Shown in pieces: positions 1 through 64,000 of a stretch of DNA of 64,000 bases (the first letter of the stretch is position 1; the number at the start of each line of letters is the position of its first letter). The notes under the pieces are model-generated. The model saw only the letters and a program-made list of their open reading frames with translations. It was not told the DNA's origin and did no database searches. The stretch is taken from positions 992,001-1,056,000 of the forward strand of contig NZ_BNEL01000003.1 of NCBI RefSeq assembly GCF_018327685.1, given 5' to 3'. The DNA comes from Streptomyces sp. TS71-3. Its GTDB lineage: Bacteria > Actinomycetota > Actinomycetes > Streptomycetales > Streptomycetaceae. A program made the translations under genes and the position numbers.

Positions 1-162
1 GGCCTCTTCCACGGGATCCAGACCACGCTGTTCGCCCAGCAGATGGCCGCGCGCGCCCAGCTCGAGCAGATGCGCCGCGCGCTGCCGCCCGGCGTCGTCC
101 CCGCCGGCGAGGACGGCGACGAGCAGCGCACCGGCGGCCGCTCGGGCGGCCCGTACCTGTAG
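1..162 (+). CDS. bpa: Bacterial proteasome activator Bpa, C-terminal end (partial)
   Basis: The open frame enters from the left edge and ends at TAG 160-162, giving the last 53 residues of a protein. The helix-forming stretch LFAQQMAARAQLEQMRRALP followed by a disordered acidic tail ending in GGPYL matches what I recall of the actinobacterial proteasome activator Bpa (PafE). Bpa is a ring-forming, ATP-independent activator that docks onto the 20S proteasome through its C-terminal hydrophobic-Tyr-Leu tail. The start and most of the fold are outside the window. The assignment rests on the tail alone, so a related DUF2587-type protein cannot be excluded. Confidence 0.7.
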   Translation, partial: GLFHGIQTTLFAQQMAARAQLEQMRRALPPGVVPAGEDGDEQRTGGRSGGPYL

Positions 163-173
163 GCAGCACGTCG

Positions 174-200
174 CTCAGGGGGCTCCCGGAGCCCCCTGAG
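174..200. terminator. Hairpin terminator after bpa
   Basis: A perfect 12-bp stem (CTCAGGGGGCTC with its complement) around a 3-nt loop begins 12 nt after the bpa stop codon. It has no U-tract, as is usual for GC-rich actinobacterial terminators. It lies between two convergent genes and could serve both strands. Confidence 0.75.
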
Positions 201-360
201 ACGCGCCCCCGGCGCACAGGGCGCCCGCACCGACCTCACGACAAGCGCCCCTCACACCGGCGGGGCCCGTCACACCGAGTAGGCCCCCACATCGAGTGGC
301 CCCTCATGTCCGGTGGCTTGTCACGCCGACCGGCCCCTCATGTCGAGTGTTTCTCACGCC

Positions 361-400
361 GAGCGGCTCACGCTCACGCCGAGCGGCTCACGCTCACGCC
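361..400. repeat. Tandem 20-bp duplication over the kinase stop codon
   Basis: The 20-mer GAGCGGCTCACGCTCACGCC is present twice head to tail. The second copy covers the stop codon of the minus-strand kinase (TCA at 394-396). Degenerate relatives of the unit (CTCATGTC, CTCACGCCG) continue leftward to about 250. It looks like a small minisatellite trimming or extending the kinase C-terminus. Confidence 0.8.
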
Positions 401-2025
401 GGGTTGCCGGTGGATATGTCGAGCTGGATGCTGCCCGGGTTCTTCGGGTCGACGTCCGTGCCCGCCTCCGGGAACTGGTGCATGACCGAGTCCTGGCCGT
501 AGACGTTCTCGTCGACCATGGTCGTCGTGTAGTGCCACCCGGCGGCCTGGAGGCACGCCTGGACGGACTTCCAGTTCCTGAACTGGAAGTCCGGCATCTG
601 GACCTTGTCGGGGTCGTTGTACGACTCCTGCGGGTCGGTGCACTTGTCGGTGTCGATGGTCTTCGTCAGGTCCGGGCCGCGGTGTCCCGGGACCGCCGAC
701 GCGGTCTTGCCCGCCTGGGCGCCGCCCTTGCCACCGTCACCGTCATCGTTGTTGTGGTTGAGCGTGAGGGCCGTGACCAGGCCGCCGATGCTGAGCACCG
801 CGAGGGCGACGCAGACGACGACCACCCACGTGCTGCTCTTGCGCGCGCCCTTGGGGGCGCCGGCCTGCGCACCCATCGGCTGGGTGTACGGTGGCGGGGT
901 CTGCCCGCCGTACATGCCCGGACCGCCCGGGGCCCCCACGGACGGCGTCGGGGTCTGGTAGCCGCCCTGCTGCGGGTAGCCGTACCCCGCGCCGGGGGCG
1001 CCGTACGGACCGGGCTGGTACGGGGTCTGGACGGGCCCCGTGGGTGCCGGGGTGCCCTGGTCGACGGGCGGGAAGACCGCGGAGCCCACACCCTGCCCGC
1101 TCGCCGACGGTGCGCCCGGCACGATGCTCGGTGCGGAGGGCTGGAGCGACTGCGCGACGCGCAGGCACTCGTCGCGCATCGTCTCGGCGCTCGGGAAGCG
1201 TTCGTTCGGGTTCTTCCGCAGCGCGCGGGCGACCAGCGCGTCCACCGCCGGGGGCAGCGAGCGGTTGATCGAGGACGGCGCGACCGGCTCCTCCTGCACG
1301 TGCGCGTACGCGATCGCCAGCGGGGAGTCGGCGTCGAACGGGAGCCGGCCGGTGACCAGCTGGAAGAGCATGATGCCGACCGAGTAGAGGTCGGAGCGGG
1401 CGTCGACGCCGCGGCCGAGGGCCTGTTCGGGCGAGAGGTACTGGGGGGTGCCGACGACCATGCCGGTCTGGGTCATCGAGGTGACGCCGGACTGCATGGC
1501 GCGCGCGATGCCGAAGTCCATGACCTTGACGACGTGGCGCTTGGTCATCATCACGTTGCCCGGCTTGATGTCCCGGTGCACGAGGCCCATCTCGTGGCTG
1601 ATCTCCAGCGCCGCGAGGACGTCGCCGGTGATCTTCAGGGCCTTGTCGGCGGGCATCGCGCCGTACTGCCGTATGTCCTCTTCGAGGACCGAGCCGAGCG
1701 GGCGGCCCTCGATGTACTCCATGACGATGTACGGGGTGGCGCCGACGCCTTCGAGGACGTCCTCGCCGGTGTCGAAGACCGAGACGATGTTGGTGTGCGT
1801 GAGCTTCGCCACTGCCTGCGCCTCGCGGCGGAACCGCTCGCGGAACGCCTGCTCGCGGCCCAGCTCCGTGTGCAGGGTCTTGATGGCGACCTGGCGGTCC
1901 AGCACGGCGTCGTACGCCAGGTGCACGGAGGCCATGCCGCCCTCGCCGAGCAGGTCGCGGAGCTGGTACCGCCCGCCCGCGATGGCACGCCCCGCATACC
2001 GGCCCTGTGCGCCGTCCTGGCTCAT
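394..2025 (-). CDS. Membrane Ser/Thr protein kinase with one PASTA-like sensor domain
   Basis: 543 residues. The N-terminal Hanks-type kinase domain (about 19-280) has the glycine loop LLGEGGMAS, the VAIK lysine, the catalytic loop HRDIKPGN and the DFG motif. A Pro/Gly/Gln-rich linker follows (about 290-400), then one membrane helix (WVVVVCVALAVLSIGGLV) and an external tail of about 110 residues resembling a single PASTA domain (MPDFQFRNWKSVQACLQAAG). The expected role is to sense a wall-derived or surface ligand and phosphorylate cytoplasmic proteins. The ATG is preceded by GGGGAAG. It is divergent from a second kinase at 2832. The PASTA assignment is weaker than the kinase assignment. Confidence 0.93.
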   Translation of the reverse strand: MSQDGAQGRYAGRAIAGGRYQLRDLLGEGGMASVHLAYDAVLDRQVAIKTLHTELGREQAFRERFRREAQAVAKLTHTNIVSVFDTGEDVLEGVGATPYIVMEYIEGRPLGSVLEEDIRQYGAMPADKALKITGDVLAALEISHEMGLVHRDIKPGNVMMTKRHVVKVMDFGIARAMQSGVTSMTQTGMVVGTPQYLSPEQALGRGVDARSDLYSVGIMLFQLVTGRLPFDADSPLAIAYAHVQEEPVAPSSINRSLPPAVDALVARALRKNPNERFPSAETMRDECLRVAQSLQPSAPSIVPGAPSASGQGVGSAVFPPVDQGTPAPTGPVQTPYQPGPYGAPGAGYGYPQQGGYQTPTPSVGAPGGPGMYGGQTPPPYTQPMGAQAGAPKGARKSSTWVVVVCVALAVLSIGGLVTALTLNHNNDDGDGGKGGAQAGKTASAVPGHRGPDLTKTIDTDKCTDPQESYNDPDKVQMPDFQFRNWKSVQACLQAAGWHYTTTMVDENVYGQDSVMHQFPEAGTDVDPKNPGSIQLDISTGNPA

Positions 2026-2831
2026 GTTCTGCTTCCCCCATTGGCGCGTGCGGCAGCAGCTCGGGCGCTCCGCGACTGTGATCGAACCCCTTATTCCCGG
2101 CCAAGTCTGCCCGAGGGCACTGACACGTCAAGCTCGATGCCCGTTCCGTGACCCTACGGTCGGCAAGCGTCGCGGAAGCGTTACAGGGGCAGAACGGGCG
2201 CCGGTACGGGGGTGCGGCGGCGCCCCAAGGGTCCACCAAGGGCCCACCAAGGGCCCCCTCTTCGGGGCGCGGCGCCCGGCGGCTCACGGCCGTTCACGGT
2301 GGCTCGCGGCGGCTGGACTCACGGGGGCTCACGGCCGCTTCACCAACGGGGGTCCATGGGTGCTCACGGAGGTTGAGGGGCTCGCCCGGAACCCGCAACA
2401 CCCAGTACGCCGTGCACGGCGCTCAAGCGCGCCCGCGCGGGACGCGATGCGCCGCTCTCGGGGCGGTCGGCGCGGCACCGGCGGAACGGGCCGGTTTCCC
2501 TTCCCTTTCCTTCGGCTTAGCACCCTTTTCTTTGCTTTTCTTACGGGTTTGCAAACGGCACGCTCCGGTCCTCCACCGGATCGTCGCTTCCTCCAGCGGC
2601 CCTCCACACGGCCCTCTTCGCTGGTACGGGGCGGATTTGCGGTGCGCTGGGGCAAGCGGTCGGCTCGCCGGCGGGCTCCCGGTCCGGTCATCGGGTGCAC
2701 CGTCTCGGGACGGCAGGGGCTGTGAAGGCTGTAGCGTGACCCGTGGGAGACCCCCGGAGGACCGTAACAACCACCGCGCGGTCGCGGGAGCAACACCGCA
2801 CGGACGCGGGCAGAAACGACGGCGAGGACAG
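2026..2831. other. 806-bp divergent intergenic region between two kinases
   Basis: No convincing gene was found. Features seen are a repeated CACCAAGGGCCC at about 2230-2255, degenerate CTCACGG repeats at about 2280-2370, and an unusually AT-rich pyrimidine run near 2500-2555 (TTTCTTTGCTTTTCTTACGG type). The AT-rich patch is the likeliest place for one of the two divergent promoters, but no clear -35/-10 pair could be assigned. Confidence 0.5.
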
Positions 2832-4385
2832 ATGGCACAGACGCAGCGCGCCCAGGGCCCGTCCGACCCCGAGGCGACTGGCGGTGGAATGTCAGATGCG
2901 CCGGAGATGTGGGGAAACGGCGGCCTTATCGGGGACGGCCGGTACCGGCTGACACACAGACTCGGCCGCGGCGGCATGGCCGAGGTCTTCGCCGCCGAGG
3001 ACGTCCGCCTCGGCCGCACGGTGGCCGTCAAGCTGCTCCGGGCCGACCTCGCCGAGGACCCGGTCTCCAAGGCCCGCTTCACGCGCGAGGCGCAGTCGGT
3101 GGCCGGCCTCAACCACCACGCGGTGGTCGCGGTCTACGACTCCGGCGAGGACGTCGTCGCCGGGAACACGGTCCCCTACATCGTCATGGAGCTCGTCGAG
3201 GGCCGCACGATCCGGGACCTGCTGCTGAACGCCGAGGCGCCGGGACCCGAGCAGGCGCTGATCATCGTCTCCGGGGTGCTGGAGGCGCTGGCGTACTCCC
3301 ACCAGCACGGCATCGTGCACCGCGACATCAAGCCCGCGAATGTGATCATCACCAGCACCGGCGCGGTCAAGGTGATGGACTTCGGCATCGCCCGCGCGCT
3401 GCACGGCGCGCAGCAGACGATGACCCAGACCGGCATGGTCATGGGCACGCCCCAGTACCTCTCTCCCGAGCAGGCGCTCGGCAAGACCGTCGACCACCGC
3501 TCCGACCTGTACGCGACGGGCTGCCTGCTCTACGAACTTCTCGCGCTCCGCCCGCCGTTCACCGGCGAGACCCCGCTGTCCGTGGTCTACCAGCACGTCC
3601 AGGACCCGCCGGTGCCGCCGTCGCGGACCTCCGGCGAGGTGCCGCCCGAGCTGGACGGCCTCGTGATGCGCTCGCTGGCGAAGGAGCCGGACGACCGGTT
3701 CCAGACGGCCGAGGAGATGCGCGGCCTCGCGCAGTACGCGCTCCAGATGCTCTACGAGCACGGCGGCCACACCGGCACCTGGAACACCGGCCCCGTCGAC
3801 GTGCACGAGGGCGGCAACACCCCGGCCATGGGCCTCGCGGGCACCACCGCGCTGCCGCACCCCGGCGAGCACGGCACCACCCAGGTCCCGGTCATGCCGC
3901 CGCGCGGGCCGGGCGACGGGCACGGCGGCCGGGGCAGGCGGAACACCAAGGCGTGGCTGTTCGCGGTGCTCGCCGTCCTGGTGGTCGTCGCGGGCGTCGT
4001 CTTCGCGCTCCAGCAGGCGGGCGGCGGCTCCGACACGCCCTCCACGCACAACACGCCGTCCGACACGCAGAGCACCGACGACCGGCAGCCCAGCCAGCCC
4101 CAGGACGACCAGAACTCGGACGACGCCACGCAGCCCGGCAGCGGTTCGGACGGCGGCAGCGAGTTCACGCCCTCCTCGCCCGAGACGAGCGGCGACCAGA
4201 GCAACCCGACGCCCAGCGACTCCGCCCCGTCCGGCCGCCCCTCGCAGACCCACCAGAAGCCCCCGGTGTCCCAGAAGCCCACCGACAACCCGCCCACGCC
4301 CAGTGACGAGCCGAGCAGCGAGCCGCCCGGCCCGACGGGCGGCACCGGCGGCACGGACGAACCCGGCGGCCCCGGACAGGGCTGA
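2832..4385 (+). CDS. Membrane Ser/Thr protein kinase with disordered extracellular tail
   Basis: 517 residues from the ATG at 2832, which follows GGCGAGGA. A second ATG at 2889 is possible, and frames extending further upstream are non-coding in composition. The kinase domain (about 38-300) shows LGRGGMAE, the VAVKLL lysine, HRDIKPAN and DFG. A juxtamembrane linker and one membrane helix ([18 protein letters not shown]) follow. The last 120 residues are a low-complexity Ser/Thr/Pro/Asp/Gln tail outside the membrane, with no PASTA domain. The kinase half is close to that of the divergent gene at 394-2025, which suggests an old duplication with different external parts. The ligand is unknown. 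Confidence 0.92.
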
Positions 4386-4393
4386 CCGAAGCT

Positions 4394-4468
4394 CCCCGGA
4401 CACTCCTACGGCCCGGAACCCCGGACACTCCTACGGCCCGGAACCCCGGACACTCCTACGGCCCGGAG
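4394..4468. repeat. Perfect 25-bp tandem repeat, three copies
   Basis: The unit starts CCCCGGACACTCCTACGGCC and recurs at 4394, 4419 and 4444 with an exact 25-bp period; only the final base differs in the third copy. It begins 8 nt after the kinase stop codon. It has no internal dyad that would make it a simple terminator. Confidence 0.9.
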
Positions 4469-4963
4469 CCCCTGCGCCCCCACAGCGCCGGGCCCCGGGC
4501 CCCGGTCCTTCCGGAGGGTTCGAAACCGCGCCCCCACGCGCGCGTTGCACCCGTCTTTCGTGACCGTTCCCCCGTGGTCTTCCAGGAGGTCACCGGTACC
4601 CCCTCCCCGGACCCGTACACGCCTGCGGGGGCGCGGCGCCGCGTCCGGCACGGACCGGGCACGAACCGGCCATGGGCCGAGCACGAGCCGGCCACGGACC
4701 GGACACAGGCCGAGCGTGAGGCGGGCGTGGGCCACGCGCGCGTAGGGCCGCCGGGCGGCCGGCACGACCCGCACCGCTCGGTCACGGGGCCACGCGCGCG
4801 TATGGGGCCGCCGGGCGCCCGCAGGCGCGGCCGGAGTCCTCCCACGATCTCTTCCGCTGCTCCGGTCGGCGGGATAACGTGCCGGTGTTCCGGCGCCCTG
4901 CGAGGCTGAGTACGGGCTGGTCCACAGCCCTGACCAGCAGCGTTGTCCGAATCTCGGGTTTTA

Positions 4964-5016
4964 CTTGGAAATCCAAGCAAAATCGCAGGTCAGACGGGGT
5001 TTCGCAGATGTGCGAA
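4964..5016. promoter_or_regulatory. Two dyads, candidate bkd operators
   Basis: CTTGGA-AA-TCCAAG (4964-4977) and TTCGCA-GATG-TGCGAA (5001-5016) are both perfect inverted repeats, with centres 38 bp apart in a low-GC stretch about 180 bp upstream of bkdA. A half-site resembling the second, AATCGCAGG, lies between them. The layout suits an Lrp/AsnC or similar dimeric regulator. Which protein binds is not shown by the sequence. Confidence 0.5.
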
Positions 5017-5197
5017 GCTCTGGGTAACGTGCCTTTTGCAGGGACTCGCCGGAGCACCTGTCACGCCTGTTCCCGGCCGAGTCGCGCCCACCCCGTGCGG
5101 GGCCGGGTCCGGGCGAGCCGCTCCCTCCGGTCCAGCAGGACCGGGGGGTTCCCAGTTCCCGGCGATCCCGGGGGCCGGAGACGACGGAGGAGCACAC

Positions 5198-6427
5198 GTG
5201 ACCGTGGAGAGCACTGCCGCGCGCAAGCCGCGCAAGAGCACAGGGGCGAAGAAGCCGCCGGGCGACGCGCCCGACCCCGACCTCATCCAGCTGCTGACTC
5301 CCGAGGGCAGGCGGATCACCCCCTCGAAGGGCTCCCGCGGCGCGCGGGCCTCCCGCACCCCGGACAGCCCCACGCCCGAGGAGCTCGCCGAGTACATCGC
5401 CGACCTCACCGCCGACGACCTGCGCGGCTTCTACCGCGACATGGTGCTGACCCGCCGCTTCGACGCCGAGGCCACCGTCCTCCAGCGGCAGGGCGAACTG
5501 GGTCTGTGGGCCTCGCTGCTCGGCCAGGAGGCCGCCCAGATCGGCTCGGGCCGCGCCACCCGCGAGGACGACTACGTCTTCCCGACCTACCGCGAGCACG
5601 GTGTCGCCTGGTGCCGCGGCGTCGACCCGACGAACCTGCTCGGCATGTTCCGCGGGGTGAACCACGGCGGCTGGGACCCCGCCAGCAACAACTTCCACCT
5701 CTACACGATCGTCATCGGCTCCCAGGCCCTGCACGCCACCGGCTACGCGATGGGCGTCGCCAAGGACGGCGCGGACTCCGCCGTGATCGCGTACTTCGGC
5801 GACGGCGCCTCCAGCCAGGGCGACGTCGCGGAGGCGTTCACCTTCGCCGCCGTCTACAACGCCCCCGTGGTGTTCTTCTGCCAGAACAACCAGTGGGCCA
5901 TCTCCGAGCCCACCGCCCGCCAGACCCGGGTGCCGCTGTACCAGCGCGCCCAGGGCTTCGGCTTCCCCGGCGTGCGCGTCGACGGCAACGACGTGCTCGC
6001 CTGCCTCGCGGTCACCAAGTGGGCGCTGGAGCGGGCCCGCAGCGGCGAGGGCCCCACGCTCGTCGAGGCCTTCACCTACCGCATGGGCGCGCACACCACC
6101 AACGACGACCCCACGCGCTACCGGGACGCCGAGGAGTACGCCTCCTGGGAGGCGAAGGACCCGATCGGGCGCCTCCGCAGCCATCTGGAGTCGGAACACC
6201 ACACTGATGAGGGATTCTTCGCGGAACTCGAAACGGAGAGCGAAGCGTTGGGCAGGCGAGTGCGCGAGGTGGTGCGGTCCATGCCCGACCCGGACCACCT
6301 CGCCATGTTCGAGCACGTGTACGCGGACGGCCACGCGCTCGTGGACGAGGAGCGCGCGCAGTTCGCCGCGTACCAGGCGTCGTTCGCCGACGCCGACGAG
6401 ACCGCTGCGACCGAAGGGAGCCGGTGA
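5198..6427 (+). CDS. bkdA: Branched-chain 2-oxo acid dehydrogenase E1 alpha subunit
   Basis: 409 residues from GTG 5198, chosen because GGAGGA sits 7 nt upstream. The protein decarboxylates the 2-oxo acids of valine, leucine and isoleucine with thiamine diphosphate, as the alpha half of an alpha2beta2 E1. The ThDP motif is clear: GDGASSQGD about residue 200, then QNN about 26 residues later. The N-terminus is a basic Lys/Ala-rich tail. It is the first gene of a three-gene operon, and its TGA overlaps the region just before bkdB. In Streptomyces such enzymes supply isobutyryl-, isovaleryl- and 2-methylbutyryl-CoA starters for branched fatty acids and polyketides. Confidence 0.95.
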   Translation: MTVESTAARKPRKSTGAKKPPGDAPDPDLIQLLTPEGRRITPSKGSRGARASRTPDSPTPEELAEYIADLTADDLRGFYRDMVLTRRFDAEATVLQRQGELGLWASLLGQEAAQIGSGRATREDDYVFPTYREHGVAWCRGVDPTNLLGMFRGVNHGGWDPASNNFHLYTIVIGSQALHATGYAMGVAKDGADSAVIAYFGDGASSQGDVAEAFTFAAVYNAPVVFFCQNNQWAISEPTARQTRVPLYQRAQGFGFPGVRVDGNDVLACLAVTKWALERARSGEGPTLVEAFTYRMGAHTTNDDPTRYRDAEEYASWEAKDPIGRLRSHLESEHHTDEGFFAELETESEALGRRVREVVRSMPDPDHLAMFEHVYADGHALVDEERAQFAAYQASFADADETAATEGSR

Positions 6428-6429
6428 TC

Positions 6430-7410
6430 ATGGCGGTACAGAAGCTTCCGCTCGCGCGCGCGCTCAACGAGTCGCTGCGCATAGCGCTGGAGACCGACCC
6501 CAAGGTCCTCCTCATGGGTGAGGACGTGGGCAAGCTGGGCGGCGTCTTCCGGGTGACGGACGGCCTGCAGAAGGACTTCGGCGAGGACCGGGTGATCGAC
6601 ACCCCGCTCGCCGAGTCCGGCATCGTCGGCACGGCCATCGGCCTCGCCCTGCGGGGCTACCGCCCGGTCGTGGAGATCCAGTTCGACGGCTTCGTCTACC
6701 CGGCCTACGACCAGATCGTCACCCAGCTCGCGAAGATGCACGCGCGCGCTCTGGGCAAGGTCAAGATGCCCGTCGTCATCCGGATCCCCTACGGCGGCGG
6801 CATCGGCGCCGTCGAGCACCACTCCGAGTCCCCGGAGACCCTGTTCGCGCACGTCGCGGGCCTGAAGGTGGTCTCGCCCTCCACCGCGTCCGACGCCTAC
6901 TGGATGATGCAGCAGGCCATCCAGAGCGACGACCCGGTGATCTTCTTCGAGCCCAAGCGGCGCTACTGGGACAAGGGCGAGGTCGACATGGAGGCCATCC
7001 CCGGCCCCCTGCACGCGGCCCGCGTGGTCCGCGAGGGCACGCAGCTCACGCTCGCGGCGTACGGCCCGATGGTGAAGGTCTGCATGGAGGCCGCGGCCGC
7101 CGCCGAGGAGGAGGGCACCTCCCTGGAGGTGCTGGACCTGCGCTCGGTCTCGCCGATCGACTTCGACGCCGTCCAGCGTTCCGTCGAGAAGACCCGCAGG
7201 CTCGTCGTCGTGCACGAGGCACCCGTGTTCCTGGGCGCCGGCGCGGAGCTCGCCGCGCGCATCACCGAGCGCTGCTTCTACCACCTCGAGGCGCCCGTGC
7301 TCCGGGTCGGCGGCTACCACGCCCCGTACCCGCCCGCACGCCTGGAGGAGGAGTACCTGCCGGGTCTGGACCGCGTGCTCGACTCCGTCGACCGCGCGCT
7401 GGCGTACTGA
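6430..7410 (+). CDS. bkdB: Branched-chain 2-oxo acid dehydrogenase E1 beta subunit
   Basis: 326 residues. A GTG at 6424 overlaps the bkdA stop codon, but AAGGGAG lies 9 nt before the ATG at 6430, which I therefore prefer. Family signatures include LLMGEDVGKLGGVFRVTDGL, DTPLAESGIVG and the IPYGGGIGAVEHHSES loop; the C-terminal transketolase domain ends LPGLDRVLDSVDRAL. It pairs with BkdA to form the ThDP sites at subunit interfaces. Tight spacing (2 nt to bkdA, 12 nt to bkdC) indicates one transcript. Confidence 0.95.
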   Translation: MAVQKLPLARALNESLRIALETDPKVLLMGEDVGKLGGVFRVTDGLQKDFGEDRVIDTPLAESGIVGTAIGLALRGYRPVVEIQFDGFVYPAYDQIVTQLAKMHARALGKVKMPVVIRIPYGGGIGAVEHHSESPETLFAHVAGLKVVSPSTASDAYWMMQQAIQSDDPVIFFEPKRRYWDKGEVDMEAIPGPLHAARVVREGTQLTLAAYGPMVKVCMEAAAAAEEEGTSLEVLDLRSVSPIDFDAVQRSVEKTRRLVVVHEAPVFLGAGAELAARITERCFYHLEAPVLRVGGYHAPYPPARLEEEYLPGLDRVLDSVDRALAY

Positions 7411-7422
7411 GGAGCGCGCACG

Positions 7423-8976
7423 GTGACTAGCACGAGTAACACGAGCAACGCGAGCGGTGCGGTCAGGGAGTTCCGGATGCCCGACGTGGGCGAGGGGCTG
7501 ACCGAGGCCGAGATCCTGAAGTGGTACGTCCAGCCCGGGGAGGCCGTCTCGGACGGCCAGGTCGTCTGCGAGGTGGAGACCGCCAAGGCGGCCGTCGAGC
7601 TGCCCATCCCCTACGACGGCGTGGTGCGCGACCTCCGTTTCGCCGAGGGCACCACGGTCGACGTCGGCCAGGTGATCATCTCGGTGGACGTCTCCGGCGC
7701 GGCCGGTCCCGCGGACGGCGGAGCCGAGCCGGGCACCTCCGGCGGGGCGCCCGCTCCCGAGGCGCCGGAGGCCGCCGGGGAGCGGCAGGCCGTGCTGGTC
7801 GGGTACGGCGTGGCGCAGACCTCGTCGAAGCGGCGGCCGCGGAAGAGCCCCGTCGCCGCGGGGGCGGAGGCGGCCGGGGCGGCCCTCCAGGCCGAGCTGA
7901 ACGGGCAGGCGCCGGTGGACGCGGCCGCTCCCGCGGGAACGGCACCCGCGGAGGCCGCGGCACCGGCTCCTCCGGCCGCCGGCCCCGCGACCGCGGCCGC
8001 CGCTCCCGCGGCGGGTTCCGCCGTGGCCGGTGGCCGGCCGCTTGCCAAGCCGCCGGTGCGCAAGCTCGCCAAGGACCTCGGGGTCGACCTCGCGGGGATC
8101 GTCCCGTCGGGTCCCGAGGGGATCATCACCCGTGAGGATGTGCACGCCGCGGCGGCCCCGGCTCCCGAGGCCGCGGCCCCGGCGCCCGCACCCCAGGCGC
8201 CCGCCGCGCCGGCCGGCCTCGGCGCCGACACCGGCGAGGCCGCGGCAGCCGGACCCGCCTTCGGGGCGCGGGAGACGCGGATCCCCGTCAAGGGCGTGCG
8301 GAAGGCCACCGCGCAGGCGATGGTCGCCTCCGCGTTCACCGCGCCGCACGTCACGGAGTGGGTGACCGTCGACGTCACCCGCACGATGGAACTCGTCGAC
8401 GAACTGAAGCGCGACGCCGCGCTGTACGGCCTGGAGGGGCTCCGGATCAACCCGATGCTGCTGATCGCCAGGGCGCTGCTGGTGGCGATCAAGCGCAACC
8501 CCGAGGTGAACGCCTCCTGGGACGAGGAGCGCCAGGAGATCGTCCGGAAGCACTACGTGAACCTCGGCATCGCGGCGGCCACCCCCCGTGGCCTGATCGT
8601 CCCCAACATCAAGGACGCGGGCGCCATGGCGCTGCCCGAGCTGGCGCAGTCCCTGGCCGACCTGGTGAGCACGGCCCGCGAGGGCCGTACGTCACCGGGC
8701 GCGATGCAGGGCGGCACGGTGACCATCACCAACGTCGGCGTCTTCGGCATCGACAGCGGAACGCCGATCCTCAACCCCGGCGAGTCCGCGATCCTCGCGG
8801 TCGGCGCGATCAAGCTCCAGCCGTGGGTGCACGAGGGCGAAGTGGTGCCCCGCCAGGTGACGACACTCGCCCTCTCCTTCGACCACCGCCTCGTGGACGG
8901 GGAGTTGGGGTCGAAGGTGCTGGCGGACGTGGCGGCGGTCATGGAACAGCCGAAGAGGCTGATCTCCTGGGGCTAG
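7423..8976 (+). CDS. bkdC: Branched-chain 2-oxo acid dehydrogenase E2 (dihydrolipoyl acyltransferase)
   Basis: 517 residues from GTG 7423, with GAGGAG 8 nt upstream. Domain order: a lipoyl domain (about 15-90) with the modified lysine K55 in VETAKAAVE; a long Ala/Pro-rich flexible linker containing a basic KRRPRKSP patch; a peripheral subunit-binding domain (KPPVRKLAKDLGVDLAGIVP); a second Ala/Pro linker; and the catalytic acyltransferase domain ending in the active-site motif HRLVDG. E2 forms the core of the complex and passes the acyl group to CoA. No E3 gene follows, so the lipoamide dehydrogenase must be encoded elsewhere. Confidence 0.95.
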   Translation: MTSTSNTSNASGAVREFRMPDVGEGLTEAEILKWYVQPGEAVSDGQVVCEVETAKAAVELPIPYDGVVRDLRFAEGTTVDVGQVIISVDVSGAAGPADGGAEPGTSGGAPAPEAPEAAGERQAVLVGYGVAQTSSKRRPRKSPVAAGAEAAGAALQAELNGQAPVDAAAPAGTAPAEAAAPAPPAAGPATAAAAPAAGSAVAGGRPLAKPPVRKLAKDLGVDLAGIVPSGPEGIITREDVHAAAAPAPEAAAPAPAPQAPAAPAGLGADTGEAAAAGPAFGARETRIPVKGVRKATAQAMVASAFTAPHVTEWVTVDVTRTMELVDELKRDAALYGLEGLRINPMLLIARALLVAIKRNPEVNASWDEERQEIVRKHYVNLGIAAATPRGLIVPNIKDAGAMALPELAQSLADLVSTAREGRTSPGAMQGGTVTITNVGVFGIDSGTPILNPGESAILAVGAIKLQPWVHEGEVVPRQVTTLALSFDHRLVDGELGSKVLADVAAVMEQPKRLISWG

Positions 8977-8987
8977 GGGCCAGTGGG

Positions 8988-9012
8988 TCGACGGGGGCGG
9001 TGCCCCCGTCGA
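8988..9012. terminator. Hairpin terminator after bkdC
   Basis: A perfect 11-bp stem (TCGACGGGGGC and its complement) around a GGT loop starts 12 nt after the bkdC stop. It is a strong candidate end of the bkd transcript and also faces the convergent gene ending at 9082. Confidence 0.8.
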
Positions 9013-9081
9013 TTCCCGGGTGCCCCGGCGTGGCTGGGCTTTTGGCACAGGTCGGTGCCCTTCTGAGCCCGCCACGTGCAG

Positions 9082-9399
9082 TTACCGGAACGGATCCTGC
9101 TCCTGACCGTCCCCTGGCCGGGGGCAGGGCACCGGGCCGGCGTCACCATCCCGGTCGCGGGTCAGCTCGGCGAGCAGTTCGGGGTCCGCGTAGATCTCGG
9201 CCGTGTGACGCCACTCCACGAGCACCTGTGCCACGGGAGTCGCCGTGTCGATCCCCTGGGCGGCCCGCGCCGCCTGCGCCGACTCAACGAGTTCGGCTCT
9301 CATCGCTTCCGTGCCGCCTTCCGGCAGAGAAGCGATCCAGGGCAAGGGCCTGACCGGCGTTTCGGGCATGGGGCCCCTCATGTCCCGGTAGCGCTTCAT
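9082..9399 (-). CDS. Small protein of unknown function beside an ATPase relic
   Basis: 105 residues from the ATG at 9399 (MKRYRDMRGPMPETP), with AGGAA just upstream. It is mostly helical and charged in the middle (GGTEAMRAELVESAQAARAAQ, VEWRHTAEIYADPELLAEL) with a Pro/Asp-rich tail. I do not recognise a domain. The gene lies 17 nt downstream of the minus-strand HATPase frame, so the two were probably an operon. Similar small proteins are, from memory, common next to XRE/HATPase sets in Streptomyces. A longer frame from 9858 exists but its extra part runs out of frame with the ATPase coding signal and looks like a shadow. Confidence 0.65.
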   Translation of the reverse strand: MKRYRDMRGPMPETPVRPLPWIASLPEGGTEAMRAELVESAQAARAAQGIDTATPVAQVLVEWRHTAEIYADPELLAELTRDRDGDAGPVPCPRPGDGQEQDPFR

Positions 9400-9416
9400 G
9401 CGTTCCTGCTCTTCCT

Positions 9417-9803
9417 CTACAGCGCCAGCGCCAGTTCCGCGAACACCGTCTTGCCGACGACGCGGGGCGCGGTGCCCCAGCGGGTGGCCAGGTGGTCGAC
9501 CAGGAGGAGACCGCGTCCGAATGTGTCCGTCCGCTCCGTGGTTCGCACCCTTACGGGGCGGTCGCCGCGCGGGTCGCTTACCTCGATCCGGAGGACCTTC
9601 TCGGTGAGGACGAGCCTTACCTGGAAGAGGCGGTCGTGGACGCAGCCGTGCAGCAGGGCGTTGGTGGCCAGTTCGCTGACGATGAGCGCGGTGTCCTCCG
9701 CGTGTGAGGGGCGACCCCACTCCGTGACCAGGCGCTCCGCACGCCTGCGGGCGAGGGTGACGCTGCGGGCGGTCGGAGCCCGACGCGGGTGGGAAACCGG
9801 GTG
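9417..9803 (-). pseudogene. HATPase_c (anti-sigma-factor-type ATP-binding) ORF lacking a start codon
   Basis: Read on the minus strand, 128 codons stay open from just after a TGA (9804-9806) to the TAG at 9417. The protein shows the N box ALIVSELATNALLHG and the G1 box TDTFGRGLLLVDHLA of RsbW-like ATP-binding regulatory proteins, nearly full length for this family. No ATG, GTG or TTG occurs before the conserved domain. The frame is cut by the TGA where the divergent XRE gene begins (9789). Either the start was lost by mutation or recombination, or translation begins at a CTG or ATC codon. It would have been transcribed divergently from the XRE gene. Confidence 0.6.
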
Positions 9804-10649
9804 TCAACCGTCCTCGGACGCCGGCTTGGCAGCGAACTGCTACGGCTGAGGGATGCATCCGGGAAGACTCAGATCGAGGCTGCCGAGGTGCTCGGGGCCA
9901 CCAACTCGAAGATCGTGAAGATGGAGAGCGGCTGGGTGCCGATGCGGGACCTGGACATCAAGGCCCTCTGCGAGTTGTACGGGGCGGAGCAGAAGGCATT
10001 GAGCAGCTTGCTCTGTCTCGCGCGGCTGGACCGGGATCGTCGCAAGGCGAAGGGCTGGTGGCAGCATCCGCCTCACGCCGGGGCGATGTCGGAGTACATT
10101 GCCATGGAGGATGCGGCGATGTCGGTCAGGACGTGGCAGCTCTCGCTGATTCCGGGGCTGTTCCAGACGGCGGAGTATGCACGTTCGCTGGCCGTCAGCG
10201 ACGGAGTGTGGGAGGACCCCGACGAGATCGAGCGGGTCGTGGAAGTGCGAATGAAGCGGCAGGCCAGGGTCGGTGGCGACCAACCTCTCCAGGTCCACGC
10301 GGTGGTGTGGGAGGCGGCGCTGCGTCAGCTCGTGGGCGGGGTCAGCGTGATGCGGGCGCAGCTCCAACATCTACGCGATGTTGCCGAACTTCCGAATGTG
10401 CGGCTCCAGATCATGGCCTTTCGGTCCGGTGGCCACCCCTGCGTGGGCGGTTCGTTCAATATCCTCTCGTTCGCCGAGGCTGAGGCCGTGGACGTCGTGC
10501 ACATCGACACCACGACGTCCACCGTGTGGATGGAGAATGGGGAGAGTTCGAACTACCGCGCGTTCTTCGACGGCACAGCACGACGGAGCCTGGCTCCGAT
10601 GGACTCCATCGGTTTGCTCGACGAGATCAACAAGGGGATGGACACATGA
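9789..10649 (+). CDS. XRE-family regulator with DUF5753-type sensor domain
   Basis: 286 residues from GTG 9789; a GTG at 9801 (MSTVLGRRLG) is the usual family start and is equally possible. The N-terminal helix-turn-helix (about 8-65) carries the motif TQIEAAEVLGATNSKIVKMESG. The rest is the large C-terminal domain typical of these proteins (LIPGLFQTAEYARSL, VVWEAALRQLVGG, NILSFAEAEAVDVVHID). It overlaps the next gene by ATGA, the standard XRE-DUF397 arrangement of actinomycetes. Members are often linked to development or antibiotic production. The ligand and targets are unknown. Confidence 0.88.
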   Translation: MGNRVSTVLGRRLGSELLRLRDASGKTQIEAAEVLGATNSKIVKMESGWVPMRDLDIKALCELYGAEQKALSSLLCLARLDRDRRKAKGWWQHPPHAGAMSEYIAMEDAAMSVRTWQLSLIPGLFQTAEYARSLAVSDGVWEDPDEIERVVEVRMKRQARVGGDQPLQVHAVVWEAALRQLVGGVSVMRAQLQHLRDVAELPNVRLQIMAFRSGGHPCVGGSFNILSFAEAEAVDVVHIDTTTSTVWMENGESSNYRAFFDGTARRSLAPMDSIGLLDEINKGMDT

Positions 10650-10855
10650 CCGAGTTCGACTTCGTGAAGTCCAGCTACAGCACGTCGGGCGGCGAGTGCG
10701 TGGAAGTCGCCCGCAACATACCCGGCGTCATAGCCGTCCGTGACTCCAAGGCGCAGGACGGCGCCGTGCTTCGGGTGCGGCCCGCGGCGTGGTCCGAGTT
10801 CGTCCGGGGTGCGGAGGGAACAGGGGGCGGCGGCGACCGGCGCCGCGTGGGGTGA
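10646..10855 (+). CDS. DUF397 small protein, partner of upstream XRE regulator
   Basis: 69 residues from the ATG at 10646, overlapping the regulator stop codon (ATGA), so translation is coupled. The signature is complete: FVKSSYSTSGGECVEVARN, then VAVRDSK-like IAVRDSKAQDGAVLRV and a W-F-V end (AAWSEFVRG). DUF397 proteins are thought to bind or antagonise their XRE partner. The C-terminal tail is Gly-rich and variable. Confidence 0.88.
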   Translation: MTEFDFVKSSYSTSGGECVEVARNIPGVIAVRDSKAQDGAVLRVRPAAWSEFVRGAEGTGGGGDRRRVG

Positions 10856-10970
10856 CAGGGCCCTGATCCCCTCGGCACCGCGCACCACGATCGACACGGC
10901 CACGGGGACGCGGGGGCGGTCGGCGGGGCCCAGGGCGAATCCCACAGAATGATCAGACTCGAAACGCACC

Positions 10971-11528
10971 TCAGGCGGAGGCGACGACGCCCTCGGCGCG
11001 CGTCCCATCAGGGCGCCGCCAGGATGCGACGACCGTTCCGGACGCGTCGGCGGACGCGATATGGGGGAGCACCCGGTGGACCACAGGCACCGCGGTTTCA
11101 AGGTCGGCGACGCGCACCCGTACGGACGGGTCCGGGGTGTCGGTCACGTCCTGCGCCTGCGCGACTGTCTCGCCGCGGAGCAGCGCGGTCAGGCGCCCGA
11201 CCAGTACCGGGTCGTGAACGCCGTCGTAGATCCAGCGCGTCCCGAGGACGCCGTGCTCGGACGTCCCGATCAGTGCCTCGTCCAAACCGTCGATCGGAGC
11301 CCCACGGTAGGTCAGTGGCAGCAGATAAGCGACCGGCTCGTCCGACGAGGCATCAGCGACGATCATGAACTCGATGCCGACCTCCCCGTCCGGGTCGTCC
11401 AGGCGGAAGCCGCCGGCTTTCGCCAGCTCCGCCTCCGGTCCGCCTCGATACCAGGACTGGGTCGGCAGCCATTCGGTGAGCAGTTCCATCTTGGTGGGGC
11501 TCATCGTGGTGTGGTGGATGACAGCCAC
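10971..11528 (-). CDS. Maltokinase N-terminal cap-like protein
   Basis: 185 residues from GTG 11528, chosen because GAGGAA lies 5-6 nt upstream; longer frames start in non-coding sequence. The protein begins AVIHHTTMSPTKMELLTEWLPTQSW and contains GFRLDDPDGEVGIEFMIV and VPLTYRGAP-type motifs (LPLTYRGAPIDG). I recall these from the cap domain of Pep2/TreS-associated maltokinases, here without the kinase domain. It is found as a free-standing protein in many streptomycetes, sometimes named 1,4-alpha-glucan branching protein, a name the sequence does not justify. Function unknown. Confidence 0.75.
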   Translation of the reverse strand: MAVIHHTTMSPTKMELLTEWLPTQSWYRGGPEAELAKAGGFRLDDPDGEVGIEFMIVADASSDEPVAYLLPLTYRGAPIDGLDEALIGTSEHGVLGTRWIYDGVHDPVLVGRLTALLRGETVAQAQDVTDTPDPSVRVRVADLETAVPVVHRVLPHIASADASGTVVASWRRPDGTRAEGVVASA

Positions 11529-11739
11529 TGCGATTCCTCGGATCAACGCGTAGGCCCTTGCTGACCCTTTCATGCTCCCGGGGGTCGATTGGCGAAGGCA
11601 AGCTGCTCAGGGCAGTACGTGGAAGCCGGGTCCATTCGGCTCGCGCCGGCGCGGGCGGCGCTCACCTCGGTGAAGCAGTCGACGGCCCCGACCTCCGCAA
11701 GGCCCAAGGCCGTCTCGGCCGGTGCCGCGGACCCGCCCG

Positions 11740-12198
11740 TCAACCCCCCGCGCCCGCAGGGTCCAGCCTGCGGAGCAGGGCGCAGAGGGTGGCGACCTCC
11801 GTATCCGTCAGGGCCGAGAACGCGGCCGGTGGTGCCGTGTACGCACGCTGCACCCTTTCGGCCAGGCCGCGGCCTTTCTCGGTGAGGACGATGACCTTGA
11901 TGCGGCGGTCGGTGGGGTGTGACTCGCGGCGGGCCAGGCCGCGTTCCTCCAGGGTGTCGACCAGCGACGTGACGTAGGAGTTGTCGCAGCCCATGCGGCC
12001 CGCCAGCCGGCGCATGGGCAGCGGCTCGGCCAGGGGCAGGAAGCGCAGGGCCCGCATCGGGCCGGCCGTCAGACCGGTCTCGTGCATGATCTGCTGCCAC
12101 GCCGCCTCCGTCACCGGGTCGTTGCAGATCGAGCGGACCCGCCGCCACGCCTCGGTGGCGAGCTCGTCGGCGGCAGGGGCATGCGCTTCGGAAGTCAC
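11740..12198 (-). CDS. MarR-family transcriptional regulator
   Basis: 152 residues. The winged helix is centred on MRRLAGRMGCDNSYVTSLVDTLEERGLARRESHPTDRR, followed by IKVIVLTEKG, the standard MarR wing. The flanking helices would form the dimer interface. The gene is divergent from the XRE gene at 12394. A strong dyad region (12232-12265) lies just upstream of its start and is the likely autoregulatory site. No obvious efflux or catabolic target is adjacent, so its regulon is not evident. Confidence 0.9.
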   Translation of the reverse strand: MTSEAHAPAADELATEAWRRVRSICNDPVTEAAWQQIMHETGLTAGPMRALRFLPLAEPLPMRRLAGRMGCDNSYVTSLVDTLEERGLARRESHPTDRRIKVIVLTEKGRGLAERVQRAYTAPPAAFSALTDTEVATLCALLRRLDPAGAGG

Positions 12199-12231
12199 GT
12201 CCCCATCATAGGTGGGCCAATGGCTTTCTCA

Positions 12232-12265
12232 ATAGATGATTGACTCACTCAGTGATTGTATCTAT
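12232..12265. promoter_or_regulatory. Nested dyads upstream of marR-like gene
   Basis: The region is AT-rich against a GC-rich background. ATAGAT (12232-12237) is mirrored by ATCTAT (12260-12265), and inside lies a perfect 11-bp palindrome TCACT-C-AGTGA (12245-12255). The centres differ by about 2 bp. It sits 34-67 bp before the MarR start and about 130 bp before the XRE start, so it could control both. The regulator identity is inferred from position only. Confidence 0.55.
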
Positions 12266-12393
12266 GTTTACCGGAAGTAATGCCGCTGCGTGGGCAGTTG
12301 GGCACTCAACGTAGCTATCCGAGCCGGAGGCGGCAAGGAGCCGGGTGGGGAATGCGCCGCCGCGGGTGGACCGGAGCGAGGGAGGAGCGCGTC

Positions 12394-13278
12394 GTGACGG
12401 GTATCGGTCCCGATCGAGGGCATATGGCGTCCACGGTTCTTGGGCGGCGACTCGGTGGTGAGCTGCTGCTGATGCGGGAGGCCCGCGGCCTGCGCCAGGG
12501 CTCCGCGGCGGAGGTCCTCACGGCCTCCGTGTCGAAGGTGGCGAAGATGGAGCGCGGCCTCGTGCCGATGCGGGAACCGGACATCCGCGCGCTCTGCGAT
12601 CTCTACGGGCAGCGCGACGGTGACTTCGTGAGCCGGCTGCTGGCCCTGGCGCAGACGGACCGCGAGCGCCGGCGTGCGCGCGGATGGTGGGACGGCTCGC
12701 ACAGCGTCTCGCTGGCCGAGTACATCGCGCTGGAGGATGTCGCACTCCGGCTCAGGGCCTGGCAGACGTCCCTGGTGCCGGGGCTGTTCCAGACCGCGGA
12801 CTATGTTCGCGCCCTGGCCGTCTCCGACCTCTCCTGGGACGAACTCGACCGGATCGAGCACATCGTGGAGAGCAGGGCCAGACGGCAGCAGCGCCTGTCC
12901 GGCGACCATCCGTTACGGGTCCACGCCATCGTCTGGGAGGCCGCGCTCCGGCAACTGGTCGGCGGGCGGGACGTCATGGCCGCGCAGCTGGGCCATCTCG
13001 TCGAGACGGCGCGCAGGGAGAACGTCACGCTCCAGGTGCTGCCCTACAGCGCCGGCGGCCACCCGTGCATCGGCGGCCCCTTCAACATCCTGTCCTTCGC
13101 CGAGGACGACGCCCTCGACGTGGTCCACATGGATGGCCTGCACTCCACGGTCTGGGCCGAGAGCGCCGAGGAGAGCGCACATTACGGAACACTCTTCGCA
13201 CGGATGGCCCAAGTGAGCCTTTCCCCGAGCGAATCGGAGCAGTACATCGAGGTCCTGGCAAAGGAGATGAGCGACTGA
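12394..13278 (+). CDS. XRE-family regulator, second copy in the block
   Basis: 294 residues from GTG 12394, supported by GGAGGAG with 6-nt spacing; the ATG at 12424 (MASTVLGRRLG) is the alternative. Domain layout equals that of the regulator at 9789: helix-turn-helix (LRQGSAAEVLTASVSKVAKMERG) then the sensor domain (LVPGLFQTADYVRALA, IVWEAALRQLVGG, NILSFAEDDALDVVHMD). The recognition helix differs (TASVSK versus GATNSK), so the two probably bind different sites. Its stop codon overlaps the start of a DUF397 gene by one base. No ATPase gene accompanies this pair. Confidence 0.88.
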   Translation: MTGIGPDRGHMASTVLGRRLGGELLLMREARGLRQGSAAEVLTASVSKVAKMERGLVPMREPDIRALCDLYGQRDGDFVSRLLALAQTDRERRRARGWWDGSHSVSLAEYIALEDVALRLRAWQTSLVPGLFQTADYVRALAVSDLSWDELDRIEHIVESRARRQQRLSGDHPLRVHAIVWEAALRQLVGGRDVMAAQLGHLVETARRENVTLQVLPYSAGGHPCIGGPFNILSFAEDDALDVVHMDGLHSTVWAESAEESAHYGTLFARMAQVSLSPSESEQYIEVLAKEMSD

Positions 13279-13475
13279 TGAACTTCCGCTTCACCAAGTC
13301 CAGCTTCAGCGCCCTGAGCGGCGAGTGCCTGGAGGTCGCCCGCAACATCCCCGGCGTCGTGGCCGTCCGCGACTCCAAGGCGCCGGGCGGGTCGATCCTG
13401 CGGGTGCGGCCGGAGGTCTGGGTCGCGTTCGTCCGGAGTGCGGGCGACGTGGTGCCGGCTTCGAGCGGCACCTGA
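13278..13475 (+). CDS. DUF397 small protein, second copy
   Basis: 65 residues. The ATG at 13278 overlaps the upstream TGA as TGATG. It has the family core FTKSSFSALSGECLEVARN, VAVRDSK and ILRVRPEVWVAFV. It is close in sequence to the DUF397 at 10646 but with a different tail. Its expected role is partner of the XRE regulator at 12394. Confidence 0.88.
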   Translation: MNFRFTKSSFSALSGECLEVARNIPGVVAVRDSKAPGGSILRVRPEVWVAFVRSAGDVVPASSGT

Positions 13476-13651
13476 CGCGGTCGGTTCAGCTTCCGTTCAG
13501 GTCCCGCACGCGTCGCCGATCCGGCGCTGTCGGGTCGGCCAGGGATCTTGTTCGCGGCGGCGCGATCCGGTGCGATCCGGTGCGATCGGTGCGACGGAGA
13601 CGGTCCTCGGTCTGCTCAGGGCGCTCTCGTCCGGATGGTGGACGAGAAAAA

Positions 13652-13687
13652 GCATACGTACATCTTGTATCTATGCTGTACGCATGC
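13652..13687. promoter_or_regulatory. GntR operator overlapping promoter and start codon
   Basis: GCATACGTACA (13652-13662) is mirrored by TGTACGCATGC (13677-13687), a near-perfect 11-bp inverted repeat (10 of 11). Between them is the small palindrome TACA-TCT-TGTA (13659-13669). TATGCT at 13672-13677 fits a -10 box placing the transcript start at or beside the ATG (13684). Binding here would block transcription directly, consistent with GntR autoregulation and a leaderless mRNA. Confidence 0.55.
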
Positions 13688-14409
13688 CATCCGCCGCCCA
13701 GCTCACGACCCCGACCACCGCGACCACGACGATCGGCACGACCGGCACGGCGCCGGAGACGCCGCCCGGCGCCAAGCAGCCGCCGGCCGCCGACCGGGTC
13801 TACGACCACGTGAAGAAGGGCGTGCTGGAGCGGCGGTACGAGGGCGGGACGCTCCTCACCGAGGGGGAACTGGCCGAGGCGGTCGGGGTGTCGCGGACAC
13901 CCGTCAGGGAAGCGCTGCTGCGGCTGGAGGTCGAGGGGCTCATCCGGCTGTACCCGAAGAAGGGCGCCCTGGTCCTGCCGGTCTCCGCGCAGGAGATCGC
14001 CGACGTCGTCGAGACCCGGCAGCTCGTGGAGGCGCACGCCGCACGCAAGGCGGTGCCGGCCTCACCGCGGCTGATCGCGCGCCTGGAAGAGCTGCTGGAG
14101 CAGCAGAAGCGGCAGGCGGCGGCCGGCGAGTTCGCGGAGGCGGCGATCACCGACCGGTGCTTCCACGCCGAGATCGTGCGCAGCGGCGGCAACGAGATCC
14201 TCTCCCGGCTCTACGACCAGCTCCGCGACCGCCAGCTGAGGATGGGCGTCGCCGTGATGCACGCGCACCCGGACCGCATCGCGAAGACCCTCACCGAGCA
14301 CGCGGAGCTGCTGACGGCTCTGCGTTCCGGGGACGCGGACGGCGCCGTGGCGCTGGTGCACCGGCACGTGAGCTGGTTCTCGAACCTCGCCCGGGGCGAG
14401 GAGCGATGA
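13684..14409 (+). CDS. GntR-family regulator, FCD subfamily
   Basis: 241 residues from the ATG at 13684. No Shine-Dalgarno sequence precedes it; TATGCT 6 nt upstream suggests leaderless translation. After a Thr/Pro-rich N-terminus, the winged helix spans about 38-105 (LTEGELAEAVGVSRTPVREALLRLEVEGLI) and the FCD helical ligand domain follows (VVETRQLVEAHAARKA, DRCFHAEIVRSGGNEIL, EHAELLTALRSGD). FCD domains usually bind small organic acids, often through a metal. It overlaps the MFS gene by ATGA, so it most likely controls that transporter. Confidence 0.9.
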   Translation: MPSAAQLTTPTTATTTIGTTGTAPETPPGAKQPPAADRVYDHVKKGVLERRYEGGTLLTEGELAEAVGVSRTPVREALLRLEVEGLIRLYPKKGALVLPVSAQEIADVVETRQLVEAHAARKAVPASPRLIARLEELLEQQKRQAAAGEFAEAAITDRCFHAEIVRSGGNEILSRLYDQLRDRQLRMGVAVMHAHPDRIAKTLTEHAELLTALRSGDADGAVALVHRHVSWFSNLARGEER

Positions 14410-15767
14410 CCGCCGCCTCTTCCTCGTCCTCCTCGTCGTCGTCCCTCCCCCCGTCCTCCGGCCCGTCCGGAGGCATGGGCCTGCACGGTGACCCGCGCGG
14501 CGGCCGGCGGGCCGTCGTGATGTGGTCCATCGGGGTCGCCGTCTACTTCGTCGCCGTCACCTTCCGCACCTCGCTCGGCGTCGCGGGACTGGATGCCGCC
14601 GCCCGCTTCCACGTCAGCGCCTCGGCCCTGTCCACGTTCTCGATCCTCCAGCTGCTCGTCTATGCGGGGATGCAGATCCCCGTCGGCCTGCTGGTGGACC
14701 GGCTGGGCACCAAGAAGGTGCTGGGCATCGGCGCCGTGCTGTTCACCGCCGGGCAGCTCGCGTTCGCGCTCGCTCCCTCCTACGGGATGGCGCTGGCGGC
14801 GCGGACGCTGCTGGGCTGCGGGGACGCCATGACGTTCATCAGCGTGCTGCGGCTCGGCACCCGCTGGTTCCCGGCCCGGCGCGGCCCGCTGATCGCGCAG
14901 CTCGCGGGCCTGGTGGGCATGGCGGGCAACCTCGTCTCGACGCTGCTGCTCGCCCGGCTGCTGCACTCGGTCGGCTGGACCGCGGCGTTCGCCGGCAGCT
15001 CGCTCGCGGGCGTGGTCGTCCTCGTCCTGCTGGTGCTGTTCCTCAAGGACCATCCGGAGGGGTACGAGCCCGCGCCGGCGCTCCACCGGGGTGCCGCGTA
15101 CGTGCGCCGGCAGATAGCGGCCGCCTGGCGGGAGCCGGGCACCCGGCTGGGGATGTGGGTGCACTTCACCACGCAGTTCCCGGCGATGTTCTTCCTGCTG
15201 CTGTGGGGGCTGCCGTTCCTCGTGCAGGCACAGGGGCTGTCCGCGGCCGGCGCGGGCGACCTGCTCACGCTGGTCGTCCTCTCCAACATGGTCGTCGGCC
15301 TTGTCTACGGCCAGGTCGTGGCCCGGCACCACGCGGCGCGGCTGCCGCTGGCGCTCGGCACGGTCGGCGCGACGGCGCTGGTGTGGGGGCTCACGCTCGG
15401 ATACCCGGGGGAGCGGGTGCCGATCGGCGTGCTCGTGGTGCTCTGCACGGTGCTGGGCGCCTGCGGGCCGGCGTCCATGCTCGGCTTCGACTTCGCCCGC
15501 CCGGCCAACCCGCCCGAGCGGCAGGGCACCGCCTCCGGCATCGTCAACATGGGCGGTTTCACGGCCTCCATGACGACCCTGCTCGCCGTCGGGGTGCTGC
15601 TGGACGCGACCGGCGACGACTACCGCGCCGCGTTCTCCGTGATCTTCGTCCTGGAGGCGCTGGGCATGACGCAGATCCTGCGGCTGCGCGGCCGGGTGGC
15701 CCGTATCGAGCGGGAACGGCTGGTGGTCAGCCGGGTGGAGGCGTGGCGCAAGCCCGTGCATCGGTGA
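14406..15767 (+). CDS. MFS transporter
   Basis: 453 residues, start coupled to the GntR stop codon (ATGA) with GAGGAG just upstream. After a Ser-rich N-terminus (nine consecutive Ser) there are about 12 membrane helices, a motif-A-like loop GLLVDRLGTKKVLGIGA between helices 2 and 3, and a longer central loop with FLKDHPEGYEP. The family resembles nitrate/nitrite or sugar-acid type porters but the substrate cannot be read from sequence. Co-transcription with an FCD-type GntR regulator points to import of a small carboxylate or similar nutrient. Confidence 0.88.
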   Translation: MTAASSSSSSSSSLPPSSGPSGGMGLHGDPRGGRRAVVMWSIGVAVYFVAVTFRTSLGVAGLDAAARFHVSASALSTFSILQLLVYAGMQIPVGLLVDRLGTKKVLGIGAVLFTAGQLAFALAPSYGMALAARTLLGCGDAMTFISVLRLGTRWFPARRGPLIAQLAGLVGMAGNLVSTLLLARLLHSVGWTAAFAGSSLAGVVVLVLLVLFLKDHPEGYEPAPALHRGAAYVRRQIAAAWREPGTRLGMWVHFTTQFPAMFFLLLWGLPFLVQAQGLSAAGAGDLLTLVVLSNMVVGLVYGQVVARHHAARLPLALGTVGATALVWGLTLGYPGERVPIGVLVVLCTVLGACGPASMLGFDFARPANPPERQGTASGIVNMGGFTASMTTLLAVGVLLDATGDDYRAAFSVIFVLEALGMTQILRLRGRVARIERERLVVSRVEAWRKPVHR

Positions 15768-15931
15768 GGGCCTCGGGGCCCGTCCCGGTCGCGGCTCCTG
15801 TCGTGGCCCCGCTAGCGTCCCGGTCACGGCCCGAGTCATGGCTCCGGTCGCGGCGCGGTCACGGTGACGTCAGGGCGCGGGTGGTGTCGCGGGGCCTGCC
15901 CCGGGTCACCCGGGGCGCCTGGCCCCGCCGT

Positions 15932-16756
15932 TCAGGTGGTGATGGTGAAGTGGGAGAGGATGGCCTTCGCCAGCCCCTGATCGCCTTCTGCCTTGATGTG
16001 CTCCTCGGCCGCTTCGAGCGTGATGCGGCCGCAGGCCAGCCGCACGTACGTCTCCCAGTCCGTGCTGACGGTGGCGAGCGGACCGAGTGACGGGGCGCCG
16101 TCGATGCTGCCCTTGCCGTCGGCGTCGATGCGGACGGTGCGCAGGAACTCGACGGGGCCGTGCACGTCGAAGACGAAGGCGGAGTTCGCCGGGGCGCCGG
16201 ACCGCTTGGCGATGACCCGCGGGAGCGCCTCCAGGAGCATGTCGCGGACGACGAGGGCGCCGGGGGAGTCGAGGTTGCCCGGCTTGTCGAGGGCCATGCG
16301 CAGGTCCTGCTCGTGCACCCAGATGTCGAACGCCCGCCGGCGCATGGACGTCTCCAGCGTCAGCTCCGAGCCCAGCGGGCCCCGCACGGTGTCGCCGGGC
16401 TGCCGGTTCTCGTTCCGCAGCTGCCGCTGGCGGCGGATGATGGTGTACTCCAGCTCGGCGGTCATCTCCGGCGCGGTGTGGTGCCGGCGCACGTCGACCT
16501 GCATCTCCATGTACCGCTGGTGGTCCGTCTTCACGTGGTACAGGTCGCGCGGCAGCGTGTGGATCGGCCGGGGGTCCCCCAGCTGCTCGCAGTCGAGGCC
16601 GATGACGTGCGAGACGATGTCCCGCACGGACCACCCCGGGCAGGGTGTGGCCTTGCTCCACTCCCCTTCGTCGAGTGGCTGCACCAGCTCGGCTATCGAC
16701 TCCACGGAGTGGGTCCAGGCGTCGGCATAGGTCTGAAGGCTGGGATGGAGACTCAC
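15932..16756 (-). CDS. Maleylpyruvate isomerase family mycothiol-dependent enzyme
   Basis: 274 residues from GTG 16756, with GAGGGG 5 nt upstream. The N-terminal MDMPI/DinB-like four-helix domain contains CPGWSVRDIVSHVIGLD (the histidine is a metal ligand in this family) and FDIWVHEQDLRMAL with further ligand residues. The C-terminal part (PVEFLRTVRIDADG to the end) is the small SCP2-like domain often fused to it. Such proteins are metal- and mycothiol-dependent transferases or isomerases; the substrate is not evident. It is divergent from the nitrilase-family gene at 17004 across 247 bp. Confidence 0.82.
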   Translation of the reverse strand: MSLHPSLQTYADAWTHSVESIAELVQPLDEGEWSKATPCPGWSVRDIVSHVIGLDCEQLGDPRPIHTLPRDLYHVKTDHQRYMEMQVDVRRHHTAPEMTAELEYTIIRRQRQLRNENRQPGDTVRGPLGSELTLETSMRRRAFDIWVHEQDLRMALDKPGNLDSPGALVVRDMLLEALPRVIAKRSGAPANSAFVFDVHGPVEFLRTVRIDADGKGSIDGAPSLGPLATVSTDWETYVRLACGRITLEAAEEHIKAEGDQGLAKAILSHFTITT

Positions 16757-17003
16757 GGGACCCCTCGGGCGGTTGGTGCGTACGGCTGCGTGGCGGTGCG
16801 GACTGGTCGGGTACTGGTCGGGTACGGGACTTGACGGACTGCGAGCTGCGGTGGCGTCGGCAGGCAGGCGAGGGCCGGGGTTCTCGGGGATCCCCCCGGA
16901 TCCCCCCGGAAAGGCACAGTACGCTGCCCGGAGCTGGACCGGCAGTCCTTTCGTGACGATGGTAGGCCGGTTCGGACGGCTGACGAGCCAGGACGGTGGT
17001 AGT

Positions 17004-17885
17004 GTGCGCGCCTCTCTGATCCAGATCGCCGTGAGCGACGACGAACCGGTCGCGACCCGACGGCGGCGCGCGGCGTCCCTCGTCGCCGACGCGGCCCGCG
17101 ACTCCGGCGCCGACTTGGTCGTCCTGCCCGAGCTGTGGACGGTCGGGGCGTTCGCGTACGAGTCGTTCGCGAGCGGTGCGGAGCCGCTGCGCGGGCCGAC
17201 GTACGAGATCATGGCGAAGGCGGCGAGCGACGCGGGCGTGTGGCTGCACGCGGGGTCCGTTCCGGAACGGGGCCCGGCCGGCGACGGCGAGGGTGGGCCC
17301 GGGCCTGGGCCTGGTTCCGGTTCCGGTTCCGGGGAGGGTTCCCCGGGATCCGGTGAAGGCACCCTCTACAACACCTCCCTCGTCTTCTCCCCCGACGGCG
17401 AACTCGCCGCGTCCTACCGGAAGATCCACCGGTTCGGCTTCGACAAGGGCGAGGCGGTGCTCATGGGCGCCGGTTCCGAGCTGGTCACGGTCCGCCTGCC
17501 GGAGGCCACCGTGGGCATGGCCACCTGCTACGACCTGCGGTTCCCGGAGATGTTCCGGAGCCTGGTCGACGAGGGCGCCGAGGTGCTGGTGGTCCCCGCG
17601 GGCTGGCCGGAACGGCGCCGCGCGCACTGGACCGTGCTCGCCCAGGCGCGTGCGGTGGAGAACCAGTCGTACGTCCTGGCCTGCGGCACCGCCGGCACCC
17701 ACGCGGGCGTCCCGCAGGCCGGGCACAGCATCGCCGTGGACCCCTGGGGCGAGGTGCTGGGGGAGGCGGGCGCCGGGGAGGAGATCCTGACGGTCGACCT
17801 GGACCCGGCCAGGGTCGGGAGCGCCCGGGAGCGGTTCCCGGTCCTCAAGGACCGGGTGTTCGACGTGGGGTTGCCGCGTCGCTGA
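17004..17885 (+). CDS. Carbon-nitrogen hydrolase (nitrilase superfamily)
   Basis: 293 residues from GTG 17004, with AGGACGG upstream. The catalytic triad is visible: E43 (LPELW), K140 (RKIHRFGF) and C175 (ATCYDLRFPE). The closest types are omega-amidases and other small C-N hydrolases acting on linear amides. Residues 91-119 are a Gly/Pro/Ser/Glu-rich insertion (GPGPGPGSGSGSG) not expected in the family; it lies between the first catalytic residue and the lysine, where the fold has a surface loop. Divergent from the MDMPI gene, it may be part of the same thiol-conjugate salvage function, though that link is only inference. Confidence 0.87.
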   Translation: MRASLIQIAVSDDEPVATRRRRAASLVADAARDSGADLVVLPELWTVGAFAYESFASGAEPLRGPTYEIMAKAASDAGVWLHAGSVPERGPAGDGEGGPGPGPGSGSGSGEGSPGSGEGTLYNTSLVFSPDGELAASYRKIHRFGFDKGEAVLMGAGSELVTVRLPEATVGMATCYDLRFPEMFRSLVDEGAEVLVVPAGWPERRRAHWTVLAQARAVENQSYVLACGTAGTHAGVPQAGHSIAVDPWGEVLGEAGAGEEILTVDLDPARVGSARERFPVLKDRVFDVGLPRR

Positions 17886-17975
17886 GGCTTGGCCTTCGAT
17901 GCCGGGCCGTCAGACGGCCGCCGTCCCGAGGCAGGGCCGCCCTGAACCCGCCGCGCGCGCCCGGCGCAGGTGCGT

Positions 17976-18009
17976 CGGCCACCCGAACGGGACCCCGTTC
18001 GGGTGGCCG
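17976..18009. terminator. Bidirectional hairpin terminator
   Basis: A perfect 15-bp stem (CGGCCACCCGAACGG and complement) closes a GACC loop between two convergent genes ending at 17885 and 18070. It is the strongest hairpin in this part of the window. Confidence 0.85.
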
Positions 18010-18040
18010 GGCACCTGGGACGCTCCTGCGGACGGCCCTG

Positions 18041-18072
18041 GTCGCTGTGCTCCTCAGTCGCTGTGCTCCTCA
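18041..18072. repeat. 16-bp tandem duplication at a stop codon
   Basis: GTCGCTGTGCTCCTCA occurs twice in direct tandem. The second copy includes the TGA of the minus-strand LURP-one-like gene (18070-18072), so the duplication has copied the stop region just beyond the gene. Confidence 0.8.
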
Positions 18073-18561
18073 GTCGTCGTGCTGCTCCTCGGCCAGGTGG
18101 ATCACGCACACGGTGACCGCGATCATGAGCGCCGGGTCCGCGTCTTCGCGCACGATCTCCACGCCGTACGTCTCGCGGACGTGGAGCCAGTGGCGGGAGA
18201 TGTGGGCGACCATGTTGTCGTCGTGGTCGATGACGAACTCGCGGTCCAGGATCTTGCCGCTGACGTCCAGTTCGGAACCGTCCGTCAGCTCCACGCGGTA
18301 GTGGTTGCGCAGCAGCGAGAGGTGCTTGCGCCGTACCGTGGCGAGCTTGCCGTTCCCGTCCTCGATGACCATCGTGTCGCGCAGCGAGAACATCTTCTTC
18401 TTGATGACGATCAGTACGTTGCCCTGCCGGTCCTTCAGCTCGAAGGTGTCCCGCAGGCGCAGTGCCTTGCCGTCGACGAGGAAGACCTTGGAGCCGTGCT
18501 CGTCCTCGATCCAGTAGTCCTCGCCGATCCCGAAGATCCGGTCCCGCACCTGGAATTTCAT
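18070..18561 (-). CDS. LURP-one-related beta-barrel protein
   Basis: 163 residues. The start ATG overlaps the upstream regulator stop (ATGA). The sequence alternates short strands and turns (DYWIEDEHGSKVFLVDGKAL, DTFELKDRQGNVLIVIKKKMFS, DTMVIEDGNGKLATVRRK), the pattern of the LURP-one/scramblase-like fold. The C-terminal helix MIAVTVCVIHLAEEQHDD matches family members. These proteins are linked to membranes in eukaryotes; the bacterial role is unknown. Coupling to a GlxA-type regulator is noted. Confidence 0.8.
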   Translation of the reverse strand: MKFQVRDRIFGIGEDYWIEDEHGSKVFLVDGKALRLRDTFELKDRQGNVLIVIKKKMFSLRDTMVIEDGNGKLATVRRKHLSLLRNHYRVELTDGSELDVSGKILDREFVIDHDDNMVAHISRHWLHVRETYGVEIVREDADPALMIAVTVCVIHLAEEQHDD

Positions 18562-19637
18562 ACCGTTACCCGTTCCCCTGCCGCCTGTCCGAAACGCCGG
18601 CGGTATGCCGACGGGCTGAGCCCCGTCTCCCTGCGCAGCCGCTCCCTCAGATTGGCCGCGGTGCCCAGGCCGCTCAGCCGGGCCACGGTATCGAGCCGGT
18701 CCTCGCCGCGCTCGATGAGGCGGCAGGCGTAGCGGACGCGCTCGCCGGTCAGCCAGGCCAGCGGGGTGGTGCCGAGCTGGGCGCGGAAGCGGCGGTGCAG
18801 GGTGGCGGTGCTCACGGCGGCGCGCTCGGCGAGGCCCGCCACGGTCAGCGGGTCCCCGATGCGCTCCTGGGCCCACGCCAGCAGCGGGGCGAGGGACTCG
18901 TCGGCGATCTGTGGCATCGGCCGCTCCACGAACTGCCGCTGGCCGCCGTCCCGGTGCGCGGCGAACACCAGCCGCCTGCTGACCGCGTTCGCGATCTCGG
19001 CGCCGTGGTCCCGGCGCACCAGGTGCAGCCCGAGGTCGAGCGCGGAGGCGCTGCCGGACGCGGTGAGGATGTCGCCGTCGTCGACGAAGAGGACGTCCGG
19101 TTCGAGACGCACCCGCGGGAAACGGGCGCGGAACGAGTCCGCCCACATCCAGTGGCACGCGGCCCTGCGCCCGTCCAGCAGGCCCGCCTCGGCGAGCGTG
19201 AACGCGCCGCTGCAGAACCCGACCAGCCGCGCCCCGCGGGCGCCCGCGCGGCGGATCGCGGCCAGCACCTCGGGGGTGCGGGGGGTGTCGGTGTCCGGGC
19301 GGTTCGGCACGATCACGGTGTCCGCGTCCTCGGTGGCCTCCAGGCCCGCGACGCCGGTGAGCGCGAAGAAGCCGTCCCGCATCCGGACGGTGGGCTCGGT
19401 CGCGCAGAGCCGGAAGTCGTACAGCGGCCGGCCCAGCTCCGGCCTGCGCAGGCCGAAGACCTCCGTGGCGCAGCCCAGCTCGAAGGGGTTGGAGTTGTCG
19501 TCGACGAGCACGACGACGCGGTGCGGGGTGCCGGGGGTGGCGGGGGTGCCGGGGGCGGTTGCGGTGGCTCCGGCGGTGCCGCGGGCTTCCGTCCCCGGGT
19601 CCGTGCCGGCACCTGCGTGCGAGAAATCTTGCGGCAT
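18558..19637 (-). CDS. GlxA-family AraC-type regulator (DJ-1/PfpI domain plus HTH)
   Basis: 359 residues. After a Thr/Pro-rich leader, residues about 40-215 form a DJ-1/PfpI-like domain (VVVLVDDNSNPFELGCATEVFG, LVGFCSGAFTLAEAGLL with the nucleophile-elbow Cys). Residues about 255-355 form the AraC helix-turn-helix pair (VAGLAERAAVSTATLHRRFRAQLG, ACRLIERGEDRLDTVARLSGLG). The overlap with the LURP-one gene suggests co-expression. It is divergent from a cupin gene only 52 bp away, and an inverted repeat covers its own start codon. Confidence 0.88.
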   Translation of the reverse strand: MPQDFSHAGAGTDPGTEARGTAGATATAPGTPATPGTPHRVVVLVDDNSNPFELGCATEVFGLRRPELGRPLYDFRLCATEPTVRMRDGFFALTGVAGLEATEDADTVIVPNRPDTDTPRTPEVLAAIRRAGARGARLVGFCSGAFTLAEAGLLDGRRAACHWMWADSFRARFPRVRLEPDVLFVDDGDILTASGSASALDLGLHLVRRDHGAEIANAVSRRLVFAAHRDGGQRQFVERPMPQIADESLAPLLAWAQERIGDPLTVAGLAERAAVSTATLHRRFRAQLGTTPLAWLTGERVRYACRLIERGEDRLDTVARLSGLGTAANLRERLRRETGLSPSAYRRRFGQAAGERVTV

Positions 19638-19648
19638 ATGCGATTTCT
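19622..19648. promoter_or_regulatory. Inverted repeat between the GlxA regulator and the cupin gene
   Basis: AGAAATC (19622-19628) and GATTTCT (19642-19648) are perfect 7-bp arms around a 13-bp core, centred on the regulator's own start codon. The 52-bp gap to the cupin gene means one site can control both genes. Confidence 0.5.
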
Positions 19649-19689
19649 AGCACTCGCAGGGCGGGGAGGCCACGGCGGACGATCGCTGC

Positions 19690-20154
19690 ATGACCACCGA
19701 ATCCGGCCGGCCGGCCGCCGCGCAGGCCCCCGCCCCCGCCGCGCAGGCCCCCGCCCCCTCCTCCCTCCCCGTCCTGCTCTCCACCGCGCTGACCACGTTC
19801 GACGACCTCTGGAGCCCGCGGATCGTCACCCGCGTCAACGACTACGACGTCCGGATCGCCAAGGTCGAGGGCGAGCACGTGTGGCACGTGCACGACTCCA
19901 CCGACGAGTTCTTCCTGGTCCTGGACGGCGAGCTGGCCATCGCCCTGCGCGAGGAGTCCGGCGAGCGCACGGTCACCCTCCCCAAGGGCGCCGTGTTCAC
20001 CGTCCCGCGCGGCACCGAGCACAAGCCCCTCGCGCCCGGCGGCGCCTCGATCCTGCTGCTGGAGCCCACCGGCACCTCGACGGTCGGCGACCGCCACGAC
20101 CCCGTTCCCGCCCATGTGGACGCCACCACGGGCCACGCCCTGGACGAGCGCTAG
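19690..20154 (+). CDS. Cupin-domain protein
   Basis: 154 residues. After an Ala/Pro-rich leader with a repeated AQAPAPA, the single cupin domain has the first metal motif WHVHDSTDEFFLVLDG and the second motif GAVFTVPRGTEHKPLAP, with the His/His/Glu/His ligands in place. It is a small metal-binding beta-barrel; members include dioxygenases, isomerases and sensors. Being divergent from a GlxA-type regulator suggests that the regulator controls it. Confidence 0.87.
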   Translation: MTTESGRPAAAQAPAPAAQAPAPSSLPVLLSTALTTFDDLWSPRIVTRVNDYDVRIAKVEGEHVWHVHDSTDEFFLVLDGELAIALREESGERTVTLPKGAVFTVPRGTEHKPLAPGGASILLLEPTGTSTVGDRHDPVPAHVDATTGHALDER

Positions 20155-20156
20155 CA

Positions 20157-20242
20157 CCCGTCGACCCGTCCACCAGTCCCCCCGTCCACCAGTCCCCCCG
20201 TCCACCCGTCCACCCGTCCACCCGTCCGCCCGTCCGCCCGTC
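20157..20242. repeat. Octamer minisatellite (CCCGTCCA and variants)
   Basis: Directly after the cupin stop codon come about ten contiguous 8-bp units, mostly CCCGTCCA or CCCGTCCG, with two 16-bp units containing CCAGTCCC at the start. It could be slippage-prone and differ in length between strains. Confidence 0.85.
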
Positions 20243-20342
20243 CGCAGCGGAGGGCCGTGGGGGGGCGTGGACATACGTTCTCTCCATCACCCAATGGGGT
20301 AATCCGACAATTTCGTCCCGTCTGTGCCGTCATGCTCTGAGA

Positions 20343-20367
20343 GGGTGCGCGGCGCACTGGCGCACCC
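20343..20367 (+). promoter_or_regulatory. Hairpin in the leader of the polyprenyl synthase operon
   Basis: GGGTGCGC and GCGCACCC form a perfect 8-bp stem around a 9-nt loop, ending 24 nt before the first ATG of the operon. It could be a leader structure affecting translation, or part of an operator. Upstream (20280-20335) the sequence is lower in GC and probably carries the promoter. Confidence 0.4.
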
Positions 20368-20391
20368 GCCGGAAAGAGACGATTCCTGGGC

Positions 20392-20688
20392 ATGGGTGGG
20401 TGGGGCATGACGCATGCGACCGATGGAGACCGGGGCCTCGACGAGCGGGTGGTGCTGGTGGCCGCGGGCCTCGCCGATCTGGCCGTGAGCACGGCCGGCT
20501 CGGCGGTGGGCACCCTGCGCGGGCTGCTGCGCCGCTCGGACACGGCCGACCTGGCACGCGACGCCGAGCTGGACCTTCAGGCGCGGGGCCGCCTCGCGCT
20601 GGACCGCTGCGGGAGCCGGCCGCCCGCCCACCTGGAGGTGCTCGCCCGGCACAAGCTGCGCCAGGCCGGCGACGGCGCCGATGACTGA
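20392..20688 (+). CDS. Small helical protein leading the polyprenyl synthase operon
   Basis: 98 residues from ATG 20392; ATG 20407 (MTHATDGDRG) is an alternative start. The body is one or two long helices (ERVVLVAAGLADLAVSTAGSA and TADLARDAELDLQARGRLALD). The first is hydrophobic enough to contact membrane, but no signal peptide is clear. Its last 8 bases overlap the next gene's start, so it is translated with the synthase. I do not recognise the family. A scaffold or substrate-handling partner for the isoprenoid enzymes is conceivable, but that is inference from position. Confidence 0.7.
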   Translation: MGGWGMTHATDGDRGLDERVVLVAAGLADLAVSTAGSAVGTLRGLLRRSDTADLARDAELDLQARGRLALDRCGSRPPAHLEVLARHKLRQAGDGADD

Positions 20689-21856
20689 CCGGGCGGCCCC
20701 GGGGCTCGACCGCCCGGACCCGTCACGCGACCACCGCGAAACCACAGAACCCACACCCGCCCCCGCCCCCTGGCATCCGGCCCCCGACCGCCCGGACCCC
20801 GCCGACCCCGGCCACTGGAGTACCGCCGTCTTCCGAGCCCGCATCGACGCCGTCCTGCGGGACTTCCTGGGCGGCGAGGCGGACCGGCTCGCCGCCGTCG
20901 ACGACGACCTCGCACCCGTGGCCGAGCGGCTGCGGGGCGCCGCGGGCCACGGCAAGCGGCTGCGGTCGGCCTTCTGCTACTGGGGCTGGCGGGCGGCCGG
21001 GCAACCCGACAACGACGCCCTCGTGCGCGCCGCGGCCGCCATGGAACTCGTGCACGCCGCGGCGATCGTCCACGACGACCTCATCGACGACAGCCCGCTG
21101 CGGCACGGGCAGCCCACCGTCCACCTCGCCTTCGAGAAGGACCTGCACGGACGCCCCCGGGCCCGCGCCGCCGCCAGGTCCCTGGCGATGCTGGTCGGCG
21201 ACCACCTGATGGCGCTCGCCGGCCACCTCTTCGCCACGAGCGGCCTGCCCGCCGCCTACCTCGCGCGGGCCCGGGGCCTGTGGGGCGACCTCGCCCGCGA
21301 CCTGATCGCCGGCGAGTGCCTGGAGATCCTGCGCACCGGCGGCCGCCCGGACACCGAGGCGTCCTTGCAGGTCATCCGCTACAAGACCGCCAAGTACACC
21401 GTCGAGCAACCGCTCCTCATGGGCGCCCTGCTCGGCGGCGCCGGGCCCACCCTGCGGGAGTGCCTGTCCGCCTACGGACTGCCCCTGGGCGAGGCCTTCC
21501 AGCTCCGGGACGACCTGCTCGGACTGTTCGGCGACCCCGAGCGGACGGGCAAGGCCGGACTGGACGACCTGTCCGCCCAGCGGCCCACCGCCCTGCTCGC
21601 CGAGACCTGGAAGGCCGCCGACGCCGCACAGCGCGAAGAACTCGGCCGGCTGCTCGGGCGGAGCGACCTGGAGGAGGCCCACCTGCACCGGGTGCGCTAC
21701 CTGATGCTCCGGCTGAAGGCGCCGGAACGGATCGAGCACATGATCCGCACCCGCGTGGAAGAGGCCACGCGCGCGTTGGACGACGCCGACGTCCCCGCCC
21801 CGGCCCGGCGGACCCTGGCCGACCTCGCCCTCCGTGCCACCGCCCGCAGCAACTGA
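20681..21856 (+). CDS. Polyprenyl diphosphate synthase
   Basis: 391 residues. After a Pro/Asp-rich extension of about 45 residues, the isoprenyl synthase fold shows GKRLR (91-95), the first Asp-rich motif DDLID (132-136) and the second at QLRDDLLGLFGD (274-285). The residues four and five before the first motif are Ala, consistent with a product of C20 or longer rather than C15. The usual DLREGKRT after the second motif is replaced by DLSAQRPT, losing a conserved lysine. It overlaps the small gene upstream and is followed 39 bp later by an MpaB-like oxygenase, suggesting that the product is that enzyme's substrate. Confidence 0.9.
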   Translation: MTDRAAPGLDRPDPSRDHRETTEPTPAPAPWHPAPDRPDPADPGHWSTAVFRARIDAVLRDFLGGEADRLAAVDDDLAPVAERLRGAAGHGKRLRSAFCYWGWRAAGQPDNDALVRAAAAMELVHAAAIVHDDLIDDSPLRHGQPTVHLAFEKDLHGRPRARAAARSLAMLVGDHLMALAGHLFATSGLPAAYLARARGLWGDLARDLIAGECLEILRTGGRPDTEASLQVIRYKTAKYTVEQPLLMGALLGGAGPTLRECLSAYGLPLGEAFQLRDDLLGLFGDPERTGKAGLDDLSAQRPTALLAETWKAADAAQREELGRLLGRSDLEEAHLHRVRYLMLRLKAPERIEHMIRTRVEEATRALDDADVPAPARRTLADLALRATARSN

Positions 21857-21895
21857 CCGCGGCCCGACCGCGGCAACCGACCGCAGGAGACGACG

Positions 21896-23056
21896 ATGCC
21901 CCGCACCGACACACCGACGGACGACCTGCGGCTGAGCGGCGACGAGCTGGCCGACTCCGTGGTCGCCACCCTCTTCGAACGCGGCGAGGTCGGCACGTTC
22001 AACACGCTCATGCGCTTCGTGACCACCGCGGGGCAGGACCTCCCCGAGGGCCTGCCCGACGTGGCGCGCGAGTACCTCCGCGAGACCAGCGCGCCGCCGT
22101 CCTGGGTGGACTGGAACGAGATGGAGAAGGCCCGGCTGTTCTTCATCGACAACAACGTGCACATCTCCACCGCGCTGTCGTTCGCGTCGATGCCCGCCTG
22201 CTACCTCGTCCCGCACGTGGCGAAGCTGCTGTCGGCGACCCACGGCCTCAGCTACCCCTCCAGGCGGATGGCGGAGACCGGCCAGTTCACCGTCCACCTC
22301 ATGCAGCCCGACGCGTTCGAGGCCGGCGGACGCTTCCTGCCGGCCGCGCAGAAGGTGCGCCTGCTGCACGCCGCCATCCGCCACCACCTGATCCGGGAGG
22401 ACCGCTGGGACACCGCGGCGCTCGGCGTGCCGATCTGCCAGGAGGACATGATCGGCGGGCAGATGTTCTTCTCGATCCTCGTCCTGGACAGCCTGCACCG
22501 CCTCGGCATCCACATGACCACCGACGGGGCGGAGTCCTACTACTACGCCTGGCGCGTGGTCGGCGCCATCCTCGGCGTCGACCAGGACGCCGTCCCCAGG
22601 ACGCTCGCGGAGGCCCGCCGCTTCCTCGACCTCTACATGCTCCGCCACATGGGCCCCTCCGACGAGGGCGCGCACCTCACCAGGCAGCTCATCGACCTGT
22701 ACGAGGAGGTGGTCCCCGGCACCTTCTTCGACCCGATCGTCTCCGCCCTGATCCGCCACCTCGTCGGCGACACCTGCGCGGACTGGCTCCGCGTCCCCCG
22801 CACCGCCTGGGACACGGTGGTCAAGGCCGTCCCCCGCCTGCTCGGCGTCCTGGAGACGATCGAGGACCGCTCCCCGCTGGGCGCCTGGGCCCTGGACCGC
22901 CTCGGCCACCTCACCACGGTCCTCGAACTGTCCTCCCTCACCCGCGGCCGCGTCATGCACTACGCCATCCCGGAGGAGCTGAAGAAGGACTACGGCGTGA
23001 CGAACACGGTCCCGCGCGCGAAGCGCTGGACGCCGCCGCCGGCGACGGTTTCCTGA
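21896..23056 (+). CDS. MpaB/rubber-oxygenase-family protein (DUF2236)
   Basis: 386 residues with AGGAG before the ATG. It is all-helical with the family pattern SRRMAETGQF (R124, T128) and KVRLLHAAIR (H158). The spacing of Arg and Thr to His equals, as I recall, the heme-pocket Arg, Thr and axial His of latex-clearing protein Lcp. MpaB of mycophenolate biosynthesis, in the same superfamily, cleaves a farnesyl chain oxidatively; Lcp cleaves polyisoprene. Heme b binding and double-bond cleavage are therefore plausible here. There is no Tat or Sec signal, unlike secreted Lcp, so it acts inside the cell. Transcribed with a polyprenyl synthase. Confidence 0.82.
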   Translation: MPRTDTPTDDLRLSGDELADSVVATLFERGEVGTFNTLMRFVTTAGQDLPEGLPDVAREYLRETSAPPSWVDWNEMEKARLFFIDNNVHISTALSFASMPACYLVPHVAKLLSATHGLSYPSRRMAETGQFTVHLMQPDAFEAGGRFLPAAQKVRLLHAAIRHHLIREDRWDTAALGVPICQEDMIGGQMFFSILVLDSLHRLGIHMTTDGAESYYYAWRVVGAILGVDQDAVPRTLAEARRFLDLYMLRHMGPSDEGAHLTRQLIDLYEEVVPGTFFDPIVSALIRHLVGDTCADWLRVPRTAWDTVVKAVPRLLGVLETIEDRSPLGAWALDRLGHLTTVLELSSLTRGRVMHYAIPEELKKDYGVTNTVPRAKRWTPPPATVS

Positions 23057-23117
23057 GAGGTACCGGGTGCGGCCCCCGGGGCACCCGTGCGGCCATCCGC
23101 CGCCCGAGGGGCACCCG

Positions 23118-23147
23118 GGGCACCCGGGCCGTCCGGGGCGGGTGCCC
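23118..23147 (+). terminator. Terminator after the MpaB-like gene
   Basis: A 9-bp stem (GGGCACCCG and CGGGTGCCC) with a 12-nt loop lies 62 nt after the stop codon, in a GC-rich stretch with weaker nested dyads. It separates the isoprenoid operon from the next gene. Confidence 0.65.
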
Positions 23148-23200
23148 AGGGAGGGTGACCCCGGGGAATACTCACCCACAGTGATGGCATTCTGGGACGT

Positions 23201-25057
23201 ATGAGCCACTCCGCCTCCGCCGCAGACTCCGCCTCCGCCCCCGCCCCCCGGCGCGCCCGCGTGAGGGCGCCCGAGCTGGTCGGCAAGGGCGGCTGGCTGA
23301 ACACCGGTGGCAAGGAGCTGAAGCTGGCCGACTTCCGAGGCCGCACATTGATCTTGGATTTTTGGACGTTCTGCTGCATCAACTGCCTCCACGTCCTCGA
23401 CGAGCTCCGCGAGCTGGAGGAGAAGCACCGGGACACGGTGGTGATCGTCGGCGTGCACTCGCCGAAGTTCGTGCACGAGGCGGAGCACCAGGCCGTGGTG
23501 GACGCGGTGGAGCGGTACGGCGTGGAGCACCCGGTGCTCGACGATCCGGAGCTCGCGACCTGGAAGCAGTACGCCGTGCGGGCCTGGCCGACGCTCGTCG
23601 TGATCGACCCCGAGGGCTACGTGGTCGCCCAGCACGCCGGCGAGGGGCACGCGCACGCCATCGAGCGGCTGGTGGCGGAGCTGGAGGAGGAGCACGACGC
23701 CAAGGGGACGCTGCGGCGTGGCGACGGCCCCTATGTGGCGCCCGAGCCGGTGGCCACGCACCTCCGGTTCCCCGGCAAGGCGCTGCTGCTGCCGTCGGGG
23801 AATCTGCTGGTGTCGGACACCACCCGGCACCAGCTCGTGGAGCTCGCCGACGACGGTGAGAGCGTGGTGCGGCGGATCGGCACCGGCCACCGCGGGTTCC
23901 TGGACGGGTCGGCCGACGGTGCGGCCTTCAACGAGCCGCAGGGCCTCGCGCTGCTCGACGAGGGGACGGTCGTCGTCGCCGACACCGTGAACCACGCGCT
24001 GCGCGCGCTCGACCTCGCCACCGGCGCCGTCACCACCCTCGCGGGCACCGGCCGGCAGTGGATGCAGGGCTCGCCCACCAGCGGCCCGGCGTGCGAGGTG
24101 GCGCTCTCCTCGCCGTGGGACGTCGCCCTCTTCGGCGGCAAGGTGTGGATCGCCATGGCCGGCGTCCACCAGCTCTGGACGTACGACCCGGCGGACCGCA
24201 CCGTGGCCGTCGCCGCCGGCACCACGAACGAGGGGCTCGTCGACGGGCCCGGCGCCGAGGCCTGGTTCGCGCAGCCCTCGGGGCTCGCGGCGGCCGGGGA
24301 CCGGCTCTGGCTGGCCGACTCCGAGACCTCGGCGCTGCGCTGGGTGGACGCGGACGGCGCCGTGCACACCGCCGTCGGCACCGGCCTCTTCGACTTCGGG
24401 CACCGCGACGGGCCCGCCGGCCAGGCGCTGTTCCAGCACCCGCTGGGCGTGACCGCCCTGCCGGACGGCTCGGTCGCCGTCAGCGACACGTACAACCACG
24501 CCCTGCGCCGCTACGACCCGGCCACCGGCGAGGTCAGCACGCTCGCGACCGACCTGCGGGAGCCCTCCGGCGCCGTGGTCGACGGCGGCGAGATCGTGGT
24601 CGTGGAGTCGGCCCGGCACCGGCTGACCCGGCTCCGGCTGCCGGACGAGGCCGTGCGCGTCACGCCCGTCGCGCACCGCACGCAGCGCGCCGCGACCGAG
24701 GTGGCCCCCGGCGACCTCCGGCTCGACGTGATCTTCCAGGCCCCGGCGGGCCAGAAGCTGGACGAGCGCTACGGCCCGGCGACCCGCCTGCTGGTCTCCT
24801 CGACCCCGCCCGAGCTGCTGCTCGACGGCGCCGGTCCGGACAGCGCCCTGACCCGGGCCCTCGCGCTCAACCCCGACGTCACGGAAGGCGTCCTGCACAT
24901 CTCCGCGATGGCCGCGTCCTGCGACGACTCCCCCGACACGGAGTTCCCCGCCTGCCATGTCCACCAGCAGGACTGGGGCGTTCCGGTGCGCGTGGCCGCG
25001 GGTGGAGCGGCGCGGTTGCCGCTGGTGCTGGCGGGCATGGACGCGGTCGAGGAGTAG
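23201..25057 (+). CDS. NHL-repeat thioredoxin-family protein (NHLRC2-like)
   Basis: 618 residues. An N-terminal thioredoxin-like domain (about 22-165) has the motif WTFCCINCLH, with a CINC redox pair preceded by an extra Cys, then VIVGVHSPKF and the cis-Pro region WPTLVVIDPEG. From about 180 to 510 are NHL beta-propeller repeats (LVSDTTRHQLVELA, VVADTVNHALRALD, VSDTYNHALRRYD). A C-terminal domain (about 520-618) completes the NHLRC2-like layout. There is no signal peptide, so it is cytoplasmic. CATTCT 7 nt before the ATG and no Shine-Dalgarno sequence leave a leaderless start possible. Substrate unknown. Confidence 0.9.
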   Translation: MSHSASAADSASAPAPRRARVRAPELVGKGGWLNTGGKELKLADFRGRTLILDFWTFCCINCLHVLDELRELEEKHRDTVVIVGVHSPKFVHEAEHQAVVDAVERYGVEHPVLDDPELATWKQYAVRAWPTLVVIDPEGYVVAQHAGEGHAHAIERLVAELEEEHDAKGTLRRGDGPYVAPEPVATHLRFPGKALLLPSGNLLVSDTTRHQLVELADDGESVVRRIGTGHRGFLDGSADGAAFNEPQGLALLDEGTVVVADTVNHALRALDLATGAVTTLAGTGRQWMQGSPTSGPACEVALSSPWDVALFGGKVWIAMAGVHQLWTYDPADRTVAVAAGTTNEGLVDGPGAEAWFAQPSGLAAAGDRLWLADSETSALRWVDADGAVHTAVGTGLFDFGHRDGPAGQALFQHPLGVTALPDGSVAVSDTYNHALRRYDPATGEVSTLATDLREPSGAVVDGGEIVVVESARHRLTRLRLPDEAVRVTPVAHRTQRAATEVAPGDLRLDVIFQAPAGQKLDERYGPATRLLVSSTPPELLLDGAGPDSALTRALALNPDVTEGVLHISAMAASCDDSPDTEFPACHVHQQDWGVPVRVAAGGAARLPLVLAGMDAVEE

Positions 25058-25151
25058 GGCGGCCCGGAGGTCACCGGTTCGGGTGTGATGGGCGACATCA
25101 AGTGATGCAGTAACGACTTTGCGTTATGTCCGTTCCGTTAGGCTGGTCCAC

Positions 25152-25505
25152 ATGAGTGAGCTTGACGAGTACCGTCGCATCATGGACCAGCGCATGAGCG
25201 CTCTTGAGGCGGAGATGGACGCCCTGCGCGACCAGATCACCACGACGCGGGCGGTCGTCGCCATAAACGATCGCGATGTCTCGGAGTTCAAGACCGAGTT
25301 GAGGGCTCACCGGCAGACTCTCCAGGCGCTGCGGGAGACGCAGTTGGAGCAGCAGCAGGAGATCGGCCGACTCCGGACCGAGGTCCGTTCGGGCTTCGCC
25401 GAAGTACAGTCCACCTTCGCGACGGTCCTCGCCGGCATCCAGGCCATCGCCACCCGCCTTCCCGAGGACCCCGCCGCGGGCCCGGAGGTCCCGGCCGCCA
25501 GGTAA
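25152..25505 (+). CDS. Coiled-coil protein of unknown function
   Basis: 117 residues from ATG 25152; a GTG/ATG further upstream lacks support. Residues about 5-95 have heptad-like spacing and high charge (ISALEAEMDALRD-like SALEAEMDALRD, TLQALRETQLEQQQEIGRLRTEV), predicting a coiled coil, ending in a Pro/Ala tail. TAGGCT 7 nt before the ATG and no Shine-Dalgarno sequence suggest a leaderless transcript. The GC content of its codons is lower than that of its neighbours. No family recognised. Confidence 0.75.
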   Translation: MSELDEYRRIMDQRMSALEAEMDALRDQITTTRAVVAINDRDVSEFKTELRAHRQTLQALRETQLEQQQEIGRLRTEVRSGFAEVQSTFATVLAGIQAIATRLPEDPAAGPEVPAAR

Positions 25506-25656
25506 CCCCCTCGGCGGGCCGGTGCGGCTGCCCATGCCCCGTGGGCCGTATCCCGTGGGGCACACGGCCCATGGCCCGTTGGCCATGGCCCGGTCCTATC
25601 GTTTATTGGCCCGCCCGGCGTTGCGAGGCTCCCCGGCCAGGACACAGGGTGGTGCC

Positions 25657-26607
25657 ATGAGCGAGAACACGATGCGTGCCCTCAGCCAGGACGCCTATGG
25701 AGGGCCCGAGGTCCTCAGGGAGGTCCGGGTTCCGCGGCCCGAGCCCATCGGCAACGAGATCCTCGTCGCCGTCCACGCCGCCGGGCTGAACCCCACCGAC
25801 TTCAAACACCGCGCTCGCGAGATGGAACTGGGCGAGCCGCCGCTCACGCTGGGCTGGGACGTGTCGGGTGTCGTCGAGGCGGTCGGCGTCGGCGTCACGC
25901 TGCACCAGCCGGGCGACGAGGTGTTCGGGATGCTGCCCTACCCGAAGGGGCACGGCGCGCACGCCGAGTACGTGACCGCTCCCGCCCGCGCCTTCGTGCC
26001 CAAGCCGGCCGCGCTCGGCCATGTGGAGGCCGCCGCGCTCCCCCTGGCGGCGATGACCGCGTGGCAGGCGCTCGTCGATGTGGCTGACGTGCGGCCGGGG
26101 CAGCGGGTGCTGGTGCAGGCGGCGGCCGGCGGGGTGGGACACCTCGCCGTGCAGATCGCCAAGGCGCGCGGTGCGTACGTCATCGGCACGGCGTCCGCCG
26201 CCAAGCACGACCTGGTACGGAGCCTGGGCGCCGACGAGGTCGTCGACTACCGCACCCAGGACTTCGTCGCCGAGGCCCGCGAGATGGACATGGTCCTCGA
26301 CCCGCTTCTCGGCCAGGACCGGCTGCGTTCGCTCGAAACCCTGAAGCCGGGCGGCCTGCTGGTGTCGATCCTGCCCGCCCAGTTCGCCGAGGTTCAGGCG
26401 CGGGCGGCCGAGTTGGGGGTGCGGGCGACCGCCCTTCTGGTCGAGTACGACCACGCGGGCATGGAGGGCGTCGCCGCGCTGGTGGAGTCCGGGCAGTTGC
26501 GCCCGCATGTCTCCGGTACGTATCCGCTGGCCGAGGCCGCGAAGGCGCACGCGGAGGGTGAGACGGGCCGGGTCACGGGGAAGCTGGTGCTGACGGTGCG
26601 CTCCTGA
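25657..26607 (+). CDS. NADP-dependent medium-chain oxidoreductase (quinone reductase type)
   Basis: 316 residues from ATG 25657, preceded by AGGGTGG. The N-terminal GroES-like domain (LVAVHAAGLNPTDFKHR, LGWDVSGVVEAVG) lacks zinc-ligand cysteines, and the Rossmann domain has the AAAGGVGHLAVQIAKARGA nucleotide motif. This fits the zinc-independent quinone oxidoreductase/enoyl reductase branch of the medium-chain dehydrogenases. It would reduce quinones or enones with NADPH. It stands alone on the plus strand. Confidence 0.9.
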   Translation: MSENTMRALSQDAYGGPEVLREVRVPRPEPIGNEILVAVHAAGLNPTDFKHRAREMELGEPPLTLGWDVSGVVEAVGVGVTLHQPGDEVFGMLPYPKGHGAHAEYVTAPARAFVPKPAALGHVEAAALPLAAMTAWQALVDVADVRPGQRVLVQAAAGGVGHLAVQIAKARGAYVIGTASAAKHDLVRSLGADEVVDYRTQDFVAEAREMDMVLDPLLGQDRLRSLETLKPGGLLVSILPAQFAEVQARAAELGVRATALLVEYDHAGMEGVAALVESGQLRPHVSGTYPLAEAAKAHAEGETGRVTGKLVLTVRS

Positions 26608-26711
26608 AGCGCCTTCAGGACGGCCGGGGGCCGGCTGCCCCGCCCGGCACCCGGCCCGCCCCGCCCGGCATCGTGTGTGGTCCGTGTAGGGGATGACTCG
26701 TGTGGCGCGTC

Positions 26712-26960
26712 CTACTCGTAGCCGCCGTACGTCCCATCCGGGTGATGGTGGTGGTGCCGTTCCTCCTCCACCACCGGTGCGTTGGGCACGACGACACGGC
26801 GCCGCCTGGCGATGCTGCTGAAGGTGGCGATTCCGATCAGGCCGACGGCCATGAAGATCACGCCGACGAGATCGAGGTTGACGCCCTTCATGTGCCAGTT
26901 GGTGGCGAAGGTGAGAATCGCGCCCACGGCGATCAGGATGATGCATCCGCCGAGACCCAT
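26712..26960 (-). CDS. Small two-helix membrane protein (DUF6458-like)
   Basis: 82 residues with AGGAGGGA before the ATG. There are two membrane helices (GGCIILIAVGAILTFATNW and LVGVIFMAVGLIGIATFSSI) separated by a short polar loop, then a basic stop-transfer RRRR and a cytoplasmic tail containing EEERHHHHHPDG. The layout fits the DUF6458 family as I recall it. Function unknown. The five-histidine run could bind metal, but it may simply be a low-complexity tail. Confidence 0.8.
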   Translation of the reverse strand: MGLGGCIILIAVGAILTFATNWHMKGVNLDLVGVIFMAVGLIGIATFSSIARRRRVVVPNAPVVEEERHHHHHPDGTYGGYE

Positions 26961-27082
26961 GATTCGCTCCCTCCTGTCCTTCCGCTGGGAAGTTGGCTCC
27001 TGGAGCCGGGACGGGAGACTCGATGCCGCCCCACCCCGGCCGGTGACCCCGGGTCAGGACGGGTGCCCCGCCCGGCACGTGA

Positions 27083-27125
27083 GTCCGGATGAGTTCCACT
27101 GGAGTGCCACGTGGTTCATCCGGAC
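27083..27125. promoter_or_regulatory. Inverted repeat in gap between M18 peptidase and small membrane gene
   Basis: GTCCGGATGA (27083-27092) and TCATCCGGAC (27116-27125) are perfect 10-bp arms, with CCAC/GTGG pairing further inside. The element lies about 95 nt after the peptidase stop codon on the minus strand and 120 nt before the next start, so it may be a terminator or a leader structure. The rest of the 258-bp gap shows nothing recognisable. Confidence 0.5.
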
Positions 27126-27218
27126 CGACGTCCAGGTACCCCCGGTGCCGGCAGGCATGCCGCACGAAAGGGGAAACAACGGTCCATGGGGCCGGGGTGG
27201 CGCCGGGGTCGCGCCCGC

Positions 27219-28598
27219 TCAGCCCTCCAGGAACGCCTTGAGCGCTCCCGCCAGCAGGAACGGGTCCTCCGCGGAGCACAGTTCGCGGGCGCTGTGCATG
27301 GAGAGGATGGCCACACCCACGTCGACGGTCTTGATGCCGTGCCGGGCGGCGGTGATCGGGCCGATCGTGGTGCCGCAGGGCATCGCGTTGTTGGACACGA
27401 ACGACTGGAACGGCACGCCCGCCTTCTCGCAGGCCGCGGCGAACACGGCACGCCCGCTGCCGTCCGTGGCGTAGCGGTTGTTCACGTTGACCTTGAGGAT
27501 CGGGCCGCCGCCCGCCATCGGGTGGTGCGTCGGGTCGTGCCGCTCCGGGTAGTTGGGGTGCACCGCGTGGCCCGTGTCGGAGGAGAGGCAGACGCTGCCG
27601 GCCAGCGCCCGCGCGCGGTCCTCGAACGTTCCCCCGCGGGCGAAGACGGAGCGCTCCAGCACCGAGCCGAGCAGCGGGCCGTCGGCGCCGGTGTCGGACT
27701 GCGAGCCGTTCTCCTCGTGGTCGAACGCGGCCAGGACCGGGATGTGCGGCAGCTCCAGCGCGTGCGGCGGCTCGGAGCCGCCCGCGCCACTGCCGTCGCC
27801 CGCCGTCACGGCGGCCAGCGCGGCCGTGGCCGAGTGCACCGAGAGCAGGTCGTCCATGCGCGGCCCGGCGACCAGCTCGCCGTCCCGCCCCAGGTAGGAC
27901 GGGGCCTCCACGGAGTGCGCCATCAGGTCCCAGCCGGTGACCTCGCCCGCCGGCAGGCCGCACTCCTCCTCCAGGAATGCGATCAGGTCGCCCTCGTGGG
28001 CCTGGCCGAGGCCCCACACCGGCTGGAGGTGCCGCTGCTTGTCGAGCTTCAGGCCCTCCGTGTTCGCGCCCCGGTCCAGGTGGATGGCGAGCTGCGGCAC
28101 CCGCATCAGCGGCCGGTCGACGTTGACGAGCCGGGAGCTGCCGTCCCGCAGCGTGAGCCGGCCGGCGAGGCCGAGGTCGCGGTCCAGCCAGGAGTTGAGC
28201 AGCGGCCCGCCGTAGATCTCCACCGCCACCTGCCGCCAGCCGTGCGCCCCGGTGTCCGGCAGCGGCTTGACCCGCAGGTTGGGGGAGTCGGTGTGAGCGC
28301 CGACGATCCGGAAAGGGGTGTGCGCCTCAGCGTTCGCCGGCACGTACCAGGCCACCAGGGCCCCGCCGCGCAGTACGTACTTGCCGCCCGTCGAGCCGTC
28401 CCAGGCGTCGGTCTCCGCGACCTGCCGGAATCCCGCCTTCTCCAGCCGCTCGGCCGCGTTCGCCACCGCGTGGTACGGCGAGGGGCTGGTGGACAGGAAC
28501 GACATGAGGTCGTCTGTGTGTCCGCGGTCGAAGCCGAGGGACGCGCGCGGAACGCCCCTCGGCGGGGTGGCGGACGACGGACGGGCGCTAGTGCTCAT
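27219..28598 (-). CDS. M18-family aminopeptidase
   Basis: 459 residues. The M18 fold shows metal ligands and active-site motifs in order: VGAHTDSPNLRVKP, a dimerisation domain, PRMDDLLSVH, AAFDHEENGS with the catalytic Glu pair, SSDTGHAVHPNYPERHDP and the final CGTTIGPITAARHGIKTVDVG with HSARELC. It is a cytoplasmic di-zinc or di-cobalt aminopeptidase, probably preferring acidic N-terminal residues as M18 enzymes do. AAGGTGA precedes the ATG. It lies downstream of the acyl-CoA dehydrogenase but 584 bp away, with a mobile element between. Confidence 0.93.
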   Translation of the reverse strand: MSTSARPSSATPPRGVPRASLGFDRGHTDDLMSFLSTSPSPYHAVANAAERLEKAGFRQVAETDAWDGSTGGKYVLRGGALVAWYVPANAEAHTPFRIVGAHTDSPNLRVKPLPDTGAHGWRQVAVEIYGGPLLNSWLDRDLGLAGRLTLRDGSSRLVNVDRPLMRVPQLAIHLDRGANTEGLKLDKQRHLQPVWGLGQAHEGDLIAFLEEECGLPAGEVTGWDLMAHSVEAPSYLGRDGELVAGPRMDDLLSVHSATAALAAVTAGDGSGAGGSEPPHALELPHIPVLAAFDHEENGSQSDTGADGPLLGSVLERSVFARGGTFEDRARALAGSVCLSSDTGHAVHPNYPERHDPTHHPMAGGGPILKVNVNNRYATDGSGRAVFAAACEKAGVPFQSFVSNNAMPCGTTIGPITAARHGIKTVDVGVAILSMHSARELCSAEDPFLLAGALKAFLEG

Positions 28599-28620
28599 GG
28601 GTTCACCTTAACGACGCCGG

Positions 28621-28653
28621 AGGGCCCGTTCCCGGGGTTGCGGAACGGGCCCT
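28621..28653. promoter_or_regulatory. 12-bp-arm inverted repeat upstream of M18 gene
   Basis: AGGGCCCGTTCC (28621-28632) and GGAACGGGCCCT (28642-28653) are perfect arms around 9 nt, ending 23 nt before the minus-strand start codon. The site could form an RNA hairpin in the leader or bind a dimeric regulator. GAACGGG recurs just to the right (28655-28661). Confidence 0.45.
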
Positions 28654-28949
28654 CGAACGGGGGTGGGAAACGGGCCGTTTCCCCAGGGTGCGGGCCTCTG
28701 GGGGATCGGCCCGCGGGTGCGGGGCGCGGGTGCGGGGCGCGGGGGCAGGGGGTCCGTGTGGCGGTGTCTGCCTGGCGGTCTGCCTGGTGGTCCGTGCCGG
28801 CCGGTGTCGCGGGTCGGCTTCGGGGGTCGGTGTCGCGGGTCGGCCGGCTGGCGCTTCGGGGCGGTGTGCGGGTCTCGACGCTCTTCGGTGAACCTGCCGG
28901 ACTGCTCCCGGTCACGTGCCCGTGCCGCCGGTGAACGTGCCCGTGCCGG

Positions 28950-29185
28950 CTAGGTCGTGTCCGGCGGATCTTCGTGGGCCCGCGACTCCCCCACTGCCTG
29001 AAGGGCGTGGGTGGGGGTACCTCCCACGCCGGTTCAGGGCAGTGGGGGAGTGCCCCCAGCACCGCACCTCGCCGCGTTGTCGGAGTCATCCGGGTACGCC
29101 CAGTACGAGGATGATCCTCCGCCTTGCGATGCACGGCACCAGACGCCGCAGGCTGATCCACGAAGATCCGCCGGACACGACCTAG
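28950..29185. mobile_element. 236-bp MITE with 28-bp perfect terminal inverted repeats and CTAG ends
   Basis: The left end (28950-28977, starting CTAGGTCGTGTCCGG) and right end (29158-29185) are exact reverse complements over 28 bp, including CTAG at both tips. CTAG can be read as a target duplication, as in some IS5-family groups. There is no transposase. Inside are a 67-nt hairpin (28985-29051) and an 80-nt segment with GTACGCCCAGTACGAGGA. The element sits at the 3' end of the acyl-CoA dehydrogenase gene: the TAG stop is part of the right CTAG. Confidence 0.85.
28985..29051. repeat. Dispersed hairpin repeat, copy A (inside the MITE)
   Basis: ACTCCCCCACTGCC is mirrored by GGCAGTGGGGGAGT (14-bp perfect outer arms), with inner arms GGGCGTGGG and CCCACGCC. 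Shorter half-copies of the same sequence occur at 31349, 31439 and 62272. Confidence 0.8.
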
Positions 29186-31017
29186 AAGGCCGTCTCGTCC
29201 AGCTCCATCAGGTCCAGGCCCACCGACTCGGCGATGCCCCGCTGCACGGCCACGCCCGGCAGGACGTTCTGCGCGAAGAACTTCGCCGCGGCGATCTTGC
29301 CCTGGTAGAACGCGACGTCCTTGGCGGTCAGGCCCTGCCCGTCGGAGAGCTTCTCCGTGGCCACCGCCGCGCCGCGCAGCAGCAGGTAGCCGGTGATCAC
29401 GTCGCCGGACGACAGCAGCAGGCGGGTGGTGTTGAGGCCGACGCGGTAGATGCTCTTGACGTCGTTCTCCGTGGCGGCGAGGTCGGTGAGCATCGCGCCG
29501 ACGATCGCCTCCAGCTCGACGGCCGCCTTGGCCAGCTCCTCGCGTGCCGAGGCCAGCTCCTCGCCGCCGCTGCCGACCGCGAGGAACTTCTTGATCTCCT
29601 CGGCGAGCGAGTTCAGCGCCTGGCCCTGGTTGCGGACGATCTTCCGGAAGAAGTAGTCCTGGCCCTGGATGGCGGTCGTGCCCTCGTAGAGGGTGTCGAT
29701 CTTGGCGTCCCGGATGTACTGCTCGATCGGGTACTCCTGGAGGTAGCCCGAGCCGCCGAAGATCTGGAGCGACTGCGCGAGCTGCTCGTAGGCCCGCTCC
29801 GAGCCGTAGCCCTTGACGACCGGGAGCAGCAGGTCGTTCAGCGCGTGCGCCTGCGCGGTGTCCTCGCCGCGGGCCTCCTTGACGGCGATCTCGTCCTGCA
29901 CGGATGCCGTGTACAGCACCAGCGCCCGCATGCCCTCGGCGTACGCCTTCTGCGTCATCAGCGAACGGCGGACGTCGGGGTGGTGCGTGATGGAGACCTT
30001 GGGCGCCGTCTTGTCCATGAACTGGGCGAGGTCCGGGCCCTGCACGCGCTCCCTGGCGTACTCCAGCGCGTTGAGGTAGCCGGAGGAGAGGGTGGAGATG
30101 GCCTTGGTGCCGACCATCATCCGGGCGAACTCGATGATCCGGAACATCTGCCGGATGCCGTCGTGCCGGTCGCCGATCAGCCAGCCCTTGGCCGGGTGGC
30201 GGTCGCCGAAGGTGAGCTCGCAGGTGTTGGAGACCTTCAGGCCCATCTTGTGCTCGACGTTGGTGGCGTAGACGCCGTTGCGCTCGCCCAGCTCGCCGGT
30301 CTCCGGGTCGAACTCGTACTTGGGCACCAGGAAGAGGGAGAGGCCCTTGGTGCCGGGTCCCGCGCCCTCGGGGCGGGCGAGGACGTAGTGGAGGATGTTC
30401 TCCTCCAGGTCGTGCTCGCCGGAGGTGATGAAGCGCTTGACGCCCTCGATGTGCCAGGAGCCGTCGTCCTGCGGGACGGCCCTGGTGCGGCCGGCGCCGA
30501 CGTCGGAGCCGGCGTCCGGCTCGGTGAGCACCATCGTGGACGCCCAGCGCTTGTCGACGGCGACCTGCGCTATGTGCTTCTGCTGCTCGGTACCCTCCTC
30601 GAAGAGGATGCGGCAGAAGGCCGGGCCCGAGGCGTACATCCACAGCGCCGGGTTGGCGCCGAGCACCATCTCCGCGTACGACCAGATCAGGGACGGGGGC
30701 GTGTTGGTGCCGCCGATCTCCTCGGGGATGCCGAGGCGCCAGTACTCCGAGTCCATGAAGGTGCGGTAGCCCTTCTTGAACGACTCGGGGAGGGGGGCCG
30801 TGCTGGTCTCGGGGTCGAAGACCGGGGGCGTGCGGTCGGCTTCGGCGTAGGACTCCGCGAGGTCGCGCTCGGCGAGGCGGCTGACCTCGGAGAGGATGCT
30901 CCTGGCGGTGTCGGTGTCCATCTCCGCGAACGGGCCGGTGCCATACAGCTTGTCCCGGCCGAGCACCTCGAAGAGGTTGAACTCGACGTCGCGAAGATTC
31001 GACTTGTAGTGGCCCAT
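29182..31017 (-). CDS. Acyl-CoA dehydrogenase, FadE5-like
   Basis: 611 residues, the length of mycobacterial FadE5-type enzymes, which are longer than usual acyl-CoA dehydrogenases because of a C-terminal extension. Visible motifs are [19 protein letters not shown] and [13 protein letters not shown] (FAD and substrate pocket), [35 protein letters not shown] with the catalytic Glu in YEGT, and an extra helical domain after residue 480. It catalyses the first oxidation of fatty acyl-CoA in beta-oxidation. CGGAG lies about 9 nt before the ATG. Two similar dyads upstream suggest TetR-type control. The stop codon lies in the end of a MITE. Confidence 0.93.
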
Positions 31018-31105
31018 GGCTACGGCTCCGGAGGCGGGTCGGAGGGGTGGGTACCTCGTGGTTCGTGCGGGGGCGCCACGGTGTGGGCGCGGATGACCGG
31101 CTTGT

Positions 31106-31144
31106 CTACCAGTCGGTAGCAGTCATCATGCTACCCGTGGGTAA
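31106..31144 (-). promoter_or_regulatory. Paired YTACC-N4-GGTAG operators of the acyl-CoA dehydrogenase
   Basis: On the minus strand, CTACC-GACT-GGTAG (31119-31106) and TTACC-CACG-GGTAG (31144-31131) are two near-identical 14-bp dyads whose centres are 25 bp apart, about 90-125 bp before the start codon in a locally AT-rich stretch. They suit a TetR-family fatty-acid regulator binding as paired dimers. No such regulator gene is adjacent. Confidence 0.55.
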
Positions 31145-31348
31145 TAAAAACAACCCCTTCCTGGGGTTTTGTGGCTGGGGACACGGGGCTGTGGGGGCGC
31201 GCTGTTTGATTCTGTCTTGTTGGCGGTGCGCCTGCGTCGTGCGCCTGAGCGGTTGCGCCTTCGTCATGCGTCTTCGCGGTGCGCATGCGTCTGCCGGTTC
31301 CTCGTGGGGCGCCTTCCGTGTCGTTCAGGGCGGGGCCCCGGGGGGATG

Positions 31349-31387
31349 TACTCCCCCAGCGCCTCAAGGGCCTGGGAGGTGCCCCCA
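31349..31387. repeat. Dispersed hairpin repeat, copy B
   Basis: The order TACTCCCCCAGCGCCTCAAG, then GGCCTGGGAGG and TGCCCCCAC matches copy C 90 bp later (31439) and the two inverted arms in the MITE copy. CTCCCAG/CTGGGAG-type pairing allows a small hairpin. Confidence 0.75.
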
Positions 31388-31438
31388 CGGTCCGGCGCCC
31401 CACTGTTGTCCGGACGGGTTCTGTGGGCCTGGCGCCGG

Positions 31439-31476
31439 CCTCCCCCAGTGCCTTGAGGGCCTGGGAGGTACCCCCA
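31439..31476. repeat. Dispersed hairpin repeat, copy C
   Basis: CCTCCCCCAGTGCCTTGAGG followed by GCCTGGGAGGTACCCCCAG. It is direct-oriented relative to copy B, with an intervening segment of about 50 bp. Confidence 0.75.
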
Positions 31477-31690
31477 GCGCGCACATCCCCCCCTTGTCCC
31501 CTCCTGTCTCGTACGCGGCTGCGGGCCGGTGGGGGCGGGTGTGGAAGGCCCGTCTGTGGGGGGTGTCTTGTCTCCGGCGGTCCGCTGCGTGGGTGGGCGG
31601 GGACGCGGCAGCGCGAGGGGGCACGTGCGTGGTCGGCTGAGCGTACGGCGGCCGGGTGGAAGTGGGGCCGGGGCTGAGGAGAGGTAAGGG

Positions 31691-32161
31691 TCAGCCGTAC
31701 ATGCGGCGCATGGCGAAGTCGACCATTTCCTCTACCGCCTTGGCGTCGAAGACCATGCGGTGGTCGCCCTCCATGTCCAGGACGAATCCGTAGCCGGTGG
31801 GGAGCAGGTCGATCACCTCGGCGCCGGTGATGACGAAGTACTTCGAGTCCTTGCCGGCGTAGCGGCGCAGCTCCTTGAGGGAGGTGAACATCGGGATCAC
31901 CGGCTGCTGGGTGTTGTGCAGGGCCAGGAAGCCCGGGGTGTCGCCGCGCGGGCAGTACACCTTGGACGTGGCGAAGATCGACTGGAAGTCCTCGGACGCC
32001 ATCGAGCCGGTGGTGAAGGCGCGTACGGCGTCGGCCAGGGAGGGCGGCGAGGGCTCCGGGTACAGCGGAGGCGGCGGCTGTCCGTAGTCGCCGGGCATCT
32101 GGTGCGGCGGCTGGTGAGCGTACTGCTGGCCCTGGGCCGCCTGCTGGTCGTAGCCGTACAT
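31691..32161 (-). CDS. SseB-domain protein
   Basis: 156 residues. A Tyr/Gln/Pro-rich leader of about 40 residues (MYGYDQQAAQGQQYAHQPPH) precedes an SseB N-terminal-like domain (VYCPRGDTPGFLALHNTQQPVIPMFTSLKELRRYAGKDSKYFVITGAEVIDLLPTGYG-type order; key motif VIPMFTS). SseB-fold proteins recur in actinobacteria with no settled role. The ribosome-binding site is weak. It is divergent from the pirin gene. Confidence 0.82.
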   Translation of the reverse strand: MYGYDQQAAQGQQYAHQPPHQMPGDYGQPPPPLYPEPSPPSLADAVRAFTTGSMASEDFQSIFATSKVYCPRGDTPGFLALHNTQQPVIPMFTSLKELRRYAGKDSKYFVITGAEVIDLLPTGYGFVLDMEGDHRMVFDAKAVEEMVDFAMRRMYG

Positions 32162-32367
32162 GCCCGCAAGCGTACCCAGGGCGGGGGGCCGCCGGGGGGC
32201 GATACCCGGTCGGATCCGTCGCAGTTCCGCGCGCCCCTGTAGCGGGCGCTTGCGCGCCCCCTTCCCGTGGGCACAGGGCGAAAGGCCAGGTCAAGGCGTG
32301 TGGGAATGCCGGGTGCTGGCAGAAAGTTCTACGTTCAACTAAACTCCGAGCAGAAGGAGGTACGACC

Positions 32368-33321
32368 ATGCCTGCTGTGACCGTCGAGAACCCTCTGACC
32401 CTCCCGCGCGTGGCACCCCCGGCCGACGCCACCCCCCGCCCCGTGCTGGCGGTGAGCACGGCCCCCAGCGGGTTCGAGGGCGAGGGCTTCCCCGTGCGCC
32501 GTGCCTTCGCGGGGATCAACTACCGGCACCTCGACCCGTTCATCATGATGGATCAGATGGGCGAGGTGGAGTACGCGCCGGGCGAGCCCAAGGGCACCCC
32601 GTGGCATCCGCACCGCGGCTTCGAGACCGTCACGTACATCATCGACGGGATCTTCAACCACCAGGACTCCAACGGTGGCGGCGGCACCATCACCAACGGC
32701 GACACCCAGTGGATGACCGCGGGCAGCGGCCTGCTCCACATCGAGGCGCCGCCCGAGGAGCTGGTCGTCTCCGGCGGCCTCTTCCACGGGCTCCAGCTCT
32801 GGGTCAACCTTCCGGCCGCGGACAAGATGAAGGACCCGCGGTACCAGGACATCCGCGGCGGCCAGGTGCGGCTGCTGACCACCCCGGACGGCGGCAGCCT
32901 GCTGCGCGTCATCGCCGGCTCGCTCGACGGGCACGAGGGCCCCGGGATCACCCACACGCCGATCACGATGGTGCACGCCAGCATCCGGCCCGGCGCCGAG
33001 GTCACCCTGCCCTGGCGCGCCGACTTCAACGGGCTCGCGTACGTCCTCGCCGGCCACGGCAGCGCCGGCACCGACCGCAGGCCCGTGCACACCGGGCAGA
33101 CCGCGGTGTTCGGCACCGGCTCCTCGCTGACCGTGCGGGCCGACGAGAAGCAGGACTCCAGCGCGCCCGACCTGGAGGTGGTCCTCCTCGGCGGGCTGCC
33201 GATCCGGGAGCCGATGGTGCACTACGGGCCGTTCGTGATGAACACCAAGGAGGAGTTGCAGCAGGCCTTCGAGGACTTCCAGAAGGGGCGGCTCGGCACC
33301 GTCCCGGTGCCCCACACCTGA
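32368..33321 (+). CDS. Pirin-family protein
   Basis: 317 residues with AAGGAGG before the ATG. The N-terminal cupin has the pirin motif FIMMDQMGEVEYAPG and the metal ligands in WHPHRGFETVTYIIDG, with a further His/Glu in GLLHIEAPPEE. The C-terminal pirin domain (HASIRPGAEVTLPWRADFNGLAYVLAG) follows. Bacterial pirins are iron-binding; some are quercetinases or redox-responsive partners of other enzymes. The leader (32320-32350) is AT-rich with GTTCTACGTTCAACTAAAC, a likely promoter region. Confidence 0.92.
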   Translation: MPAVTVENPLTLPRVAPPADATPRPVLAVSTAPSGFEGEGFPVRRAFAGINYRHLDPFIMMDQMGEVEYAPGEPKGTPWHPHRGFETVTYIIDGIFNHQDSNGGGGTITNGDTQWMTAGSGLLHIEAPPEELVVSGGLFHGLQLWVNLPAADKMKDPRYQDIRGGQVRLLTTPDGGSLLRVIAGSLDGHEGPGITHTPITMVHASIRPGAEVTLPWRADFNGLAYVLAGHGSAGTDRRPVHTGQTAVFGTGSSLTVRADEKQDSSAPDLEVVLLGGLPIREPMVHYGPFVMNTKEELQQAFEDFQKGRLGTVPVPHT

Positions 33322-33478
33322 GCCGGGTTCCCGGATCCCGTCCCACCCCGGATTCGGGCCCACCCCGGATGCGGTCTCGCACCTGACCCGGTCCCGCGTC
33401 TGGCTCTGCCGGCCGACCGCGTCGGGTGGTTCGGGGTGCGGTGGTCGCGGCAGGCCCCGCCGGTCGTCCTAAGAGCAG

Positions 33479-33497
33479 CGGGCCCCTACGGGGCCCG
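33479..33497. terminator. Bidirectional terminator between pirin and GT87 genes
   Basis: A perfect 8-bp stem CGGGCCCC/GGGGCCCG around TAC, 4 bp from the end of the minus-strand gene. Flanking AGAGCAG/TTCTC extend the pairing imperfectly. Confidence 0.75.
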
Positions 33498-33500
33498 TTC

Positions 33501-34724
33501 TCATGTGCGGGCCCCCTCCCCGCCCCGTACCAGCCACGCCGTCATGGCGAGGACCAGGACCGCCGCCGCGGCGTGCGTCGCGGCCAGGAGCTGGTCGCCC
33601 GTGGCCAGCGTCAGTTCCGCCTCGCCGGCGCGGATCCGGGTGACCGTGTCCGGTGCGAAGAGGGCCAGCAGGATCAGCAGGAACGCCGCCGCCGGCCGTG
33701 AGCGGTCCACCGCGGCGAGCTGGGTCAGGCGCAGCATGAGCGGCACCAGGGCCCAGGTCCAGTAGAACGTCCACGCCACCGGCAGTACGAGCAGCATCAG
33801 GGTGGCGGGGACCGTGATGCCGAGAAGTTCCTCGCCGTGCCGCCGGCACCGCCTGGCGAGCAGCAGCCCGGCGGCCAGGACCGCCACCGCGGCCAGCAGG
33901 TACGGCAGGGTCGTGCCCTGGGTGCCGTGCACCGCGCGGACCAGCAGGCTCCTTATCGTCTCGCTGTCCGCGGTCTGGGGTGCCCCTATGCGGTCGCTGG
34001 CGAAGACGTAGCGGGTCCAGTAGTCGGCGGAGTCGCCCGGCAGGACCAGCCAGCCGACCGCGGCCGTCGCCACGAAGGTGCCCGCCGCGACCAGCGCCGG
34101 GACCCGCCGCCCGGTGCACAGGTAGTAGACGGCGAAGATGCCCGGGATCAGCTTCAGTCCCGCCATCAGCCCTATGCCGACGCCCTTGGCGCGGGAGCCG
34201 TCCGGCCGGGTCAGGTCCCAGGCCGTCACGGCGAGGATGAGGAACGTGACCTGGCCCAGCATCAGGCTGGTGCGCCCCGGGAACAGCCAGACGAACGCGG
34301 CGCTGAACGCGATCACGGCCCGGTGCCGCACCCGTGGCGCCGGCCACCCGGCGTGGCCGAGGAACGCGCCCACCGCCGCGTGCAGCAGCGCCGTCGACGC
34401 GCACAGCACCAGGACCGCGCAGAGCGCCTTGCCGGGCAGCGCGAGCGGGGCGAGGAGCAGCGCGGCGAACGGCGGATAGGTGAAGTCGATGTCGTTCCGG
34501 TAGAGGGGTGCTCCGTGGAGTACCTGGGCGGCGCCCTGCCGGTAGACGGAGAGGTCGAACTGCCAGGCGTCCGCCGTCCGGTAGGCCAGGTACACGAGAG
34601 TGCTGAGCACGGCCGTCGAGAGCGCGTAGCACGCTCCCCGGTACGCCGGGTGCGGGGCTGCGGCGGACAGGGCTCCGGGCGCGCCGTCGGGTGTCTCGCC
34701 GGTGCTGGCTGTGCGGATCGGCAC
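33501..34724 (-). CDS. Polytopic mannosyltransferase-like protein (GT87/DUF2029)
   Basis: 407 residues from GTG 34724, chosen because GGGGGGA lies 6 nt upstream; the longer frame to 34856 starts in non-coding DNA. It has about ten membrane helices. The first external loop carries the family's acidic motif (WQFDLSVYRQGAAQVLHGAPLY) and FTYPPFAALLLAPLALLP-like YPPFAALLLAPLAL. Later loops contain PGRTSLMLGQVT and GLKLIPGIFAVYYL. GT87 enzymes use polyprenyl-phosphate mannose to elongate lipoglycans or glycolipids. The precise acceptor is unknown. Confidence 0.85.
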   Translation of the reverse strand: MPIRTASTGETPDGAPGALSAAAPHPAYRGACYALSTAVLSTLVYLAYRTADAWQFDLSVYRQGAAQVLHGAPLYRNDIDFTYPPFAALLLAPLALPGKALCAVLVLCASTALLHAAVGAFLGHAGWPAPRVRHRAVIAFSAAFVWLFPGRTSLMLGQVTFLILAVTAWDLTRPDGSRAKGVGIGLMAGLKLIPGIFAVYYLCTGRRVPALVAAGTFVATAAVGWLVLPGDSADYWTRYVFASDRIGAPQTADSETIRSLLVRAVHGTQGTTLPYLLAAVAVLAAGLLLARRCRRHGEELLGITVPATLMLLVLPVAWTFYWTWALVPLMLRLTQLAAVDRSRPAAAFLLILLALFAPDTVTRIRAGEAELTLATGDQLLAATHAAAAVLVLAMTAWLVRGGEGART

Positions 34725-34983
34725 TGTGCGTCCCCCCGTGGCCGGACGTGCTCGACGGCGCTCTCCCCCACCCCAGGGCGTCACGCCCCGTGGGGGAGCA
34801 GATTCGCAGCGTGCCCGGATGTCCGCTATATCGGGATGATGTGATTCATGACACATTCTGTCGGGGGTGGGGGCGGCGGGCGCTGCCCGTGCGCGGGGTG
34901 CGGGCCGGGGCCGGCGTGGCGGGCTTCACCCCCGTGGGCCCGGCCCGGATGACGGCGGACCGGGTGCGTGATCGGCTGTCAGG

Positions 34984-36021
34984 GTGCAGCCCGTGCCGCC
35001 CCTGCTCCCGGAACCGGTCCGGCGCACCGCGGCCTGGTGTGTCGTCGTCCTGCTGGTCACCGGGGTCGCCGCGGTCGGCGTCTGGCTCTGCATCGTGTTG
35101 CAGACCGCGGTCACGCCGGTGCTGCTCGCGCTGCTCGGCACGGCGCTGCTGAGGCCGCTGTACCGGCGGCTGGTGCGGGCGCACGTCAACCGTTCGCTCG
35201 CCGCCGGGCTGACCTGTGTCGCCGTGGTCGGCGTCGTCGGCGGCGCGGTCTACGTCGTGGTGGCCTCGCTGGTCGACAACGGGCACCAGATCACCACCTC
35301 GCTCAAGCACGCCGGCAACTCCGTGGCCCGGCACTTCGGCGCCGCGGGCACCTCCCTGGACGACGTGGCCGCGAACGCCGGGAAGCTGCTGTCGAAGTTC
35401 GGCGCGACGGCCGCGTCGGGGGTGATCAGCGGGCTGAGCGTGGTGGCGGAGTGGATCGCCACCGGGATCCTCGCGCTGCTGCTGGTCTTCTTCTTCCTGC
35501 GGGACGGCGGCCGTGCGCTGCGCGCGCTGCGGGTGCTGGCGCCGGGCGACAGCGGTGCGGTGCTGGAGGCGGTGGCGCGGCGCGCGTTCGGGGCCGTGGA
35601 GGGCTTCATGCGGGGCACCACCCTGATCGCGCTGATCGACGCGGTGCTGATCGCCGTGGGGCTGGTCATCCTGCGGGTGCCGGGTGCGGTGGGGCTGGGT
35701 GCGCTGGTCTTCGTGGGCGCCTACATCCCCTACCTGGGGGCGGTGATCTCGGGGGCGGTGGCGGTGATGGTCGCGCTCGCGGACCGCGGTTTCGCGATCG
35801 CCCTGTGGGCGCTGGGGGTCGTGCTCGCCGTGCAGGTCATCGAGGGGCACGTGCTCCAGCCGGTCATCCAGAGCCGGACGGTGCAGATGCATCCGGCGGC
35901 GGTGCTGCTTGCGCTTACGGCCGGGGCTTCGGTGGCCGGGATCCTCGGGCTGCTGCTGGCGGTGCCGTTGACGGCGGCGGCGTTCGGGGTGCTGGCGGAG
36001 TTGCGTGACCGGTACGAGTAG
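34984..36021 (+). CDS. AI-2E family transporter
   Basis: 345 residues, start GTG 34984 with a modest CAGGG upstream. It has about eight membrane helices in the AI-2E exporter pattern: N-terminal helices, a large soluble loop (about 95-150), the FFLRDGG motif after a helix, EGFMRGTTLIALIDAVLIAVG, the GAYIPYLGAVISG helix pair and the signature EGHVLQPVIQSRTVQMHP near the end. Members include exporters and Na+/H+ exchangers; the substrate is not predictable. Confidence 0.9.
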   Translation: MQPVPPLLPEPVRRTAAWCVVVLLVTGVAAVGVWLCIVLQTAVTPVLLALLGTALLRPLYRRLVRAHVNRSLAAGLTCVAVVGVVGGAVYVVVASLVDNGHQITTSLKHAGNSVARHFGAAGTSLDDVAANAGKLLSKFGATAASGVISGLSVVAEWIATGILALLLVFFFLRDGGRALRALRVLAPGDSGAVLEAVARRAFGAVEGFMRGTTLIALIDAVLIAVGLVILRVPGAVGLGALVFVGAYIPYLGAVISGAVAVMVALADRGFAIALWALGVVLAVQVIEGHVLQPVIQSRTVQMHPAAVLLALTAGASVAGILGLLLAVPLTAAAFGVLAELRDRYE

Positions 36022-36344
36022 CGGCTGTCGCCGCTGTGTGCCGGGTCCTTGGTTTCCCCGTTTCCTTTGGCTGGGGCGTGCCGGGCTTTTTGGACCTGCG
36101 GTCCTTTGCGGTTTCGGGTGGGGCTTCCGGTTCGTTGCGGTCTGCGGGTTCGTCGTGGCTGGTCGCGCAGTTCCCCGCGCCCCTTTTTGGACCTGCGGCC
36201 CCTTTTCGGCCTGCGGCCTTGGCCTCGGTCCGTTCTGGTCATTCGGGTTTGTTGCGGTCTGCGGCGGTGTCGTGGCTGGTCGCGCAGTTCCCCGCGCCCC
36301 TTTTGGGCCTGCGGCCCTTCTGGGGCCTTCGGCCCCCTTCGCGG
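36022..36344. other. 323-bp convergent gap with two copies of the 20-bp core repeat
   Basis: Two related blocks of about 117 bp follow each other (GTTGCGGTCTGCGG...GTGGCTGGTCGCGCAG...), each with the core GCGCAGTTCCCCGCGCCCCT and then CCTGCGGCCC/TTCGGCC palindromic runs. The region can form several hairpins and probably terminates transcription from both sides. No gene. Confidence 0.75.
36165..36301. repeat. Core repeat pair (GCGCAGTTCCCCGCGCCCCT)
   Basis: Exact cores at 36165-36184 and 36282-36301, 117 bp apart and in the same orientation. The same 20-mer, or its complement with few changes, recurs near 41, 47 and 58 kb. Confidence 0.85.
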
Positions 36345-38906
36345 CTAGAGGTCGTCCCAGTTCTCCAGGGCGTCCTCCTCCGTTTCCTCCTCCGACTCGT
36401 TCAGTTCGAACCAGATGGTCTTGCCGTCGCCGCGGGGGGCCACGCCCCAGGAGTTCGCCAGGTACTCGATGAGGAGCAGGCCGCGGCCGGACGACGCCAG
36501 TTCGCCGGGGCGGCGCCTGTGGGGTGGCTCGATGCTGCTGTCGGTGACCTCCACCCGCATGCACTCCTGTCCGGGGATGCCGGTGACCTCCGCGACGAGC
36601 CGGGCGTCGCCGTCGGTGTGCCTGAGGACGTTCGCGAGGAGTTCCGACACCAGCAGCTCCGCCGAGTCGACCTGCTCGCGGTCCGGCCAGTCGTGCAGCA
36701 GCTCGCGGAGCTGCGTGCGGGCCTGCGCGATCCGCTCCGGCTCCGCCTGCGCGACCGCCAGCGTGGTGCGCCGGGCCGCCTGGCCCGGCAGCGGCTCGCC
36801 GGTCCTGCGCAGCAGCATCAGGGCGATGTCGTCGTCGCGGCGGTCGATGTACGGGCCGGTCGTGTGGTGCGACGCGGGGCCGTGCACGGCCTCGATGAGG
36901 GTGTCCGCCAGCGTCTCCAGGTCCTGGGGGCCGTAGGTCTCCAGCAGGGACTTGATCCGGCCCCAGCCGGTCAGCAGGTCGTGACCGCCGGTCTCCGCGA
37001 GGCCGTCCGTGCAGAGCAGCATCGTCTCGCCGGGCTCCAGGACGAGGTGCGTGATCGGGAAGTCCGCGTCCTCGTCGATGCCGAGCGGCAGCCCGCCGGT
37101 CGTGGGCCGCAGCAGCGTGGTGCCGTCCGGCATGTGCACCACCGGGTCGAGGTGGCCCGCGCGGGCGATCGTGAGCGTGCCGGAGGACGGGTCCACCTCC
37201 ACGTACAGGCAGGTGGCGAAGCGATCGTCCGCGGGGTGCGCGGGGCCGCCGGCCGGCCTGACGCCGTAGTCGTCGTCGCCACCGCCGTTGTCGGCCGACC
37301 CGCCCTGGGTCCGGGAGCCGCCGGCGCTGGAGATGTCGGCGAGGAAGCGGTTGGCGCGGCTGAGCACGGCGTCCGGGCTGTGCCCCTCCGCGGCGTAGGC
37401 GCGCAGCGCGATCCGCAGCTGCCCCATGAGTCCCGCGGCCCGTACGTCATGCCCCTGCACATCGCCGATGACCAGGGCGATCCGGCCGGTCGGCAGCGTG
37501 ATCACGTCGTACCAGTCGCCGCCCACCTCCATGCCGCCGCCGGTCGGCACGTACCGGCCCGACACGCCGAGGCCGGGCACCCGCGGGCCGAGGTCCGGCA
37601 TCATCGAGCGCTGGAGGCCCTCGGTGAGCTCCTTCTGCGTCTCCTCGGCACCCGCCCGGAAGAGCGCCTGCCCGAGCATCCTGGCGACGGTCGTCAGCAC
37701 GGACCGCTCGTCCGGCGTGAACTGCACCGGGTTCGTGAACGCCGCAAGCCACGCGCCCAGGGTCCGGCCGCCCGACGTCAGCGGCATGACGGCCCACGCC
37801 CCGCGCTTGAACCGCCTGGCCAGCGGCCAGAAGCCCGGGTAACGCCTCTGGTACTCCTCCGGCGAGATGTAGAGCGCGTGACCGGTGCGTATCACCTCCG
37901 CGGCGGGGTGGCCCGAGGCGAGCGGCATCTCCATGAACGGGTCCATGTCGCCCGGCTTGTGCCCGTGGTGCCCGACCAGCACCATCCGGTCGCCCTCGGT
38001 GCCGAAGACCGCCAGGCCGTCCGGTGAGAAGCCCGGCATGGACAGTCCCGCGGCCACCCGCAGCACCTCGGCCGTGGACCGCGCCTCCGCCAGCGCCCGG
38101 CCCGCGTCCAGCAGGAACGCCTCCCGGGAGCGTCGCCAGTCCCCGGTGATCTCGTCGAGTCCCGGGGACGATCCTGTGACCTCCTGGAGGGTTCCGGTCA
38201 TCTCGTAGCTGTCGCTCGCGGCGTCCACGAACGGCATGCAGCGCGCCCGTACCACCCGGATCACGTGGTTGCGGTCGTCCATGATCCGCAGCCGGACCTC
38301 GGCGACGGTGCCCTCGGTGATGGCCAGGCGGGAGACGCTGTCGAGTTCGTTCCAGTCGACGGGGTGGAAGCGTGGACGTATGTTCGCCGACGGCATGGTC
38401 ACCGCCCGGGCGGGCAGGCCGACCAGGCGGGCCGCCTGCGCGTCCAGCGTGACCAGGCCCGCCTCCTCGTCCCAGCGCCACACGCCGGTGCTCACCGCTG
38501 ACAGCACGGTGGCCGCGTCGGGCAGCGCGCCCTGCGCCGGCCTGCCGACCCTTGCGGCGGGCTCCTCGGCCTCGGCGGCGGGCTCCGCGGATCGGGTGTC
38601 GGCTTCTGTGCCCTCGGCGGCGGGCGCGGCGGTTTCGGTGGCGGCTTCTGTGCCTTCGGTCGCGGCCTCTGCGCCCTCGGTGCCGGTCTTCGCGGCCTCG
38701 GTGTCGGCCTCTGTGCCCCCGGCGTCAGCCTCCGTGCCCTCGGTGTCCGTCCCCGCGGCCCCGGCGGCCGGGGAGCCCGAGGCGTCCGGGGCCCGGCCGT
38801 CGGGCTCAGGTGCGCCCGGCAGCGACCGGTCCTCGGGTGGCGCGTCTCCCGCGTGCCGCGGGCGTGAGTCATCCCCTACGGGCCGGAGGGGATTATTGGT
38901 GCGCAT
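36345..38906 (-). CDS. SpoIIE-type phosphatase with PAS, GAF and HATPase domains
   Basis: 853 residues from ATG 38906; a GTG 3 nt upstream is the alternative. TAGAGT 6 nt before the ATG suggests a leaderless transcript. Domains: an Ala/Glu/Thr-rich disordered head (about 1-125), a PAS domain (130-240), a GAF-like domain (275-410), a PP2C/SpoIIE metal-dependent Ser/Thr phosphatase (430-690; VGGDWYDVITLPTGR and VIGDVQGHD hold metal-binding Asp), and an RsbW-like HATPase (715-840; ELLVSELLANVLRHT, SGRGLLLIEYLA). Such proteins set sigma-factor partner switching from a sensed signal, with phosphatase and kinase halves in one chain. Confidence 0.92.
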   Translation of the reverse strand: MRTNNPLRPVGDDSRPRHAGDAPPEDRSLPGAPEPDGRAPDASGSPAAGAAGTDTEGTEADAGGTEADTEAAKTGTEGAEAATEGTEAATETAAPAAEGTEADTRSAEPAAEAEEPAARVGRPAQGALPDAATVLSAVSTGVWRWDEEAGLVTLDAQAARLVGLPARAVTMPSANIRPRFHPVDWNELDSVSRLAITEGTVAEVRLRIMDDRNHVIRVVRARCMPFVDAASDSYEMTGTLQEVTGSSPGLDEITGDWRRSREAFLLDAGRALAEARSTAEVLRVAAGLSMPGFSPDGLAVFGTEGDRMVLVGHHGHKPGDMDPFMEMPLASGHPAAEVIRTGHALYISPEEYQRRYPGFWPLARRFKRGAWAVMPLTSGGRTLGAWLAAFTNPVQFTPDERSVLTTVARMLGQALFRAGAEETQKELTEGLQRSMMPDLGPRVPGLGVSGRYVPTGGGMEVGGDWYDVITLPTGRIALVIGDVQGHDVRAAGLMGQLRIALRAYAAEGHSPDAVLSRANRFLADISSAGGSRTQGGSADNGGGDDDYGVRPAGGPAHPADDRFATCLYVEVDPSSGTLTIARAGHLDPVVHMPDGTTLLRPTTGGLPLGIDEDADFPITHLVLEPGETMLLCTDGLAETGGHDLLTGWGRIKSLLETYGPQDLETLADTLIEAVHGPASHHTTGPYIDRRDDDIALMLLRRTGEPLPGQAARRTTLAVAQAEPERIAQARTQLRELLHDWPDREQVDSAELLVSELLANVLRHTDGDARLVAEVTGIPGQECMRVEVTDSSIEPPHRRRPGELASSGRGLLLIEYLANSWGVAPRGDGKTIWFELNESEEETEEDALENWDDL

Positions 38907-39149
38907 CACTCCACTCTAGGAACATGTGCGCGTAAAGGGCGACTGACTGTGACTCTGCCGGGGCCCCGGTCCGTACGGTCCGGACGGTAACCTTGAGGGC
39001 CGGCCATCGCCGCCCGGAGCCCCCGCGAGGGCACGGCACGGCCCTCGGCCGTCCGCACCACCGCGCCCCGCCCGCCGGGGCGCCCTCAGGCCCCCGGGCC
39101 ACCGGCGGCACGGGGCCGGGCACGGCCTCTGCTCCACGACGACGTCCGA

Positions 39150-39200
39150 CGAACGTCCGAACAACATCCGAACAACATCCGACGACATACGACGACTGGG
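39150..39200. repeat. Short direct repeats upstream of aspS
   Basis: CGAACAACATC recurs with an 11-bp period (copies beginning about 39155 and 39166), then CGACGACATAC-like units, just 5 bp before the aspS start. A similar AACAACGTC array occurs at 61.1 kb. Confidence 0.6.
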
Positions 39201-39207
39201 ATAGACG

Positions 39208-40968
39208 ATGCACCGATACAGGTCCCACACGTGCGGCGAACTCAGGTCCACCGACGTCGGCACCGACGTCCGGCTGAGCGGCTGGCTGCACAATCGCCGG
39301 GATCTCGGCGGCATCCTCTTCATCGACCTCCGCGACCACCACGGCATCACCCAGCTCGTCGCCCGCCCCGGCACCGCGGCGGCCGAGGCGCTGGACAAGC
39401 TCTCCAAGGAGACCGTGGTCCGCGTGGACGGCTCGGTGGTCTCCCGCGGCGCGGAGAACATCAACCCCGAGCTGCCCACCGGCGAGATCGAGATCGAGGC
39501 GTCCGAGGTGGAGGTCCTCGGAGAGGCCGCCCCGCTGCCCTTCACGGTGAACGCCGAGGACGGCGTCAACGAGGAGCGCCGCCTGGAGTACCGCTTCCTC
39601 GACCTGCGCCGCGCCCGGATGCACCGGAACATCATGCTGCGCACGGCCGTGATCGCCGCGATCCGCCAGAAGATGACCGCGCTCGGCTTCAACGAGCTGG
39701 CGACGCCCATCCTCACCGCCACCTCGCCCGAGGGCGCCCGCGACTTCGTGGTGCCGTCCCGGATCCACCCGGGCAGGTTCTACGCCCTCCCGCAGGCGCC
39801 GCAGCAGTTCAAGCAGCTGCTGATGATCGCCGGCTTCGACCGCTACTTCCAGATCGCGCCCTGCTTCCGCGACGAGGACGCCCGCGCGGACCGCTCGCCC
39901 GGCGAGTTCTACCAGCTCGACCTGGAGATGTCGTTCGTCGAGCAGGAGGACGTCTTCCAGCCGGTCGAGAAGCTGATGACCGAGCTGTTCGAGGAGTTCG
40001 GCGGCGGCCGGCACGTCTCCTCGCCGTTCCCGCGCATCCCCTACCGGGAGGCGATGGACAAGTACGGCTCCGACAAGCCGGACCTGCGGGCGGAGCTGGA
40101 GCTCGTCGACGTCTCCGACGTCTTCGCCTCCTCCGGCTTCAAGGCCTTCGCGGGCAAGCACGTGCGGGCGCTGCCGGTGCCGGGCGTGGACGACCAGCCG
40201 CGCCGGTTCTTCGACCAGCTCGGCGAGTTCGCCGTCGAGCAGGGCGCCAAGGGCCTCGCGTGGGTGCGGGTCGGCGCGGACGGCGCGCTGTCGGGCCCGA
40301 TCGCGAAGTTCCTCACCGAGGAGGACATCGCCGAGCTCACCAAGCGGCTCGCGCTCGTCCCGGGGCACGCCGTCTTCTTCGGCGCGGGGGAGTACGACGA
40401 GGTCTCCCGGATCATGGGCGCGGTCCGCGTGGAGACCGCCCGCCGCTCCGGCAACTTCACCGAGGACGTCTTCCGCTTCTGCTGGGTGGTGGACTTCCCG
40501 ATGTACGAGCGGAACGAGGACACCGGGCAGATCGACTTCTCGCACAACCCGTTCTCGATGCCGCAGGGCGGCCTGGACGCGCTCAAGACCAAGGACCCGC
40601 TGGATGTGCTGGCCTGGCAGTACGACATCGTGTGCAACGGCGTCGAGCTGTCCTCCGGCGCGATCAGGAACCACGAGCCGGAGATCATGCTGACGGCGTT
40701 CGAGATCGCCGGGTACGAGCGGGAGACGGTGGAGCGGGAGTTCGCCGGCATGCTGCGGGCGCTCCGCTTCGGGGCGCCGCCGCACGGTGGGATCGCGCCC
40801 GGGGTGGACCGGATCGTGATGCTGCTCGCGGATGAGCCGAACATCCGGGAGACGATCGCCTTCCCGTTGAACGGGCAGGCGCAGGATCTGATGATGGGCG
40901 CGCCGTCCGAGCTGACGGAGGCACGGCTGCGGGAGCTGCACATCTCGCTGCGGCGTCCGGCTCAGTAG
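39208..40968 (+). CDS. aspS: Aspartyl-tRNA synthetase
   Basis: 586 residues, the normal bacterial-type length. The N-terminal OB-fold anticodon domain (about 1-110; [23 protein letters not shown]), class II motif 2 ([24 protein letters not shown]), the bacterial insertion domain (about 285-420) and motif 3 ([23 protein letters not shown]) are all present. GGGATAGACG precedes the ATG. It charges tRNA-Asp; whether it also charges tRNA-Asn depends on a GatCAB system elsewhere. It stands alone, divergent from the SpoIIE-type gene. Confidence 0.97.
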
Positions 40969-41471
40969 CGGTGCGGTAAGGCCTGGCGTCCTGGCCCGCG
41001 GTCGGTTGCGGTTCCGTCTCCGGCTGCGGGCCGTGGCCGTTCTTGCGCTCACGCGGCGGAGCCGCATGTCGGACACAGCCCCGCGCCCCTTTGTCGCGCA
41101 GTTCCCCGCGCCCCTTATCAGGGGCTGTCCCTTTCGGCCGGTGACGATACGCGCGTCTCGTCGTGGCTGGTCGCGCCCACGCGGCGGAGCCGCATATCAA
41201 ACACAGCCCCGCGCCCCTTTCGGGGCGCGACTTCACCGGCACGCAAGGCGCCCTGAAGGGGCGCGGGGAACGGCGCGAGCAACCAGGACGAAAGTCGCAG
41301 ATCACTATCGGCCGAAAGGGGCAGCCCCTGATGAGGGGCGCGGGGAACTGCGCGAAGAACCACGACGAGACCCGCGCATCGCCGCCGGCCGAAAGGGGCA
41401 GCCCGGTCCGCCGGCGGCCACCGGCAGGTGGCCCCGAACGAGGCGGACCGGGCGAGGGGTGAACGGGGCCG
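40969..41471. other. 503-bp convergent gap rich in core repeats, forming a large imperfect inverted repeat
   Basis: No gene. The core is found plus-oriented at 41096 (GCGCAGTTCCCCGCGCCCCT) and in complement near 41257 (GGGGCGCGGGGAACGGCGCG) and 41334 (GGGGCGCGGGGAACTGCGCG). CTTTCGGCCGG...CGTCTCGTCGTGGCTGG (41130-41170) is mirrored by CCACGACGAGACCCGCG...GCCGGCCGAAAG (41360-41398). Confidence 0.75.
41051..41220. repeat. 42-bp direct repeat, two copies
   Basis: ACGCGGCGGAGCCGCATGTC continuing to CCCGCGCCCCTTT at 41051-41092 recurs at 41179-41220 with 3 mismatches. Each unit holds the small hairpin GCGGCGGAGCCGC and ends in the right half of the core repeat. Confidence 0.8.
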
Positions 41472-43088
41472 TCAGGCCTCCGGGCGTTCCTCCAGGCGCG
41501 GGAAGAGCGCCTCCCCCTTGGTGACCGTGGCCCCGGCCGGCAGGCGCCCCCACTCGCCGGCCTCGGCGACCCGCTGATCGGCGAGCGCGCCGAGGGCCGC
41601 CTCCGCGCCCAGGGACTCCCACAGCTTCCGGGAGGTGTCCGGCATCACGGGGTTCAGCAGGACGGCGACCGCCCGCAGCGCCTCCGCCGCGGTGTAGAGG
41701 ATCGTGGCGAGGCGCGCCTGCCCCTCCTCGCTCTTGTCTTTGGCCACCTTCCACGGCTCCTGCTCGGTCAGGTAGCCGTTGACCAGCCGGACGAACTCGA
41801 AGACCGCGGCGATGCCGCCGGAGAAGTCCAGCTCCTCGCCGATCCTCCGGTCCGCCTCCGCGACCGCCTTCGCCAGGCCCTCGTGCACCGCGGTCTCCGC
41901 CGCGCCCACCGCCGTCGCCTCCGGCAGCGTCCCGTCGAAGTAGCGGCTGACCATCGCCGTCACCCGCGAGGCCAGATTGCCGTAGTCGTTGGCCAGCTCG
42001 CTCGTGTACCGGGCGGAGAAGTCCTCCCAGGAGAACGATCCGTCCTGGCCGTAGGCGATGGCGCGCAGGAAGTACCAGCGGTACGCGTCGACGCCGAAGT
42101 GCGACGTCAGGTCCTGCGGCTTGATGCCGGTGAGGTTGGACTTCGACATCTTCTCGCCGCTGACGAGCAGCCAGCCGTTCGCGAAGACCCGGCCGGGCAC
42201 CGGCAGGCCGTTCGCCATCAGCATCGCGGGCCAGATGATCGCGTGGAAGCGCAGGATGTCCTTGCCGACGAGGTGGATGTCGGCCGGGAAGATCGAGTCG
42301 AACCTGTCCTGGTCGGCGCCGTAGCCCACGGCCGTCGCGTAGTTCAGCAGCGCGTCGATCCACACGTAGATGACGTGCTTGTCGTCCCAGGGCACCTTGA
42401 TGCCCCAGTCGAACGTGGAGCGCGAGATCGACAGGTCCTGGAGGCCCTGCCGGACGAAATTCACGACCTCGTTCCGCGCGGACTCGGGCTGGACGAAGTC
42501 CGGGTGCGCCTCGTAGAGCTCCAGCAGCTTCGGGCCGTACTCGCTCAGCCGGAAGAAGTAGTTCTCCTCCTTGAGGATCTCCACCGGCGTCTTGTGCACG
42601 GGGCACAGCTTCTGCCCGGCGAAGGCACCCTCGCCGTCCAGCAGCTCCCCGGGGAGCTTGTACTCCTCGCAGCCCACGCAGTACGGGCCCTCGTAGCCGC
42701 CCTTGTAGACCTCGCCCTTGTCGTACAGCGCCTGGACGAACTCCTGCACGCGGTCGGTGTGCCGCTTCTCCGTGGTGCGGATGAAATCGTCGTTCGCGAT
42801 CTCCAGGTGCTCCCAGAGGGGCTTCCAGGCCTCCTCGACGAGCTTGTCGCACCACTCCTGGGGGGTGACGCCGTTCGCCTGGGCGGTGCGCATGATCTTC
42901 TGACCGTGCTCGTCCGTGCCGGTGAGGTACCACACCTTCTCGCCGCGCTGACGGTGCCAGCGGGTGAGCACGTCGCCTGCGACGGTCGTGTAGGCGTGGC
43001 CCAGGTGAGGAGCGTCGTTGACGTAATAGATGGGGGTGGAGACGTAGTACGCCTTGCCACCCTGCTTCTCTGATCCAGTGGCCGCCAT
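41472..43088 (-). CDS. metG: Methionyl-tRNA synthetase
   Basis: 538 residues. The class I signature HLGH (in NDAPHLGHAYT) and KMSKS (GEKMSKSNLTG) are present. The connective-peptide zinc knuckle has one Cys pair (YCVGCEEYK) and a reduced partner (CPVHKTP), indicating a single zinc site. The anticodon-binding alpha-bundle (about 390-500) includes the conserved N-x-Y-W-like ELANDYGNLASR. No C-terminal dimerisation domain is present, so it is the short form. Convergent with aspS. Confidence 0.97.
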   Translation of the reverse strand: MAATGSEKQGGKAYYVSTPIYYVNDAPHLGHAYTTVAGDVLTRWHRQRGEKVWYLTGTDEHGQKIMRTAQANGVTPQEWCDKLVEEAWKPLWEHLEIANDDFIRTTEKRHTDRVQEFVQALYDKGEVYKGGYEGPYCVGCEEYKLPGELLDGEGAFAGQKLCPVHKTPVEILKEENYFFRLSEYGPKLLELYEAHPDFVQPESARNEVVNFVRQGLQDLSISRSTFDWGIKVPWDDKHVIYVWIDALLNYATAVGYGADQDRFDSIFPADIHLVGKDILRFHAIIWPAMLMANGLPVPGRVFANGWLLVSGEKMSKSNLTGIKPQDLTSHFGVDAYRWYFLRAIAYGQDGSFSWEDFSARYTSELANDYGNLASRVTAMVSRYFDGTLPEATAVGAAETAVHEGLAKAVAEADRRIGEELDFSGGIAAVFEFVRLVNGYLTEQEPWKVAKDKSEEGQARLATILYTAAEALRAVAVLLNPVMPDTSRKLWESLGAEAALGALADQRVAEAGEWGRLPAGATVTKGEALFPRLEERPEA

Positions 43089-43240
43089 GGTCGAAATCCT
43101 ACTGGCCCGGAAGGAGGCGGCTCACATGCGTTACGCACGGTGATGGGGCGTGGCCCCGCGGGAGGCGGCACCGGGGCGGGGCCGGGGGCCGGACACGGGG
43201 CCGCTCCGGCCCCCCACCAGGGACTCCCCCAGGGGCTTCA

Positions 43241-43283
43241 CTCAGGGGATTCCCTGAGGGATTCCCTGAGCGAGTCCCCTGAG
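43241..43283 (-). terminator. Nested hairpins after the VWA gene
   Basis: CTCAGGGGA and TCCCCTGAG form perfect 9-bp outer arms; inside, GGGATTCCCTGAG is duplicated so alternative 7-bp hairpins (CTCAGGG-GATT-CCCTGAG) can form. It lies 30-72 nt after the minus-strand VWA stop codon. Confidence 0.65.
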
Positions 43284-43312
43284 GGGTCAGCTCTCCAGGA
43301 GACGCGCGGTGC

Positions 43313-44863
43313 CTACGGGCGCCAGGCGGCGAGCAGGCCGTCGTACAGCTCGGCGTCGGTCAGCTCGCGCGGCTCGGGCCCGGCGTGGAAGAACGCGGCG
43401 TTGTCCGCCTTGAGCTTCCGCAGGTAGTCGAAGCCCTTCGAGTCGTGCTCGCCGAACGCCACGAACTGGAAGAACAGCGGCAGCCGCGCCGCGTTCGCCA
43501 GCGCCTCGGTGGCCGGGCCCTTGGTGTCCGGCGGGCCGTCCGTCTGGAACACCACCAGCGCCGGGCCCGTGGCACCCGACTTCTCGTAGTCGGCGACGAC
43601 CTCCTCGACCGCCCGGTGGTAGCTGGTGCGCCCCATCCGGCCGGCGGCCTCGTGCAGCTCGTCGACCTTGCCGTCGTAGGAGTCGAGGGCCAGCTCGCCC
43701 GTCCCGTCGATGTCCGTCGAGAAGAACACGACGTGCACGGTCGCCTCGGGGTCGGTGTGCGCGGCCAGCGCGAGCACCTGCTCACCGAGGCTCTGTGCGG
43801 AGCCGTCCTTGTAGTACGGGCGCATGGACCCCGAGCGGTCGAGCACGAGGTACACCCGTGCCCGCGCCCCGGCGATCCCGGCCCGCTCCAGCGCGTCACC
43901 GGCGGCCCGGTAGGCCACGGCCAGCCCCGGCGCGACCTCGTCGACGCGCTCGGCGTTCCCGCCTGCGACGGCTGCGGGGGCGGTGACGGCGACCGGTTCG
44001 GGGGCGGCGGCGGGTTCGGGGGCGGCGGGGTCGGCGGGGGGTTCGGTCACGGTCGGTTCCGGAGCGGTCAGCTCCGTGACGGCCGGTTCCGCGGTCGCCG
44101 GTTCGGTGGCGGCCGGTTCCGCGGCGGCCGGTTCCGTGGCCGTCGGTTCCGTGACGGTCGGCTCCGCGGTGGCGGCGGGTTCGGGAGCGGCCAGCTCGGG
44201 CTCCGGCTCGGGGGCCGCGGCTTCGGCGGTCTCCGCGGCGGGTTCCGGGGCTCCGGCGACTGCTTCCGGCTCCGGGGCGTCCTGGGCGGGCGTGGTCTCG
44301 GGCTCTGTCTCTGTCTCGGTCTCGGGCTCGGCCTGGGATTCCGCATCCGGCACCGCGTCGGCCACGGGTTCGGGCGCGGCCTCGGCCACGACCACGGGCT
44401 CCGGTGCGCTCTCGGCCTCCGCCTCGGCCTTCACAGACGGCTCCGGTTCCGGCGTGGCCGCCGTCTCCGTCTCCGGCTCGGGTTCGGTGACGGCCGGAGC
44501 CGTGGTGGACGCCTCGGGTGCCTCCGCGGCGACGACGTCCACCGTCTCCTCCCGGGCCTCAGCGGTGGCCGTCCGCTTCGGCGCGTCCGACCCCGCCTCC
44601 GCCCGGTCGAAGGCCGCGGCCACGAGATCGTTCGCGGCGGACCCCTCCGCCGGAGCCGAGCCCTCCGCGGCGGACGCGGCAGACGCCGACGCGGTCTCGG
44701 CCGACGCATTCTCGGCCGACGCGGTCTCGGTGGACGTGGTCTCGGCGGATGTGGCCTCAGTGGACGCCGCAGAAGAGGACGAGTCGTCCACCGGGACACC
44801 CGACTGCCCCCGCTTCCGGGACCGCCCTCCCCACGAATCCCGCAGCCGACTCAGAATGCCCAT
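43313..44863 (-). CDS. VWA-domain protein with long acidic low-complexity region
   Basis: 516 residues from ATG 44863, with GGAGGG 8 nt upstream; the longer frame to 44992 starts in non-coding DNA. The head [19 protein letters not shown] is basic. Residues about 30-310 are an Ala/Glu/Pro/Thr low-complexity stretch full of EPE, TEPA and AEPA repeats. The C-terminal VWA domain (about 315-515) has the MIDAS DRSGS motif, a Thr/Asp pair in [11 protein letters not shown] and GFDYLRKL near the end, in the style of tellurium-resistance TerY/TerF proteins. There is no membrane segment. It probably binds partners in a metal-dependent way. Confidence 0.87.
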
Positions 44864-45016
44864 GTGCACAACCCTCCGCGTGACGTGCTTCCCAAGATCC
44901 CTGGTAACCCATGGCCAGGACGGACACGTAAGGTTAGCCCCCACGAGACTGGATCTTGGCGAGGGTGGCGGGGGTCTCCGGGACGTCCGCAAACGTCTGT
45001 TCCGGTTCGCGAACCT

Positions 45017-46021
45017 CTAGAGGTTTGTCACCTCGGCCCGCAGGAACGGCATCTCCTCCTCGCGCGGCGAGGGCGCTTCCGCCCCCGGCGGGGTGTGCGT
45101 CCGCCGCAACCACTCGCGGTAGGCGGGCGCTTCCCACGCCACCTCCCAGTACGCCTCCTCCAGTTGCGGGAAGACCGCGTCGGCCTCCGCCTCGGAGCGG
45201 GCGGCGAGCAGCAGCCGTACGCCGATGGGATCCCCTTCCAGCGGCCTGATCACCAGCTCGGGGCGGGCGCGCGAGGAGGGCTGGCTGACCGTGACCACCT
45301 CGCCGCTGGCGACCAGGGAGGACGCGGTGAGGTAGTCGCCGTGCAGCATGAACGGGTCGAGCCCGGCGTTCCGGAACACCCGGCACAGGGCGTCCCATTC
45401 GCCGTCGACCGTGGCGTCCACCATCCACCGGTCCGCGGCGAGGTCCCCGAGCCGCACCACAGGGTGGGCCGCCGCGGGGTGGTCCGCGGCGATCATCACG
45501 AACTGCGGCTCGCGCTCCACCAGCACGCGGACGTCGAGTTCGGGAGGGACGCGCAGCGGGGTGCCCTCCACCTCGTGGACGAACGCCACGTCGAGCTGGC
45601 CGGCGGCGGCCATGCGCAGGAGCGCGTTGGCGGAGACGTCCATCTGGAGGGTGGGTTCGCGGCCGGAAGGGCCCGCGCGTAGCCGGCGCAGCCATCCCGG
45701 TATGGCGCGGCTCGCGGTGGCGCCGATCCGCAGGTTCGGCCCGCCGGCGGCGCGCGCCGCGGCCGAGCGCGCCTCGCGTACCAGCGCGGACAGCTCCGCG
45801 ACCAGCGGCCGGGCCCGGCTGAGCACCGCCCTGCCGAGCGGAGTGGGGCGGCAGCCGGTGCGCTCGCGTGCGAAGAGCTGGCCGCCCAGGGCATGCTCGA
45901 TACGGCGGAGCTGGGTGCTCAACGACGGCTGGGCCATGCCGAGTTCGCGTGCGGCCTTGTGCAGGCTGCCCGTGTCGGCGATGGCGCACAGTACGCGAAG
46001 GTGCCTGACCTCCAGCTCCAT
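45017..46021 (-). CDS. LysR-family regulator of the divergent snapalysin gene
   Basis: 334 residues from ATG 46021 (a GTG 6 nt upstream is possible). The N-terminal HTH is [36 protein letters not shown] and the effector domain begins at about 95. It is adjacent and divergent to a secreted M7 protease, the same layout as the snpR/snpA or mprR/mprA pairs known in streptomycetes, where the regulator is needed for protease expression. A 17-bp T-N11-A palindrome lies between them. The ligand is unknown. Confidence 0.9.
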
Positions 46022-46097
46022 GGCCACCGAGGTTAGGCCCGGCCCCGGCGCCGCGCCAGATGGTCAAATGGGGCCAAAGTTCTGCCAGTCGGGAGCT

Positions 46098-46114
46098 GAT
46101 AGCTCCGCGCTATC
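46098..46114. promoter_or_regulatory. LysR box (T-N11-A palindrome)
   Basis: GATAGC-TCCGC-GCTATC is a perfect 6-bp-arm dyad that contains the LysR-type T-N11-A motif (T46100, A46112). It is 77 bp from the LysR start and 102 bp from the protease start, the expected position for control of both. Confidence 0.65.
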
Positions 46115-46215
46115 CCCAAGTGCCATCATCCGCGAGGACGGTGGGCTCCGTGAGACTCCTGCTACCAATCGTTCGTTCTCGACCCCACACCCGAACGAAT
46201 TCAGGAGCCCCCCAC

Positions 46216-46896
46216 ATGTCCATGAACAGGAAGCCCTCGAAGAGAATCCTCGCCCTGGCGCTCGGTCTCGGTCTCGCCTCCGCGGCGCTGACCACCGCCG
46301 GCCCCGCCGTCGCGCAGCCCGCCGCCTCCCACGCCTCCACCACCGCCTCGCAGGCACGGTACGAGGCTTCGGGCGAGAACGCGGCGAACAACCGCGCGTT
46401 CTTCGAGGCCGTGCTCAAGGCGGCGGCGAAGAAGCACGCGGAGCACCCCGAGCTCAAGGCCGTCACCCTCACGTACGACCCCTCCGACGCGCCGAGCTAC
46501 CGGTCGCAGATATCCAGCGCCGCCTCGATCTGGAACGGCGCCGTGTCCAACGTCAAGCTCGCCGCGGGCGGCGGCGGCTCGGACTTCTACTACACCGAGG
46601 GCGACGACCCGCGCGGTTCGTACGCGTCCACGGACGGCCACGGCAGCGGGTTCATCTTCATCGACCACGCGCAGAGCCAGCAGTACGACCAGATCCGGAT
46701 CGTGGCGCACGAGACCGGTCACGTGCTCGGGCTGCCGGACCACTACGAGGGTCCGTGCAGCGAGCTGATGTCCGGGGGCGGGCCCGGCCCGTCCTGCACG
46801 AACCGGAACCCCGACGCGAACGAGCGGGCGCGGGTGGACCAGCTCTGGGCGAATGGGTTCGACAAGGCGCTGGAGAAGCTGAGCGCGGTTCGCTAG
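46216..46896 (+). CDS. Snapalysin-family secreted zinc protease (M7)
   Basis: 226 residues from ATG 46216, with AGGAG 9 nt upstream. The Sec signal peptide has a basic head (MNRKPSKR), a hydrophobic core and a likely cleavage after AVA at about residue 33. A propeptide precedes the catalytic domain, which begins near [16 protein letters not shown]. The active site is [12 protein letters not shown]165, E166, H169 and D175, the HExxHxxGxxD zinc motif specific to M7. Two Cys near the end ([15 protein letters not shown]) can form the disulfide. It is a small extracellular protease, regulated by the divergent LysR protein. Confidence 0.94.
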
Positions 46897-47340
46897 TCCG
46901 GTAGTCCGGCCTGTCGGCCGGTTCCGGCCGGGTGGGTGGGCTCTTGCGGGCCCTCCCGCTCGGTGGGGCCGGCCGGCTCGGGCGGCTGGGTTCTCCTCCC
47001 CCGCGGGTGGTCTGCCGGCTGACCGCCGGTGGGGGGATTGCGCAGTTCCCCGCGCCCCTGATCGGGGCTGTGCCCCTTCCTGCTGGTGGGTATCCGCGGG
47101 CTCGTCGTGGTGTTTTGCGCAGTTCCCCGCGCCCCTTGTCAGGGACGCGTGCCCCCTCCTGCCGGTGGAATCCGCGGGTCTCGTCGTGCGTCGTTCGCGC
47201 TCGCGCGGCGGGGCCGCACATCGGGACGTCGGCAGCGCCCCGCGCCCTTGTCTCTTCTGCTCTCTTCCGCTAGCTCCGGCCTCCCCCGGCCGTCACCCCC
47301 CACCGGTGCGAACCGCTCTCCCACCGTGCGGTTCGTGTCG
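46897..47340. other. 444-bp gap with core repeats
   Basis: No gene. Two core repeats, 47040-47059 and 47117-47136, both read GCGCAGTTCCCCGCGCCCCT and are 77 bp apart. Each is followed by CTGTGCCCCTTCCTGC- or GCGTGCCCCCTCCTGC-like DNA and GGT-ATCCGCGG/AATCCGCGG. A degenerate third block runs to about 47250. Confidence 0.75.
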
Positions 47341-47632
47341 TCATGGACGGTCCGGGGAGGCCGGCTCCATGCCCGGAGCCGGGTGCGGTGTGCTGTGCAG
47401 GACGAGATCCGCGAGCAGGGCCCGGTGGTCGGTGCCCGGCAGTTTCAGGAAGCGGGCGTGGCGGGCCGAGAAGTCGGCGCTGACGATGACGTGGTCGATC
47501 TGGCGTGACACCGTCGGTACCGGCGGCCCGGCAGCCGATGACGGCACTCACGGCGGCGAGGAGGACCCCGGCGAGCAGGGCAGCACCGGGCCGCGTCCGG
47601 CGCTCGGTCCACCCACCCATTCCTGCCCGCAT
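47341..47632 (-). pseudogene. Endonuclease/exonuclease/phosphatase-family relic with internal deletion
   Basis: On the minus strand, one frame from about 47632 encodes a typical signal or membrane head (GWTERRTRPGAALLAGVLLA and following VSAVIGC). Around 47510 coding sense switches to another frame that encodes the conserved C-terminus of EEP proteins (RQIDHVIVSADFSARHARF, then PGTDHRALLADLVLH) ending at 47341. About 200 residues of the catalytic core expected between the two are missing. A single deletion that also changes frame explains this. The short intact-looking frame 47341-47547 alone lacks an active site. Confidence 0.65.
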
Positions 47633-47989
47633 CCTCTCGCATCCCGCTCCGACCCCGGTTGCCCCTGATCAGTGGGCCCTGATCAGGGGCGCGGGGAACT
47701 GCGCAAGACCCCCGACTGGCGGGCAGCCGATACGCGACCGTCAGGCCCGCTGGTCAGGGGCGCGGGGAAGTGCGCAAAATCCCCGACTGGCGGGCAGCCG
47801 ATACGCGACCGTCAGGCCCGCTGGTCAGGGGCGCGGGGAAGTGCGCAAAATCCCCGACCGGCGGGCAGCCGATACGCGACCGTCAGGCCCGCTGGTCAGG
47901 GGCGCGGGGAACTGCGCGAAAAGCCCCCACCGGCAGGCAGCCGACCCCCGACCGCAGGGGACGAACCCGGCCGACCCGGCGAAAGCCGG
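47633..47989. other. 357-bp gap filled by a 71-bp tandem array
   Basis: No gene; almost all of it is the array described at 47685-47960. Confidence 0.8.
47685..47960. repeat. Tandem array of the core repeat, 71-bp period, four copies
   Basis: Cores begin at 47685, 47756, 47827 and 47898 (AGGGGCGCGGGGAAnTGCGC), exactly 71 bp apart. The spacer (CCCGACTGGCGGGCAGCCGA, TACGCGACCGTCAGGCCCGC, TGGTC) is almost identical in the first three units and decays after the fourth core. Copies 2 and 3 share a C-to-G change (GAAGTGCGC) absent from 1 and 4. Confidence 0.9.
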
Positions 47990-48871
47990 TCACGGCGGGG
48001 GCGGCCGACGCCGGGTCAGATACGTGAGCATGGCCACCGCAAGACTCGCCCCCAGAATGCTCCACGCGGCCACCCACAGCGAATGCGTCAACGCGTCGTA
48101 GACGGCCCCGGCCGCCGCCCGCGAGACATCCGGCGGCAGATCCCCGAGCGCGAACCCCCGCCCCACCGCGATCGCCCCCAGCAGCACCGCGGCACCCAGC
48201 GCGGTCCCCAGCGCGGTGGCCGCCACCGCGCGTCGTCGGCGCACCGCGGCCAGCACACCCCCCGCCGCACACCCCACGGCCGCGATCGGCAGCCACACCC
48301 CCATCACCTGAAGCATCCGGAACCCCTTCCGTGACACCGCCAGATCGTCGGCCCCGAGCACCGTCACGTCGGAGTGCTCCACCGGGATGTGCTCGGCGAA
48401 CGGCACGGAGTCGTCGAGGAGCTGCTGCTTGACGTGGGCGCTGATCGGCGCCAGGTCGAAGCCGACCTTGCCGCTGTGCCCGCTGCGCAGCTCCTGGAGC
48501 ACCGCGTCGTGGGTGGCGCGGTTCGCCGCGTTCCAGGCGGCCCGGAACGCCTTGGTGCCGGTGAACGACCGCACCGCGTCGTTCACGAAGGTCTGGACGC
48601 TGCCGTGCAGGGGGCCGCGTCCGCCGGATTCGCCGCCGACACGCTCGTTGTGGCTGAGGTAGGTCATGATCGCACCGGTGACGGCGTTCGCCACGTCGTC
48701 CTTGACGGCGGTGTCGTAGGCCAGCGGCTCCATGGTCGCCACGTACGTGTCGGTGTCGGCGATGTCGTGGACGGCCCACGCGGAGACCGCCGCCAGGGGC
48801 ACCAGGGCGCAGGCGACGGTGAGGAGCACCGTCGACAGGATGATCCGCAGGGTGGTGCGTCGCTGGGACAT
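47990..48871 (-). CDS. Membrane protein of unknown function
   Basis: 293 residues from ATG 48871. GAGGGT directly precedes it with short spacing, so the start is uncertain. One N-terminal membrane helix (IILSTVLLTVACALVPLAAVSAW) is followed by an external domain of about 160 residues (DTDTYVATMEPLAYD, NDAVRSFTGTKAFRAAWNAANRATHDAVLQEL), then three more helices near the C-terminus (VMGVWLPIAAVGCAAGGVLAA, ALGAAVLLGAIAVG, LWVAAWSILGASLAVAML). This layout is widespread in streptomycetes but I do not know a function. Confidence 0.78.
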   Translation of the reverse strand: MSQRRTTLRIILSTVLLTVACALVPLAAVSAWAVHDIADTDTYVATMEPLAYDTAVKDDVANAVTGAIMTYLSHNERVGGESGGRGPLHGSVQTFVNDAVRSFTGTKAFRAAWNAANRATHDAVLQELRSGHSGKVGFDLAPISAHVKQQLLDDSVPFAEHIPVEHSDVTVLGADDLAVSRKGFRMLQVMGVWLPIAAVGCAAGGVLAAVRRRRAVAATALGTALGAAVLLGAIAVGRGFALGDLPPDVSRAAAGAVYDALTHSLWVAAWSILGASLAVAMLTYLTRRRPPPP

Positions 48872-49064
48872 ACCCTCAAGGCAAAAGCCCTGGTGCGCGG
48901 GGCGCGACCGGGGGGACTGCATCCGGGTGCCGCCCGCCCGCCGCGGCCCGGGACCCGGTCGTGGGCGCCGACCCCGGCACTCGGGCGCCGCGCGCGTCAG
49001 CGCGGCCGCCGGAGGCGTCAGCGCGGGCAGAAGGTGTAGTGCGGGAGGAACGGATACCCGAGAG

Positions 49065-49087
49065 GTCCGGATACCCGGAATCCGGAC
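49065..49087. promoter_or_regulatory. Dyad before the 143-residue membrane protein gene
   Basis: GTCCGGAT-N7-ATCCGGAC is a perfect 8-bp-arm repeat, with related GGATACCCG copies beside it, 16 bp upstream of the ATG. It could be an operator or a leader hairpin just before the GAGGAG ribosome-binding site. Confidence 0.5.
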
Positions 49088-49103
49088 ACCCGAGGAGTCC
49101 GCC

Positions 49104-49535
49104 ATGACCTACGCGATCACCGCACGCGACAACCGGGCCGCTGTCCTGCCCCGCGGCATCCGCCCGCGCAGCACCGGCGCCTGGTCGCTCCCGCTGACGC
49201 TCGGCATCGCCTACGGCTTCTGGTCCAGCATGATCGAGCGCGACGCCGGCCCCATCACCACCGGGAACGTCCTCTTCGGCGTCTTCAACGGCCTCGCGGT
49301 CGCCCTGCTCTGCTACGCGCTCCACCAGGCCTCACCGCTGCTCCCCCGCGAACTGCGCGCCTTCTCCTGGGGTGCCTTCGCCGGGATCACCTTCGGCTGG
49401 ATCTACAGCCTGACCGATGCCCCGCACATCCGGACGGTCATCATCAGCATCCTGACGGCGGCCGGCACGATGGCGATGACCTATTACTGGTACCACGTCA
49501 CGGAAGTCCCACCGGAGCGCCTGGACCACTTCTGA
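49104..49535 (+). CDS. Four-helix membrane protein of unknown function
   Basis: 143 residues from ATG 49104, with GAGGAG 6 nt upstream. The four hydrophobic segments are SLPLTLGIAYGFWSSMI, GNVLFGVFNGLAVALLCYAL, FSWGAFAGITFGWIYSL and VIISILTAAGTMAMTYYWY. The tail HVTEVPPERLDHF is cytoplasmic. Conserved-looking small residues in the helices suggest a compact bundle. No family assigned; divergent from the membrane protein at 47990. Confidence 0.8.
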   Translation: MTYAITARDNRAAVLPRGIRPRSTGAWSLPLTLGIAYGFWSSMIERDAGPITTGNVLFGVFNGLAVALLCYALHQASPLLPRELRAFSWGAFAGITFGWIYSLTDAPHIRTVIISILTAAGTMAMTYYWYHVTEVPPERLDHF

Positions 49536-49641
49536 CCTGCGGTTCCGGCCCCGGTTCCGGTGACGTACCCGGTCCCGGTCCCGGCCCCGGCCCTGGTGAC
49601 GGGGACGCACCCGCCCGCCGGCGCGCGTGCCGCGGTCGCCG

Positions 49642-51291
49642 TCACCACCCCGTCAGCAGCAGGTGGTTCACCACCAGCGCCACGCAGGCCTGCGCCACCA
49701 GCCACCTCCGCCGGGCCGCGGCGGGCAGCAGCACCGCGGCGGGCAGCAGCCACAGCGCGAACGGCTGCCAGATCCGCTCCGTCTCCGCCTTGCTCATCCC
49801 GGAGAGATCGGCGAGCAGCACGGCCGCGAGCCCGGCCAGCGCCAGGACCACCACGGCGTCCACGCCCCGAACGTGCCAGACGCCCCGAACGCCCCCCGCG
49901 ACCCGCGCGGGATCGGCGTCCACGACCCGTGCGGGATCGGCGTCCGCGGCCCGCGCGCGCCGGCCGCCCAGATCCCGTACGACACGGGAGGCCGCCCCCG
50001 GCGCGGCCGCGAGCACCCGCCGCAGTCCCGCCACCACCGCCGGTCCCACGATCAGCGCCGTGCACGCGAGGTTCGCCCAGATCCAGTAGCCGTAGGGGCG
50101 TACGCCGCCGGCGCCCTCGTCGTAACGGGTGACGAGCAGCCGGTACGCCTCCCACCAGTCGAAGCCGGCCACCGTGAACGCGACCGGTACCACCGCCGCC
50201 CCGAGGACGGCGAAGGGCAGCGGCCGGAGCGTCCGGGTGAGCAGCAGGATCGCGGCGGCGGGCACCGCGATCAGGGTGAGGCCGTAGGAGAGGTAGCAGG
50301 TGAGGCCGAGGAGCAGGCCCGCCCCGAGCGCGCAGGCGGCCGGTGCCCGGGTCGTGCGGGTGGCGGCGAGCGCGAGCAGAGCGAGGGCCCAGGCCGCGAC
50401 CGCGCTGAAGTAGGCGTCCGCGGACACCCCGGCCCAGACGGCCATGGGCACGAGGACGAGGAACGGCACGGCCCGGCGTGCCAGGTCCTCGCCGGCCAGC
50501 GCGCGCAGCGCGACGAGCGCGGCGGCCACCGCGGAGGTGCCGGTGACGAGGACGAAGACGGCCGCCCAGCCGCCGCCGTGCAACCCGAGGTGGTCCAGCC
50601 AGACGAACGTGAGCGTGGCGGCGGGCGGGTGCCCGGCGACGTGCGCGGGCCAGTGGTGCGGGGAGTGCAGCAGGATGTGGTGGGTGAAGTCGCGCAGCGC
50701 CGGGCCGACGTGGTGGAAGCTGCCGACGGACTGCAGGTACTCGTTGCCCGTGGTGAGCCGCCGCGCGACACCCCGGTGCCAGCCGTCGACGAGGGCGAGG
50801 GACAGCGTCCAGGCGAGCGCGGTGGCCCAGGCGGCCGGCAGCAGCGCGCGCCAGGGCAGCCGGGCGGCGAGCGAGGGCCCGTACGCGACCACCGCGGCGG
50901 CCACGGCGAGCGCCGCCGGGGTCCCGGGCCCCAGGTGCGGGTCCCAGGAGGCGAAGAGTGGCGGCCAGCCCAGGAAGAGGGTGTGGCGGGTGTGCTCGAT
51001 GTAGGTGCCGACGCCCGCCGCGGTGGCGAAGAGGAGGGCCGCGAGGCCGACGGCGAGCAGGTCCGCCCGCCGCGTGCCGGGGGCAGCGGCTGCACCGGCC
51101 TCACCGGCCTCACCGGCCTCACCGGCCTCACCGGCCTCACCGGCCTCAGGGACAGCGGGTTCGCCGGGGGCTTCGGCGGCAGCGGGGGCGTCGGCTGCAC
51201 TGCGGGCGTCGGCGGGAGTCGGCGCGTCGCCGGCACCGGGGTCGCCGGTGCGGGCCGGGGGGCGGTCGTCGTCGGGGATCACGGGTGTCAC
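49642..51291 (-). CDS. Polytopic membrane glycosyltransferase-like protein
   Basis: 549 residues from GTG 51291; TAGCGT 7 nt upstream suggests a leaderless start. A disordered Ala/Pro/Glu head contains GEA repeated five times. It has about 12 membrane helices with an external His-rich loop after helix 4 (FHHVGPALRDFTHHILLHSPHHWPAHVAGHPP). WDPHLGPG and TFVWLDHLGLHGGG resemble GT-C-type transferases, and the helix count fits them, but no GT-C catalytic DxD/ExD is clear. Substrate unknown. The His-rich loop is unusual. Divergent from the molybdenum oxidoreductase gene. Confidence 0.7.
   Translation of the reverse strand: MTPVIPDDDRPPARTGDPGAGDAPTPADARSAADAPAAAEAPGEPAVPEAGEAGEAGEAGEAGEAGAAAAPGTRRADLLAVGLAALLFATAAGVGTYIEHTRHTLFLGWPPLFASWDPHLGPGTPAALAVAAAVVAYGPSLAARLPWRALLPAAWATALAWTLSLALVDGWHRGVARRLTTGNEYLQSVGSFHHVGPALRDFTHHILLHSPHHWPAHVAGHPPAATLTFVWLDHLGLHGGGWAAVFVLVTGTSAVAAALVALRALAGEDLARRAVPFLVLVPMAVWAGVSADAYFSAVAAWALALLALAATRTTRAPAACALGAGLLLGLTCYLSYGLTLIAVPAAAILLLTRTLRPLPFAVLGAAVVPVAFTVAGFDWWEAYRLLVTRYDEGAGGVRPYGYWIWANLACTALIVGPAVVAGLRRVLAAAPGAASRVVRDLGGRRARAADADPARVVDADPARVAGGVRGVWHVRGVDAVVVLALAGLAAVLLADLSGMSKAETERIWQPFALWLLPAAVLLPAAARRRWLVAQACVALVVNHLLLTGW
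51101..51145. repeat. 9-bp coding repeat (TCACCGGCC), five copies
   Basis: Encodes the GEA repeats in the head of the minus-strand membrane protein; a sixth partial unit precedes it. Exact units suggest recent slippage. Confidence 0.8.
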
Positions 51292-51455
51292 CCCCGGCAC
51301 GCTAGGCGCGAAACCGCCTCCCGGGGCCGCTCGACGGGCCGCCGTCACCGAACCGTCAGATCATGGCGGCCGACCGGCCGTACCCGCCACGACGTCAGCG
51401 TTTCGTCATCGGCGATGACCGCTGCGCCGGCCCGGCACCGGCTTACGGTCGCCCC

Positions 51456-52913
51456 ATGCTCGACCTACGGCACCTCGACCCTCGACGCCTCGATCCCCGA
51501 CGCCTGGATCCCCGACGCCTGGATCCCCGACGCCTGGATCCCCGACGCCTGGATCCCCGACGTCTCGATCCGCGACGCCTCGACCTGGAGAACGACGCGC
51601 TTCCCACCTCTCCGCGCTTCTGGCGGAGCCCGCTGCGCGGCCCCTGGCTGACGTCGCTGCTGGGTGTGGTCCTGCTCGGCGGGATCACCCTGGTCTTCGT
51701 CACGGGCCTGCTCTCGTACGCCGCCTACAACCCGAACCTGCTCCGCGGCGTCAACGACCAGACCCCGGACAAGGGGCTCCTCGGCTTCTACCTCTTCTCC
51801 TGGCCGACCCACCCGCACTGGCTGTACCGGCTGACGCAGGGGGTGCACGTCACGCTCGGGATCGTGCTGATCCCGGTGGTGCTGGCCAAGCTCTGGTCGG
51901 TGGTCCCCAAGCTGTTCGAGCTTCCGCCGGCCCGCTCGATCGGGCATGCGCTGGAGCGGGTCTCGCTGCTGCTGCTCGTCGGCGGCATCCTCTTCGAGCT
52001 GGTCACGGGCGTGCTCAACGTCCAGCTCGACTACCTCTTCCCGGGCTCGTTCTACCCCCTGCACTTCTACGGGGCGTGGGTGTTCTTCGCCGCGTTCGTG
52101 CTGCACGTGGTGCTGCGGGCGCCGCAGGCCGTGCGGGTGCTGCGGGACGGCGGCTGGCGGAGCGCCGCCGCGGGTCCCGCGACCCGGCGGGTGGCCGCCG
52201 AGGCCGAGGGCCTCACCTCGCCCCGGCCCGCCGCGGCCACGCTCGGCCGGCGCGGTGCGCTCGGCCTGGTCGGGGCGGGCTCGCTGGCGCTGCTGGTGGT
52301 GACCGCGGGGCAGAGCATCGGAGGGTCGCTGCGCCGCGTCGCGCTGCTCGCCCCGCACGGCTGGAGCAGCCCCGACTCGGGCCTCAACCGCGGCGCGAAC
52401 TCCTTCCAGATCAACAAGACCGCCGCCTCCATAGCGATCGACTCCCGGGAGACCGGCGAGGCCTGGCGGCTCGTCGTCAAGGGCCCGGGCGGCGTCGTAC
52501 GCCTCGACCGCGAGGCGCTGCTGAGGATGCCGCAGCACACGGCGGCCCTGCCGATCGCCTGCGTGGAGGGCTGGTCGACGGACGACCAGCACTGGAGCGG
52601 CGTACGGCTGCGCGACCTCGCGGCGCTCGTGGGGTACGCGTCCGAGGCGGACTACACGGACCGCGGCGGCGTCCGCGGCGGGGCCCGGCCCGCGCCCGAC
52701 GTGTTCGTCGAGTCCCTCCAGCGCGGGGGCGCCTTCCGGAAGGCCGCACTCCGCGCCAACCAGGTGCGCGACCCCCGCTCGCTGCTGGCCCTGCACGTCA
52801 ACGGCGCCGACCTCTCCCCCGACCACGGCTTCCCGGCCCGCGTCATCGTCCCCGCCGCCCCCGGCGTGCTGAACACCAAGTGGGTGGCATCCATGACCTT
52901 CGGAGACCTCTGA
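51456..52913 (+). CDS. Membrane-bound molybdopterin-dependent oxidoreductase with LDPRR repeats
   Basis: 485 residues from ATG 51456; TACGGT 6 nt upstream suggests a leaderless start. The head MLDLRH is followed by seven LDPRR units. Then come about four membrane helices with cytochrome-b561-like placement and His residues (LTQGVHVTLGIVLIPVV, LHFYGAWVFFAAFVLHVVL). Another helix follows (GRRGALGLVGAGSLALLVVTAG) and then a sulfite-oxidase-type domain with the Mo-ligand Cys C369 (IACVEGWSTDDQHW) and PDHGFPARVIVPAAPG. It probably passes electrons between a small substrate and the quinone pool. Substrate unknown. Confidence 0.88.
   Translation: MLDLRHLDPRRLDPRRLDPRRLDPRRLDPRRLDPRRLDPRRLDLENDALPTSPRFWRSPLRGPWLTSLLGVVLLGGITLVFVTGLLSYAAYNPNLLRGVNDQTPDKGLLGFYLFSWPTHPHWLYRLTQGVHVTLGIVLIPVVLAKLWSVVPKLFELPPARSIGHALERVSLLLLVGGILFELVTGVLNVQLDYLFPGSFYPLHFYGAWVFFAAFVLHVVLRAPQAVRVLRDGGWRSAAAGPATRRVAAEAEGLTSPRPAAATLGRRGALGLVGAGSLALLVVTAGQSIGGSLRRVALLAPHGWSSPDSGLNRGANSFQINKTAASIAIDSRETGEAWRLVVKGPGGVVRLDREALLRMPQHTAALPIACVEGWSTDDQHWSGVRLRDLAALVGYASEADYTDRGGVRGGARPAPDVFVESLQRGGAFRKAALRANQVRDPRSLLALHVNGADLSPDHGFPARVIVPAAPGVLNTKWVASMTFGDL
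51474..51578 (+). repeat. 15-bp coding minisatellite, seven copies (LDPRR)
   Basis: Seven contiguous units of CTSGAYCCNCGACGY; four consecutive central units are CTGGATCCCCGACGC or one base different. All encode Leu-Asp-Pro-Arg-Arg. The exact central copies indicate recent expansion. Confidence 0.95.
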
Positions 52914-53923
52914 TGGCAGACGACCACGACCCCGCTGACGGCAACGGTTCGCCGGAGGACGGCCACGGTTTCTCCGGCGGCGAGGGTCCGTCCGGCGGCA
53001 CGGGTCCGTCCGGCGGCACGGGCTCGCAGGACGGCAAGGGCTCGCAGGACGGGCACGGTCCCGCGGGTGGTTCCGGTGGCTCGGGCGCCTCGGGAAGCTC
53101 CCGGGAACCGGGCTCCCCGGGTGGCCGGGGCGGGGGTGCGTCCGACGACGACCCTCACGCCGACGCCCGCGCCCACGCCCGCGGGCTCCGCGCGCCCGTC
53201 GCCGCGCTGGGCCGGCGCGCTGCGCGGTGGTACGGCGAGGGACCGCTCCAGTTCGTGCTGCTCGTCGCGTCGTTCGTGGTGGCGGCGTACGCGGGCGTGC
53301 GGCTGGTGGGCGGCGCGGACAGCGTCGTCACGCTGGTGGTGTGGTTCGTCGGCGCGGCCCTCATCCACGACCTGGTGCTGGTTCCCCTGTACGGCCTCGC
53401 CGACCGCGCCGTCCAGGCGCTGTTCGCGGCGGGCACGTTCGCCCCGGCCGGCCGCGTCCGCGGGCGTGCGGGCGCGGACATAGGGGAGTCGGGGAGCCGG
53501 AGCCAGGTCCCAGGCGCGGGCGCTGATCAGGCCGATGGCCAGGACCAGGACCCGGGCCAGGACCAGGACCCGGGCCAGGCGGAGGGCGGCGCGGGCCGGA
53601 CCGTGGCCGCGGACCAGGCCGCGGGGCCGGTCCCGGTGGACGCCCTCCTGCGGCGCCGCACCACATGGCTGAACCACGTCCGGGTCCCGGCCCTCCTCTC
53701 CGCCCTCCTCCTGCTCGTGTACTTCCCGCTGATCTCGGGTCAGCGCAGGGAGCACTACGAGTCGGCCACCGCCCTCACCGGCAGCGGCTTCCTGCCGCGC
53801 TGGCTGCTGATCACGGCCGCGCTGTTCGTGCTGTCCGCGCTCTGGCTGGCGGTACGGGCCGCGGGCAGCCTGCTGGCGCGGCGGCGCAGCGCCACGAAGG
53901 ACCGTCCTTCCGAGGCCCACTGA
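52913..53923 (+). CDS. Membrane protein co-transcribed with the molybdenum oxidoreductase
   Basis: 336 residues. The ATG overlaps the upstream TGA by one base. The head (1-95) is Gly/Ser/Asp-rich with near repeats (GPSGGTGPSGGTGSQDGKGS). It has four membrane helices in two pairs (QFVLLVASFVVAAYAGVRLV and LVVWFVGAALIHDLVLVPLYG; then VPALLSALLLLVYFPLIS and WLLITAALFVLSALWLAV), separated by a Gly/Gln/Asp-rich loop with DQDPGQ repeats. No family known. Its 3' end overlaps the antisense 3' end of the methyltransferase by 169 bp. Confidence 0.78.
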   Translation: MADDHDPADGNGSPEDGHGFSGGEGPSGGTGPSGGTGSQDGKGSQDGHGPAGGSGGSGASGSSREPGSPGGRGGGASDDDPHADARAHARGLRAPVAALGRRAARWYGEGPLQFVLLVASFVVAAYAGVRLVGGADSVVTLVVWFVGAALIHDLVLVPLYGLADRAVQALFAAGTFAPAGRVRGRAGADIGESGSRSQVPGAGADQADGQDQDPGQDQDPGQAEGGAGRTVAADQAAGPVPVDALLRRRTTWLNHVRVPALLSALLLLVYFPLISGQRREHYESATALTGSGFLPRWLLITAALFVLSALWLAVRAAGSLLARRRSATKDRPSEAH

Positions 53924-54627
53924 CGCACCGGGTACCAGCCCAGCGTGCGGGCGTGGCGGAGCAGTGCCGGGGTGCCGACCCGGGCCCAGTCGAACAGGGA
54001 GCCCGCGGCGCCCCGGCCGTCGTCGATGCGGACCCGGGCGCGTTCGTCGACGTCGACGGGCGCGGTCTCGGCGAGCAGCAGCCCGCCGGGCGAGAGCAGG
54101 GCGCCGACGCGGCGGATCAGGGCGAGCGGATCGCCGCCGATGCCGATGTTGCCGTCGATCAGCAGGGCGGTGTCCCAGCGGCCCTCGGCGGGCAGCGGAT
54201 CGAAGACGGAACGCACCAGGGCCTGCCCGCCGAGCCGCCTCGTGTGGGCGACGGCCGCCTCGTTGACGTCGATGCCGAGCACGAGGTGCCCGCGCGCCGC
54301 CAGCTCCGCGACCAGCCGGCCGGGGCCGCAGCCGATGTCGAGCACGGCGCCCCGGCACTCCCGCAGCGCGGACAGGTCGGCCGCGTCGGGCCCGGCGCAC
54401 CAGCGCTCCACCTCAAGCGGGAGCAGCCAGCCGTCCGGCCGCCGCAGGAAGAGCGGCCCGCGCCCGCTGCGCAGCGCCTCCGCGTACGGATCGACCATCC
54501 GGGCGGACCAGGGCACCTGCTCCGCCGTCCACCCTGCCCCGGCCTGGCCCGCGCGGGCCAGGCCCGCGGTACGCGCCACGGGGGCCGTGCTCCCGGCCGG
54601 CCGCTGCCCGCCCCGGGCCGCGCTCAC
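53755..54627 (-). CDS. Class I SAM-dependent methyltransferase
   Basis: 290 residues. GTG 54627 overlaps the upstream TGA (GTGA), giving coupled translation. SAM-binding motif I is LDIGCGPGRLVAELAARG; motif II region is LLIDGNIGIGGDPLALI and LLLAETAPVD. The reading continues past the usual family end (SFVALRRR) by about 40 residues of Ser/Ala/Arg-rich sequence, overlapping the 3' end of the convergent gene. In the operon it follows a GT2 glycosyltransferase and a DUF2064 protein. The substrate is likely a small sugar-like or lipid intermediate, but the sequence does not say. Confidence 0.82.
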   Translation of the reverse strand: MSAARGGQRPAGSTAPVARTAGLARAGQAGAGWTAEQVPWSARMVDPYAEALRSGRGPLFLRRPDGWLLPLEVERWCAGPDAADLSALRECRGAVLDIGCGPGRLVAELAARGHLVLGIDVNEAAVAHTRRLGGQALVRSVFDPLPAEGRWDTALLIDGNIGIGGDPLALIRRVGALLSPGGLLLAETAPVDVDERARVRIDDGRGAAGSLFDWARVGTPALLRHARTLGWYPVRQWASEGRSFVALRRRASRLPAARTASQSADSTNSAAVISSQRGRKPLPVRAVADS

Positions 54628-55373
54628 CGGGCGCCGGTCCGGGTGAGGCCGGCCAGGGCGGCGGCGAAACGGGTGGCGGGGGCGTCCGCGGCGACCCTCT
54701 CGGCGTCGTCCGGGGTGTCCACGTCGCGCAGCAGGGGCAGGTCCCGCACCCGCAGCCCCGCGGAGGTCAGCCGGGCGCGCTGGGCGGCGCCGGTGCCGGC
54801 GGTGGACATGGGGACGCCGCGCAGCAGCGCGGGGTCGGGGGCGGCGAGGCCGAGCGCCCAGAAGCCGCCGTCCTCCGCCGGCCCGAACCACGCGTCGCAG
54901 TCCAGCCACGCCCGCGCGCCGAGTGCGGGCGCCAGCAGGGCGGGCGTGAGCTGCGGGGTGTCCATGCCGACCAGGAGCGCGGGGCCCGTGCACTGCCCGA
55001 AGGCCGCGGCGAGCCGCTCGTCGAGCCCGCCCGCCACCTGGGGGATCACCTCCATGCCGGGCGGCAGCCAGGGGCCGGGCTCACCGTCCAGCACGAGCAC
55101 CCGGCGGCGCGCGGGGACGGCCAGCACGGTGTCCAGGGTGTCGGCGAGCGAGGCCGCGGCGAGTTGGGCGGCCTCCTCGGGGGTGAACCGGGGGGTGAGC
55201 CGGGTCTTCACCCGCCCGGGCCGGGGTTCCTTCGCGATGACCAGCACGGTGGTGCCGCCGGGGCGGCCGGTCGGGGCCGCCGCCGCCGCGCGCGGACCGG
55301 TGCGCGTGCCCGTCTCCGTGCGCGTGCCCGGGTCCGTCTCCGCGCCCGGGCCGCGGTTCTGCCGGGCGCTCAT
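54624..55373 (-). CDS. DUF2064 (TIGR04282-type) nucleotidyl/glycosyl transferase-like protein
   Basis: 249 residues, coupled to both neighbours (ATGA with the GT2 gene, GTGA with the methyltransferase). After a Thr/Gly/Arg-rich leader, the GT-A-like fold shows VLVIAKEPRPGRVKTRLTPRFTPEEA, GPALLVGMDTPQLTP with the DxD-like Asp, and CDAWFGPAEDGGFWALG. The family is named for arsenosugar biosynthesis in some databases. That link is not supported here, since no arsenic methyltransferase is seen. It probably uses a nucleotide-activated substrate. Confidence 0.85.
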   Translation of the reverse strand: MSARQNRGPGAETDPGTRTETGTRTGPRAAAAAPTGRPGGTTVLVIAKEPRPGRVKTRLTPRFTPEEAAQLAAASLADTLDTVLAVPARRRVLVLDGEPGPWLPPGMEVIPQVAGGLDERLAAAFGQCTGPALLVGMDTPQLTPALLAPALGARAWLDCDAWFGPAEDGGFWALGLAAPDPALLRGVPMSTAGTGAAQRARLTSAGLRVRDLPLLRDVDTPDDAERVAADAPATRFAAALAGLTRTGAR

Positions 55374-56200
55374 GCGGTGGGGGTTTCTGTGCGGGGGGAG
55401 GCTTCTGCGTTGGCGGCGGCCGTGGTGCCGGGGACGGCCTGGTGCCCGCGGCCGTGCCCCGGGCCCGCCGGCTCCCGCAGGACCTTGCGCATGTCGCGCA
55501 CCGCGTGCCAGGTGCCCCGCCAGGTGCCGGTGACCTTGGACTTCCCGGTGCGGGGGAGGTACGGCACGTCGTGCTCGGCGATCCGCCAGCCCGCGTCAGC
55601 GGCGCGCACGACCATCTGGAGGGGGTAGCCGCTGCGCCGGTCGGTGAGGTCCAGGTCGAGGAGTGCGGTGCGCCGGGCGGCGCGCATCGGGCCGAGGTCG
55701 TGCAGCCGCACGCCGGTGCGCCGGCGCAGCATGCGCGCCAGCGCGAAGTTGCCGGCGCGCGCGTGGGGCGGCCACGCGTCCCGCCGCTGCGGCCTCCTGC
55801 GGCCGAGCACCAGATCCGACTGACCCGCCGTCACCTCCCGGACGAACGGGGCCAGCAGCCCCGGGTCCATCGACGCGTCGCAGTCGCAGAAGCAGACGAT
55901 GTCCGCGGTGGCGGCGGTCAGGCCCGCGTGGCAGGCGGCTCCGAAACCGCGCCGCGCCTCGTGCACGACGGTGGCCCCGAGTGTCCGGGCCACTTCGGCG
56001 GAGCCGTCCGTGGAACCGTTGTCCACGACGATCGCGCGCCATCCGGCGGGAACGCGGGAGAGCACCCACGGCAGCGCCTCGGACTCGTCGAGGCAGGGGA
56101 GGACGACGTCGACGGCGGGTGCGCCGCCGGGGTCCGGTACCGCCGACGGGTCCGAGGGAGCCGAAGGGGCCGGGTGGGGTAGGGGATCTGAGGGAGTCAC
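55370..56200 (-). CDS. GT2 glycosyltransferase
   Basis: 276 residues from GTG 56200, chosen because TAGGGT lies 7 nt upstream (leaderless pattern); a GTG at 56209 is the alternative. The GT-A domain has VDVVLPCLDESEALPWVL, VVDNGSTDGSAEVA, CFCDCDASMDPG (the DxD equivalent), and ends with KSKVTGTWRGTWHAVRDM. It resembles dolichol-phosphate mannosyltransferase-type GT2 enzymes without membrane helices. First gene of the GT2-DUF2064-methyltransferase operon, convergent to the Mo oxidoreductase operon. Confidence 0.88.
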   Translation of the reverse strand: MTPSDPLPHPAPSAPSDPSAVPDPGGAPAVDVVLPCLDESEALPWVLSRVPAGWRAIVVDNGSTDGSAEVARTLGATVVHEARRGFGAACHAGLTAATADIVCFCDCDASMDPGLLAPFVREVTAGQSDLVLGRRRPQRRDAWPPHARAGNFALARMLRRRTGVRLHDLGPMRAARRTALLDLDLTDRRSGYPLQMVVRAADAGWRIAEHDVPYLPRTGKSKVTGTWRGTWHAVRDMRKVLREPAGPGHGRGHQAVPGTTAAANAEASPRTETPTA

Positions 56201-56229
56201 GCCCCTCACCCTACGGACGCAATTCGGGC

Positions 56230-56412
56230 AAATCGGGTGGCGACGCCTTACGAAACTCGGACGTCCGCGGGCGGCCGCGCCGGCCCGCGGCGACCCCCGC
56301 CGACGTGCCGGGCGTAAGTCCTCGTACTGGACGTACTTGGGCTTGCGCCCGGTGCGGCGAGAGGGCGTGCATGGCGTCGCGCGGCAGACGGGAGTTTGAC
56401 GACAGGCCCTAG
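56230..56412. mobile_element. IS-end or MITE remnant next to the SnoaL-like gene
   Basis: Read on the minus strand from CTAG (56409-56412): GGGCCTGTCGTCAAACTCCC, then GCGCGACGCCATGCACGCC and AGTACGTCCAGTACGAGGA (56319-56337 in plus coordinates). The last matches 17 of 18 bases of the MITE interior at 29094-29111. The end sequence resembles IS ends I recall from streptomycetes. No second terminal repeat is found near 56210-56250, so it is a decayed or one-ended copy. As at 29182, the TAG stop of the adjoining gene lies in CTAG. Confidence 0.5.
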
Positions 56413-56873
56413 TGGTGGGCGTTCGGGTCGAAGCCCTCGGGGGCCTGGTCGAGGAAGCCGCTGATCGTGGCGATGCGGCCGTCCGGGGCGAAGACGATGA
56501 CCTCGGTGCCGGTGGCGAACGGCTCCCTGCCGCCCGCGTCGAGCTGCCACAGCAGGCGTGCGCGGCCGTGGTGGACCTCCGGGTCCCGCCGGGCGCGGAA
56601 GGCGTAGGCGCCCATGTGCTCGGCGAACTGGTCGCGGAAGCCGATCAGGGCGGGCGAGCCGCTGAGGGCGCCGATCACCGCGTGGTACTGGACGTCGTCG
56701 CTGAACACCTCGGACGCGAGGCGCCGCTGCTCCTCGGCGTCCGCCGTGTTCCAGAACCGCAGGTAGGCGTCGATGGTCTCCCGCTGCCCGGCGTCCGGCG
56801 CCTCGGCGGCACCTGCGGCACCTGCGGCACCTGCGGCACCTGCGGCACCTGCGGTCTCGGTGGTCTCGGTCAT
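56409..56873 (-). CDS. SnoaL/NTF2-like protein
   Basis: 154 residues. After an N-terminal (GAA)n stretch, the NTF2-like fold is apparent: an N-terminal helix (QRETIDAYLRFWNTAD), FSDDVQYHAVIGALSGSPALIGFRDQF and the C-terminal strands with EVIVFAPDGRIATISGFLDQA. Members are small-molecule binding proteins or isomerases/hydrolases; no specific active site is visible. Divergent from an MmyB-type regulator across a strong dyad. Its stop codon lies in the CTAG of a mobile-element remnant. Confidence 0.85.
   Translation of the reverse strand: MTETTETAGAAGAAGAAGAAGAAEAPDAGQRETIDAYLRFWNTADAEEQRRLASEVFSDDVQYHAVIGALSGSPALIGFRDQFAEHMGAYAFRARRDPEVHHGRARLLWQLDAGGREPFATGTEVIVFAPDGRIATISGFLDQAPEGFDPNAHH
56808..56852. 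repeat. 9-bp coding repeat (GGCACCTGC), five copies
   Basis: Five exact units encode the (AGA)n head of the minus-strand SnoaL-like protein. Confidence 0.85.
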
Positions 56874-56953
56874 GGTCGGCTCCGTCTCCGTGTCGTCGGT
56901 GCGGCGCGGTGCGTCCGCACCGAGACTGTGCGGCCCGCGGCCACCGGGCGTCG

Positions 56954-57002
56954 ATGACCCCCGAGGTCATTGCCGGGCGTACCGAGGATCGGCCACCCTC
57001 GG
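56954..57002. promoter_or_regulatory. Two dyads between SnoaL-like gene and XRE regulator
   Basis: ATGACC-CCCGA-GGTCAT (56954-56970) is a perfect 17-bp dyad; CCGAGG (56982-56987) with CCTCGG (56997-57002) is a second, weaker one 37 bp away on centre. Both lie in the 168-bp divergent intergenic region. The first is a good candidate operator for the MmyB-type regulator and would sit over both promoters. Confidence 0.6.
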
Positions 57003-57041
57003 AGCATGGCCGGTACGGGGAGCGCGATCGGTGGGGGGAAC

Positions 57042-57899
57042 ATGGCGGGTACGGGGAACAGAGCCGTGACGGCGACTACTGCCGCCACGGAAACCACAGC
57101 CGTCAGGCGGAACACGCTCACCACGACGCGGACGGAACCGGTCGGATCGCTGGTGCGACGCTGGCGAACCCGCCGCCGCCGTTCGCAGATGGACGTCGCG
57201 CTCGCGGCCAACCTCTCCACCCGGCACCTGAGCTGCATCGAGACCGGGCGCGCCACCCCGAGCCGGAACATGATCGAGCGGCTCTGCGACGAGCTCGACG
57301 TGCCACTGCGCGAGCGCAACGCCCTGTACCTGGCCGCGGGCTACGCGCCGGTGCACGGCGAACGCCCGCTCGCCGACCTCGGCGCGGCCCGCGCCGCCGT
57401 GACGGCCGTGCTCGCCGGCCACGAGCCCAGCCCGGCACTCGCGGTCAACGCCCGGTGGGAACTGCTCGCCGCGAACCGCGCCGCGACGTTCTTCCTGGCG
57501 GACCTCCCGCCCGCACTGTGCGACCCGCCGATGAACGTGCTCAGGGCCACCCTGCACCCCGACGGCCTGTCCCGGCGGATCCGGAACCTCACCCAGTGGC
57601 GCGCACACGTCCGCCGCCGCGTCGGCCGCCAACTCGCCCGCACGGCAGCGGAGGGCCTGGCGGACCTGCTGTCCGAGATCGAGTCCTACCCGGCCCCCGA
57701 GGACCACATCGAGAAGGACCCGACCACGGACCTGGTCGTCCCCCTCCTCCTCTCCACGGACCACGGCGACCTCAGCCTCCTCTACACCACCACGGTCTTC
57801 GGCTCCCCCCGAGACGTGACCCTGGACGAAATAGCGATAGAAACCTTCTTCCCGGCAGACACCCGCACGGCGGACCTGCTCCGATCCATGACCGGGTGA
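57042..57899 (+). CDS. XRE-family regulator with MmyB-like ligand domain
   Basis: 285 residues from ATG 57042, which has GGGGGGA just upstream; an ATG at 57006 has poor spacing. The HTH (about 35-95) is SLVRRWRTRRRRSQMDVALAANLSTRHLSCIETGRATPS. The C-terminal domain from about 110 (NARWELLAANRAATFFL, HPDGLSRRIRNLTQW, LSLLYTTTVFGSPRDVTLDEIAIETFFPAD-like order) is the MmyB-like fatty-acid-binding domain. Such regulators usually repress a divergent oxidoreductase or SnoaL-type gene, here at 56409-56873. Confidence 0.9.
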   Translation: MAGTGNRAVTATTAATETTAVRRNTLTTTRTEPVGSLVRRWRTRRRRSQMDVALAANLSTRHLSCIETGRATPSRNMIERLCDELDVPLRERNALYLAAGYAPVHGERPLADLGAARAAVTAVLAGHEPSPALAVNARWELLAANRAATFFLADLPPALCDPPMNVLRATLHPDGLSRRIRNLTQWRAHVRRRVGRQLARTAAEGLADLLSEIESYPAPEDHIEKDPTTDLVVPLLLSTDHGDLSLLYTTTVFGSPRDVTLDEIAIETFFPADTRTADLLRSMTG

Positions 57900-58411
57900 A
57901 GGGGCGAGGCAACGGCGCCCGACAAGGGGCGCGGGGAACTGCGCGAGAAGCCCCACGCACCTGAGCTGGAAGGAGAACAGCGAGGGCCGGGCCTCCGACA
58001 GGGGCGCGGGGAACTGCGCGAAGTCCCCCACCGGCCTGAGGTGGAAGGAAGCGAGCAGGGGAAGGCCGCTGATAAGGGGCGCGGGGAACTGCGCAAAGAG
58101 GCCCCACCGGCCTGAGGTGGAAGGAAGCGAGCAGGGGAAGGCCGCTGATAAGGGGCGCGGGGAACTGCGCAAAAAAGGCCCACCGCCCCGAGGTGGAAGG
58201 AACCGAGCAAGGGCAGGACGGCAAAAGGGGCGCGGGGAACCGCGCAAATGGCCCCACCGCCCCGAGGTGCCCGCACAGGCCGCCCCACCGGAACGAGGCA
58301 CCCCGGCCACCCCGGAAACGCCGCCCCCACTTTCTTACGAATCGCGGACATCACCCCCGCACCCCCTCCGGCCCCCCACCCCTGACCCCCCGGGATGCGA
58401 CGCTGATCCCT
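57900..58411. other. 512-bp gap: five-copy repeat array then AT-poor leader
   Basis: Almost all of 57920-58260 is the 75-bp tandem array. From 58270 to 58411 the sequence is C-rich (CCCACTTTCTTACGAATCGC near 58327) and would hold the two-component promoter; nothing else is recognised. Confidence 0.75.
57925..58245. repeat. Tandem array of the core repeat, 75-bp period, five copies
   Basis: Cores AGGGGCGCGGGGAACTGCGC begin at 57925, 58000, 58075, 58151 and 58226 (periods 75, 75, 76, 75). The spacers share CCCCACCGGCCTGAGGTGGA and AGGAAGCGAGCAGGGGAAGG. Copies 3 and 4 are nearly identical; the last has CCGCGC for CTGCGC. CCACCGGCCTGAGGTGG can form a hairpin in each unit. Confidence 0.9.
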
Positions 58412-59230
58412 ATGCCGTACCCCTCCCTCCCCCCGGACGGTCCCGAGTCGGGGACCCGACCCCCCACCCCGGCTCACCCCGCGTCGCCAGACCGGCCCGT
58501 GTCGTCGGACCGGCCCGCCCGGGTCCTGGTAGTGGACGACGACCCCACAGTCGCCGAGGTGGTCTCCGGCTACCTGGAACGCGCAGGCCACACGGTGGAC
58601 CGCGCCGCCGACGGCCCCACCGCCCTCGCCCAGGCCGCCGCGCACCGCCCCGACCTCGTCGTGCTCGACCTGATGCTGCCGGGCATGGACGGCCTGGAGG
58701 TGTGCCGCCGGTTGCGCGCGGAGGGCCCGGTACCGGTGATCATGCTGACGGCGCGGGGCGACGAGGACGACCGGATCCTCGGCCTGGAAGTGGGCGCGGA
58801 CGACTACGTCACCAAGCCCTTCAGCCCCCGCGAGCTGGTGCTCCGCGTCGAGTCCGTGCTGCGCCGCAGCCGCCTGTCCGCACCCGGTGCCCGCCCGCCC
58901 GGCGGGCAGCTGAGTGCGGCGGGTCTGACCCTCGACCCGGCGGGGCGCCGTGCCACCAAGACCGGTGCCGAACTGGCCCTCACCGTCCGCGAGTTCGACC
59001 TGCTCGCCTTCTTCCTGCGCAACCCCGGCCGGGCGTTCAGCCGGGAGGAGCTGATGCGGGAGGTCTGGGGCTGGGACTTCGGCGACCTCTCCACGGTCAC
59101 CGTGCACGTGCGCCGGCTGCGCGGAAAGGTCGAGGACGATCCGGCCCGGCCCACCCTGATCCAGACGGTCTGGGGCGTCGGCTACCGCATGGACGTCTCC
59201 GGCGAGGCAGGCGGCACCGCGGCGGTCTAG
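58412..59230 (+). CDS. OmpR-type response regulator
   Basis: 272 residues from ATG 58412; no Shine-Dalgarno sequence is evident and GACGCT 7 nt upstream is a weak -10-like match. GTG 58499-58502 region starts are possible. After a Pro-rich head (1-36) the receiver domain has the acidic pocket VVDDDPT, the phosphoacceptor D86 (VVLDLMLPGMDG) and the KPF lysine. The winged-helix effector domain runs about 165-262 (LTVREFDLLAFFLRNPGRAFSREELMREVW, TVTVHVRRLRGKVEDDP). It is followed 52 bp later by its cognate kinase. Confidence 0.9.
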   Translation: MPYPSLPPDGPESGTRPPTPAHPASPDRPVSSDRPARVLVVDDDPTVAEVVSGYLERAGHTVDRAADGPTALAQAAAHRPDLVVLDLMLPGMDGLEVCRRLRAEGPVPVIMLTARGDEDDRILGLEVGADDYVTKPFSPRELVLRVESVLRRSRLSAPGARPPGGQLSAAGLTLDPAGRRATKTGAELALTVREFDLLAFFLRNPGRAFSREELMREVWGWDFGDLSTVTVHVRRLRGKVEDDPARPTLIQTVWGVGYRMDVSGEAGGTAAV

Positions 59231-59282
59231 CGGACCAAGCCCCCGACCAAAAACCGAAGAACCCACCGAAGGACACACCCCC

Positions 59283-60404
59283 GTGTACGACACCCTCCTC
59301 ATCGCGCTCTTCGCCTTCCTGGGCTCCGCCGCCGCGGGACTGCTCGGTGTCGTGGTGCTCCGTGCGCTACGGCGGCGTTCGCTGATGGTGTCGCTGATGG
59401 TGGTCGCCGGGGTCACGGTGTTCGCGATGCTGGCGGGCACGCTGGCGGTGGCCTGGGCGATGTTCCTGTCGGAGCACGACCTCTCGGTGGTGACGACGGT
59501 GGACGCGATGGCCGCCGTCGTCTCGCTCGCCACCGCGCTGCTGCTGGGCCGCTGGGTGGTGGCCAGCGGCCGTGCCCTGGCCGCGGCGACGCGTTCGTTC
59601 GGCGAGGCGGGCAGCTTCGCGGCCCCCGAGGAGCCGGCCACCGCCGAGCTGGCCGACCTCACCCGCGAACTGGAACTCACCAGTGCCCGGCTGGCCGCCT
59701 CCCGGGATCGCGAGCGCGCGCTGGAGACCTCGCGCCGCGAGCTGGTCGCCTGGATCTCGCACGACCTGCGCACCCCGCTCGCCGGGCTGCGGGCCATGTC
59801 GGAGGCGCTGGAGGACGGCGTGGTGGCCGACCCGGACCGCTACCTGCGCCGGATGCGCACCGAGGTGGAACGCCTCAACGACATGGTCGGCGACCTCTTC
59901 GAACTCTCCCGGATCCACGCCGGGACCCTGGCGCTCACACCGTCCCGGATGTCGGTCTACGACCTGGTGGGCGACGCGCTCGCCGGTGCGGACCCGCTGG
60001 CGCGCGAGCACGGCGTGCGGCTGGTGGGGGACGGGATCGAGGCGGTCCCGGTGGAGGTCGACGGCAAGGAGATGAGCAGGGTGCTCGGCAACCTCCTCAT
60101 CAACGCGATCCGCCGCACCCCGGCGGACGGCACGGTGGCCGTGGAGGCGCGGCGGGCCGGGCAGGGCGTGGTGCTGTCGGTCACCGACGGCTGCGGGGGG
60201 ATCCCCGAGGACGACCTGCCGCGCGTCTTCGACACCGGCTGGCGCGGCTCGGACGCCCGGACGCCACCCGCGGGCGCGGGGCTCGGCCTCGCCATCGTGC
60301 GCGGCATCGTGGAGGCCCACCACGGCAAGGCCAGCGTCCGCAACGTCACCGGTGGCTGCCGCTTCGAGGTCACCCTGCCGGCCGCACAGCCGGCGGCGGG
60401 CTGA
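59283..60404 (+). CDS. Sensor histidine kinase
   Basis: 373 residues from GTG 59283, with AAGGA about 9 nt upstream. Two membrane helix pairs near the N-terminus (LIALFAFLGSAAAGLLGVVVL, LMVSLMVVAGVTVFAMLAGTLAVAWAMF, and AMAAVVSLATALLLGRW) leave almost no external domain, so the signal is probably in or near the membrane. HAMP-like linker, then HisKA with H160 (SHDLRTPLAG) and HATPase with the N box (NLLINAIRRTP), VTDGCGGIPEDDLPRVFD and GAGLGLAIV. Partner of the upstream response regulator. Confidence 0.92.
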   Translation: MYDTLLIALFAFLGSAAAGLLGVVVLRALRRRSLMVSLMVVAGVTVFAMLAGTLAVAWAMFLSEHDLSVVTTVDAMAAVVSLATALLLGRWVVASGRALAAATRSFGEAGSFAAPEEPATAELADLTRELELTSARLAASRDRERALETSRRELVAWISHDLRTPLAGLRAMSEALEDGVVADPDRYLRRMRTEVERLNDMVGDLFELSRIHAGTLALTPSRMSVYDLVGDALAGADPLAREHGVRLVGDGIEAVPVEVDGKEMSRVLGNLLINAIRRTPADGTVAVEARRAGQGVVLSVTDGCGGIPEDDLPRVFDTGWRGSDARTPPAGAGLGLAIVRGIVEAHHGKASVRNVTGGCRFEVTLPAAQPAAG

Positions 60405-60430
60405 GGCCCCGGCCCACCCGGAAACCGCCC

Positions 60431-60495
60431 CGCGACGCGCACTCGCGACGCGCACCCGAGACGCGCACCCGAGACGCACACCCGAGACCCGCACC
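60431..60495. repeat. 13-bp tandem repeat, five copies
   Basis: Units CGCGACGCGCACT, then CGCGACGCGCACC, CGAGACGCGCACC, CGAGACGCACACC and CGAGACCCGCACC follow the kinase stop without gaps. Stepwise single-base changes record the order of duplication. Confidence 0.9.
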
Positions 60496-60559
60496 CGAAG
60501 CCCCACCGAAGCCGCCCGCGCCCTCACCTCCCCCGCGGCCCTCCCCCTTCCCGCGGCCC

Positions 60560-60722
60560 TCACCCCTCCCGCGCCCCCACCCGGTACCGCACCCCGTCGA
60601 GGATGCCGCCCACGCCGTCGGCGAAGCGCTCGTCGGGGCTCGACGCCTCGAAGTCGGCCAGGCCGGCCGCCAGTTCGGGGAAGTCCGCGAAGGCGGCGAG
60701 GGACTTCTCGGCGTTCCACTGC
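60560..60722 (-). pseudogene. C-terminal fragment of a TetR-family regulator
   Basis: Read on the minus strand, about 54 codons end at TGA 60560-60562: KSLAAFADFPELAAGLADF, ASSPDERFADGVGGILDGVR. The pattern FPELAAGL...DERF..GVGGILDGVR is the end of a TetR_C domain. No start codon, no HTH and no upstream coding sequence remain. The reading frame is lost at about 60722, exactly where an oppositely oriented monooxygenase fragment begins. Confidence 0.7.
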
Positions 60723-60730
60723 CCCGCCGT

Positions 60731-60964
60731 GTGCCGTTCGCGGGGATGGGGGCCAACCTCGCCATGCTGGACGGCGCCGAACTGGCCGTGGCCGTCGCCC
60801 GCTCCTCCTCGGTGCCCGAAGCCGTCGCGCGGTACGAGCGGGAGGCGGTGCCCCGTGGCGGGCGCGCCGTCAAGCGGTCGGCGCGGGGGCTCGCGGCGTG
60901 CATGTCGGAGGGGGCGCCGGGGAGCGCGGTCACGTACCTCTCTTCGTTCGGCACGAAGGACTGA
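60731..60964 (+). pseudogene. C-terminal fragment of an FAD-dependent monooxygenase
   Basis: 77 codons from VPFAGMGANLAMLDGAELAV to the TGA at 60964. The motif PFAGMGANLAMLDGAELA is the conserved C-terminal FAD-contact region of PHBH-fold monooxygenases, normally at about residue 290 of 380. The N-terminal FAD and NADPH domains are absent. A GTG at 60731 could start a short peptide but not a functional enzyme. Confidence 0.75.
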
Positions 60965-61297
60965 CGAGCGAAGGACTGACAAGCGGCGGACCCCGTTCCC
61001 GGAACAAGCGGGACCGCCACCCTTGAGGTGGCGGTTTCTGCCGTTCGTGGTGCCGACGACCAGCAACGTCCGACAACGTCCAATGACGTCAACAATGCCC
61101 AACAACGTCGAACAACGTCGAACAACGTCCAATGACGTCTAACAACGTCCAACCACCATCTCCAACGCGCACACGAGGCCGATTCGTTCCGCCGTTCCAG
61201 GTGACGTTCACCGCGCTGTCCGCGCCTTCTCTTCGCTGTGGCCGTGACCCATACTCCGAGGCCGGCAGTGGTGGCAGACCACAAGGGGGCCTCAGTC
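60965..61297. other. 333-bp gap with 10-bp phased repeats and a promoter
   Basis: It holds the AACAACGTCN array (61066-61149), then a possible promoter with CATACT at 61250-61255 upstream of the aldo/keto reductase. The DNA is lower in GC than its surroundings. No gene. Confidence 0.65.
61066..61149. repeat. 10-bp-period repeat (AACAACGTCN)
   Basis: ACGTC recurs at 61066, 61076, 61086, then after a shift of one base at 61105, 61115, 61125, 61135 and 61145. Units read AACAACGTCG or CAATGACGTC. The period equals one helical turn. Confidence 0.85.
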
Positions 61298-62200
61298 TTG
61301 AACTCGGAGAAGATCACCGCGGCGGCCGCGGGCACCTGGAAGCTCGGCGACCGGGAGGTCAACCGCCTCGGCTTCGGCGCGATGCGCCTGACCGGCAACG
61401 GCATGAGGGGGAACTCCGACGGAGCCCCCATCGACCGCGACGTGGCGATCGGAATGCTGCGCCGCGCGGTCGAGCTCGGCGTGAATCACGTGGACACCGC
61501 AGCGTTCTACTTCTCCCCGTTGCGCTCCGCCAACGAGCTGATCAACCGGGCGCTTTCCCCGTACCGCGATGACGTGGTCATCGTCACCAAGGTGGGACCG
61601 GGACGGGACCCGTCGGGCGGGTGGGTGACCGCGGCGAGGCCCGAGCAGTTGCGCGGGCAGGTCGAGGAGAACCTGCGCCAGCTCGGCCGCGACCACCTCG
61701 ACGTCGTCAACCTGCGAAGGATGCGCCAGGACTCGATCTCCGACCACTTCGGCGCCCTGGCCGAGTTGCGCGACGCCGGCCTCATCCGCCACCTGGGCAT
61801 CTCCGGCGTCAGGCCCGAGCACCTCGCCGAGGCCCAGGCCATCGCCCCGGTGGTCTGCGTACAGAACTCGTACAGCCTCGACCGCCGGCCCGCGGGCACC
61901 CAGGCGCTGGTGGAGGCGTGCGGCGAACAGGGAATCGCGTTCGTGCCGTTCTTCGCGATCTCCGGGGATCGGCTCGAAGCACCGGCAAGCGACACGCACG
62001 ACGACGCCGTGCTCACCGTCGCCCGCGCACACGGCGCGACGCCCGCCCAGGTCAGGCTGGCGTGGACGCTGCACCTCGGACCACACGTCCTGGCCATCCC
62101 GGGCACCGCCAACCCCGACCACCTGACCGAGAACGTGGCGGCCGGCGCACTGCGCCTCTCGCAGGACGAACTGGCCCGCCTCCAACACCCGGCGCCCTGA
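61298..62200 (+). CDS. Aldo/keto reductase
   Basis: 300 residues from TTG 61298, chosen because AAGGGGG lies 8 nt upstream and because a likely -10 box (CATACT, 61250) is downstream of the alternative GTG at 61238. GTG 61268 is a third choice. The TIM barrel has D and Y of the catalytic tetrad (NHVDTAAFYFSP), K (VIVTKVG) and the cofactor end (PGTANPDHLTENV). The fourth residue, usually His, falls in VVNLRRM, where no His is present, as in some pyridoxal-reductase-like members. Substrate unknown. Confidence 0.87.
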   Translation: MNSEKITAAAAGTWKLGDREVNRLGFGAMRLTGNGMRGNSDGAPIDRDVAIGMLRRAVELGVNHVDTAAFYFSPLRSANELINRALSPYRDDVVIVTKVGPGRDPSGGWVTAARPEQLRGQVEENLRQLGRDHLDVVNLRRMRQDSISDHFGALAELRDAGLIRHLGISGVRPEHLAEAQAIAPVVCVQNSYSLDRRPAGTQALVEACGEQGIAFVPFFAISGDRLEAPASDTHDDAVLTVARAHGATPAQVRLAWTLHLGPHVLAIPGTANPDHLTENVAAGALRLSQDELARLQHPAP

Positions 62201-62250
62201 GGGGTGCGGGGCATTCTTCCGCGCTCCGGGAGGGGTACGGGTGGTCGTCC

Positions 62251-62269
62251 CGCGCCCCAGAGGGGCGCG
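62251..62269 (+). terminator. Hairpin after the aldo/keto reductase
   Basis: CGCGCCCC and GGGGCGCG form a perfect 8-bp stem around AGA, 51 nt after the stop codon. It is adjacent to copy D of the dispersed hairpin repeat. Confidence 0.7.
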
Positions 62270-62271
62270 GG

Positions 62272-62311
62272 GTGGGGGCACCTCCCACGCCCTCAAGGCA
62301 GTGGGGGAGCG
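62272..62311. repeat. Dispersed hairpin repeat, copy D
   Basis: GTGGGGGCACCTCCCACGCC followed by CTCAAGGCAGTGGGGGAGCG is the reverse complement arrangement of copies B and C and matches the MITE interior arms (28985-29051). Confidence 0.75.
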
Positions 62312-62457
62312 CTCAGCCACGACGAGACCGTCAGACCGCCACCGTCCTGGAGGGGCAGTCTCTGCCGCCCCCGCCCCGCCCCCGTCCCCGTCCCCCGGGC
62401 CGGGGACGGCCGAAAACGGCGAGGTCCGACGGGGGGCCGGCCCCGGAAGCCCCCGTA

Positions 62458-63699
62458 CTACTCCAGCCCGATCGACCGGCAAGCCGCCTGATAGGCGGCC
62501 GTGCAGATGTCCTTGACCGTGTAGATCTTGTCCTTCACCACCGTCGAGTCGATCGCCTTCTGCGTCAGCGGCCGCACCGGGACGAGGTGCGAGGGGATGC
62601 CCTTGGTGGTGGCGTTGTTGGAGTGGGCCATGGCGAGCGCGTCGTACTCGATCATGCGGCCCTTGGAGATCTTGACGGCCATGTCGGCGGCGACGGCCGC
62701 CTCCTCGCGGTAGGGCTTGTACACGGTCATGTACTGCTCGCCCGTGAGGACCCGCTGCACCGCGGCCAGCTCGGCGTCCTGGCCGGTGACCGGGGGCATC
62801 TTGGTGACGCCCGCGGCCTTGAGGGCCTGGATGATGCCGCCCGCCATACCGTCGTTCGCGGAGTAGACGCCCGCGATGTTCTTGACGCCGATGGACTTGA
62901 TCGCCGCGGCCATGTTGGCGCGGGCGTTCTCCGGCTTCCAGTCCACCGTGTCGTAGGACTTGGCGATCGTCACGTCCTGGAGCTCGGAGAGCGCTCCCTC
63001 CTTGAACAGGGCGGCGTTCGGGTCGGTCGGCGAGCCGTTCATCATCACGATCTTGGTGTTCTTGCCGGCGCCCTCGCCCAGCGCGTCCACCAGCGCCTGG
63101 CCCTGCACCTGGCCGACGAGCTGGCCGTCGAAGGTGATGTAGCCGTCGACCGGGCCCTCGGCGAGCCGGTCGTACGCGATGACGTTGACGCCGGCGGTCT
63201 TGGCCCGCCGGACGGCCGGGGCGATCGACTTGGCGTCCACCGCGTCGACGAGGATGGTGTCGACGCCCTTGGCGACCATGTCGTCCATCTGGGCCCGCTG
63301 CCTGCTGGCGCTGGACTCGGCGTTCGCGTACAGGACCGTGCCCTGGCCGTGCGTCAGCGCCTTGACCTCGCGCTCGACGCCGGGGTGGTCGAACTTCTCG
63401 TAGCGCGCCGTCTCCTTCTCGGGCAGCAGCAGCCCCACCTTGACGTCGTCGCCCGAGACCGAGCGGTGCGCGTCGGGGTCGTCGGAGCCCGTCAGGTGGG
63501 AGCAGGAGGTGAGGACGAGCGCCAGCGCGCACATCGCCGCGGCGGCGGCCCCGCCGAACGACGAGCCGCCCCGCCCGAGCGGACGCCGCCCGAACGGATT
63601 CCGTGCGACCGGCACCCCGGCGGCCGTGGGCCGGTCGCCCGGCCCCATTACCGCTTCGGCCCTGACTCCGCGCGCCGTTCCACGAAAAAAGCTCTTCAC
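62458..63699 (-). CDS. Sugar ABC transporter substrate-binding lipoprotein
   Basis: 413 residues from GTG 63699, with GAGGAG 9 nt upstream. The signal region is unusually long; the lipobox is LTSC with the lipidated C66, so ATG at about residue 18 may be the true start. The mature protein is a periplasmic-binding-protein type 1 fold of the xylose/ribose group: VKVGLLLPEKETARYEKFD, GVDTILVDAVDAKSIAPAV, VIAYDRLAEGPVDGYITFDG, VTGQDAELAAVQRVLTGEQYMTVYKP. It would bring a pentose or related sugar to a permease. The ATPase and permease genes are not adjacent within the window. Confidence 0.9.
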   Translation of the reverse strand: MKSFFRGTARGVRAEAVMGPGDRPTAAGVPVARNPFGRRPLGRGGSSFGGAAAAAMCALALVLTSCSHLTGSDDPDAHRSVSGDDVKVGLLLPEKETARYEKFDHPGVEREVKALTHGQGTVLYANAESSASRQRAQMDDMVAKGVDTILVDAVDAKSIAPAVRRAKTAGVNVIAYDRLAEGPVDGYITFDGQLVGQVQGQALVDALGEGAGKNTKIVMMNGSPTDPNAALFKEGALSELQDVTIAKSYDTVDWKPENARANMAAAIKSIGVKNIAGVYSANDGMAGGIIQALKAAGVTKMPPVTGQDAELAAVQRVLTGEQYMTVYKPYREEAAVAADMAVKISKGRMIEYDALAMAHSNNATTKGIPSHLVPVRPLTQKAIDSTVVKDKIYTVKDICTAAYQAACRSIGLE

Positions 63700-63846
63700 T
63701 CCCCCGGCTCCTCCCCTGCGTGGCCACTACACGGGCCCAAGTGGCTAGAAAGCCAACCCCGGGTGTCGCATGGCGTCAAGGAGCTAAGCCTTAACGAGAT
63801 GGCAATGCGTCGGCTCGTTCATCAAGTGAACACGGATGGCGATCAC

Positions 63847-63874
63847 CGGGTGCCGCTCCGTCATCCGGCACCCG
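63847..63874 (-). terminator. Hairpin at the end of the epimerase gene
   Basis: CGGGTGCCG and CGGCACCCG, perfect 9-bp arms around 10 nt, 18 nt after the minus-strand stop codon at 63892. Confidence 0.7.
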
Positions 63875-63891
63875 TGACCGCCGTCGCCGGA

Positions 63892-64000
63892 TCAAACCGT
63901 TCCGCGCAGCGGGGACTTGGCGAAGTCCCGCATGCCCTCGTCGAACCCCACCCGGGGGTGCCAGCCGAGGTCGGCGCGGAGCCGCGCGGAGTCGGCGGTG
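63892..64000 (-). CDS. NAD-dependent epimerase/dehydratase, C-terminal end (partial)
   Basis: The minus-strand frame runs off the right edge and ends at TGA 63892-63894: DSARLRADLGWHPRVGFDEG, MRDFAKSPLRGTV. The pattern LRADLGWHPRVGFDEGM is the usual end of extended short-chain sugar-nucleotide epimerases (UDP-glucose 4-epimerase type). Only 35 residues are visible, so the substrate is unknown. Confidence 0.75.
   Translation of the reverse strand, partial: TADSARLRADLGWHPRVGFDEGMRDFAKSPLRGTV

Follow-up and report, generated by a model that had tools for sequence, protein, structure and literature searches.

The window, which is the whole stretch of 64,000 nucleotides analyzed (G000:C3:992001-1056000, within a 9.79 Mb genome), contained three tightly packed plus-strand genes, designated here P1, P2, and P3 and together referred to as the trio. 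P1 and P2 overlapped by 8 nt, and the start of P3 lay 39 nt beyond the end of P2. P2 matched PF00348 with 142.8 bits (cut-off 27), and P3 matched PF09995 MPAB_Lcp_cat with 65.6 bits (cut-off 23). The preliminary description, made from the sequence alone, had reported a compact operon for a small protein, a polyprenyl synthase, and an MpaB-like oxygenase; the positions and spacing of the reading frames and both enzyme families agreed with it. So did the lack of a terpene cyclase, none of which was found by the Pfam scan among the eight window genes between 18558 and 26607. According to Pfam, the upstream neighbors were a cupin protein and a divergent AraC/DJ-1 regulator, and the downstream neighbor combined thioredoxin-like and NHL sequences; none of them was conserved with the trio. 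A search for sigma-70 promoters yielded no hits, and one terminator-like site was detected on the minus strand (shuffled sequences averaged 0.2).

Table 1. Coordinates of the trio, of its surroundings in the window, and of features at other loci.
Feature	Location	Strand	Description
Tandem repeat	20155-20243		Eleven copies of the 8-bp unit CACCCGTC, 86% matches; between cupin gene and trio
Promoter-like element	20292..20304	+	CAATGGGGTAATC; ends 87 nt before the first P1 ATG
Inverted repeat	20343-20367		GGGTGCGC N9 GCGCACCC; between promoter-like element and P1
P1	20392-20688	+	98 aa; alternative plausible ATG at 20407, giving 93 aa
P2	20681-21856	+	391 aa; trans-prenyl diphosphate synthase, PF00348
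N-terminal extension of P2	20681-20810		About 40 additional Pro-rich residues
P3	21896-23056	+	386 aa; MpaB/Lcp-type oxygenase, PF09995 (former DUF2236)
Downstream neighbor	23201-25057		Thioredoxin-like domain, then NHL repeats
TCACTCGATCGTGAGTT element, examples	L028:12342-12355, L030:8682-8695, L053:11969-11982		Upstream of P1
P1-like gene alone	L052:9758-10039		Remnant
P3 ortholog	L151:3001-4155		84% identity
Encapsulin gene and synthase	G000:C1:1751855-1753761 (L193, L197)		SrpI-like encapsulin gene directly adjoining another PF00348 synthase

Conservation, spread, and loss of the trio

The genus sample comprised 121 genomes, that of the window and 120 others. A P3 ortholog was present in 37 of them (31 at 78–100% identity and six at 63–65%; the match in G104 covers residues 47-385), not counting an 82-residue fragment in G051 and Lcp-like matches of ≤30% identity. 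P1 was detected in the identical set of 37 genomes, close to P3 in 36 and on a separate contig in G112. In the stretches compared, 36 of 14.5–20 kb and 24 kb of the window, the trio was present in 35 of 37, so the gene set, whose conservation as a unit had been left to a genome survey by the preliminary description, does recur as one. Clustering of the genes of these 37 loci placed P2 in one cluster and P3 in one cluster (35 loci each); the P1 cluster, at a 40% identity limit, covered 26 loci, and P1 in the remaining loci was seen separately. No fourth conserved gene was found. Since the next most widespread gene occurred in only 6 of the 37 loci and the surroundings differed, the conserved unit ends at three genes, with no terpene cyclase as a part of it; nor was any phosphatase or aldehyde-handling gene conserved with the trio.

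Two larger sets of loci gave a similar arrangement. All three genes shared a strand in 60 of 62 loci of the first set; the exceptions were L091, which was cut short (P1 is present in the longer stretch L108), and L097, where P2 was broken and P1 survived only as a trace. The second set of 84 loci consisted of the best 80 of 287 in named genomes, two plasmids, and two loci found by the promoter, and all three genes were in order in 83; in the exception, L151, P1 and P2 were absent from the 3 kb upstream of P3. Together, the sets held 139 distinct P3 sequences, five of them common to both, and two places were duplicated (L037 = L068; L144 = L202). The P2 start codon was located 8 or 11 nt before the end of P1 in 57 of 60 first-set and 81 of 83 second-set loci, with the start nearest to -8 chosen in each case, and true starts may differ. 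The recurrence of this overlap suggests that P1 and P2 are probably translationally coupled.

Sampling across the class (394 genomes) gave P3 orthologs of at least 70% identity in 20 genomes, of which 12 belonged to the genus and eight to two other families (seven in f17 and one in f4). The P1 profile detected 21 genomes, the same 20 and G422, where P1 was followed by a P2 fragment and P3 was missing. The trio was also present in further genera of the same family. P3 was found on five Streptomyces plasmid records, and the trio was complete in the three examined (L183, L190, and L191). On a quick P2+P3 tree of 60 rows, with SH-aLRT support only, genus g1 did not form one group: six g1 rows fell outside a 98%-supported group of the other g1 rows, four f17 rows, and the f4 row, and well-supported branches forced at least four changes. 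Remnants were observed in L051 (a P3 tail), L052, and L245. The lone P1-like gene of L052 stood at the site that holds the whole trio in L048-L050, with the same flanking genes, and the genome of L052 (G078) contained a complete trio of the other clade elsewhere. In L044 and L097/L109, P2 was split across reading frames, by either sequencing error or decay, and its pieces were compared as they stand. The tree, the changing flanks, and the remnants indicate that the trio spreads between families and disappears as a unit.

Control region upstream of P1

CAAAGGGGTATTC is the GGGTAT region of SCO0566p, a promoter of the sigma-B type (PMC8346170), and the promoter-like element of the window differed from it at two positions. 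Among 117 distinct upstream sequences, 11 contained CAAAGGGGTATTC with up to two mismatches, as against a fraction of 0.0004 among 7550 control windows. The 14-mer TCACTCGATCGTGA, allowing ≤2 mismatches, was present in 71 of the 117 upstream sequences, lying a median of 105 nt ahead of P1, and in none of 7550 control stretches (170 nt, same loci). The window trio and its branch were without TCACTCGATCGTGA and carried a GGGGTA element in a similar position. All five copies of the exact 17-mer TCACTCGATCGTGAGTT in the 121 genomes lay just upstream of the trio. At ≤1 mismatch, TCACTCGATCGTGA was found at 25 places in seven genomes, four exact copies before the trio and 21 others not; as a cassette-specific sequence, the exact 17-mer can be retained but the one-mismatch 14-mer cannot. 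Although TCACTCGATCGTGA marks the trio, its copies elsewhere leave room for a wider regulon. The inverted repeat at 20343-20367 is a possible operator in the window strain.

The 21-mer CTCAAAGGGGTATTCGGGATC is the core of the SCO0566p promoter printed in PMC8346170. It occurred three times in 392 genomes of the genus, always just upstream of P1, and in 5 of 197 loci; these five are related to that of the window, and two of them come from one genome. The operon given in PMC8346170 comprises SCO0566, listed as a putative membrane protein; SCO0565, listed as a polyprenyl synthase; and the hypothetical SCO0564 and SCO0563. Because of this listing of SCO0565, and since every occurrence of the promoter core in the sampled genomes preceded the trio, SCO0566-SCO0565-SCO0564 of S. 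coelicolor is probably the same cassette, in which SCO0566 would correspond to P1 and SCO0564 to P3.

These promoter data bear on a reading of the trio as a lipid-remodeling module, perhaps stress-controlled, in which P3 would act on the menaquinone side chain, a carotenoid, or an undecaprenyl-type carrier and P2 would supply or replace the prenyl chain of the same lipid. SCO0566p depended on sigma-B, G, K, L, and M in a two-plasmid system (PMC8346170), and recognition by several sigma-B homologues is consistent with such a module, as are the position of the 21-nt core upstream of the trio in all three of its holders and the proposal that a long chain passes the haem of the rubber oxygenase LcpK30 by threading through a channel (PMC5522427). 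However, SCO0566p was not identified in vivo in strain M145 under osmotic stress, according to PMC8346170, and the patchy presence (37/121) and spread between families fit an accessory trait better. We consider lipid remodeling unlikely.

Properties of the three proteins

The preliminary description gave P1 no known relatives. This did not hold, as 553 were found at E 0.001; together with the codon third positions, which deviated most from the window (0.49 vs. 0.30 and 0.32 for the first and second), they indicate that P1 is a real gene. P1 had no Pfam or NCBIfam family match and no match in PHROGs, and at E 5 no Pfam family matched more than one of 50 members. Residues G26, R65, G66, R72, E82, and A85 were invariant in 50 aligned rows. 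Three helices were predicted (14-46, 51-74, and 79-94), although the structure model was weak (pTM 0.36). The hydrophobicity of the first helix (Kyte-Doolittle mean of 1.7 for the best 19 residues) agrees with SCO0566 being labeled a "putative membrane protein." P1 may resemble helical proteins of the phasin type. All P1 relatives whose context was examined (38 places in one sample and 21 in another) lay in the cassette or a cassette remnant, except in genome G112. Many of the best 120 relatives carry the name "polyprenyl synthetase," as does P1 on plasmid records NZ_CP109497.1 and NZ_CP108162.1. This is a mere label for a protein of 98 aa with none of the P2 motifs; it is misleading and can inflate counts of synthases. 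Since the two genes overlap and the divergence of P1 is correlated with that of P2 (r 0.90), P2 is the likely partner of P1.

P2 contained the Asp motifs DDLID and RDDLLG, and D132, D133, D136, D277, and D278 were invariant in 22 rows. The small residues noted in the preliminary description before the first motif were confirmed as A126-A127-A128 (positions -6, -5, and -4), invariant in the same number of rows. As a usual rule, a small residue at -5 allows a product of C20 or more; this residue is Ala in P2 and Phe in the two other synthases of the window genome that the motif pattern matched, and the P2 product would probably be C20 or longer. None of the 16 P2 matches listed reached the cut-off of a characterized NCBIfam synthase type (GFPPS, GGPP, FPP, and others), the best being NF042416 (201.5 bits vs. 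cut-off 600). The score of 194.6 bits against NF041169 (family 2 encapsulin cargo polyprenyl transferase) and the Pro-rich N-terminus of P2 prompted the idea of an encapsulin cargo. It was not adopted because the cut-off of 450 was missed, the extension is absent in most orthologs (about 350 aa), and the two SrpI-like encapsulin genes of the window genome are both on contig C1, while the trio is on C3.

The window genome contained three other PF00348 genes, so that P2 is not its sole synthase. This agrees with a reading in which P2 is a general source of prenyl donors, P3 is catabolic for terpenoids from outside, and the genes are neighbors for regulatory convenience only; the Lcp family is indeed best known for rubber degradation (PMC6311187). 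Yet the genes co-occur at many unrelated places with correlated divergence, and without a conserved fourth gene there is no uptake or breakdown gene in the unit. We give little credence to such a division of labor.

P3 had no NCBIfam family match, its predicted fold was of the Lcp type, and the closest relatives of the P3 of the window genome were from Streptomyces and Kitasatospora. The Lcp-like character proposed in the preliminary description was borne out in part. R124, T128, and H158 aligned to Lcp R164, T168, and H198, the Arg, Thr, and proximal His whose roles are described in PMC6311187, and did not vary in the 36 rows of the alignment or in the 146 rows (139 distinct) taken from the trio. 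Two other Lcp residues were lost: the distal ligand Lys167 corresponds to E127 (E in 138, N in 6, and A in 2 of the 146 trio rows, so that this position is not fixed even inside the trio), and the channel base Glu148 corresponds to V108 (V, I, L, M, or G across the 146 rows).

With both distal-side residues of LcpK30 replaced, and both kept in four leader-bearing Lcp-type rows (L083-L086), P3 could be a haem protein that does not cleave, such as an alkene hydroxylase or epoxidase, a peroxidase, or a redox sensor regulating P2. However, Lys167 of LcpK30 is only 59% conserved among 495 Lcps, and the Ala variants of Lys167 and Glu148 each retain about 20% activity (PMC5522427). Furthermore, R, T, and H are invariant, and the fold includes t-anethole oxygenase, whose name denotes the oxygenation of a small alkene. 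A non-cleaving P3 therefore seems to us quite improbable. Cleavage of an isoprenoid double bond would be its likeliest reaction, though not a given, because LcpK30 Lys167 and Glu148 are absent.

No export leader was visible by eye in 28 trio P3 rows of the alignment, as the preliminary description had found for the window protein, whereas L083-L086 start with an RR-containing leader. P3 would be a cytosolic protein binding b-type haem. That it is an ordinary secreted latex-clearing protein is very hard to accept, even with LcpK30 as its closest solved structure in both sequence and fold: besides the leader, P2 did not adjoin Lcp-like relatives (≤44% identity) in any of 11 loci with flanks of ~1.5 kb or lie near them in nine stretches of ~18–20 kb, a set overlapping the first. 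The nine Lcp-like stretches L099-L107 contained neither P1 nor P2. Lcp-like genes in tandem pairs, with 27–32% identity to P3, were seen in L084, L087, and L103.

Proposed pathway and comparison with known systems

In the scheme that we infer, with a probability of about 0.45, the trio is a self-contained isoprenoid cassette that first builds a chain and then oxidizes it. P2 would condense IPP onto an allylic primer to form an all-trans prenyl diphosphate with a chain of probably at least C20. P3, as a cytosolic b-type haem oxygenase of the Lcp fold, would add O2 across a double bond of this chain or of its alcohol, and the shortened product would be a prenyl aldehyde, a methyl ketone, or both. 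P1 would most likely be a partner of P2 that handles or presents the hydrophobic chain or tethers P2 to the membrane. Co-occurrence, the lack of a fourth gene, and joint inheritance favor this scheme over mere neighborhood. Against it stand the replacement in P3 of Lcp Lys167 and of Lcp Glu148, the proposed catalytic base, whose change to Ala, Gln, or His leaves about 20, 5, and 2% activity, respectively (PMC5522427); the lack of a conserved phosphatase or aldehyde-handling gene; the occurrence of P3 in L151 with neither P1 nor P2 in the 3 kb upstream; and the weak model (pTM 0.36) of P1, whose contact with P2 is putative. Common descent alone also yields correlated divergence, and linkage cannot prove that P3 takes the product of P2.

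A broader version, which we regard as doubtful, would make the trio a horizontally spread minimal pathway to apo-isoprenoids, that is, linear-chain prenyl aldehydes or methyl ketones formed with no cyclase or meroterpenoid head. P1 would then be the first of a family of subunits through which trans-prenyl synthases handle their chains, and the product would be a widespread, unrecognized Streptomyces volatile or signal.

Each of the enzyme families is already known, and in the literature found the novelty lies in the portable trio, the P1 family, and the upstream element. With most subscription journals outside the search, no description of these was found beyond the operon line in PMC8346170, which was also the only paper found on SCO0563-SCO0566, and no paper naming both "oxygenase MpaB" and "polyprenyl synthetase" was found. 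The trio occurs in about three in ten of the sampled Streptomyces genomes (37/121), yet P2 belongs to none of the characterized NCBIfam types, P3 to no NCBIfam family, and P1 to no family in either Pfam or NCBIfam. If the cassette acts as proposed, Lcp-type oxygenases, studied as rubber degraders, would also act intracellularly on isoprenoids that the cell makes itself. As a target, the trio is small and easy to express, and its product, if the proposal is true, could be found by ordinary metabolite comparison.

The nearest solved relatives of P2 were 3lk5, a geranylgeranyl pyrophosphate synthase that we take to be from Corynebacterium, and 8f8f, a (2E,6E)-farnesyl diphosphate synthase presumably from Mycobacterium. 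Both were similar across most of P2 (E 1.4e-46 and 3.3e-42, respectively) and shared its two Asp motifs (DDxxD and RDDxxG), but the residue at -5 before the first motif is Cys in 3lk5 and Trp in 8f8f vs. Ala in P2.

For P3, MpaB of the mycophenolic acid pathway of Penicillium is named in the same family, PF09995. It cleaves a double bond of the farnesyl chain of a farnesylated phthalide (PMC12724181); MpaB is fungal and, according to the Pfam name, ER-bound, whereas P3 has a prenyl synthase alongside. The protein called "MpaB" in daptide biosynthesis is described as a DUF-RRE fusion belonging to a peptide pathway (PMC10036551); it shares only the name and was set aside. Alkene-cleaving bacterial haem oxygenases were reported by Purwani et al., as quoted in PMC12724181, and an MpaB-family gene lies near lcp genes in a rubber-degrading Streptomyces (PMC9108482). 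The t-anethole oxygenase of Stenotrophomonas maltophilia (PDB 8s1j) shares the fold of P3 at 12% identity, and its substrate, going by name alone, differs from that of P3. The rubber oxygenase LcpK30 (PDB 5o1l and 5o1m) is closest to P3 by sequence (E 2.6e-30) and by fold; in comparison with it, P3 is 24% identical in the alignment, has no leader, and is encoded behind a prenyl synthase.
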